The notes beneath the pieces are model-generated. The model did not search any database and was not told the DNA's origin. It saw nothing but the letters and a program-made list of their open reading frames with translations. From contig CACYQQ010000007.1 of the NCBI GenBank assembly GCA_902776605.1, positions 1-33,180 on the forward strand: a stretch of DNA of 33,180 nucleotides. The letters are read 5' to 3'. Source of the stretch: an uncultured Bacteroidales bacterium. Lineage in GTDB: Bacteria > Bacteroidota > Bacteroidia > Bacteroidales > UBA3663. The position numbers were made by a program, and so were the translations under genes. This document shows, piece by piece, positions 1 through 33,180 of the stretch (the first letter of the stretch is position 1; every line of letters starts with the position of its first letter).

Positions 1-2284
1 CAATCAACTTGCGGATGGCCTCATTGGTAGGCACATAGACCGTATAGTTGTAATTATCAAAGAGTCGGATATTCTTGTTGGCATCGTTGTCGCTGTTCAC
101 GCAGACATACGAACCGTCAGCACCCGCCAAGAGGGAACCCTCGGTTGGGTCGGCTTGCAACAAGTCGAAGAACATACGATAAGCAGAATCCTCGGCACAC
201 GTGCAATCGGCATCCTCTTTGGCATGCGCCCTGAGTACCTCATAGACCGACTGGCAAGCAGTCATAGGCACCTCTTGTGTACCGAAGGAGACGCCGTTAC
301 CGTTACTACCCTGCGTCATGTCGTAAGCACGGATCGGCACAATGCTCTTGCCGAAGGAATACTGCCAACCACCCGCCATACGGACATTATTGTTACCAGC
401 ATAATCAACATAGATGGTGCTGCCGGCCTTGGTCTTGTAGAACTTCTGGTTCTCGTTCAGACGGCCGATGATAATCAGGTTGTTGACCATATCCGACAAG
501 CGGTTCTGCACGATACAGTTCGAAACGATGTGAATGCCCGAATTGTCGAAGTGCGACTGCTCACAGGAGAGGGCTGGTGTAATCATGCTCGATCCATCCC
601 ACTGGATGTTACCGAACTGATCCACCGTGACGATATAACGGTCGGCCTTGACAATCTGCTTCTTCTCGTCGAAACTGAACTCAAAGAGTACCTGCTGAGG
701 CAAACCATACGTACATGGATCCAAATATTGCATGTAGATACCCTCCGTGTTGGCAGGGTTGATGCTCTTACCTGTGTTGTAAGGCAGAATCATGGTGAAC
801 TGCGACTCCATGGAGTTCAGGAACGGACCATAGTCATAGTTCTTGACGGCACGATAGATGACACCCATCAGACTCTGGCTCGCCAAGGCTGGATAGATGA
901 CCGAACGGAACTCACTGGGTGGGAACACTTTGTTGGTCAGATAAACCACACCGTTGCAACCCATGTACGACTCGGTAACATCGTCAGGACGGATGCCCAA
1001 CTCCACCTTGGCATCGTCCACGATGCTGCGGAACTTCGAAGGAACCGACTCAACAAACGAGGGCAACATGTGCACACGCATCAAGACAGCCAATGTGGCA
1101 ATAGGCAGACTGTCCAGTTCGCCGTACTCCTGCTTCAGACCGGAACCGGCACCATCCCACCAGGAACGGACTGCATCGTCGGTCGGCACAATCATAGCGC
1201 CAGCATCGTAATGCAGGTCGTAACCCATGGGGTTCTTATACATATAGGCATTCCAACCTGGGTCGAAAGCCAGACGGCCCGGCACGACATAATCCTCATT
1301 CTCAGGGATATGAATCAACATACCGCCCGACGTGCTGGTCGATGTGGGAGCCCAGTCCGAGAAGTAACGCAACGTATAGACCGAGTCGTTGGTATTGTGG
1401 ATTCGGTTATATTGGCGGCTGCCCGACTCGTCATAAATCGGCACAGCAAATCGCTTCATCATCTTGGCCCACAACGTAGTCTTGGGGCTATCCTCAATAA
1501 TCTCCGCCATGTTGCGGCTGGGTTCAACTACACCATCCACCACATAGATATAACCGTTCTTGCAAGTCTGCTCCTCGCTGATTACCTTGCGCCCGTTGAT
1601 CCAAGAGTCGGAGGTGGAGTTCGACGCCCCATTCGTCATCTTCGAAAGGTCATCGGCGGTGATGTTGTTCTTGCTCATGAAACGGGGCAAGAAGTGAATC
1701 ATCGGTGCATCGGTGTTGTCACGGAACAGTTTCATCGTCTTGCCCGACTCGCGATAACGCTTCCAGACATCGAATGTCGCGTTTTGCATGGCATCAACCG
1801 GCATATCCTCGGGTTGCATGATACTGACCGTATCCAGATAAGAGGCCGCCGTGTAACGACGCATACACAGACCCATCTGAGGTGGGTTACCTGGCACGTT
1901 CGACATCAATTCCAGCAAGTAGGCATTGTTGATCATGGCGTTGTTCATCAACATGGTCTTCTGTGTATAGGTCAAGTCCTCGTAACGGCGTACGCCCCAC
2001 GTATTGGTCTTGAACCACTCGTCGAACGACTCGTCGGTTGCCACAAACAGCGTCTTCGAACCCGTTCGTGCCAAGACCTCCTTCTGGTCCAGGTCATCGA
2101 TGAGGCGCAACATGGTGTTGAACGATTTCTTCTGACCGTTCACCTCGATACCACCTTCCAGACGCTCATAGATAGAGTTGCCCAACCACGATGGCTGGCC
2201 CTCCAAGACATCTTTCTGGCAAGCGGAGAATAGTGCAACGAAAGCCGCCCATCCCAATACAGGCAGCCAGCGTTTCGTATTCAT
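1..2284 (-). CDS. FAS1 (fasciclin) repeat lipoprotein, 3' end outside window
   Basis: The minus strand is open from an ATG at 2284 to the window edge: 761 codons with no stop, found by reading the complementary frame codon by codon. The N-terminus is a lipoprotein-type signal, with a hydrophobic stretch ending at Cys22 (FSACQKD). The residues after the Cys are polar and charged, as in surface-exposed Bacteroidota lipoproteins. FAS1-like H1 strands recur: TLFVATDESFDEWF near residue 78, MIVPTDDAV near 365 and YTVYVPTNEAI near 745. An H2-like segment, NGYIYVVDGVVEP, lies near 240. This suggests at least three or four degenerate FAS1 units. FAS1 domains mediate adhesion, so a role on the cell surface is likely. 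The ligand cannot be read from the sequence. A terminator separates it from the upstream same-strand gene, so it is probably transcribed from its own, unrecognised promoter. The family call is fairly safe; the C-terminus is missing. Confidence 0.8.
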   Translation of the reverse strand, partial: MNTKRWLPVLGWAAFVALFSACQKDVLEGQPSWLGNSIYERLEGGIEVNGQKKSFNTMLRLIDDLDQKEVLARTGSKTLFVATDESFDEWFKTNTWGVRRYEDLTYTQKTMLMNNAMINNAYLLELMSNVPGNPPQMGLCMRRYTAASYLDTVSIMQPEDMPVDAMQNATFDVWKRYRESGKTMKLFRDNTDAPMIHFLPRFMSKNNITADDLSKMTNGASNSTSDSWINGRKVISEEQTCKNGYIYVVDGVVEPSRNMAEIIEDSPKTTLWAKMMKRFAVPIYDESGSRQYNRIHNTNDSVYTLRYFSDWAPTSTSTSGGMLIHIPENEDYVVPGRLAFDPGWNAYMYKNPMGYDLHYDAGAMIVPTDDAVRSWWDGAGSGLKQEYGELDSLPIATLAVLMRVHMLPSFVESVPSKFRSIVDDAKVELGIRPDDVTESYMGCNGVVYLTNKVFPPSEFRSVIYPALASQSLMGVIYRAVKNYDYGPFLNSMESQFTMILPYNTGKSINPANTEGIYMQYLDPCTYGLPQQVLFEFSFDEKKQIVKADRYIVTVDQFGNIQWDGSSMITPALSCEQSHFDNSGIHIVSNCIVQNRLSDMVNNLIIIGRLNENQKFYKTKAGSTIYVDYAGNNNVRMAGGWQYSFGKSIVPIRAYDMTQGSNGNGVSFGTQEVPMTACQSVYEVLRAHAKEDADCTCAEDSAYRMFFDLLQADPTEGSLLAGADGSYVCVNSDNDANKNIRLFDNYNYTVYVPTNEAIRKLI

Positions 2285-2388
2285 TTTCGCAATTCGGTTA
2301 ATCATTATATATATAGAGTTTAATTATAATCCATTTAGGTGGGGCAACAAGTAGTACCCAATAAAAATCTCCCCTCGGGGACAAAATC

Positions 2389-2469
2389 CTAGAATTTCTA
2401 GGGTATCTAGATTATCTAGAAAAACTAGAAAATCCAGAAAATCTAGAGAAACCAGTCTCTCCAGACAAA
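2389..2469. repeat. 9-bp tandem repeat, nine copies
   Basis: Nine consecutive nonamers start at 2389 and every 9 bases after it, each beginning CTAG or CCAG. The consensus is about CYAGAAAAT. Six of the nine carry CTAG, a tetranucleotide that is usually rare in bacteria. The array lies between the terminator of the 1173-residue protein and the start of the FAS1 lipoprotein. The first two units also form a small palindrome (CCTAGA ATT TCTAGG). Its function is unknown. Confidence 0.8.
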
Positions 2470-2471
2470 AA

Positions 2472-2513
2472 TATAAAAAAAAGAAACCCAGGGTGGGTCG
2501 CAATGACCCACCC
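2472..2513 (-). terminator. Intrinsic terminator of the 1173-residue secreted protein gene
   Basis: A perfect 9-bp GC-rich stem (2491-2499 with 2505-2513, loop GCAAT) is followed on the minus strand by a T-rich run (2472-2486). It lies 21 bases beyond the stop codon of the minus-strand gene at 2534. Confidence 0.85.
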
Positions 2514-2533
2514 CAGTGATATAGAGTTATAGA

Positions 2534-5500
2534 TTACTTAACCAAAACTTTAACGACCTTGACATTGCCCTGGGCATCGGTCTTGCGGACGATGTTGATA
2601 CCCTGCTTCAGGGTCAGCATCTTCACGCCGTTCAAGTTAACGATATCTACAGTAGTTTCAGCATTGCTGTTCAGCACGTCGATAGCTGCTGGACCAGGCT
2701 GATGCTCGCTGTTAGCGCCATAGTAGGTCAACTGGAAGTCGTCCACACAGCACCAAGTGTCTGAAGTCAAAGTACACTTCACACCGAACTTGATTGGCTG
2801 GTTGCGCTCGATAACGAAGTAAACCATGTCGCGGTTTGGAGCGGCAGGAGCATCCAGATTGCTGATAGCAACCTCCTGATCGTTAGCGTAGATGACACCA
2901 TCGCCTGTAGAGCAGTGAGCCAATGCAGAGATTGAGTAAGTACCAGCTGGAAGGTCATAACCCTCGATGGTCTGGTTCATATCAATCGTGCCGCTTACGT
3001 GCCAACGCTCGCAGTAGTTGGTACCCAGCTTGCCGAAGGCATCGTTGCTCTGAGCCTGAGTAGAGATAGCACCATCGTTGGTCCAACCGTTCAGACCATC
3101 CTCGAAGCCGGCGTTGGTGATCAACTCAGCCAAGGGGATGAACTTTGCATCGGTAGCGGTCTCGATAGTGGCAGGAACGGAGAGACTCTTGATGAGCTTC
3201 TTCAGGTTGTCGATAGCCTCCTGAGCCTCAGCATCGGTCATAGTGCCTTCGCCAAGGGCGTCACCAACGGTCGTAACCAAAGTAGCGATATCGCTGAGAA
3301 CGCTTTCACGTGCAGTGCCGTCCTCGACGTATGAAGAATAAGCGTCACTTGCTTGAGCCTGTACCTCATGGATTTCTTTAAAGATAGCCAATGAGGCCTC
3401 AATCTTGCTCTGGATAGCCCAGATCTCAGACAATACCTGGAACATAGCGTTACCATCCTCCGCAGCTGTCAAGAGAGCATTGGCATTTGCAGACAAAGTC
3501 TGGGCTGAAGCCAACAGATCCTTGTCGATGTACTGTCCCTCGAACTCAACGTTTTTGCTGATCTCAGCAGGATCGATAGTAGCGACAGCATCCTTCAACT
3601 GCTCAGCAATAACACTGACTGGATAACCACGGTAGATGAGTTTGAAACGGGTGAAGATAGCCCAGCAGTCCTGTCCGTTAGGAGCAGAAGAACCCTTCAT
3701 ACCGATACGGATAGAGTCGCCTTCCTTGGCAACCAGACCCCAAGCGGAATTTACATATGCACCCTTGTCGAACGCCTTGCCTGCAGAAGCCATATCATTA
3801 GGATAAGAATAGAGACCGGTCTTGCCCTCAGGATCGTTGACATTCTCCAACTTATCGGTATAGAAACCAGTACCCTTGTAGAGCGAATCCAGACGTGGAG
3901 ACTGATACTCGAAGACGTTAGCCATCTTAGTCTTGGAATCGTTCATGTAGATGTAAGCGGGAACTTCTGGCTTGTTCTGCTGTGGAGTACCATCGGCATT
4001 GAAGTAAGCGTTCCAAGCATTATCGTCACGAAGATGACGGTAGAAGCCCTGACACTGTACCTCGTACATACCTACTGGGAGGTCGCGGACAATCTGATAG
4101 ATATCGAAGCTTTCGGTCTTCCATGCCTCGGCACACTTAGCAGAAGCATTGGCAGCTACGTTACCAGCGTTCTTGTACTCAGTTGTCCAACCGTTGAAAC
4201 CATTAGCGAAGTCACGGTTGACAATCTTGTGGGTTACGTCAGTGTCGGCAGGAGTACGGTTACTTACGTCATTGTACAATTCCTGCATCTCCTGGATCTT
4301 CTCCTTCAACTCGTCGTTGGTGAGCTCCTTCTCCTCGACATAACCCTCGCCCAATCTAACAGCCCAAGCCAAATCATCAGCAATACCATCATAGTTGGTA
4401 TCATCGGTGAAGACGTGGCTCTGCTCAATCAAAGCTGTGAACTGTGCCCAGAGAGTGATGTTCTCCTCTACAATGGCATAAGCAGCAACGATGGCATCCT
4501 TAGCAGCGAGGTACTCCTCGTAGTTGGTAGCTGCGATAGCAGCCAAAGCAGTAGCATAATCCGAAGCAACAGACTTGGTGACAACAGCGTTCTCGGCCAA
4601 CTGAGCCTGAGCCTTGAGCTTATTAACCAACATGGTGTAAGCATCAGCGCCCTTACCGTAGTAGTTCAATGCGAAGTTATCGAAAATACACCAGTCATTA
4701 CCAGCATAGGTAGAACGCTTGTAAGCACCGATCTTGATGGTACCTTCGGTTACCACGAACATGACAGTGTTGTTGTTAAAATAGCCAGCATTGAAATAGG
4801 TAACGGCTGTTTCCATGGTGTTTGGTACATAATAGGTATTATCACCATCGACCACACTTACTTCATCTTTGGTATTGATGAGAGGATTGTTTGGCTGGAT
4901 ACCATAAAAGATGTTAGGCATAGCGACAGTAGAAGTATCGTTGCCCTCGGCAGTAATATTAACGGCATACAACTTCAAGTTCTTCTGAACAGGATCACCA
5001 CTCTTGAATACACTATAAGAGTTGTCGTGTGAACCTACACGGTAGAAACCGGAAGCGCTTAATGCATAGACACCGTTAGGCAAGTCCTTGATCTCCTGCC
5101 AGGTATCGAAGATAGATTTATCGCCATAACGCTCTGCACAGGTAGATGTAGTGCCACCGGCACCCCAACCTGAGCCTGACCAACCATGGAAGTCACCGAT
5201 TACGTCGAAGGTTGGGTTGACAATCTGACCGGTGAGGGAAACTGGTTTTTCGGCAGTTGCACTTGCCTCAGCCACCTCCTTATCGCGGGCAGCCACTTTG
5301 GCCTTGACGCTGGCAATAGCACCATTTACCTCGGCAAAGGTACCAGAACCTGCATTATAGATAGCCTGCTCGGCAGCGATGTCGAGGTCAGCGTACTGCT
5401 CCAAGGCCTCGTCGATAGCCTCCTTCAACTTAGGAGCAGCGAAGTAAGCCTTCATCTTGTCACCATCAACGAAGTACCAAGTGACGAAAGCAGCCGAATC

Positions 5501-6055
5501 AGCAGGGAACATGTACAAACTTGCAGCACCGTTGCGGGAATCTGCACCACTACCACCCGTCTCAGAGTAGGTCGCTGTAGAAGAACAGCCAAAGCAATAA
5601 GAAGCCATGTCGGGGTTTGACTTCTTGAAGCCCAGGTTCTGAATCGTGTAAGTCAGGGTCTCGCCCTGCTTGTTGAAGATCCAAGAGGTCTTGTCGGAGG
5701 TGTTGTTGGTATCCATGTAGGTATTGTCAACAGCACCGTCGTTGAACATCTTCATCCAAGCATTGCTCTTGACCAGACAAGAGTCCTCCATCATGACGGC
5801 CGTATCGCCGACATTGGTGAAACGGAAATAGTAACCCTCGGGAATTGAGTCTTCCTTGGCGACGCAGGCACGTGTACCCCAGTTGTTACCGGCAACGATA
5901 AAGCCCTTAGCATCTGGATTATAAATCAGATACAGGCTTTTGCCATCAATAGATGGTTCTACTGGTGTATCCTTAGGATTCACCCAACCATCAGCAAGGG
6001 CTGACGATGCCATAAGCATCATTGCAGCCGAAACAAGAAGTAATTTTTGTTTCAT
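2534..6055 (-). CDS. Large secreted protein with three carbohydrate-binding-like modules
   Basis: An 1173-residue protein with a clear signal peptide (residues 1-21, cleavage near SALA-DG). Residues 37-200 form a unique N-terminal beta-rich region. Three similar jelly-roll-like modules follow at about 277-467, 608-830 and 978-1113. Each starts with a (V/I)(V/T)N-x-x-F-x(n)-GW motif, contains a D-LP-x-G-x-Y strand, and ends with a D-x-F-x-L-x-Y-x-G strand, the pattern of CBM4/9-type galactose-binding-like folds. Helical Ala/Glu-rich linkers (about 205-265, 470-605 and 835-970) separate them. The last 50 residues end in a VDIVNLNGVKM...GINIVR...KVLVK tail resembling Bacteroidota C-terminal sorting tails. 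No catalytic domain is recognisable. It probably binds polysaccharide or glycoprotein at or outside the outer membrane. The neighbouring GH43 enzyme supports a glycan-use context. The ligand is unknown. Confidence 0.8.
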   Translation of the reverse strand: MKQKLLLVSAAMMLMASSALADGWVNPKDTPVEPSIDGKSLYLIYNPDAKGFIVAGNNWGTRACVAKEDSIPEGYYFRFTNVGDTAVMMEDSCLVKSNAWMKMFNDGAVDNTYMDTNNTSDKTSWIFNKQGETLTYTIQNLGFKKSNPDMASYCFGCSSTATYSETGGSGADSRNGAASLYMFPADSAAFVTWYFVDGDKMKAYFAAPKLKEAIDEALEQYADLDIAAEQAIYNAGSGTFAEVNGAIASVKAKVAARDKEVAEASATAEKPVSLTGQIVNPTFDVIGDFHGWSGSGWGAGGTTSTCAERYGDKSIFDTWQEIKDLPNGVYALSASGFYRVGSHDNSYSVFKSGDPVQKNLKLYAVNITAEGNDTSTVAMPNIFYGIQPNNPLINTKDEVSVVDGDNTYYVPNTMETAVTYFNAGYFNNNTVMFVVTEGTIKIGAYKRSTYAGNDWCIFDNFALNYYGKGADAYTMLVNKLKAQAQLAENAVVTKSVASDYATALAAIAATNYEEYLAAKDAIVAAYAIVEENITLWAQFTALIEQSHVFTDDTNYDGIADDLAWAVRLGEGYVEEKELTNDELKEKIQEMQELYNDVSNRTPADTDVTHKIVNRDFANGFNGWTTEYKNAGNVAANASAKCAEAWKTESFDIYQIVRDLPVGMYEVQCQGFYRHLRDDNAWNAYFNADGTPQQNKPEVPAYIYMNDSKTKMANVFEYQSPRLDSLYKGTGFYTDKLENVNDPEGKTGLYSYPNDMASAGKAFDKGAYVNSAWGLVAKEGDSIRIGMKGSSAPNGQDCWAIFTRFKLIYRGYPVSVIAEQLKDAVATIDPAEISKNVEFEGQYIDKDLLASAQTLSANANALLTAAEDGNAMFQVLSEIWAIQSKIEASLAIFKEIHEVQAQASDAYSSYVEDGTARESVLSDIATLVTTVGDALGEGTMTDAEAQEAIDNLKKLIKSLSVPATIETATDAKFIPLAELITNAGFEDGLNGWTNDGAISTQAQSNDAFGKLGTNYCERWHVSGTIDMNQTIEGYDLPAGTYSISALAHCSTGDGVIYANDQEVAISNLDAPAAPNRDMVYFVIERNQPIKFGVKCTLTSDTWCCVDDFQLTYYGANSEHQPGPAAIDVLNSNAETTVDIVNLNGVKMLTLKQGINIVRKTDAQGNVKVVKVLVK

Positions 6056-6199
6056 GAATAATTAGAATTAAATTTATAAATGAGTTAAAATGGCTAATGC
6101 ACACTGATAAATGCAAATGGCATAAGTATTTAATAAGTGTCTCTAAAGACAAACTCACTCTCTTGCCATAAACAAAAAAAGCGGTTAGTTTAAGCGGCA

Positions 6200-6230
6200 C
6201 AAAGTTAGCATTTTTTTACAATTTGTGCAA
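6200..6230 (-). promoter_or_regulatory. Bacteroidota-type promoter for the 1173-residue protein
   Basis: On the minus strand a -7 box TAACTTTG (6200-6207) is preceded, 20 nt away, by TTG (6228-6230). The inferred start near 6193 leaves a leader of about 135 nt before the ATG at 6055. Confidence 0.65.
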
Positions 6231-6293
6231 GAAAGGCGAAATGCGCTAATGATTGCGCAAAATCGTTTTACTTTCTATTGCTACCTTTGGATA

Positions 6294-8507
6294 TCAATTA
6301 GTACCCAAGAATACCTTTCGACCCCTGATAATGTACATTTTACCATAAGGTTGTTGTACCCTTCGGCCGTATAGGTCAACAAGTTCGCTTTCCCTTGCGC
6401 AATCATTATTTATATTGGTTATTCCCGACAAGTCACCTACCAGAAGACGGTATGACTTGTTGTATAAACGACCCTCCTTACTAATTGTCAATGTAAGCAC
6501 GACCTCGCCATCGCCTTTGACCACACCTGTCGAGGTGAGTATCTCTTCGTTGCTCGAGCTCCAACGCACCGAGGCACCCAATCGGGTGATGCGAGCCGTA
6601 GTGGTGACAGGCAAGGTGAGGTTCTGGGTGACATGCATGCCGTCGGTCACAGGCACGGTCAACTCGTCCAAGGCGCACTTGATGGCGGCCTTCGCATCGA
6701 CCTTGGCTCCCCACAACGAGAGTTGTGCATTGCTGCCCAACGTACCACCGCCCGAAGTGGAGACAACGGTGAAGCAGAGGGCCGACGCATTGCTGTAATC
6801 GACGGTCTGGCGGCAAAGCACGCCACGATAGGCCAGACTGCCGATGACCAGGGTGAAATAGTCGGTGCCGGGTTCGCGACGCCAGGTACCTATCTTTGCG
6901 CCTGCAATTTTTCCGCTGTAGGGGTCTCCCTCGTTGGCAGTCAAGGTGATGGTGCGCGGTTTCTGGTAGCCCATCGTGTCGTACTTGACTTTGTAGTCAT
7001 GGCTCAACAACAGGTAGTCGCCCGGGATGTCGGCGTTGGGGATGTTCTCGGCACTTGCCACGTCGGCCTGGGTCACCTTCTCATTGTGGAACTCGAACGG
7101 CGCAGCCACGAGCCAACCGTCCTGATTCTGAAAGAGTTGGTGCAGGCGCACACTGTGCCCCAGGGTGCCGTCGTTGAACTTGGTATGATAGCAGACTAAC
7201 GAGCGACCCTGGCGGTCGGTCACAGCGGAGTTATGTCCCTGCGAGACTTCGGCGCTCGGCATGAAACCCCATTGATAACCACCCAGCAACTTGACGCCGT
7301 TGTGGAAGGTGGCGTTGGGTCCGTAGTTCATCTGATACCGGTCCTTCTGGATGGCGCTGCCTCCCTTGGCATCGACGTACGGGCCATCGGGTTGCGCACT
7401 GCGGTAAAGGCGCATCTCGTATCCGCCGTCGGGGGCAAAACCTCCATAACTGATAAAGAGGTAATACCAATCGCCGATATGTTCGATGTAACTGCCTTCG
7501 CCCGAGTCGTACCACCCTCCGGCTATCTTCTTGCCGAAGTAGGGGTCGCTGGTGCAATTGGCATTGGCCGACCCAGGGGTGACGGTGGTTCCGTTGATCT
7601 GATATGGATAGCGGACGGTGTAGTCGCGCAGGCCGGTCTCTTCGTCCAACTCCAACATCCAGATGCCGCTGGACCACGATCCGTAAGACATCCAGAGTTT
7701 GCCTGCCTCGTCGTAGAAGACGCATGGGTCGATGCAGTTAGGCCAGAACTTGCCGTAGTGGAACTGGTCGCTGCTGCTATAGGGGGTATATCGGGTGGGC
7801 AAGGTACTCTCGCCCGTCGCTATCGTGAAGTCGGTCTTTTTCCAATCGTCCGCAGCGGCAAATCCGTTATGTGCATAGTGGCCGCTGAAACCGGAACAGA
7901 CCACCAGACCCTGATAGACAAAGGGGCCCGTCGGTTTGTTGGCAGCAAAGCAGACGATGCTGGAGCACCAGTTGTCGCCATTCAAGCTCATGTAACAGAG
8001 CCACTTCTTCATCGTCGGATTATAGACCACGTCGGGCGCCCACTGCATTCCTTGCACGTTGTTCCCCTGCGCCTGCCAGGCATGGGCATCGAAAGCGGGG
8101 AAATCAACCATCTCGCCGTTGCAGTCCTTGACCTGCTTCACCACTGGCGTGCTGTAGGCGTTGGTGCAAGCAATGGCAGTACCGTTCTGATTGCCAAAGA
8201 ACGAAGCGGTCCACTCGTTGACGTTGTTCACGCTTCCTATTGTACCCATCAAACCGTTGCTGCGCGCTATGTTATAACGCGCCATGCCAAGGTGCGACCC
8301 CAACATATAATAGTAATCGTAGAAGGCATTGGAGATGGTGTCCATGAAGATGGAGGGGTCATGGACCGACACGCGGGTAACGTTCTTACGCACATAGGCG
8401 TTGCGCAAGCTGTCCAAGGTCAAGTCCGACGGGACAGTCTCGCCACTGTCGGCTCCGAAAGCATCGACTACGGACAGCAGGCCGACCAGGGTCAGACAAA
8501 ACTTCAT
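6294..8507 (-). CDS. Secreted GH43 family endo-arabinanase-like enzyme
   Basis: The reading frame is open upstream to 8678, but a near-perfect promoter at 8565-8595 lies inside that extension. The start must therefore be ATG 8531 or ATG 8507. I chose 8507 because it gives a normal signal peptide (MKFCLTLVGLLSVVDAFGA) and a 737-residue protein. GH43 five-bladed propeller landmarks are present: general base Asp50 (SVHDPSIF), pKa-modulating Asp260 (CIDPCVF) and general acid Glu337 (SGEGSYIEH). MQWAPDVVY and GHNSAV also match arabinan endo-1,5-alpha-L-arabinosidases. After the propeller comes a beta-barrel-like domain as in longer Bacteroides arabinanases (about 480-600). A BIG2-like segment (about 625-690) and a short tail with LYGRRVQQPYGKMYIIRGRK complete it. 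It would cut arabinan side chains of pectin outside the cell. Substrate preference is inferred, not shown. Confidence 0.87.
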   Translation of the reverse strand: MKFCLTLVGLLSVVDAFGADSGETVPSDLTLDSLRNAYVRKNVTRVSVHDPSIFMDTISNAFYDYYYMLGSHLGMARYNIARSNGLMGTIGSVNNVNEWTASFFGNQNGTAIACTNAYSTPVVKQVKDCNGEMVDFPAFDAHAWQAQGNNVQGMQWAPDVVYNPTMKKWLCYMSLNGDNWCSSIVCFAANKPTGPFVYQGLVVCSGFSGHYAHNGFAAADDWKKTDFTIATGESTLPTRYTPYSSSDQFHYGKFWPNCIDPCVFYDEAGKLWMSYGSWSSGIWMLELDEETGLRDYTVRYPYQINGTTVTPGSANANCTSDPYFGKKIAGGWYDSGEGSYIEHIGDWYYLFISYGGFAPDGGYEMRLYRSAQPDGPYVDAKGGSAIQKDRYQMNYGPNATFHNGVKLLGGYQWGFMPSAEVSQGHNSAVTDRQGRSLVCYHTKFNDGTLGHSVRLHQLFQNQDGWLVAAPFEFHNEKVTQADVASAENIPNADIPGDYLLLSHDYKVKYDTMGYQKPRTITLTANEGDPYSGKIAGAKIGTWRREPGTDYFTLVIGSLAYRGVLCRQTVDYSNASALCFTVVSTSGGGTLGSNAQLSLWGAKVDAKAAIKCALDELTVPVTDGMHVTQNLTLPVTTTARITRLGASVRWSSSNEEILTSTGVVKGDGEVVLTLTISKEGRLYNKSYRLLVGDLSGITNINNDCARESELVDLYGRRVQQPYGKMYIIRGRKVFLGTN

Positions 8508-8564
8508 ACTTATAGAGTAAAGGCAATTCATAGCACTTGTTCGGGTTTCTGGTTGTTCTCGGGG

Positions 8565-8595
8565 CAAATATAGACGATTTCCAGCAACTGCCAAA
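8565..8595 (-). promoter_or_regulatory. Promoter of the GH43 arabinanase-like gene
   Basis: TTTG (8592-8595), a 19-nt spacer and TATATTTG (8565-8572) on the minus strand match the Bacteroidota primary sigma consensus exactly. The transcript would begin near 8558. This decides the start codon of the downstream gene. Confidence 0.85.
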
Positions 8596-8627
8596 CTTTT
8601 TTTTCGATTTTTTCTACAAAAAATGGG

Positions 8628-8755
8628 GATATTGTACCATTTAGACCGCAAAAATGGCCATATTTGGATATAAATCACCGAAAAATGAGAAGATATTGTA
8701 CTATTTAGGCCACAGCTTAAAACATTATTCTTTTGAGGTCACACCTTAAAACATT
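8628..8755. promoter_or_regulatory. Paired direct repeats upstream of the GH43 promoter
   Basis: Two different direct-repeat pairs lie 35-160 bp upstream of the GH43 promoter. Pair one is GATATTGTACYATTTAGRCC, at 8628-8647 and 8692-8711 (64 bp apart). Pair two is GGYCACASCTTAAAACATT, at 8708-8726 and 8737-8755 (29 bp apart). The arrangement suggests operator sites for an activator, for example a sensor of arabinan fragments. No such regulator is visible in the window. Confidence 0.45.
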
Positions 8756-9481
8756 TCGACCTGTACGGTTAAAAGAACAACGCAAAATAATAATTTATTT
8801 TTGAACACGAAAAAAGCGAATTTTATCTTAATTAGACCTTTGAAACGCGGTTTTTTCGATTTTCGCAAAAACTACGACTAATTGGTTCCTTGCCAACGGC
8901 CTGTCGGGCACCGTAGGAACCCACTCTTCCCCTTGCCCTGACGCAGTGTCCCTCTGCCCACGGGTTTGCTTCGACCACGACACGCCCAAGTCCCCCTCTT
9001 TGAAAAGAACGAAAAAGAACCAAAAAAGAAAGCAAAAAGAACGGAAAAAGAACGCAACTCCGTTACGACGTTGCTGAATAGACTGTCAACGGTAGGGGAA
9101 GGGAGGGGGACGACGGGAAGAAAAGCCGAGGGAAAAGGGCAACAAAAAAGGGTCATTTTAGGGTAAAAATGAGTAAAAAAAATGCAAAAAAAGGAACAAA
9201 AAGTAGTAGAAAAAAGTCAAGAAGATGAAACTTTTCTTACTTTTGCGTACTTTTAGCATAAATGAAACGACGTTGTCCAAAAAATGTACAAAAACGAAAC
9301 AAATCAGCGATTAAACCACCTATAGGATGGGTGCTGTTTTGCGTCACAGATGGACAAAACAAGCCTATTATATTGATTGTCAATATTTTGCAAAATTACA
9401 AGCTCAAAGGTGGAAAATCTTCCTTTTTGCAAACTCTACATACGAAAAATCACTTAAAAGTGTAAATTTTGCATCAAAACA
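8756..9481. other. Gene-poor region with a purine-rich decamer-like repeat
   Basis: I see no convincing gene here. The short ORFs on both strands are low-complexity and lack promoters with both boxes. The stretch 9003-9058 is a run of degenerate AAAAAGAACN units, and the plus strand stays purine-rich to about 9230. A possible hairpin pairs GGTTCC (8884-8889) with GGAACC about 25 bases further on. An isolated TACTTTTG (9238-9245) has no matching -33 box. Confidence 0.4.
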
Positions 9482-9513
9482 TTTGGAGGTTTCAAAAAAT
9501 GGCCGTATCTTTG
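9482..9513 (+). promoter_or_regulatory. Strong orphan promoter
   Basis: TTTG (9482-9485), a 20-nt spacer and TATCTTTG (9506-9513). The -33 side is extended (TTTGGAGGTTTC then an A-run), as in the promoters at 11064 and 20389. No large gene follows, only the short ORF at 9567 and a terminator at 9899. Confidence 0.7.
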
Positions 9514-9566
9514 CACCGTCAAACAACAAGAAAACGTTTGGCTTACTGCAAAAGAAGAGCCTTCTA

Positions 9567-9671
9567 ATGCAGCGCCAAACGAAGGGTTTGACCTCGAAAG
9601 AAAAGCTTCTTCAGCTTTGGGGTTCGGACAAGGATCCAACCTACCTTGATTTGGAAATACTACTTAGTTAA
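9567..9671 (+). CDS. Possible small protein, 34 residues
   Basis: An ATG about 47 nt downstream of the predicted start of the 9482-9513 promoter opens a 34-codon frame. It is the first sizeable ATG-initiated frame on that transcript. The product begins MQRQTKGLTSKEKLLQLW and ends YLDLEILLS. It has a basic N-terminus, an amphipathic middle and an acidic C-terminal half, with no signal peptide or membrane segment. I do not recognise the family. The composition looks protein-like rather than like low-complexity noise. A second ATG frame (32 codons, 9710-9808) follows but looks less convincing. The RNA itself could instead be the functional product. Confidence 0.35.
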   Translation: MQRQTKGLTSKEKLLQLWGSDKDPTYLDLEILLS

Positions 9672-9898
9672 AAGAAATGAAACATTTGCTGAAGGCGGTC
9701 TGAACTACGATGTACATTGACTTTTGCGAAAAGTACCGGTGTACAACACGAAGAGAACAACAGACGTACATAATCGGGATGTACATAGTGGTTCAGATTT
9801 ATTATTAAGATTCATAAAAGGTAATTGAATATATTTCATTTTGGGCATTAGCAGTTTTACTGCAAAGGTTTGGATTGTTGAGAAAATGTATTTTTGTT

Positions 9899-9938
9899 AG
9901 ATATCCAGCGGCGATTGCCCCTGGATATCTGCTTTTTT
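9899..9938 (+). terminator. Intrinsic terminator closing the orphan transcript
   Basis: AGATATCCAG (9899-9908) pairs perfectly with CTGGATATCT (9921-9930), with further GGC/GCC pairing inside, and is followed by GCTTTTTTGG. With the promoter at 9482 it bounds a transcript of about 415 nt. Confidence 0.8.
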
Positions 9939-10001
9939 GGTAGAATCATCGCTACAATTTTATCTAAAAAAGGCACTTTGCCGACGAAACACAGAGAAAG
10001 A

Positions 10002-10033
10002 TTTGGCAATTCGGCAAAAATGATGTATCTTTG
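10002..10033 (+). promoter_or_regulatory. Promoter of the LytTR membrane regulator gene
   Basis: TTTG (10002-10005), 20 nt and TATCTTTG (10026-10033). The inferred start is near 10040, about 50 nt before the ATG at 10089. Confidence 0.75.
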
Positions 10034-10088
10034 CCATCCGTGACAGGCGTGCATTAGGACACACACTTTTAGAACCTGATTGAACAAG

Positions 10089-10988
10089 ATGTTTAGGGAT
10101 AGACTAATCAGTTCACTAATAGGAAGCTTATTTTTCCTCTTTTTCCAGCCCTTCGGCTTGAGCCAGATGGGAGACATACGATGGGTGTTGCTCATCGGCA
10201 TGAGTTTGGCTGTCTCCGGCGTGAGCATCGTCTCCGAATTGATCATACGTTACGTTTTCCGTCTGCCCCACAGCGTCAGCCGCGGGCAACGTTACATGAA
10301 TAAACGCAATCGCTATTTCCAACTCGTCAACATCCCGCTCTTGACATTGTCCATTGCGCTGATGCTGGACCAGTGGGGGTGCCGCGAGGGCATCGACAAC
10401 CACTTTTCGTGGAGCAGCGTTCTTCAGGTCTTCTGCACGATATGCTGTTGTTCGTTCGTCATCGGCCTCTACTGGAGCAACTATTACAGCCGCAAGAACT
10501 ACGAGCGCCAACTGGAGGATGCCATGTACCTGAACGGTATTCTGGAGGAACGTCAGCGCTCCTTCCACGAGTCGCCGAACCCCAAAGTGAAGATCAGCCC
10601 GTGCGGTTGCCCTATCCTGGAGGAGAACGACGACCCCATCCACATCGAGGGTGCCACCAAGGAGTCGCTCGACTTGCGCCCTTCGGACCTGATCTACGCC
10701 GAATCGGACGCCAACTACGTCAAGATATATTATTGTAAGGAGGGCACACCCGTCGAAGTGTCGCTGCGTTGTAGCATCTCGCAGATAGAAGAAACTTTCC
10801 GCAACAGCTACAACATCATCCGTTGCCACCGTGCCTATGTAGTCAACTTGGCAAAGGTCACGCAATTCAACACGCAGGATCACTCCTTGCGACTCTCCCT
10901 CCGCGGCGTGAACAGCCGTATCACTGTCTCGAAAACCTATCTGCAAATTGTCAAGGAGCGAATTATCAATCCGCCAAAAATAGGATAA
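10089..10988 (+). CDS. Membrane-anchored LytTR-family DNA-binding regulator
   Basis: A 299-residue protein; ATG 10089 is preferred over an in-frame TTG three codons earlier. The N-terminal half carries four hydrophobic segments (about 8-24, 32-53, 77-94 and 109-131). A short helical linker (135-160) follows, then a C-terminal LytTR domain (about 184-292) with hallmark segments LIYAESDANYVKIYY and IIRCHRAYVVNLAKV. LytTR domains bind promoter DNA. There is no receiver domain, so it is not a classical response regulator. It resembles Bacteroidota regulators in which a membrane module probably senses or tethers. No sensor kinase lies beside it. Its nearest possible targets are the gene-poor flanks and the GH43 gene at 11705, but that link is only positional. 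Confidence 0.82.
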   Translation: MFRDRLISSLIGSLFFLFFQPFGLSQMGDIRWVLLIGMSLAVSGVSIVSELIIRYVFRLPHSVSRGQRYMNKRNRYFQLVNIPLLTLSIALMLDQWGCREGIDNHFSWSSVLQVFCTICCCSFVIGLYWSNYYSRKNYERQLEDAMYLNGILEERQRSFHESPNPKVKISPCGCPILEENDDPIHIEGATKESLDLRPSDLIYAESDANYVKIYYCKEGTPVEVSLRCSISQIEETFRNSYNIIRCHRAYVVNLAKVTQFNTQDHSLRLSLRGVNSRITVSKTYLQIVKERIINPPKIG

Positions 10989-11063
10989 AATTAGCAAAAA
11001 GTAAGATTTTCCACCCACCTTTTCGGGGAATCCGTCCCTCAAAGCGGACGTTCGTACCAGAAA

Positions 11064-11095
11064 TTTGGAGGGGTCGAAAAAAGGCCTTACCTTTG
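11064..11095 (+). promoter_or_regulatory. Orphan promoter with no ORF behind it
   Basis: TTTG (11064-11067), 20 nt and TACCTTTG (11088-11095), with the same extended TTTGGAGG and A-run spacer as the promoter at 9482. The next real gene starts 600 bp further on and has its own promoter. The only early ORF is 13 codons (MHTLLTLACEGGG, from 11167). Confidence 0.65.
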
Positions 11096-11272
11096 CAATC
11101 GAGAAATATACACGTCACATTCGTATATAATATATACCCAGAGTGAATTGATTTGTTTTTTTATATGCATACACTGTTAACCCTCGCCTGTGAAGGTGGG
11201 GGCTAATGCTTTTAAAGAAAAAAGAGAGGCCAAACCACAAGACCCCCTCCCGTATTCCCCTCGGCTAAAGCC

Positions 11273-11335
11273 TAACCGTTAACCCATAACCCTTAAACAT
11301 TAAACGTTAGACCCTAAACCTTAACCCTTAAACAA
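11273..11335. repeat. 7-bp tandem repeat, nine copies (TAAMCNT)
   Basis: Nine consecutive heptamers close to TAACCCT or TAAACCT fill 11273-11335. Positions 11283-11303 are identical over 21 bases to 28370-28390 in a second array inside the dcw cluster. Confidence 0.8.
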
Positions 11336-11353
11336 CCAGCCGCCCTTCTCCGT

Positions 11354-11440
11354 AGGCCAAGGTTTTGCCTTGGCCATTACCGCTCGTCAGTTCTTGAAGG
11401 ACCAACCAAGCGTGGTTGGGACTTCACTGCGTGGTTGGTC
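11354..11440. other. Two consecutive perfect hairpins in the gene-poor region
   Basis: GGCCAAGG/CCTTGGCC (loop TTTTG, about 11354-11374) is followed by CCAACCA/TGGTTGG (loop AGCG, 11402-11419), with a further TGGTTGGT copy at about 11432. Neither is followed by a T-run, so they are structured DNA or RNA rather than clear terminators. They could be the 3' part of a transcript from 11064. Nothing else is seen in 10989-11599. Confidence 0.4.
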
Positions 11441-11599
11441 TTTCCCCGCCCCAGCCCAACCATGCGCTGTCATGCTCTTACTCGGCACGCCACTTTCCTG
11501 CCCCGTTTTACCCTTGTCCGGTTGTCCTGTGTCACACACGCTAAACCGCGAGAAATCCACCCAGTGCATCAAAATTATAGCTATTTGTAACAACAGCGC

Positions 11600-11630
11600 T
11601 TGGTCTTTTTAAATAAATGTAGTACCTTTG
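11600..11630 (+). promoter_or_regulatory. Promoter of the double-GH43 gene
   Basis: TTG (11600-11602), 20 nt and TACCTTTG (11623-11630). This leaves a leader of about 68 nt before ATG 11705. Confidence 0.7.
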
Positions 11631-11704
11631 CCCGCGGAAAATTTAAGTACATTTCCTGAATCTATCCACAACAAAGAAAAAAGTAACAATCTAATCATCA
11701 CAGT

Positions 11705-14700
11705 ATGAAAAAATCACATTTGGCATGGATGGGACTGTTGGCATGCAGCTTGAACACGGTGCAGGCACAGGACCCAATCATTCAGACACGTTTTACGGCG
11801 GACCCGGCCCCTATGGTATGGAACGACACCGTCTATCTCTACGTCACACACGACGAGGAATATGCCCGAGGATATAACTTCGAGATGAAGGACTGGTTGC
11901 TCTACACCTCGACCGACATGGTGAACTGGAAAGAGTATGGTGCCGTCGCCTCGCTGCAAGACTTCACGTGGCGCAGTCGTGACAATGGCGCTTGGGCCAT
12001 GCACGTTGTGGCGAGAAATGGCAAGTTCTATATGTACTGCCCGCTGCACGGACACGGCATCGGTGTGTTGGTAGCCGACTCGCCTTACGGTCCATTCAAG
12101 GACCCGATTGGCAAACCGATTGTCTGGCAACCCGAACATTGGGACGACATCGACCCCACCGTCTGGATTGACGATGACGGCCAAGCCTATATGTATTGGG
12201 GCAACCCTTATACCTATTGCATCAAGTTGAACGAAGATATGATCTCGACCCAGGGCGACATCTATGTGCTTAACCCTCAGGACGGTGTGATGCGTCCAGT
12301 CAAAGAGGAGGGCGCAAAGATCAACCTCAAGGTGCCGAACGAAGAGAAAGCCAACTGGGCGGTACAGCACTATCAGGAGGGTCCTTGGTTGTGGAGTCAC
12401 CGAGTGGGTTGGCAGAAGAAATGGTACATGGCCTATGCCTCAACGTGTTGTCCAGAGGCCATCGGTTATGCCATGGCAGACAGTCCGATGGGTCCGTGGA
12501 AGGGGACCGACTACATCATGGCACCCACACCACGCACCCGTGGCAATCACCCGGGCATCATCGAATATCGCGGACATCACTACTGCTTCGGCTTGAACTA
12601 TGACATCTTGCGCCGCGAGACGAAGGAACATTCCGAGCGCCGAAGTGTGTCGGCAGCCGAGATGAAATACAAAGCCGACGGCACCATCGAGGAATTACCC
12701 TACTTCCTGGACTGCCCTGCCATTACCCCGTTGGAACACCTCAACCCCTATAAGTTACAGACCGCTACGACGATGGCCAACTCGTGGGGCGTGAAGTCGG
12801 CCTATCATGACGGCAAGTATCACCACGGAGTCTATCTTACTCAGATTCATGACGGAGATGCTGTCTTGGTACGCAGTGTCGATTTCGGCAGCAAGGTCGA
12901 GGGACAGCGTATCGAAGCACGTGTGGCAGCTACCGAAGCCGGTGGAAAGATTGTGGTTCGCATCGACAACCGTGAGGGACAGGTGATTGCCACCCTCGAT
13001 GTACCGTCAACCGGCGGTGCCGAACAATGGCAAACGATTCAGGGTCAGGTCAATAAGGTGCGCGGCATCCATGACCTCTACTTCACCTTCGAAGGACCGA
13101 AGGGTCGCGAACTCTTCAACTTCGACACCTGGCAGTTCCAGAATCAGTCGGGACTGGTGCAAGTGAACAACCCTTGGCTCTGGAGCGACGTACCCGATCC
13201 GGATATTATCCGCGTGGGCGAATACTACTACTTGGTATCGACCACCATGCACCTCATGCCAGGTGCTCCTATCATGCGAAGTCGTGACCTGGTGAACTGG
13301 GAGACAGTCTCTTACCTCTTCGACAAGATTGACGACACCCCTCGCTACGACCTGCACGAAGGTACGGTCTATGGTCGTGGCCAATGGGCTACTTCGATTC
13401 GCTATCACGAGTTCAAGTCGGGTCCGATGAAAGGCAAGAAACTGTTCTTCGCCCTCTTCTCGTCGAACGACGACCCGCACAAGTCTTGGCTCTACAAGAC
13501 CACCGACCCCGCCAAGGGTTGGACGTTGGTGGCACGTCTGCCACACTACCACGATGCATCGCTTTTCTTTGATGACGACGACCGTTGCTACGTCTATCAC
13601 AATGGTGGACAGGTACGATTGGCACGTCTGTCGGAGGACCTGACACAGGCCGACCCGACGTGGGAAATCAAGTTGCTCAACACCCGCGAATTGATGCCCG
13701 AGGGTCTGTTGGAGGGTTCTCGCGCCTTCAAACATGACGGTTGGTACTACCTCTCGATGATCTCGTGGCCACGGTCGGGTCGTCAGCAACTGGCTTTCCG
13801 CAGTCGTAACATCGAAGGTCCTTACGAGATGAAGGTGATCCTGAAGTCGAAGTTCGGCGGATGGAACTTTGTGGGCCAAGGCACTATCGTCGATGGCAAG
13901 GACGGAGAATGGTATGGCGTCATCTTCCAAGACCGCGATGGCGTGGGTCGTGTGCTTACGTTGAGTCCGTGTGAATGGGTGGACGGTTGGCCAATGATTG
14001 GTGAACTGCAACCCGATGGCAGTCGCATCGTACCGCAGTCGATGATGTTGAACAGCGAACCTGCCCCCAAGAAGGGTAAGAACAACGTGATGGCATCGAA
14101 CCTTACGCAAGGCGGTTACATCTCGATTGTACACAGCGATGAGTTTGACAAGACTTCAACCCTAAACACGAAAGTGCCCCTCTGGCAATGGAACCACAAC
14201 CCAATCGCCTCGGCCTGGAGTTTGAAGGAACGTCCCGGTTACCTACGACTGAAGACGAACGAGGTTTCGCAAAGCATCTACTTGGCTCACAACACGTTGA
14301 CGCAACGCATGGAGGGTCCGACTTGCGCCGGAGCGGTCAGCATCGACTTCTCGCACATGCAAGACGGTGACCGTGCTGGATTGGCTGCTCTCAATGGTCA
14401 TTCGGGTATTCTCACCATCGAACGCGAGGGCGGCAAGACGTCGTTGGTACTCTCGTACGAGGAGGTGACCCTCTCGCCTAAGGAGAAGGCGGTGACCGAC
14501 GTAAAGCGAGAAGAGAAAGCGCGAATTGACCTATCTGGCAAAAATACCATTGCTCTTCGCATAACGGGCGACTTCCGTCCTGGCAAGAACGACAATGCTA
14601 CTTTCTGGTACAGCCTGGACAACGGCACCACGTGGCAACAAATAGGTGGAAATTTCCGCATGCGCTTCGACTTCCAGAAGTTCTTCATGGGCACCAAGTT

Positions 14701-14773
14701 CGGCATCTTCAACTACTGCACCAAACAGGCTGGTGGATATGTCGATGTGGATTGGTTCCGATACGAAAGATAA
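11705..14773 (+). CDS. Secreted double GH43 glycosidase with CBM6-like and ConA-like domains
   Basis: A 1022-residue protein with a signal peptide (1-21, cut near VQA-QD). GH43 domain one (about 25-345) shows Asp33 (TADPAP), Asp150 (DDIDPTVW) and Glu225 (YQEGPWLW) in the positions of base, modulator and acid. A CBM6-like beta-sandwich (about 347-480) ends FNFDTWQFQ. GH43 domain two (about 484-785) starts WSDVPDPDIIRVGEYYYL and has Asp498, Asp617 (HDASLFFDDD) and Glu670 (LLEGSRAF). A C-terminal concanavalin-A-like beta-xylosidase domain (about 808-1022) ends GYVDVDWFRYER. Both active sites look intact, so it is probably bifunctional. The second half resembles beta-xylosidases and the first arabinofuranosidase-like enzymes, so arabinoxylan side-chain and xylooligosaccharide removal is the likely role. 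Localisation is probably periplasmic or surface. The gene stands alone, with no SusC/SusD pair beside it. Confidence 0.88.
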   Translation: MKKSHLAWMGLLACSLNTVQAQDPIIQTRFTADPAPMVWNDTVYLYVTHDEEYARGYNFEMKDWLLYTSTDMVNWKEYGAVASLQDFTWRSRDNGAWAMHVVARNGKFYMYCPLHGHGIGVLVADSPYGPFKDPIGKPIVWQPEHWDDIDPTVWIDDDGQAYMYWGNPYTYCIKLNEDMISTQGDIYVLNPQDGVMRPVKEEGAKINLKVPNEEKANWAVQHYQEGPWLWSHRVGWQKKWYMAYASTCCPEAIGYAMADSPMGPWKGTDYIMAPTPRTRGNHPGIIEYRGHHYCFGLNYDILRRETKEHSERRSVSAAEMKYKADGTIEELPYFLDCPAITPLEHLNPYKLQTATTMANSWGVKSAYHDGKYHHGVYLTQIHDGDAVLVRSVDFGSKVEGQRIEARVAATEAGGKIVVRIDNREGQVIATLDVPSTGGAEQWQTIQGQVNKVRGIHDLYFTFEGPKGRELFNFDTWQFQNQSGLVQVNNPWLWSDVPDPDIIRVGEYYYLVSTTMHLMPGAPIMRSRDLVNWETVSYLFDKIDDTPRYDLHEGTVYGRGQWATSIRYHEFKSGPMKGKKLFFALFSSNDDPHKSWLYKTTDPAKGWTLVARLPHYHDASLFFDDDDRCYVYHNGGQVRLARLSEDLTQADPTWEIKLLNTRELMPEGLLEGSRAFKHDGWYYLSMISWPRSGRQQLAFRSRNIEGPYEMKVILKSKFGGWNFVGQGTIVDGKDGEWYGVIFQDRDGVGRVLTLSPCEWVDGWPMIGELQPDGSRIVPQSMMLNSEPAPKKGKNNVMASNLTQGGYISIVHSDEFDKTSTLNTKVPLWQWNHNPIASAWSLKERPGYLRLKTNEVSQSIYLAHNTLTQRMEGPTCAGAVSIDFSHMQDGDRAGLAALNGHSGILTIEREGGKTSLVLSYEEVTLSPKEKAVTDVKREEKARIDLSGKNTIALRITGDFRPGKNDNATFWYSLDNGTTWQQIGGNFRMRFDFQKFFMGTKFGIFNYCTKQAGGYVDVDWFRYER

Positions 14774-14780
14774 AAATATA

Positions 14781-14818
14781 ATTCACGGGAGCAAGTGTTA
14801 CAACTTGCTCCCGTGAAT
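14781..14818. terminator. Perfect 16-bp hairpin after the double-GH43 gene
   Basis: ATTCACGGGAGCAAGT (14781-14796) pairs with 14803-14818 around a 6-base loop, 8 bases after the stop codon. No T-run follows on the plus strand; a T-rich run follows on the minus strand. It may act in both directions between these convergent genes. Confidence 0.65.
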
Positions 14819-15104
14819 GGAGTTAAGGGGAGTAAAAAGAAGTTATCGCTTTGCTCAAGGAGTTAACGGACGTTACTAAAGAGAAGTAAAATTGTTTCAG
14901 AAACAAAAACAAACGTCTGTTAACTCCCCGTTAACTCCCATTAACTACAAGAATGGAGTTAAGGGGAGTTAAAAGGAGTTTTCACTTCGCTCAAGGAGTT
15001 AACGGACATTACTACTATAAGTCTAAAGGCCAATCGACAGTTAAAAACAAACGTCCGTTAACTCCCGTTACCTCCCATTAACTCCATGAAATTAACTCCC
15101 TTTC
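14817..15104. repeat. Tandem pair of decamer-based hairpin repeats
   Basis: Two similar units begin at 14817 and 14953 (136 bp apart). Each has a left arm of decamers near GGAGTTAANN, including CGCTTTGCTC or CACTTCGCTC, and ends in GGAGTTAACGGAC(G/A)TTACT. A central loop of 40 bases or so follows, then a right arm with AACGTCYGTTAACTCC and further TTAACTCCC decamers. The arms are inverted complements, for example 14859-14874 with 14912-14927 and 14995-15010 with 15050-15065, so each unit can fold into a long hairpin. There is no ORF. This covers most of the 406-bp gap between convergent genes. Confidence 0.75.
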
Positions 15105-15118
15105 GTACTAGCGAAAAT

Positions 15119-15150
15119 AAGCCGCCCGAAGTCATTTCTTCGGGCGGCTT
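15119..15150 (-). terminator. Terminator of the MetY-type gene
   Basis: A perfect 13-bp stem (15119-15131 with 15138-15150, loop TCATTT) lies 29 bases beyond the stop on the minus strand and is followed there by ATTTTCG. Confidence 0.8.
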
Positions 15151-15179
15151 TGAAAATATAATAACGAAACGCAATCAAT

Positions 15180-16469
15180 TTAGGCCTTATCCAACGCCTG
15201 GCTGATGTCGGCAAGGATGTCGTCAATATGCTCGACACCCACGCTGAGGCGGATGGTGGTTGGGGTGATATGTTGTTGAGCCAACTCCTCAGGTGAGCAC
15301 TGACTGTGGGTCGTGGTAGCAGGGTGGATAACGAGTGACTTGACATCGGCCACGTTGGCAAGCAACGAGAAGAGTTTCAGCGCGTCGATGAATGCCCAAG
15401 CATTCTCCTGCGTACCCTTGATCTCGAAGGTGAAGATGGAACCTGCACCCTTTGGGAAATACTGCTGATAAAGAGCATGGTCGGGGTGTGATGGAAGAGA
15501 TGGATGGCTGACACTCTGTACTTTAGGATGCTTGGCAAGGAAGTCGGCAACCTTCAAGGCATTCTCGACGTGACGCTCAATGCGGAGTGGCAAAGACTCG
15601 ACGCCCTGCAATAGAATCCAGGCATTGAAGGGCGAAATGGTAGCACCTGTGTCACGAAGGATGACGGCACGGATGCGGGTTACGAAAGCAGCGGCACCTG
15701 CTACATCGGCAAAGACGGCACCGTGGTACGAAGGGTCTGGTTTGGCCAACGAAGGATACTTTTCGGCATTGGCCTTGAAGTCGAACTTACCGGCATCGAC
15801 AATGACGCCGCCCAAGCTGGAACCGTGTCCACCGATGAATTTGGTAGCCGAGTGAACAACGACGTCTGCGCCGTGCTCGATGGGACGGAAGACGATAGGA
15901 GCGAAAGTGTTATCGACAATGAGGAGGGTGTTGTGCTTGTGCGCAATCTCGGCCAACTTGTCGATGTTGATGACGTCGGAATTAGGGTTGCCGAAGGTCT
16001 CGACATAAAGCGCCTTGGTGTTGGGACGGAAAGCAGCCTCGACAGCAGCAAAGTCCTTGGGACTGACAATAGTATAATCGACACCCTGGGTGCTCAACGT
16101 GTGGGTAATGAGGTTGTAACTACCACCATAGAGGTTGTCGGCAGCAATGATATGGTCACCGTTGCGGGCAATGTTCTGCAAAGCATAAGTAACGGCAGCA
16201 GCACCAGAGGCAACAGCCAAAGCGGCAACACCACCTTCGAGGGCAGCAACGCGCTCCTCAAAGACACCCTGCGTCGTATTGGTGAGTCGGCCATAGATAT
16301 TGCCGGCATCGCGAAGACCGAAACGGTCGGCAGCGTGCTGCGCATTGTGGAAGACGTAAGAGGCTGTCTGATAAATAGGTACAGCACGGGAATCGGTGGT
16401 TGGGTCGGCTGTTTCCTGACCTACATGAAGTGCTAAAGTCTCTAAATGAAGTTTGTTTTCGTTTGCCAT
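15180..16469 (-). CDS. metY: O-acetylhomoserine sulfhydrylase-type PLP enzyme
   Basis: A 429-residue member of the Cys/Met-metabolism PLP family (fold type I). The length fits O-acetylhomoserine aminocarboxypropyltransferase (MetY), which is longer than MetB or MetC at about 380-400. Visible landmarks are TLALHVGQE at the N-terminus, Tyr59/Arg61 (IYGRLTN, phosphate contact), a Gly/Ala-rich segment at 86-92, Asp186 (IVDNTFAP, pyridine nitrogen) and Lys210 (HSATKFIGGHG, Schiff base). It would make homocysteine from O-acetylhomoserine and sulfide in the cytoplasm, or cysteine from O-acetylserine in some relatives. It diverges from an Lrp/AsnC regulator gene 178 bp away, which may control it. MetB/MetZ-type activity cannot be excluded from sequence alone. 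Confidence 0.88.
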   Translation of the reverse strand: MANENKLHLETLALHVGQETADPTTDSRAVPIYQTASYVFHNAQHAADRFGLRDAGNIYGRLTNTTQGVFEERVAALEGGVAALAVASGAAAVTYALQNIARNGDHIIAADNLYGGSYNLITHTLSTQGVDYTIVSPKDFAAVEAAFRPNTKALYVETFGNPNSDVINIDKLAEIAHKHNTLLIVDNTFAPIVFRPIEHGADVVVHSATKFIGGHGSSLGGVIVDAGKFDFKANAEKYPSLAKPDPSYHGAVFADVAGAAAFVTRIRAVILRDTGATISPFNAWILLQGVESLPLRIERHVENALKVADFLAKHPKVQSVSHPSLPSHPDHALYQQYFPKGAGSIFTFEIKGTQENAWAFIDALKLFSLLANVADVKSLVIHPATTTHSQCSPEELAQQHITPTTIRLSVGVEHIDDILADISQALDKA

Positions 16470-16542
16470 AATCGTATTGTTTTAAATTAGATAATTACTT
16501 AAAATTGATAATTGGAACTCGCACTTTAGCGGATTCGCAAGG

Positions 16543-16575
16543 CAAAGGTATAGCAAGAATAGAATAAAACGCAAA
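16543..16575 (-). promoter_or_regulatory. Probable promoter of the MetY-type gene
   Basis: On the minus strand TTTG (16572-16575), a slightly long 21-nt spacer and TACCTTTG (16543-16550), 74 bases before the start codon. Confidence 0.55.
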
Positions 16576-16604
16576 CAATTGGACAGAATATTAGAAAATG
16601 TTTC

Positions 16605-16612
16605 TATATTTG
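16605..16612 (+). promoter_or_regulatory. -7 box of the lrp-type gene
   Basis: TATATTTG lies 35 bases before ATG 16648. No good TTTG stands at the expected distance; the nearest is TTG at 16579-16581. Use may depend on an activator or autoregulation. Confidence 0.5.
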
Positions 16613-16647
16613 CCGAGGAAAGTAGATAAATAATTCACTCAATCGGT

Positions 16648-17139
16648 ATGGAAAGTAAAAAAACAAATGACAGAATCATCGAGAATCTTGACCCAGTGGA
16701 TATTGCCTTGTTGCGTGCCTTGCAACAAGATGCACGTTTGACGACCAAGGAACTGGCGCAACGTGTGAACCTAAGTTCGACGCCTGTGTATGAGCGCGTC
16801 AGACGACTGGAACGAGAAGGTTACATCAAACGCTACGTCACGGTGTTGGATGCCGAAAAGTTGCACCAAGGCTTCGTCGTCTTTTGCAGTGTCAAGTTGT
16901 CGCCCATCAACAAGAAAGTGGCAGAGGAGTTCCGCGAAGCCATCTTCGACATTCCGGAAGTGACGGAATGCTACAACATCTCGGGTCACTACGACTACCT
17001 GCTCAAAGTGCACTCCCCCAGCATGAAGTACTATCAGGAGTTCGTTCTCAACGTATTGGGCCAACTGCCCATGCTCGGTTCGTTGGAAAGCACTTTCGTC
17101 ATGGAAGAGGTCAAACACCAGTTCGGCGTGGTCATCTGA
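16648..17139 (+). CDS. Lrp/AsnC family transcriptional regulator
   Basis: A 163-residue protein of typical family length. The N-terminal winged helix-turn-helix (about 14-65) reads DPVDIALLRALQQDARLTT, then KELAQRVNLSSTPVYERVRRL as the recognition unit, then EGYIKRY. The C-terminal RAM (ligand and oligomerisation) domain spans about 72-160 and contains the GHYDYLLKV core strand, where amino acids bind in relatives. Such proteins form octamers that respond to amino acids. The divergent position beside a methionine/cysteine-forming enzyme makes that gene the most likely target, with autoregulation also common. The effector is unknown. Confidence 0.9.
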   Translation: MESKKTNDRIIENLDPVDIALLRALQQDARLTTKELAQRVNLSSTPVYERVRRLEREGYIKRYVTVLDAEKLHQGFVVFCSVKLSPINKKVAEEFREAIFDIPEVTECYNISGHYDYLLKVHSPSMKYYQEFVLNVLGQLPMLGSLESTFVMEEVKHQFGVVI

Positions 17140-17150
17140 AAAAGCCATCG

Positions 17151-17278
17151 TAATCCACACAAGTTATCAACATTGGACGTGGATAACCCCCTCCAAAGCG
17201 AGTTATACAGGCTTTTCAACAAGTTATAAACAATAATCCACAAGTTGTCAACCGACACTTGTGGATTATTGTTTATAA
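17151..17278. other. Cluster of DnaA-box-like 9-mers (candidate origin or DnaA-binding locus)
   Basis: Within 128 bp I count several near-matches to the DnaA box TTATCCACA, each with one mismatch: TAATCCACA at 17151 and 17234, its complement at 17260, TTATCAACA at 17164 and the complement of TTATCCACG at 17178. Related forms are TTTTCAACA at 17213, TTATAAACA at 17224 and its complement at 17270. Weaker ones lie at 17203 and 17245. Several share the leading CAAG or AAG spacing typical of origin arrays. An AT-rich, ORF-free stretch (about 17280-17420) follows, which could be an unwinding element. No copy is a perfect 9/9, and no dnaA or dnaN gene is in the window. Confidence 0.5.
17224..17278. 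repeat. 22-bp perfect inverted repeat with 11-base loop
   Basis: 17224-17245 pairs perfectly with 17257-17278. Each arm carries a TTATAAACA and a TAATCCACA 9-mer, so the palindrome is made of DnaA-box-like words. It could also end the lrp-type transcript, but the stem is AT-rich and no T-run follows. Confidence 0.7.
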
Positions 17279-17393
17279 TTACTTAACTGAAACAACTAAA
17301 GCGCAATATACATTCTGAAACTTAATCAAGATGCTCCAAAATTGGCAAGAAAAGAGATAATCCAACATATAATAAAAATAATTGGGAGAAAAT

Positions 17394-17424
17394 TTCAGCA
17401 TATCAAAAATAATACATAAATTTG
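17394..17424 (+). promoter_or_regulatory. Promoter of the endonuclease gene
   Basis: TTTC (17394-17397), 19 nt and TAAATTTG (17417-17424), 33 bases before ATG 17458. The -33 box is off consensus by one base. Confidence 0.55.
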
Positions 17425-17457
17425 CAGCCCGTTTTCACTTTTTTAATGGAATAGTCA

Positions 17458-19086
17458 ATGAAAAAGATCCAAAGGCTGTATTCGTTGTTCTTATTGTTCG
17501 CCTTGTCCCTGAGCGTTTTCGCTCAAGGACCTAACAACACAGGAACCTACTACAGCAACGCTGACGGAAAGAAAGGTGCAGCATTGAAGACCGCCCTTTA
17601 CAACATCATCAAGAGCCCGAACGTCGTATCGTACAGCGGACTTATCAGTGCCTATGAGCAGACCGACACCCGTCCTGACGGATACGTCCGTGACTGGTAT
17701 TCGAACATCACCAACTACCGCCACGGCAAAGATACGGGCGGATACAAGAAAGAGGGTGACAGCTACAACCGCGAGCATTCCGTGCCCCAGAGTTGGTTCA
17801 ATGAAGCTTCGCCGATGAAGTCCGACATCGTGCACGTCGTACCCACCGATGGTTACGTCAACAACCGCCGAAGCAGTTACCCGTTGGCCGAAGTAGGAAG
17901 TGTGACTTGGCAATCGGCCAACGGCTATTGCAAACTGGGTTCGTGCAAGACGCCAGGTTACACGGGCACGGTGTTTGAACCCAACGACGAAATCAAGGGT
18001 GACATGGCACGCATCTATTTCTATATGGTCACCTGCTACGAAGATCGGGCAACAAGTTGGGGACATGTCTTTTCGAACAACAAGGCCAAAGGATTTGATG
18101 ATTGGTACGTCGCCATGCTTTTGCGTTGGTCGAACGAAGACCCTATTGACGAGGTAGAATTGGCCCGCAACGAAGCGGTCTATCGCGTACAGGGAAACCG
18201 CAATCCCTACGTCGATTACCCCCATCTGGAGGACTACATCTTCGGCAGCAAGAAAGAGGAAGCTTTCAGTTATGACAACTATGTGAACGGAGGCGGCGAT
18301 GTTCCCGGAACGGTGGCCCAACCTATCTTCACGCCCCAAGAGGGACAATATATAGATGAGGTGACGGTCTCCCTGACCACTTCGACCGCTGGAGCAACTA
18401 TCTACTACACGTTGGATGGCTCGGATGCCACCACCGCCAGCACGGTCTATGAGGAACCCTTCAAACTCACGGAGACTACGACCGTGCATGCCATTGCCGT
18501 GAAAGACGGACTCTGGAGCAACCCATCGACCGTTACTTACACCATCGTGAAGGGAGGCGACCTGATTGAACCCAACGAGGTACTGATTGCTCTGAACAAT
18601 ACCTTCTTCGACTGCAACTTCTCGGGTTCCATCCCATCCACATACACGGATGATTTGACAGCCACCCAAGAGGGCGTCACTGTCGTCTATGCTTTGGGCA
18701 ACGGTGGGTCGAACCGTTTCTGCAACAATGAGCACATCCGCATCTACCCACGGAACACGTTGACCATCCAATCGAGCATCGGAGCCATGACCAAGTTGAC
18801 GTTTGAACTGGACGAAAACACCTCCAAGGTTCTCACTCCTTCGGTTGGTGAGATGGAAGACTTCACTTGGACCGGTTTTTCGGAAAGCGTGGAGTTCCAC
18901 TACTCGGGTTCCAGCGGTCACATCCGTCTGGCCAAAGTTAAAGCAGAAATAGGTATCACGGACGGCATCGAGGAACTGACTACCGAGCCAACCAAAGATG
19001 CCATGTGGTCGCTATCAGGCCAACGTATTTCTACTCCCCGTTCGGGCCTCTATATCCGCAACGGCAAGAAATATATGGTGAAGTAA
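17458..19086 (+). CDS. Secreted endonuclease I with chitobiase-type C-terminal domain
   Basis: A 542-residue protein with a signal peptide (1-22, FAQ-GP). Residues about 26-265 match the endonuclease I (EndA/Vvn) His-Me-finger family: SYNREHSVPQSWF holds the general base His107 beside Glu106. FEPNDEIKGDMAR (about 173-185) holds the Asn of the metal site. These enzymes cut DNA and RNA without sequence preference. Residues about 288-363 form a CHB_HEX_C-like beta-sandwich (TPQEGQY, TIYYTLDGS, HAIAVKDG). A beta-rich region of unknown type spans 370-500, and the end (504-542) is a WSLSGQRIS...GLYIRNGKKYMVK tail as on many secreted Prevotella proteins. A role in extracellular DNA degradation for nutrients or biofilm turnover is likely. 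It stands alone, with its own promoter and terminator. Confidence 0.88.
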   Translation: MKKIQRLYSLFLLFALSLSVFAQGPNNTGTYYSNADGKKGAALKTALYNIIKSPNVVSYSGLISAYEQTDTRPDGYVRDWYSNITNYRHGKDTGGYKKEGDSYNREHSVPQSWFNEASPMKSDIVHVVPTDGYVNNRRSSYPLAEVGSVTWQSANGYCKLGSCKTPGYTGTVFEPNDEIKGDMARIYFYMVTCYEDRATSWGHVFSNNKAKGFDDWYVAMLLRWSNEDPIDEVELARNEAVYRVQGNRNPYVDYPHLEDYIFGSKKEEAFSYDNYVNGGGDVPGTVAQPIFTPQEGQYIDEVTVSLTTSTAGATIYYTLDGSDATTASTVYEEPFKLTETTTVHAIAVKDGLWSNPSTVTYTIVKGGDLIEPNEVLIALNNTFFDCNFSGSIPSTYTDDLTATQEGVTVVYALGNGGSNRFCNNEHIRIYPRNTLTIQSSIGAMTKLTFELDENTSKVLTPSVGEMEDFTWTGFSESVEFHYSGSSGHIRLAKVKAEIGITDGIEELTTEPTKDAMWSLSGQRISTPRSGLYIRNGKKYMVK

Positions 19087-19096
19087 CGCAAATAAA

Positions 19097-19127
19097 AAAG
19101 GCAGCCCAAACGGGTTGCCTTTATTTT
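19097..19127 (+). terminator. Terminator of the endonuclease gene
   Basis: An 11-bp stem with one G-U pair (19097-19107 with 19112-19122, loop AAAC) is followed by ATTTTG, 10 bases after the stop. Confidence 0.85.
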
Positions 19128-19154
19128 GTGATAGGGCACACATATAAACAAAAG

Positions 19155-19178
19155 AAGATAGCCGAAATCGGCTATCTT
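19155..19178. terminator. Hairpin beside the partial tRNA copy
   Basis: AAGATAGCCG (19155-19164) pairs with 19169-19178 around AAAT. On the minus strand it sits just past the duplicated tRNA 3' end, in the same relation as the terminator of the intact tRNA. Confidence 0.5.
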
Positions 19179-19185
19179 TCAAGGA

Positions 19186-19204
19186 GCGGAGAGAACGGGA
19201 TTCG
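19186..19204 (-). repeat. 19-bp duplicate of the tRNA-Ser 3' end
   Basis: Bases 19186-19204 are identical to 19298-19316, which hold the acceptor 3' strand and part of the T-arm of the intact tRNA-Ser. The sequence upstream (19205-19267) does not fold as a tRNA by eye. It is either a decayed tRNA copy or an attachment-site-like scar. Confidence 0.7.
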
Positions 19205-19267
19205 CTCCGAGCTCTGCTCGCGTGACCAAAGGGAACAACCCACGGGTGAGAAAACCGTTCAGCATAG

Positions 19268-19294
19268 AAATAGCCTGCTTGCGGCAGGCTATTT
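19268..19294 (-). terminator. Terminator of tRNA-Ser
   Basis: An 11-bp stem (19268-19278 with 19284-19294, loop 19279-19283) begins 5 bases past the tRNA 3' end on the minus strand. The T-run on the plus side suggests it may also work in the other direction. Confidence 0.6.
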
Positions 19295-19298
19295 TTTG

Positions 19299-19386
19299 CG
19301 GAGAGAACGGGATTCGAACCCGTGATACCCTTTGGAGGTATACACGCTTTCCAGGCGTGCCTCTTCAACCACTCGAGCATCTCTCC
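19299..19386 (-). tRNA. tRNA-Ser (anticodon GGA)
   Basis: An 88-base cloverleaf. The acceptor stem is GGAGAGA/TCTCTCC with discriminator G. The D-arm is of the class II type. The anticodon stem is CACGC/GCGTG with loop CTGGAAA, giving anticodon GGA (19350-19352) that reads UCC and UCU. A long variable arm (GGTATACC-like pairing) typical of serine tRNAs and a T-loop GGTTCGAATCC follow. The terminal CCA is not encoded. Confidence 0.95.
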
Positions 19387-19437
19387 AAAGGAGGTATGAG
19401 AACCTCCCGATAAGTATATAAGCAATTTTTTCGGGTG

Positions 19438-19468
19438 CAAATATAATCAATTATTTTTACATTTCAAA
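19438..19468 (-). promoter_or_regulatory. Promoter of tRNA-Ser
   Basis: On the minus strand TTTG (19465-19468), 19 nt and TATATTTG (19438-19445), a full consensus match. The first transcribed bases (GCACCCGAAAAA) are identical to those of the divergent promoter at 19516. Confidence 0.75.
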
Positions 19469-19515
19469 GAAAAGAGAGAAAAAATAAAAAAAGATAGAAT
19501 AATTCTCCAAATAGC

Positions 19516-19546
19516 TTGCTGGGAACGGCAGAAAGTAGTATATTTG
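19516..19546 (+). promoter_or_regulatory. Promoter of the ComEA-like gene
   Basis: TTG (19516-19518), 20 nt and TATATTTG (19539-19546). It overlaps an in-frame TTG codon, so the gene must start downstream, at ATG 19570. Confidence 0.75.
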
Positions 19547-19569
19547 CACCCGAAAAACTCATAATTATC

Positions 19570-20325
19570 ATGAATCCACGGGCAAAATATTGGTACCTTC
19601 TGGTGGCAGGCATCTGCACCCTCCTTCTATTTATAATGTTCTACAGGCGCGAGGCGCGTATGCGCACGCATATAGAAAAAATGGAGGTGCAAATAGAGCA
19701 ATTGGAACGACAAATGCAAGCCGACCACCAACGGGAAACCATACGACAAGAAACAGCCGCCGAAACAACGAACAAGACAGTTTCCGGCAACACCTACCGT
19801 TACGACAGGCCAACACCCAAGAGACAAACTCCCTCGAATAGAGAAAACACGTCGGACACCACTTCCCAGCGCACACAAGAAAAGTTGACCTCGGCCTACG
19901 AGGGCAAATTTCAGACCGTAGTACACATTGAACTGAACACGGTTGATAGCGCTACGCTGGTGCGTGTACCAGGTATTGCCGGACGTACGGCGCAGACTAT
20001 TCTGCATTATCGGGAACAGTTGGGCGGCTTTTATTCGACCGACCAATTACGCGAAAAACTGACCTGGGAAGGAGCCCTGAAATACATGGATAGTTGGTGC
20101 AATGAATGGTTTACAGCGGATGAATATTTCATACAGAAACTGCCAATTAACAAACTATCATTCAAAGAATTATTAAAACATCCATACCTCAATTTCGAGG
20201 AAGTAAAGGCCATCTGCAAATGGCGCGACCGTCACGAGTTGGTGCACAACCGCGAAGAGTTGGAGCAGTTGGGCATCACCGATTCGACCCAAATAGAGAA
20301 ACTCCTCCACTATGTGGAGTTTTAG
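19570..20325 (+). CDS. Membrane-anchored helix-hairpin-helix (ComEA-like) protein
   Basis: A 251-residue protein starting at ATG 19570, which is the first ATG after the promoter. One transmembrane helix lies at about 7-25. A charged coiled-coil-like stretch (26-62) and a disordered Thr/Arg/Gln-rich linker (63-112) follow. Then come two helix-hairpin-helix units: residues 119-165 (ELNTVDSATLVRVPGIAGRT, then ILHYREQLGGF) and 192-240 (PINKLSFKELLKHPYL, then ICKWRDRHELV). The LN-x-(A/V)-x3-L-x2-(I/V)PGI pattern is typical of ComEA/HhH_3 DNA-binding modules. ComEA binds incoming DNA in natural transformation, but many Bacteroidota have HhH proteins of unproven role. It sits just upstream of rsmH, where mraZ is common in other bacteria. 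DNA binding is an inference. Confidence 0.8.
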   Translation: MNPRAKYWYLLVAGICTLLLFIMFYRREARMRTHIEKMEVQIEQLERQMQADHQRETIRQETAAETTNKTVSGNTYRYDRPTPKRQTPSNRENTSDTTSQRTQEKLTSAYEGKFQTVVHIELNTVDSATLVRVPGIAGRTAQTILHYREQLGGFYSTDQLREKLTWEGALKYMDSWCNEWFTADEYFIQKLPINKLSFKELLKHPYLNFEEVKAICKWRDRHELVHNREELEQLGITDSTQIEKLLHYVEF

Positions 20326-20388
20326 GTTAGCAAAAGAAAACAAAGCGCAACGAAAAGTAGGAGAAAACACGTATTTTTTACCGATTTC

Positions 20389-20420
20389 TTTGGAGGTTTC
20401 GAAGAAAAAGACTAACTTTA
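20389..20420 (+). promoter_or_regulatory. Probable promoter of the dcw cluster
   Basis: TTTG (20389-20392), 20 nt and TAACTTTA (20413-20420), one base off the -7 consensus. It shares the extended TTTGGAGGTTTC element with the promoter at 9482. It lies 33 bases before rsmH. Confidence 0.55.
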
Positions 20421-20452
20421 CAGCCGAAAAATCCGTAAAGAGAAATTCATTC

Positions 20453-21373
20453 ATGTCCGAGTATCACGTTCCAGTTATGCTGAGCGAATGTCTGGAGGGT
20501 TTGCAAATCCGTCCAGACGGGGTTTATGTGGACGTCACCTTTGGTGGTGGCGGTCACAGTCGTGCCATCCTGGAGCAACTGGGTCCCAAGGGACACCTCT
20601 ACAGCTTTGACCAAGACCCCGATGCCGAAAAGAACATCCACTTCGGGAACGGAGAGTCGCCCAAGAACTTCACCTTCGTGCGAAGCAACTTCCGCTACCT
20701 GAAGAACTGGATGAGGTACTACGGAGTGAAGCAGATAAACGGACTGTTGGCCGACCTCGGTGTATCGAGTCACCACCTGGACGATGCCTCGCGCGGATTT
20801 GCCTTCCGACTGGATGCTCCGTTGGACATGCGCATGAACACCCGGGCCGGTGTGACAGCGGCCGAATTGATTGCCAACAGCAGCGAGGAGGAGTTGGCCC
20901 GCATCCTGACCCTGTACGGGGAACTGCGTCAAGCCAAGAGAATGGCAGCAGCCCTGGTACGTGCCCGTCAGCAGAAAACCATTGCCACGACCGGTGACCT
21001 GCAACAGGTATTGTTGCCGATGATTGACCCCCGCGCCCAGAAAAAAGAGTTGGCACAGGCCTTTCAGGCACTCCGCATCGAGGTGAACCATGAGATGGCG
21101 GCGCTGGAAGAGATGTTGCAAGGTGCTGTCGAATGTCTTGCCCCCGAAGGACGGTTGGTGGTGATGACCTACCACTCGCTGGAAGACCGCATCGTCAAGA
21201 ACGTCATCCGTTCGGGACATGCCGACGGCAAGATAGAACAGGACTTCTACGGACGCATCCTTGCTCCGTTGAAGGCAGTGAACAACAAGCCCATCGTGGC
21301 CTCCGACCAAGAACAGGAGGAGAATCCGCGTAGCCGCAGTGCCAAACTGCGTGTGGCCACCAAACAAGCCTAA
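20453..21373 (+). CDS. rsmH: 16S rRNA (cytosine-1402-N4)-methyltransferase RsmH
   Basis: 306 residues from ATG 20453. An upstream in-frame extension to 20312 would overlap the previous gene and the promoter, and lacks family similarity. The family opening HVPVMLSE is present. The SAM-binding loop is DVTFGGGGHS (27-36), with FDQDPDA (52-58). Signature LLADLGVSSHHLDD...RGFAF...PLDMRM spans 98-128, and YHSLEDRIVKN lies near the C-terminus. RsmH (formerly MraW) methylates C1402 at the ribosomal P site. It is the usual first or second gene of the dcw cluster. The ftsL-like gene follows after 3 bases, so they are co-transcribed. Confidence 0.95.
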   Translation: MSEYHVPVMLSECLEGLQIRPDGVYVDVTFGGGGHSRAILEQLGPKGHLYSFDQDPDAEKNIHFGNGESPKNFTFVRSNFRYLKNWMRYYGVKQINGLLADLGVSSHHLDDASRGFAFRLDAPLDMRMNTRAGVTAAELIANSSEEELARILTLYGELRQAKRMAAALVRARQQKTIATTGDLQQVLLPMIDPRAQKKELAQAFQALRIEVNHEMAALEEMLQGAVECLAPEGRLVVMTYHSLEDRIVKNVIRSGHADGKIEQDFYGRILAPLKAVNNKPIVASDQEQEENPRSRSAKLRVATKQA

Positions 21374-21376
21374 GCA

Positions 21377-21709
21377 ATGAAGGACAAGATAGACCTGTGG
21401 ATTGAAGCAATACAGAAGATTCTGGAGGGTGACAGTTCGCCACTCTCGGCCCGTTTTGTCAGCAAGCACTTGGGAAAGATTATTCTGGTGCTGTTCATCC
21501 TCTACAGCCATGTGCAGATGCGCTACACCTACGAGGAGGTAATCAGCGAAATCAGCATCCTGAAAAGGCAGTTGGCCGACGTCCGCTACACGAGCATTGC
21601 CACATGGGGCGAACTCACCAGCAAGAACAAACCCGAGATAGTACGCAGCAAGATAAGTGACAACGCCCAGCTGATATCGGCTGACGAACCACCCATCGAA
21701 GTGAGATGA
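21377..21709 (+). CDS. ftsL: FtsL-like divisome protein
   Basis: A 110-residue small bitopic protein: a cytoplasmic N-terminus (1-31), one hydrophobic helix (about 32-46, GKIILVLFILYSHV), then a heptad-like segment (50-70, YEEVISEISILKRQL) and a short tail. FtsL is poorly conserved, so the call rests on size, topology and position between rsmH and ftsI. Bacteroidota FtsL-like proteins share this layout. It would help recruit and activate FtsW-FtsI at the septum. The stop codon overlaps the next start as ATGA. Confidence 0.8.
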   Translation: MKDKIDLWIEAIQKILEGDSSPLSARFVSKHLGKIILVLFILYSHVQMRYTYEEVISEISILKRQLADVRYTSIATWGELTSKNKPEIVRSKISDNAQLISADEPPIEVR

Positions 21710-23859
21710 AACTGAACTTTAACAAACGCATCTACGTGATCGGCTCGTTGCTGCTGATCTATGGCGCAATTACCTGGATTCAGGCATTGCGGACGCTTGT
21801 CGTTCACGGTGATGACTACCGCGCTAAAGTCGAGAAGCTCAAGTTCAAGGCAAAGCCCATCGAACCGGTGCGAGGTTTCATCTTTGCCGAGGGGGGAGAA
21901 CTGCTGGCGGGCAGTCTGCCGGAATATGATGTCTTCCTGGAGTTCCGCAGCACGACCGTGCCAGACTATCGAGGCAACATCAACATTCCACCCGACACGA
22001 TTGCCAAATACTTCTGTCGCGGCGGCGCTGGCAGCCATGCTTTGGCACATGCTTTCAGTCAATCGTCTCGGAATGTCAAGAGTGCAGACCGCTTCGGCGA
22101 TGAAGTGCGAGCCGCCTACAAACGAAGAGACCCCCACATGCAAGTGCTCCATGCCCTCCCCTATCTGGACTACAAGCACTTACGCGAGCAACCCTACTTC
22201 GATAAGTCGAACAATCGCAACGGCTTGGTCGTCGAAGAACGCGCTCACCGCTATCGCCCGTATGGCGAAAACCGCATGGCATCGGCAACGATAGGTACGG
22301 TCTATACGAAGTCGGGAGCCGACTCCTCACAAGTGGCGGGACATGGTCTGCGCGGATTGGAAAAAGCCTACGACCATTATCTGGCAGGCACCCCCGGTCT
22401 GGGATATGTCCAAAAGATACGTCGCTCGATGTCGAACATCACCATCGAACCTGCCATTGACGGCGCCAACGTCCACACGACATTGAACGTCGAGATGCAG
22501 GAGATTCTGGACTACGAGTTGAACAAACGCCTGCTCGAACTGCATGCCGCCGAGGGATGGGCCGCCTTCGTGGAGGTCAAGACAGGAAAGATACGTGCTA
22601 TCTCGAACTTGCGCCGAGACGGAGACCATTGTGTGGAGGACTACAACCACCTCTTTGAGGATTTAGTGGATCCGGGTTCGACTTTCAAGACCGTGAGTTA
22701 CATGATCCTGTTGGAGGATGGCAAGATCAAACCAACCGACGAGATAGATACGGGTAACTACCCCAACGCGACTTCGGAATGGAACTACCGTGGACAGAAG
22801 ATCCACGACGACCACCCCGTTGGCAAGAATACGATGGAGGAGATGATTGTGCAATCGAGCAACATCGGCGTAGCCAAAGCGACGACTCGTGCCTACGCCA
22901 GCGAACCGCAACGTTATCTGGATGCCATCGAACAGATTGGATTTCTAAATGACCGCAAACTGTCGGACTTGGACAGAGACGAGATCAAGGCATACGGCTA
23001 TCTGAAACATCTGGAGTTCCGCAATGAGTTCCCAGGGGTCATGGCAGCCCGCCATCGCCAGATAGGCAGCAAGACCTGGAGCAATGTCTCGTTGGCACAG
23101 ATCAGTTATGGCTACGAGACCCAGATACCGGGCATCTACATGTTGCAGTTCTACAACGCCATTGCCAACGATGGCAAGTTGGTTCGCCCTTACATCGTCG
23201 AGAAGGTCGAGAAGAACGGCAAGACGCTGTTCGAACAAGAGACGACGGTCATCAACCGCAAGATATGCAGTTCGGAGACACTACAAGAGGTGCGACGAGC
23301 ACTGGAAGGGGTTGTGGACCACGGTACAGCAGCAGGCCGACCCAAGGGTGACCCGAAAGGGCCGTTGCCTGGTGTGAAGAGCGATAAGGTGAAGATTGCC
23401 GGCAAGACAGGTACGGCGCAAAGACGCAACCCCAAGACGGGACTCTTCTCGGGCGCGGGACATAACGTCTCGTTTGTCGGATACTTCCCTGCCGATGAAC
23501 CAGAATACTGCGGTATCGTCGTCATCAACACTATGGGCAGCGGTATTGCCAACGCCGGCGGCGGATTCATGGCGGGTCCAGTGTTCCGTCACTTTGCGGA
23601 ACGGGTCTATGCACTGCACTGTCATCGTTCGTTGAAAGAGATTCCCGTGGATAGCCTCCATCCAGATCCCGTTGAAAAACGCAGTGCCGACCTGGGAGAA
23701 GTGGTTCATGGTGTCATGCCAAACGTCAAAGGTATGGGCGCTCGCGATGCCCTCCTGATGTTGGAGTCGGCAGGTTGCACGAACGTTGAGATTCATGGTA
23801 CCGGCAAAGTGGTGTCGCAAAGTGGCAACATGGGACATACGGTGCTGACTCTGAAATGA
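21706..23859 (+). CDS. ftsI: Septal class B penicillin-binding protein (FtsI) with PASTA domain
   Basis: 717 residues: a transmembrane anchor (about 9-28), then the pedestal/dimerisation region (50-245) with PVRGFIFAEGGELLA and GLRGLEKAYD...L. The transpeptidase domain (about 250-635) carries all three motifs: S325-TFK328, S384-SN386 and K567-TG. A C-terminal PASTA-like unit (about 668-715, MPNVKGMGARDALLML) completes it. It crosslinks septal peptidoglycan outside the inner membrane together with FtsW. A PASTA domain is common in Bacteroidota FtsI and absent from E. coli FtsI. It overlaps ftsL by 4 bases. Confidence 0.93.
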   Translation: MKLNFNKRIYVIGSLLLIYGAITWIQALRTLVVHGDDYRAKVEKLKFKAKPIEPVRGFIFAEGGELLAGSLPEYDVFLEFRSTTVPDYRGNINIPPDTIAKYFCRGGAGSHALAHAFSQSSRNVKSADRFGDEVRAAYKRRDPHMQVLHALPYLDYKHLREQPYFDKSNNRNGLVVEERAHRYRPYGENRMASATIGTVYTKSGADSSQVAGHGLRGLEKAYDHYLAGTPGLGYVQKIRRSMSNITIEPAIDGANVHTTLNVEMQEILDYELNKRLLELHAAEGWAAFVEVKTGKIRAISNLRRDGDHCVEDYNHLFEDLVDPGSTFKTVSYMILLEDGKIKPTDEIDTGNYPNATSEWNYRGQKIHDDHPVGKNTMEEMIVQSSNIGVAKATTRAYASEPQRYLDAIEQIGFLNDRKLSDLDRDEIKAYGYLKHLEFRNEFPGVMAARHRQIGSKTWSNVSLAQISYGYETQIPGIYMLQFYNAIANDGKLVRPYIVEKVEKNGKTLFEQETTVINRKICSSETLQEVRRALEGVVDHGTAAGRPKGDPKGPLPGVKSDKVKIAGKTGTAQRRNPKTGLFSGAGHNVSFVGYFPADEPEYCGIVVINTMGSGIANAGGGFMAGPVFRHFAERVYALHCHRSLKEIPVDSLHPDPVEKRSADLGEVVHGVMPNVKGMGARDALLMLESAGCTNVEIHGTGKVVSQSGNMGHTVLTLK

Positions 23860-24043
23860 TGACCCTCCCCCAACCCCTCCCATAATGGAGGGGAGGATAT
23901 ATAGAAAAAACTCGAATTCTCATTGAGGGACAAGAGCTATATAAATCTCTAATTCTCATTCATTCCCATCGAGGAACAGAGGAACAAGAGTGAAAATATA
24001 ATTCTTAAATTCTCTAATTCTTGAGATTAAATTAAGATCAAAT
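23860..24043. other. 184-bp gap with hairpin between ftsI and murE
   Basis: A CCCCTCC/GGAGGGG hairpin (23874-23880 with 23887-23893) lies soon after the ftsI stop, without a T-run. The rest is AT-rich with recurring CTAATTCTCATT-like words. It is an unusually large break inside a compact operon and could be a processing or partial-termination site. Confidence 0.4.
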
Positions 24044-25522
24044 ATGAAACTTGGACAACTTCTGGAGCGATTGGCTTATACATTGAGCGGCGCTAAAAAC
24101 TTAGATACTGAAATCAAGAGCATTGAGCAAGATAGTCGCAAAGTGCAGGAAGGCAGCCTCTTTGTCGCTGTACGTGGCACAACGGTAGATGGACACTCGT
24201 TCATCCCACAGGTGATAGAAGCCGGTGCCTCGGCCATTGTCTGCGACGAAACTTGGTTTGGAAGCGATGATGCCAAGAACCTGTCATCGGCTGTCACCTT
24301 TATTGTGGTGAAGGACTGCAACTTGGCATTGGCCATGTTGGCCTCTGCTTGGAATGGTTATCCCTCGGAACAACTCACCTTGGTGGGTGTGACGGGTACA
24401 AACGGAAAGACGACCATTGCCACCCTCCTCTACAAGTTGTTCACGAAGTTGGGCTATCCCTGCGGTTTACTCTCGACGGTATGCAACTACGTCATCGACC
24501 GCGCTGTTCCGGCTACACATACGACCCCTGACCCCTTGGAGTTGAACGACTTGTTGCGCCAGATGGTGGAAGAGGGTTGCGCCTATGCCTTCATGGAGGT
24601 ATCAAGTCACTCAGCAGACCAGAAACGTATCGGCGGGCTGGACTTTGATGGTGGTATCTTCACCAACCTGACACGCGACCACATGGACTACCACAAGACG
24701 GTAGAGAACTACCTGCGTGCCAAGAAGTCATTCTTCGATGGACTAAAGAAAGAGGCTTTCGCCCTCAGCAACTTGGACGACAAGAACGGCGAAGTGATGT
24801 TGCAGAATACCAAGGCGCGCAAACGTCTATATAGCGTTCGCACAGCGGCTGATTATCAGGCCAAAGTAGTGGAGGAGGCCTTTGAGGGCATGGAATTGCA
24901 ATTGAACGGCACACCGATTGTCACCCATTTTGTTGGACGTTTCAATGCCTCAAACTTAGTGGCTGTTTACGGTGCCGCTTTGGAATTGGGAGCTAAGAAC
25001 GAAGAGGTATTGGTCAAAATGTCAGAACTCGTTCCAGTCAACGGCCGATTCGAGTCGATCCGTTCGCCAAAAGGCTTCTCTGCCATCATCGACTATGCCC
25101 ACACACCGGATGCCCTGATCAACGTATTAGGCACCATCCGCGAGATATTGGACACCAAGAAAGAGGGTAAGATAATCACGGTAGTAGGTTGTGGTGGCAA
25201 TCGCGACAAAGGAAAACGCCCCATCATGGCCAAGGAGTCGGCCCTCCGTTCTGACCGACTGATTCTGACCAGCGACAACCCCCGTTTCGAAGAACCTGAA
25301 GACATCTTGAAAGACATGGAGGCTGGATTGGACACCAAAGAACTGCGAGACAAGACCATCACTATTGTCGATCGACGCGAGGCCATCCGAACCGCTATCC
25401 TGTTGGCACAGAAAGGGGACGTCATCCTCATTGCCGGCAAGGGACATGAAGACTATCAGGATGTCAAGGGAACGAAACATCACTTTGACGACCACGAGGT
25501 GGTGAGAGAAGCGATTGGATAA
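24044..25522 (+). CDS. murE: UDP-MurNAc-L-Ala-D-Glu:meso-diaminopimelate ligase
   Basis: 492 residues, the normal length. The N-terminal UDP-binding domain contains IEQDSRKV...GSLFVAVRG. The central ATPase has the P-loop [10 protein letters not shown] (115-124). The C-terminal domain holds the amino-acid selecting motif DNPR at 411-414, diagnostic of enzymes adding meso-diaminopimelate rather than lysine. [11 protein letters not shown] and [13 protein letters not shown] are also in place. It is a cytoplasmic Mur ligase, acting third in stem-peptide assembly. Confidence 0.95.
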
Positions 25523-25586
25523 ATGTCCACTTCCGAACCTCCCAGACGGGAGGAGAATATAGAAACTGTAAAGACCCAACAAAAAG

Positions 25587-26909
25587 ATGTTATATTACAT
25601 TTTCAGATACCTGAACGATGCTTTTGACTTACCGGGAGCCGGTATGTGGGGCTACATCTCCACACGCGCCATTGCCGCCCTCATCCTGGGACTGCTCATC
25701 TCGACAGGTTTCGGCAACTGGTTCATCAACAAGATGAAGCGTGCCAATCGCGTGGAAGTGCAACGAGATGCCACGACCGACCCTTTCAATACAGGCAAGA
25801 AAGGGGTACCTACCATGGGTGGCGTCATCATCATCGTTGCCACCATTCTACCCTGCCTCCTCTTTGGACGCCTCCGCAACATCTACATGATCATGATGTT
25901 GGTGACTATCGTTTGGTTGGGTTTGTTGGGATTTCTGGACGACTTCTTGAAGGCTCGCACAAAAGACTATAACCATCTGCCCAAGTTCTTGCAGTTCCTC
26001 AGTGAGTTCCGAGGCACCAGTGCGGCCTACCGTGAGACCAATAAGAACGGTCTCCGTCCTATCTATAAACTGTTGGGACAGTTCATCTTAGGTTTAAGCG
26101 TCGGACTGGTACTCTGGTTGAGTCCGGATGCCGTCATCCGAGAGGGCGGAGAACTTATCAAATCGACCTGCACGACCATCCCCTTCATCAAAGGGCACAA
26201 CCTGGACTATGCAGGATTGTTCGGGTTCTTAGGTTCGTGGCAACAGGCCGCAGGCTGGGCACTCTTTGTCATCGTAGCTACCTTTATCGTCATGGCGGTG
26301 AGCAATGGCTCGAACCTAAATGACGGATTGGATGGCATGTGCGCTGGCAACTCGGCCATCATGCTCATGGCATTAGGTCTCCTCTCCTATTTCTCCAGCC
26401 ACGCCACCTTTGCCCACTACTTCAACATCATGTTCATCCCAGGTTCGCAGGAGTTGGTAGTCTTCATTTCCGCTTTCGTGGGTGCGTTGGTGGGCTTCCT
26501 TTGGTTCAATACCTATCCTGCCCAAGTCTTTATGGGCGACACAGGTTCGTTGGCCATTGGCGGCGTGATTGGCGTGATTGCCGTCATCATTCACAAGGAG
26601 TTACTCTTGCCACTGATTTGCTTCATCTTTCTGGCAGAGAGTCTGTCGGTATTGTTGCAGACCAACGTGGCCAAGTGGGGCAACAAACGCGGTCAGAAAT
26701 GGCGCGTCTTCATGCGTACCCCAATTCACGACTCCTTCCGCTTGACACCTCAAATCAAAGAGAACATGGTCAAGCAAGGCATCAACATCAAGAATATTCC
26801 CTTCAATTGGATATGTGGCTGTCAACACGAGAACCGTATCACAATGCGTTTCTGGATTGTGACCCTCATCACGGCTGCCATTGCCATATTGACATTGAAG
26901 ATAAGATAA
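25587..26909 (+). CDS. mraY: Phospho-MurNAc-pentapeptide transferase MraY
   Basis: 440 residues with about ten transmembrane helices, longer than the roughly 360 of E. coli MraY but usual for Bacteroidota, which carry extra loops. Signature residues: Asp118/Asp119 (LGFLDDFLK), the NLNDGLDGM motif with Asp246 and Asp249, Asp318 in MGDTGSLAIGG, and the cytoplasmic MRTPIHD motif. It transfers phospho-MurNAc-pentapeptide onto undecaprenyl phosphate to give lipid I in the inner membrane. The gap to murE is 64 bp and holds a small CCTCCC...GGGAGG hairpin; murD follows 23 bp later. Confidence 0.95.
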   Translation: MLYYIFRYLNDAFDLPGAGMWGYISTRAIAALILGLLISTGFGNWFINKMKRANRVEVQRDATTDPFNTGKKGVPTMGGVIIIVATILPCLLFGRLRNIYMIMMLVTIVWLGLLGFLDDFLKARTKDYNHLPKFLQFLSEFRGTSAAYRETNKNGLRPIYKLLGQFILGLSVGLVLWLSPDAVIREGGELIKSTCTTIPFIKGHNLDYAGLFGFLGSWQQAAGWALFVIVATFIVMAVSNGSNLNDGLDGMCAGNSAIMLMALGLLSYFSSHATFAHYFNIMFIPGSQELVVFISAFVGALVGFLWFNTYPAQVFMGDTGSLAIGGVIGVIAVIIHKELLLPLICFIFLAESLSVLLQTNVAKWGNKRGQKWRVFMRTPIHDSFRLTPQIKENMVKQGINIKNIPFNWICGCQHENRITMRFWIVTLITAAIAILTLKIR

Positions 26910-26932
26910 ACACATAACCCTACAGAACTACT

Positions 26933-28301
26933 ATGAAAAGAATTGCTATTTTGCGGAGCAGGTGCTGCCGTACTCGCCAAAGTAAAAGGTTTCGACGTAT
27001 TCCTCTCGGATATGTCACCTATCAAAGACAAGTACAAGGAATGGCTCCAACGTTGGGATATCCCCTACGAAGAGGGTCACGAGCATACAGCCGAACTGAT
27101 ATTGAATGCCGACGAGGTTATCAAGAGCCCTGGCATTCCGCTCACGGCTCCGTTGGTGATGGAACTCCTCAAGAAAGGTACGCCGGTTATCTCCGAAATC
27201 GAGTTCGCCGGTCGCTACACCAATGCCAAGATGATTTGCATCACAGGTTCGAATGGCAAGACCACCACCACCATGATGACGTACCATATCTTGAAGGAGG
27301 CTGGACTCAATGTTGGTTTGGCAGGAAATGTGGGTCAGTCTTTGGCCTACCAGGTGGCCACGCAGAACTTTGACTACTACGTCATCGAACTGTCCAGTTT
27401 CCAGTTGGACAACATGTATGACTTCAAGGCCAACGTCTCGGTCATCATGAACATTACGCCCGACCATCTGGATCGCTACGACCACAAGATGCAGAACTAC
27501 ATCGATGCCAAGATGCGCATCTTGCAGAATCAAGACAAGGAGGACTTCTTCATCTACTGGAACGAAGACCCCATCGTCACCAAAGAGATTCAGAAACGCG
27601 AACCTCTGCGCATGAAGCTGGTTCCTTTCACTGGCAAGAGTCTCAAGGAGATGGGCGATCATCCTCTCACACCAGGAGCCTACCTCAAAGATGGCAAGAT
27701 GGTCGTTGACCTAGTGGATCAGGTAATCGACATTGACGTCAACGAACTGCCACTGCCTGGTCCGCACAACCTCTACAACACCATGGCTGCCACTATCTCG
27801 GCAGGAATTGCGGGCATCAAGAAAGAGGCTATCCGAAAGGCGCTTATGTCGTTCAAGGGGGTCGAACATCGTCTGGAGAAGTGCGGTGTCGTAGATGGCG
27901 TTCAATACATCAACGACTCGAAGGCCACCAACGTCAACTCTTGTTGGTACGCCCTGATGTCGATGAAGACACCTACCGTGCTCATCTTGGGTGGCAAGGA
28001 CAAAGGCAATGACTACACCGAGATTGAGGAGTTGGTACGCGAACGTTGCACCGCTTTGGTCTATATGGGCTTGCACAACGAGAAGTTGCATGACTTCTTC
28101 GACAAGCAAGGCAAACCTGTAGCCGATGCTCTCTCTATGCGCGAAGCATTGGAAAAATGTCGCGCTTTTGCCAAACCAGGCGACACCGTTCTGCTCTCCC
28201 CTTGCTGCGCTTCGTTTGACCTCTTCAAGAGCTACGAAGACCGTGGCGACCAAATGAAGGCCATCGTAGCTGAGTGGGAAAAAGTACAGAGTAAAGAGTA
28301 A
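26933..28301 (+). CDS. murD: UDP-MurNAc-L-alanine:D-glutamate ligase, frameshifted near its start
   Basis: From about 26949 the frame ending at 28301 encodes a MurD: FCGAGAAVLAKVKGF, then P-loop ITGSNGKTTTT, the NITPDHLDRY segment and INDSKATNVNS. The natural ATG at 26933 (MKRIAIL) is in a different frame. Family members usually read about MKR-x3-LGAGESGAGAAVLA. Here the ATTTTG is followed by a single C and then GGAGCAGG, as if about 14 bases encoding GAGESG had been lost. The in-frame alternatives are a TTG at 26943 (452 residues, lacking the first glycine loop) or ATG 27012. murD is essential and single-copy in most bacteria, so a sequencing or assembly error is possible. A real strain-level lesion rescued by an alternative start cannot be excluded. 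Confidence 0.85.
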
Positions 28302-28401
28302 TGGGTAAAGAGTAATGGAGTTTGCTCTAACGTTCAATTAACCATTAAACGTTAACCGTTAAACCCTAGCCCATAACCCTTAAACATTAACCCTTACAAA
28401 A
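28291..28401. repeat. 14-bp duplication at the murD stop, then a 7-bp tandem array
   Basis: GTAAAGAGTAATGG occurs twice in tandem (28291-28304 and 28305-28318); the first copy contains the murD stop. Nine heptamers close to TAACCNT or TAAACNT then fill 28339-28401. They share a 21-base identity (28370-28390) with the array at 11273. The array ends 7 bases before the ftsW ATG, so it occupies the place of its leader. Confidence 0.8.
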
Positions 28402-28408
28402 GGACTGC

Positions 28409-29656
28409 ATGGAAAAAAAGACTGGACTGAACAGCATCATGGGAGGAGACCATTGGATCTGGGGAGTGTACTGGATCCTGGTTTTCATATCGATCGTCGA
28501 GATCGGTAGTGCCTCCAGTCGTCTTGCCTACCGAGAGTTGGCAAACGACAACCCCTTGATGCGCCACACCACGTTCTTGGCAGTAGGATTCTTCCTCTTC
28601 GGCATGGGATTGCAGAGTCTGACGCGCGCCAATATCAAGTGGGTGAAACTGTTCGGTATGACCAGTTATGTGGCTGGTGTGATACTGATGGCCTTGATGC
28701 CCATCTTTGGACGACGCATCAATGGTGCAGCACGAGACATCTTTGGTATTCAGCCGGTTGAACTCTGCAAGTTAGGTCTCATCATCGTCCTATGCATGGC
28801 CATAGCGGCTCCCAAAACGGCTTTCACCCGATGGCCCATCTTCCGCAAGAGTACGGAACTGCGACGGTTCATTTTCCTGCTGTTATTGATCGTGATGGCG
28901 GCAACGCCCATTGCCCTTCAGAACCTCTCCTCCGCCCTCATCCTCGGCATTGCTGCCCTCGGCATCATGTTCGTAGGAGAGGTGAACGGCAAGTATCTGA
29001 TTCGTGCCATCATCTCCATCGGCATTGTCGCTGGCATCTTCCTGGGCTTACTCTTTGGTTTGCACATTCTCAACAAGAGCCAAGAAGAGGCAGGCGGTGC
29101 GCACCATACCGACATCGGATTGCTCAGTCGTGCCAATGTCTGGGAACAACGAATCTTCGATGGCAGTAGCATTCCGTTGTGGGAACAGAAGATCAACGAC
29201 GACAACATGCAAGTGATGTATGCCCATATGGCCATTGCCAACAGCAATGCCATCGGTCGTTTCGTTGGCGAAAGTCAATTACGAGACCATCTTCCCGAGG
29301 CCTACTCCGACTACATCTATTGCATCATCTTCGAGGAGTTGGGCGTGATTGGTGCTGCCGTAGTGATGCTGCTTTACTTCATCCTTTTCTGGCGTTGTTA
29401 TCGGATATCGAAGAAGACAGACAACACCTTCAAGCGATTGTTGATGATAGCCATTCCACTCCTAATCATCATCCAAGCAATGATACACATTGGCGTTTGT
29501 ACCGACGCGATGTTCGTCACGGGACAACCCCTGCCCCTCATCAGTCGAGGTGGTATGGCCATTCTCTCCACTTCGGCCTGCTTCGGTATCCTCTTCGGGC
29601 TGAGTCACGACATTCTGCGCGAAGAACAGAATCGCCTGAGCAGCGTCCCGGAATAA
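28409..29656 (+). CDS. ftsW: SEDS peptidoglycan glycosyltransferase FtsW
   Basis: 415 residues with about ten transmembrane helices, typical of the FtsW/RodA/SpoVE family. Family landmarks are the start of helix 1 (DHWIWGVYWILVFISIVEIGS), GAARDIFGIQPVELCKLGLII, the AIANSNAIGRFVGES loop (QxaL-like region), DYIYCIIFEELGVIGA and the C-terminal PLPLISRGGMAILS signature. It polymerises lipid II at the septum in complex with FtsI, which is encoded in the same cluster. RodA is less likely, because the gene lies in the dcw cluster between murD and murG, the classical FtsW position. Confidence 0.93.
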   Translation: MEKKTGLNSIMGGDHWIWGVYWILVFISIVEIGSASSRLAYRELANDNPLMRHTTFLAVGFFLFGMGLQSLTRANIKWVKLFGMTSYVAGVILMALMPIFGRRINGAARDIFGIQPVELCKLGLIIVLCMAIAAPKTAFTRWPIFRKSTELRRFIFLLLLIVMAATPIALQNLSSALILGIAALGIMFVGEVNGKYLIRAIISIGIVAGIFLGLLFGLHILNKSQEEAGGAHHTDIGLLSRANVWEQRIFDGSSIPLWEQKINDDNMQVMYAHMAIANSNAIGRFVGESQLRDHLPEAYSDYIYCIIFEELGVIGAAVVMLLYFILFWRCYRISKKTDNTFKRLLMIAIPLLIIIQAMIHIGVCTDAMFVTGQPLPLISRGGMAILSTSACFGILFGLSHDILREEQNRLSSVPE

Positions 29657-29717
29657 AACAAGAAACTCTCCATAGAAACTATAACAACACAATAGTTTCT
29701 ATAGGACTTCTACTAAT

Positions 29718-29796
29718 TGTCATTCTGAGCATCGCGAAGAATCCCAATTCGCATTTGAAAATATAATAGAGATGTTTCGCTTCGCTCAACATGACA
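29718..29796. repeat. Imperfect inverted repeat of the TGTCATTCTGAG type
   Basis: TGTCATTCTGAGCATCGCGA (29718-29737) and GCTTCGCTCAACATGACA (29779-29796) are imperfect inverted complements around a 40-base loop. The same kind of palindrome, with GAGCGAAGCGAAG and CATTCTGAG, is widespread between genes in several bacterial phyla. The CTTCGCTC core also appears in the decamer element at 14983-14992. Confidence 0.6.
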
Positions 29797-29833
29797 TTTT
29801 TAGAAACCACTTACAATAAATAGATAGATTACA

Positions 29834-30964
29834 ATGAAAGTTCTCATAAGCGGCGGTGGCACTGGAGGTCACATTTTTCCTGCCATCTCCATCGCCAATG
29901 CCATACGCGAAATAAAACCCGACACCGAGTTCCTCTTTATCGGCGCCCTTGGTCGCATGGAGATGGACAAAGTGCCAGCCGAAGGGTACCGCATCATCGG
30001 TCTCCCCGTCAGAGGTTTTATCCGTCCGCTGTTCCACCCAGGCAACATACAGGTATTGATAGACCTCTACAAGAGCATCCGTCAGGCCAAGAAAATCATC
30101 CGTAATTTCCAACCTGACGTAGCGGTCGGCGTAGGTGGATATGCCAGTGCAGCGGCTCTCAAAGCGGCATACGCTTTACACGTTCCATACGTCCTTCAGG
30201 AGCAGAACGGCTTCGCTGGTGTGACCAATCAGAAGTTGGCTCGCCATGCCGAAAAGATCTGTGTAGCCTACCCAGGCATGGAACGTTTCTTCCCGGCCGA
30301 CCGCATAGTCCTGACGGGTAATCCTGTACGACAGAAGCTCTTGGAATGTCAAGCCACGCCGCAGGAGGCACGTCAGTCTTTGGGATTGGAACCAGACAGA
30401 AAAACGCTCTTCATCACCGGTGGCAGTCTAGGAGCACGCAGTGTCAACAAAGCCATTGCCGCAGGAATACGTCAACTGCAAGCAGCGGGCATCCAAGTGC
30501 TTTGGCAGACAGGCAGCGCTGACGGCGACAAATGGGAAAAGGAGGTGGCTCTGTTACAGAACGAATTGGGCAACGAACCTTGCTTGATACACCCCACCGT
30601 CTTTGTCAGCGACATGGCCATGGCCTATCGGGCAGCCGATATTGTCATCTCCCGTTCGGGAGCAGGTGGCGTCAATGAGGTCTGCCTTTTGGGCAAAGCT
30701 GCCATCTTTGTTCCTCTGCCTACAGCCGCCGAGGATCATCAGACCGCCAATGCGCGCGTTCTCTCGGAGGCCGATGCCGCCATCCTCTGTCCCGATGCCG
30801 AAGCACCAGCCCGTTTGATCAAAGAGGCCATTGCGCTCATCAACGACTCGGAACGTATTGCCCGTTTTGAGAACAATGCCAAGGCTTTAGGCAAGTTCGG
30901 TGCTGCCGAGACGATTGCCAAAATAGTCATCGAAACTGCCGCAGCCCGCAAGTCGAAGAAATAA
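29834..30964 (+). CDS. murG: Lipid II synthase MurG (UDP-GlcNAc transferase)
   Basis: 376 residues of the GT28 family. The N-terminal loop ISGGGTGGHIFPA (5-17) and VGVGGYASA bind the lipid-phosphate acceptor side. The C-terminal donor site includes FITGGSLGARSVN, SRSGAGGVNEV with Glu282, and PLPTAAEDHQTANA. It adds GlcNAc to lipid I on the cytoplasmic face, making lipid II. The following lipoprotein gene begins within 12 bases of the stop. Confidence 0.95.
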   Translation: MKVLISGGGTGGHIFPAISIANAIREIKPDTEFLFIGALGRMEMDKVPAEGYRIIGLPVRGFIRPLFHPGNIQVLIDLYKSIRQAKKIIRNFQPDVAVGVGGYASAAALKAAYALHVPYVLQEQNGFAGVTNQKLARHAEKICVAYPGMERFFPADRIVLTGNPVRQKLLECQATPQEARQSLGLEPDRKTLFITGGSLGARSVNKAIAAGIRQLQAAGIQVLWQTGSADGDKWEKEVALLQNELGNEPCLIHPTVFVSDMAMAYRAADIVISRSGAGGVNEVCLLGKAAIFVPLPTAAEDHQTANARVLSEADAAILCPDAEAPARLIKEAIALINDSERIARFENNAKALGKFGAAETIAKIVIETAAARKSKK

Positions 30965-30976
30965 ATGGAATCGTTC

Positions 30977-31744
30977 ATGAAAGTGTCCATTTTCAGATTG
31001 TCCGTTGCTCTTTCAGCAGTCATACTCGCTACTGGATGCAACAGCAAAGTGACCAAAAGCGAATCACCGAACCCACATTCCAAGGATACCACGGCCGAGC
31101 ATTTGATCTTTGCCTCTGACTCCTCCATGGAAGAACAGAAGATGGTGGATGAATCAAAGTGTGCAGTTACTGAAGAGGAAGAAATAGTTTCTCCTTCAGT
31201 ATTGTCCAAGCCTTTGATTAATCAGTTATTCCGAGGTATACCATTTGCATTGGCCGAATTTGACTGGGAGATGTCGGAAAGGTCTTTAAGCCAAGAGATC
31301 TACCAACTTTTTCGCGCGGCATTGGACATTCCTGAATTACCGGAAGTAGATAATCCAAGTGAATGGATGCACTACATCATTACGGGACAGGATTACGACA
31401 CACTTTTTGTCGATAACGCTGATATCCAGCAACATGGGGATTCTGCTACTGCACAGATTACATATAAGACTATTTCACATTTTGATGATTCTCGCTCTAA
31501 GACATTGCAGCTCATCAAGGAAAAGGGAAGATGGGTAATAGATGACTTCACCTTTCAAAATGAAGAATCGTCTGTCAAACGAATGTTGAAAAGCCATATC
31601 GAAGAGCGTCGTCAATATTACCTTTCTGACGAATGGATAAAAGACAAGAATAAGATGCTCCAAGATTCGAATTATATGGAAATGGTCAAGGATTTGTCGC
31701 TCGAACTAGAGGACTATTTCAAGAAAAATCCCGTAGACAAATAA
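30977..31744 (+). CDS. Putative lipoprotein inserted between murG and murC
   Basis: 255 residues from ATG 30977; an in-frame ATG at 30965 would add four residues with an acidic Glu ahead of the signal. The signal (MKVSIFRLSVALSAVILATGC) ends in a lipobox-like ATGC, with Ala rather than Leu at -3. A low-complexity acidic linker follows. A folded domain (about 75-200) ends TAQITYKTI...LQLIKEKGRWVIDDF, the strand pattern of NTF2-like/DUF3828 proteins. The C-terminus is helical and charged. It is likely anchored in the outer or inner membrane facing the periplasm. The function is unknown. Codon use is more AT-rich than in the flanking mur genes, suggesting a later insertion. Co-transcription with murG is likely. 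Confidence 0.75.
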   Translation: MKVSIFRLSVALSAVILATGCNSKVTKSESPNPHSKDTTAEHLIFASDSSMEEQKMVDESKCAVTEEEEIVSPSVLSKPLINQLFRGIPFALAEFDWEMSERSLSQEIYQLFRAALDIPELPEVDNPSEWMHYIITGQDYDTLFVDNADIQQHGDSATAQITYKTISHFDDSRSKTLQLIKEKGRWVIDDFTFQNEESSVKRMLKSHIEERRQYYLSDEWIKDKNKMLQDSNYMEMVKDLSLELEDYFKKNPVDK

Positions 31745-31790
31745 ACAATATTCTTCACTGTCAATTCTTTTATAAGACTTTAATAAAACA

Positions 31791-33180
31791 ATGCAATATA
31801 CCAATATCTATTTTGTAGGTGCAGGTGGCATCGGAATGTCGGCTTTGGAACGTTATTTCAACCAGAACGGCTATCGCGTCGGTGGTTACGACAAGACTCC
31901 TTCTCCTCTCACCGAGGCACTTATCCAGGAGGGAATCGACATCCACTTTGTCGACGATATCTCGTCCGTAGCCGCCTGTTTCAAGGATCCTGAGACAACC
32001 TTGATATGCTACACCCCCGCCATTCCTCAGGAACACGGCGAACTCTCCTACTTCCGTCAGAACGGATTTGAAGTAGTCAAGCGCAGCAAACTACTGGGTC
32101 TCATCACCGAGTCTAAACGGGGCCTCTGTGTAGCTGGCACTCACGGCAAGACCACGACCAGCAGCATGATAGCCCATATCCTGAAGCAGAGTCACGTCGA
32201 TTGCAACGCTTTCCTGGGCGGCATCTTGAAACCCTACGACTCGAACCTGATGCTCTCCCAGAAGAGCGACCTCACCGTCATCGAGGCCGACGAGTTCGAC
32301 CGTTCGTTCCATACCCTCTCCCCCTACATGGCAGTCATCACCTCCTGCGATCCCGACCACTTGGATATCTATGGAACCGAGGAGGCCTATCGTGCCAGCT
32401 TTGCCCACTTCGTCTCGTTGGTACGTCCCGACGGACTGCTGCTCAAACATGCAGGCATCCAGGTCGATTGCTCGCAACTGGACAGCCGCGCCCGTTATGC
32501 CGAATATGGTGTAGTCAACGATACCACCCAGACAACCGAACTGCCTGACTACTACGCCACCAACATCCGCATTGGCCATGGCACTATCCTCTTCGACTAT
32601 GTGGCTCGAAAGGAGGGTTGGGTCATCAAGGACCTCGAACCAGGCGTACCTGTCCCCATCAATGTGGACAATGCTACCGCCGCCGTCACCATCTGTCTGC
32701 TGAATGGCTGTAGCGAAGAGGAGGTTCGTACGGGCTTGAAGAGTTTCGGCGGAGCCAAACGTCGCTTCGACTTCTACGTCAAACGCAACGACTTGGTTGT
32801 CATGGACGACTATGCCCACCACCCCGATGAGATTCGCGCCAGTCTCACTTCCGTAGCGCGTCTCTTTGAGGGCCGAAAGGTGACCGTCGTCTTCCAACCG
32901 CATCTCTATTCTCGCACGCATGATCTGGCCGATGGTTTTGCCTCCGCCCTCAGCATCCCGGCGCGCACCATCCTCCTGCCCATCTATCCTGCTCGCGAAC
33001 AACCCATTCCTGGTATTACCAGCGAGTGGCTCCTGAGCAAGATTGAAGCAGTTGACGCTCAAGCAGGGAAGTCGGCTCAACGCTACATCAAACACCAGGA
33101 TGAACTCATCGACCACCTGAAGGAACTGCGTTCTCAAGGTGACTTGGATGTGTTGGTGATGATTCATCTATTATTTGTTT
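31791..33180 (+). CDS. murC: UDP-MurNAc:L-alanine ligase, 3' end outside window
   Basis: 463 codons are present from ATG 31791. The N-terminal nucleotide loop is FVGAGGIGMSALE (8-20), the P-loop CVAGTHGKTTTS lies near 113-124, and EADEFDRSF, SCDPDHLDIY, FGGAKRRFD and DDYAHHPDEI follow in order. MurC starts stem-peptide assembly in the cytoplasm. The last residues before the edge read DLDVLVMIHLLFV. Family members normally have about DVLV-x3-GAGDID there, so the final 15-20 bases look foreign or damaged. The rest is clean. Confidence 0.93.
   Translation, partial: MQYTNIYFVGAGGIGMSALERYFNQNGYRVGGYDKTPSPLTEALIQEGIDIHFVDDISSVAACFKDPETTLICYTPAIPQEHGELSYFRQNGFEVVKRSKLLGLITESKRGLCVAGTHGKTTTSSMIAHILKQSHVDCNAFLGGILKPYDSNLMLSQKSDLTVIEADEFDRSFHTLSPYMAVITSCDPDHLDIYGTEEAYRASFAHFVSLVRPDGLLLKHAGIQVDCSQLDSRARYAEYGVVNDTTQTTELPDYYATNIRIGHGTILFDYVARKEGWVIKDLEPGVPVPINVDNATAAVTICLLNGCSEEEVRTGLKSFGGAKRRFDFYVKRNDLVVMDDYAHHPDEIRASLTSVARLFEGRKVTVVFQPHLYSRTHDLADGFASALSIPARTILLPIYPAREQPIPGITSEWLLSKIEAVDAQAGKSAQRYIKHQDELIDHLKELRSQGDLDVLVMIHLLFV

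Follow-up and report, generated by a model that had tools for sequence, protein, structure and literature searches.

A cluster of DnaA-type boxes downstream of lrp in an uncultured Prevotella-like genome shares its layout with other loci of the same genome

The region between an Lrp/AsnC-family regulator gene and a secreted endonuclease I family gene in an uncultured Bacteroidales bacterium carries a cluster of DnaA-type boxes, which raises the question of whether replication starts at this site or whether the boxes play another role. The window, i.e. the whole stretch of 33,180 nucleotides analysed here, corresponds to contig C7 (33 kb) of a gut-type metagenome-assembled genome (MAG) of 2.87 Mb in 280 contigs that is 80% complete, and was compared with a Prevotella-like group of 15 genomes including its own. 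According to gene annotation, the cluster is located between lrp (16648-17139, plus strand) and the endonuclease gene (17458-19086, plus strand), with a tRNA-Ser, an HHH-domain gene and the dcw cluster from mraW to murG found rightward of the latter. The genes on that side had been described as all lying on the plus strand, which mostly holds (dcw genes mraW to murG) but not for tRNA-Ser (19298-19386, minus strand), this tRNA being the sole match of an Rfam search of the window. The order in congeners is gh43, tRNA-Ser, HHH and mraW, and when compared to these the window displays an inserted block (8678-19516) that carries the GHx, cgs, lrp and endonuclease genes next to tRNA-Ser. In congener G009, an AbiEii-like gene is found near this tRNA.

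The cluster of DnaA-type boxes after lrp is real. Inside 128 bp, five 9-mers differ from TTATCCACA at no more than one position (17151, 17164 and 17234 on the plus strand, 17178 and 17260 on the minus strand), and three others differ at two positions (17213 and 17224, plus; 17270, minus). When TTGTCAACC (17245) and GTTATACAG (17202) are included, ten boxes are obtained, in line with the ca. eight to ten of the initial annotation, whose description of a dense packing in which no box is perfect is borne out, with no exact TTATCCACA between 17151 and 17278. At the genome-wide rate of one-mismatch boxes (581 per 2.87 Mb), 0.026 would be expected per 128 bp, so that the chance of finding at least five is ca. 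1e-10 per site and ca. 2e-6 such stretches are expected in the whole genome. The first of these boxes, TAATCCACA (17151-17159, plus strand), is located just past lrp. The reported perfect 22-bp palindrome was also recovered, with a left arm at 17224-17245 (TTATAAACAATAATCCACAAGT, plus strand) and a right arm at 17257-17278 (minus strand) separated by 11 nt; the single-strand DNA fold has a z of -7.4.

Other arrays were sought in 1.08 Mb (38%) of the same genome, a sample composed of 46 contigs taken by number (C1-C6 and C8-C47), with the first 20 kb of most longer ones, and of ca. 15 contigs added for their perfect TTATCCACA, which biases it partly toward boxes. Arrays were scored by summing 3, 2 or 1 for boxes with 0, 1 or 2 mismatches in 150 bp, a looser scan for GTTATNNACA arrays having been set aside as too permissive. 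Six loci scored at least 8, namely C79 (17), the window, C26 and C119 (13 each), and C5 and C3 (8 each), while nothing scored above 6 in a Markov control and with four permuted 9-mers. The arrays are located at 7229-7329 in C119, 944-1083 in C26 and 5119-5271 in C79, with two perfect boxes in C119 and one each in C26 and C3. Many equal clusters across the genome had been named beforehand as an outcome that would speak against an origin, and this is what was found, C119, C26 and C79 scoring as high as the window or higher and C3 and C5 scoring lower yet well above the control. The C79 array consists of 12-bp DnaA-box-like units in frame within prmC/hemK (L219, G000:C79, 4560-5663), where it results in an insert of ca. 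45-55 aa with VDNP/VDKG repeats that separates the N-terminal part from the methyltransferase motif. More generally, recurring array units in this genome include AAAAGAACGGA, GGGTATCGATT and GGAGTTAACA, and arrays with inverted partners are ten times commoner than in a control. Degenerate tandem arrays, often with inverted partners, also occur in the window itself, for example at 9003-9057, 11273-11333 and 14919-15085.

Beyond box density, several of these loci have the same layout. This was first seen by eye in C119, C26 and C3, in which GTTGATAAC is followed at 12 bp by a second box, then by a spacer of 23 nt and an inverted pair with 5 nt in between. A geometry scan that combined 31 spacer lengths with 16 gap lengths (496 classes) over the 1.08 Mb then placed exactly four loci in the class with a 23-nt spacer and a 5-nt gap (23/5), these being the minus strand of the window (17254-17160), C119, C26 and C3; the 24/5 class contains C106 and a weak site on the C5 contig. 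Several loci with equally spaced and oriented boxes, a trait of DARS-type sites, are thus found here, four of them for 23/5 and a fifth for 24/5, and it is the geometry scan that favours a fixed element over a plain degenerate repeat. The common layout consists of a box, 11 or 12 bp, a second box, exactly 23 nt, and an inverted pair with a 5-nt gap. In the window copy (17160-17254, minus strand), box 1 (GTTTATAAC, 17223-17231, minus) overlaps the left palindrome arm and box 2 (GTTGAAAAG, 17212-17220, minus) is degenerate, the distance from one to the other being 11 bp here and 12 bp in the other copies; the second upstream box thus stands at 34 in the window and at 35 in C119, C26 and C3. The spacer (17189-17211) is equally long in C119, C26 and C3, with a sequence that is 45% identical on average. 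It is followed by box 3 (GGTTATCCACG, 17178-17188, minus), a gap (17173-17177) of equal length in C119, C26, C3 and C106, and box 4 (TGTTGATAACT, plus strand AGTTATCAACA, 17162-17172, minus), relative to which box 3 is inverted. The 22-bp inverted repeat of the window was seen in none of the other copies. Mean pairwise identity among copies is 0.59-0.89 in the boxes, 0.45 in the spacer and 0.33 in the gap, the box figures being inflated because loci were picked by box density, which leaves spacer and gap lengths unaffected.

A profile derived from C119, C26 and C3 only, with the window left out, matched the window copy with an E-value of 1.5e-5, a cluster in G009 with 3.5e-8, C106 with 0.004 and C79 with 0.006, the best value in a reversed-sequence control being 0.14. 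After one iteration the window copy reached 59 bits, a figure that is not independent since the window was by then part of the model. The full geometry had no match in 444 kb of 13 congeners, of which G009 is the single one with a related sequence, in the form of a partial copy. In 785 kb of G148, a complete genome of an order-level relative, no 23/5 locus was found and only scattered singletons of other classes occurred. Extrapolation from the sample gives ca. 10 copies of the element per genome. Plasmid and phage records, each collection queried with one element, contained no similar DNA. In viral contigs (L250-L427), and among the matches listed, inverted AGTTATNCACA/TGTGNATAACT pairs favour a gap of 15, which is the largest scanned, and also show gaps of 14, 6 and 3; gaps of 15, 6 and 3 being commoner than 5 in these matches, the 5-nt gap does not appear to be a generic habit of such boxes.

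The dnaA gene is missing from the MAG, which is 80% complete, and was found in 11 congeners. Their dnaA upstream regions (L108-L117) display a conserved inverted pair, AGTTATCAACA / TGTTGATAACTT, that is likely an autoregulatory site. Box 4 of the window copy is identical to the box found there, as TGTTGATAACT is invariant in eight aligned congener sequences, and an inverted AGTTATCAACA-type partner was found in nearly all congeners checked. In the own-genome sample, AGTTATCAACA was observed 6 times for 0.5 expected, and together with AGTTATCCACA it is 10- to 25-fold over-represented, mostly inside the elements. Binding of DnaA to the element is plausible because this same box is found as an inverted pair upstream of dnaA, and the standard domain IV signature RDHATVL is kept in congener DnaA. 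From these sequences, DnaA appears to be the likeliest ligand of the element boxes. Of the proposed "origin or DnaA-binding locus", the DnaA-binding half is thus plausible, given the box AGTTATCAACA / TGTTGATAACT kept upstream of dnaA and the standard domain IV, while the origin half is not supported.

Were the locus a true oriC, DnaA would bind the clustered boxes and unwind the AT-rich stretch to their right, and a cluster of DnaA boxes is indeed present, in an intergenic position, at high density, next to AT-rich DNA and with the dcw genes reading away from it. Moreover, a box cluster is also present near the HHH gene and mraW in G009, the nearest congener, and the predicted oriC of P. intermedia lies apart from dnaA (PMC4755523). 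An oriC is unique in the chromosome, however, and comparable clusters were found in C119, C26 and C79, with lower-scoring ones in C3 and C5; those of C119 and C26 equal that of the window and include perfect boxes. Cumulative GC skew, which is local here as the MAG is split into 280 contigs, does not reach a minimum at 17.2 kb of the 33-kb contig. Nor is the position conserved in close relatives, since a cluster was missing from the DNA that follows lrp in 12 congeners and from that preceding HHH/mraW in G002, G004, G008, G012, G001 and G010, and the only nearby cluster, that of G009, sits at a different spot, between tRNA-Ser and HHH. The occurrence of clusters within ca. 2.5 kb of HHH in both sister species is suggestive but not strong, as arrays occur every 200-300 kb and 13 loci were inspected. 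In G148, skew is mostly negative and noisy up to 2.575 Mb, where it turns, while mraW is at 2.427 Mb; with the turn ca. 150 kb or more from dcw, the latter was rejected as an origin marker. Synteny with lrp was likewise discarded as a sign of a conserved origin, since the DNA downstream of lrp is unrelated in the 12 congeners and at ca. 30 wider lrp loci. In another Prevotella-type MAG (L029, 7592-7726), an origin-like cluster with two perfect boxes and AT-rich DNA was detected, with an ABC ATPase gene on one side and an EEP-rhomboid gene pair on the other; its occurrence 3.2 kb from lrp is close to chance expectation for that much sequence, and the EEP/rhomboid gene was dropped as an origin marker because no clusters occur beside distant EEP relatives in the genus. 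Since the same spacing recurs in no fewer than four to five copies around the genome, the locus is probably a DnaA-binding or repeat locus rather than a replication start, and we consider an oriC at this place unlikely. A dense cluster of DnaA boxes is therefore insufficient to call an origin in Prevotella-like MAGs, this genome having several with the same layout.

The AT-rich stretch that had been proposed to flank the boxes is present (17279-17440, plus strand, 72% AT) but contains a Bacteroidota-type TAnnTTTG promoter motif at 17417; this motif and matches at several places in congeners indicate that the stretch probably serves, at least in part, as promoter for the endonuclease gene. It is very unlikely that the palindrome forms a hairpin in RNA where lrp ends, so as to terminate transcription or stabilise the mRNA, or that it serves the endonuclease gene as an operator, with an incidental match to boxes: the perfect 22-bp stem located 85 nt past the lrp stop codon folds strongly, yet it is followed by no T-run, no terminator was called there, and the rest of the cluster and the geometry common to unrelated loci would be left unexplained. 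A possibility to which we give limited weight is that of a non-functional interspersed repeat, spread by copying and slippage, for which the likeness to DnaA boxes would be a by-product of one repeat family. Arrays with a period of 7-15 bp reach 29 per 100 kb in this genome, for 0.3 in the Markov control and 3.2 in G148, belong to many recurring unit families and are ca. 80% intergenic; the C26 array and the G009 cluster are 85% identical over 54 bp at unrelated loci. This repeat background and the box array in frame within prmC keep the repeat interpretation alive. It accounts less well for a unit that is the 11-mer conserved upstream of dnaA, for spacer lengths of 23 and 5 kept exactly when the spacer sequence is not, and for the fact that the other families are simple tandem arrays with no fixed multi-box layout.

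Based on the own-genome sample and the congeners, the multi-copy status, the fixed geometry, the higher conservation of boxes than of spacers and the match of the box to the dnaA upstream region give what we regard as an even chance that the cluster represents a copy of a dispersed DnaA-box element of fixed geometry, working away from the origin like DARS/datA or the DnaA-box clusters (DBCs) of B. subtilis. DnaA would bind the element as an oligomer set by box geometry, and the elements would act by titrating DnaA or by altering its nucleotide state, like DARS/datA in E. coli or the DBCs in B. subtilis. Against such a role, the C79 array located in frame inside prmC has more the look of an expanded repeat than of a control site, a core control site would be genus-wide whereas G009 is the sole congener with a related sequence, itself partial, and the spacers retain some common sequence, so that recent copying could have produced the shared geometry without selection.

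Comparison with known systems places this dispersed element close to several of them. In E. coli, DARS1 and DARS2 share three identically spaced core boxes, of which box I is opposite to II and III (PMC5742627), and the element resembles them in occurring at several loci outside oriC with a small, identically spaced core that includes one opposite box. It differs from them in having four boxes at 11/12, 23 and 5 nt, in at least five copies instead of two, in belonging to a different phylum and in being known from sequence alone; we do not assign it to DARS, as its position appears unconserved in relatives (no full copy in 444 kb of 13 congeners). Like datA of E. coli it is an intergenic cluster of DnaA boxes away from oriC, but datA is a single locus with a required IHF site and the element is multi-copy. 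Six DBCs outside oriC, thought to bind free DnaA, are described in B. subtilis (PMC5295017), about half a dozen as here, although the descriptions in the part of that source considered here include no shared fixed geometry such as that of the element. The likeness to a bacterial oriC, for example that predicted in P. intermedia, is restricted to clustered boxes that adjoin AT-rich DNA, the locus being neither unique in the genome nor supported by skew, and its AT-rich part having a promoter motif. Finally, PINSR is also a multi-copy repeat of Prevotella-type genomes; its description, in the part of the source considered, is that of a 188-bp consensus without terminal inverted repeats restricted to the P. 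intermedia/nigrescens group (PMC4755523), which sets it apart from the element, whose copies diverge strongly outside the boxes.

Only tentatively can it be proposed from these sequence comparisons that a Bacteroidota lineage carries ca. ten extra-origin elements of fixed geometry that would be bound by DnaA and would control initiation or local genes. If true, these would be multi-copy DnaA-control sites forming a DARS/datA-like layer, and in the open-licence literature no report was found of such a layer for Bacteroidota or of comparable DnaA sites in Bacteroides-type bacteria. The fixed 23/5 geometry provides a ready pattern for search and test; in IMG/VR, it was found exactly once, at 264-318 of an inovirus-like contig (L249).
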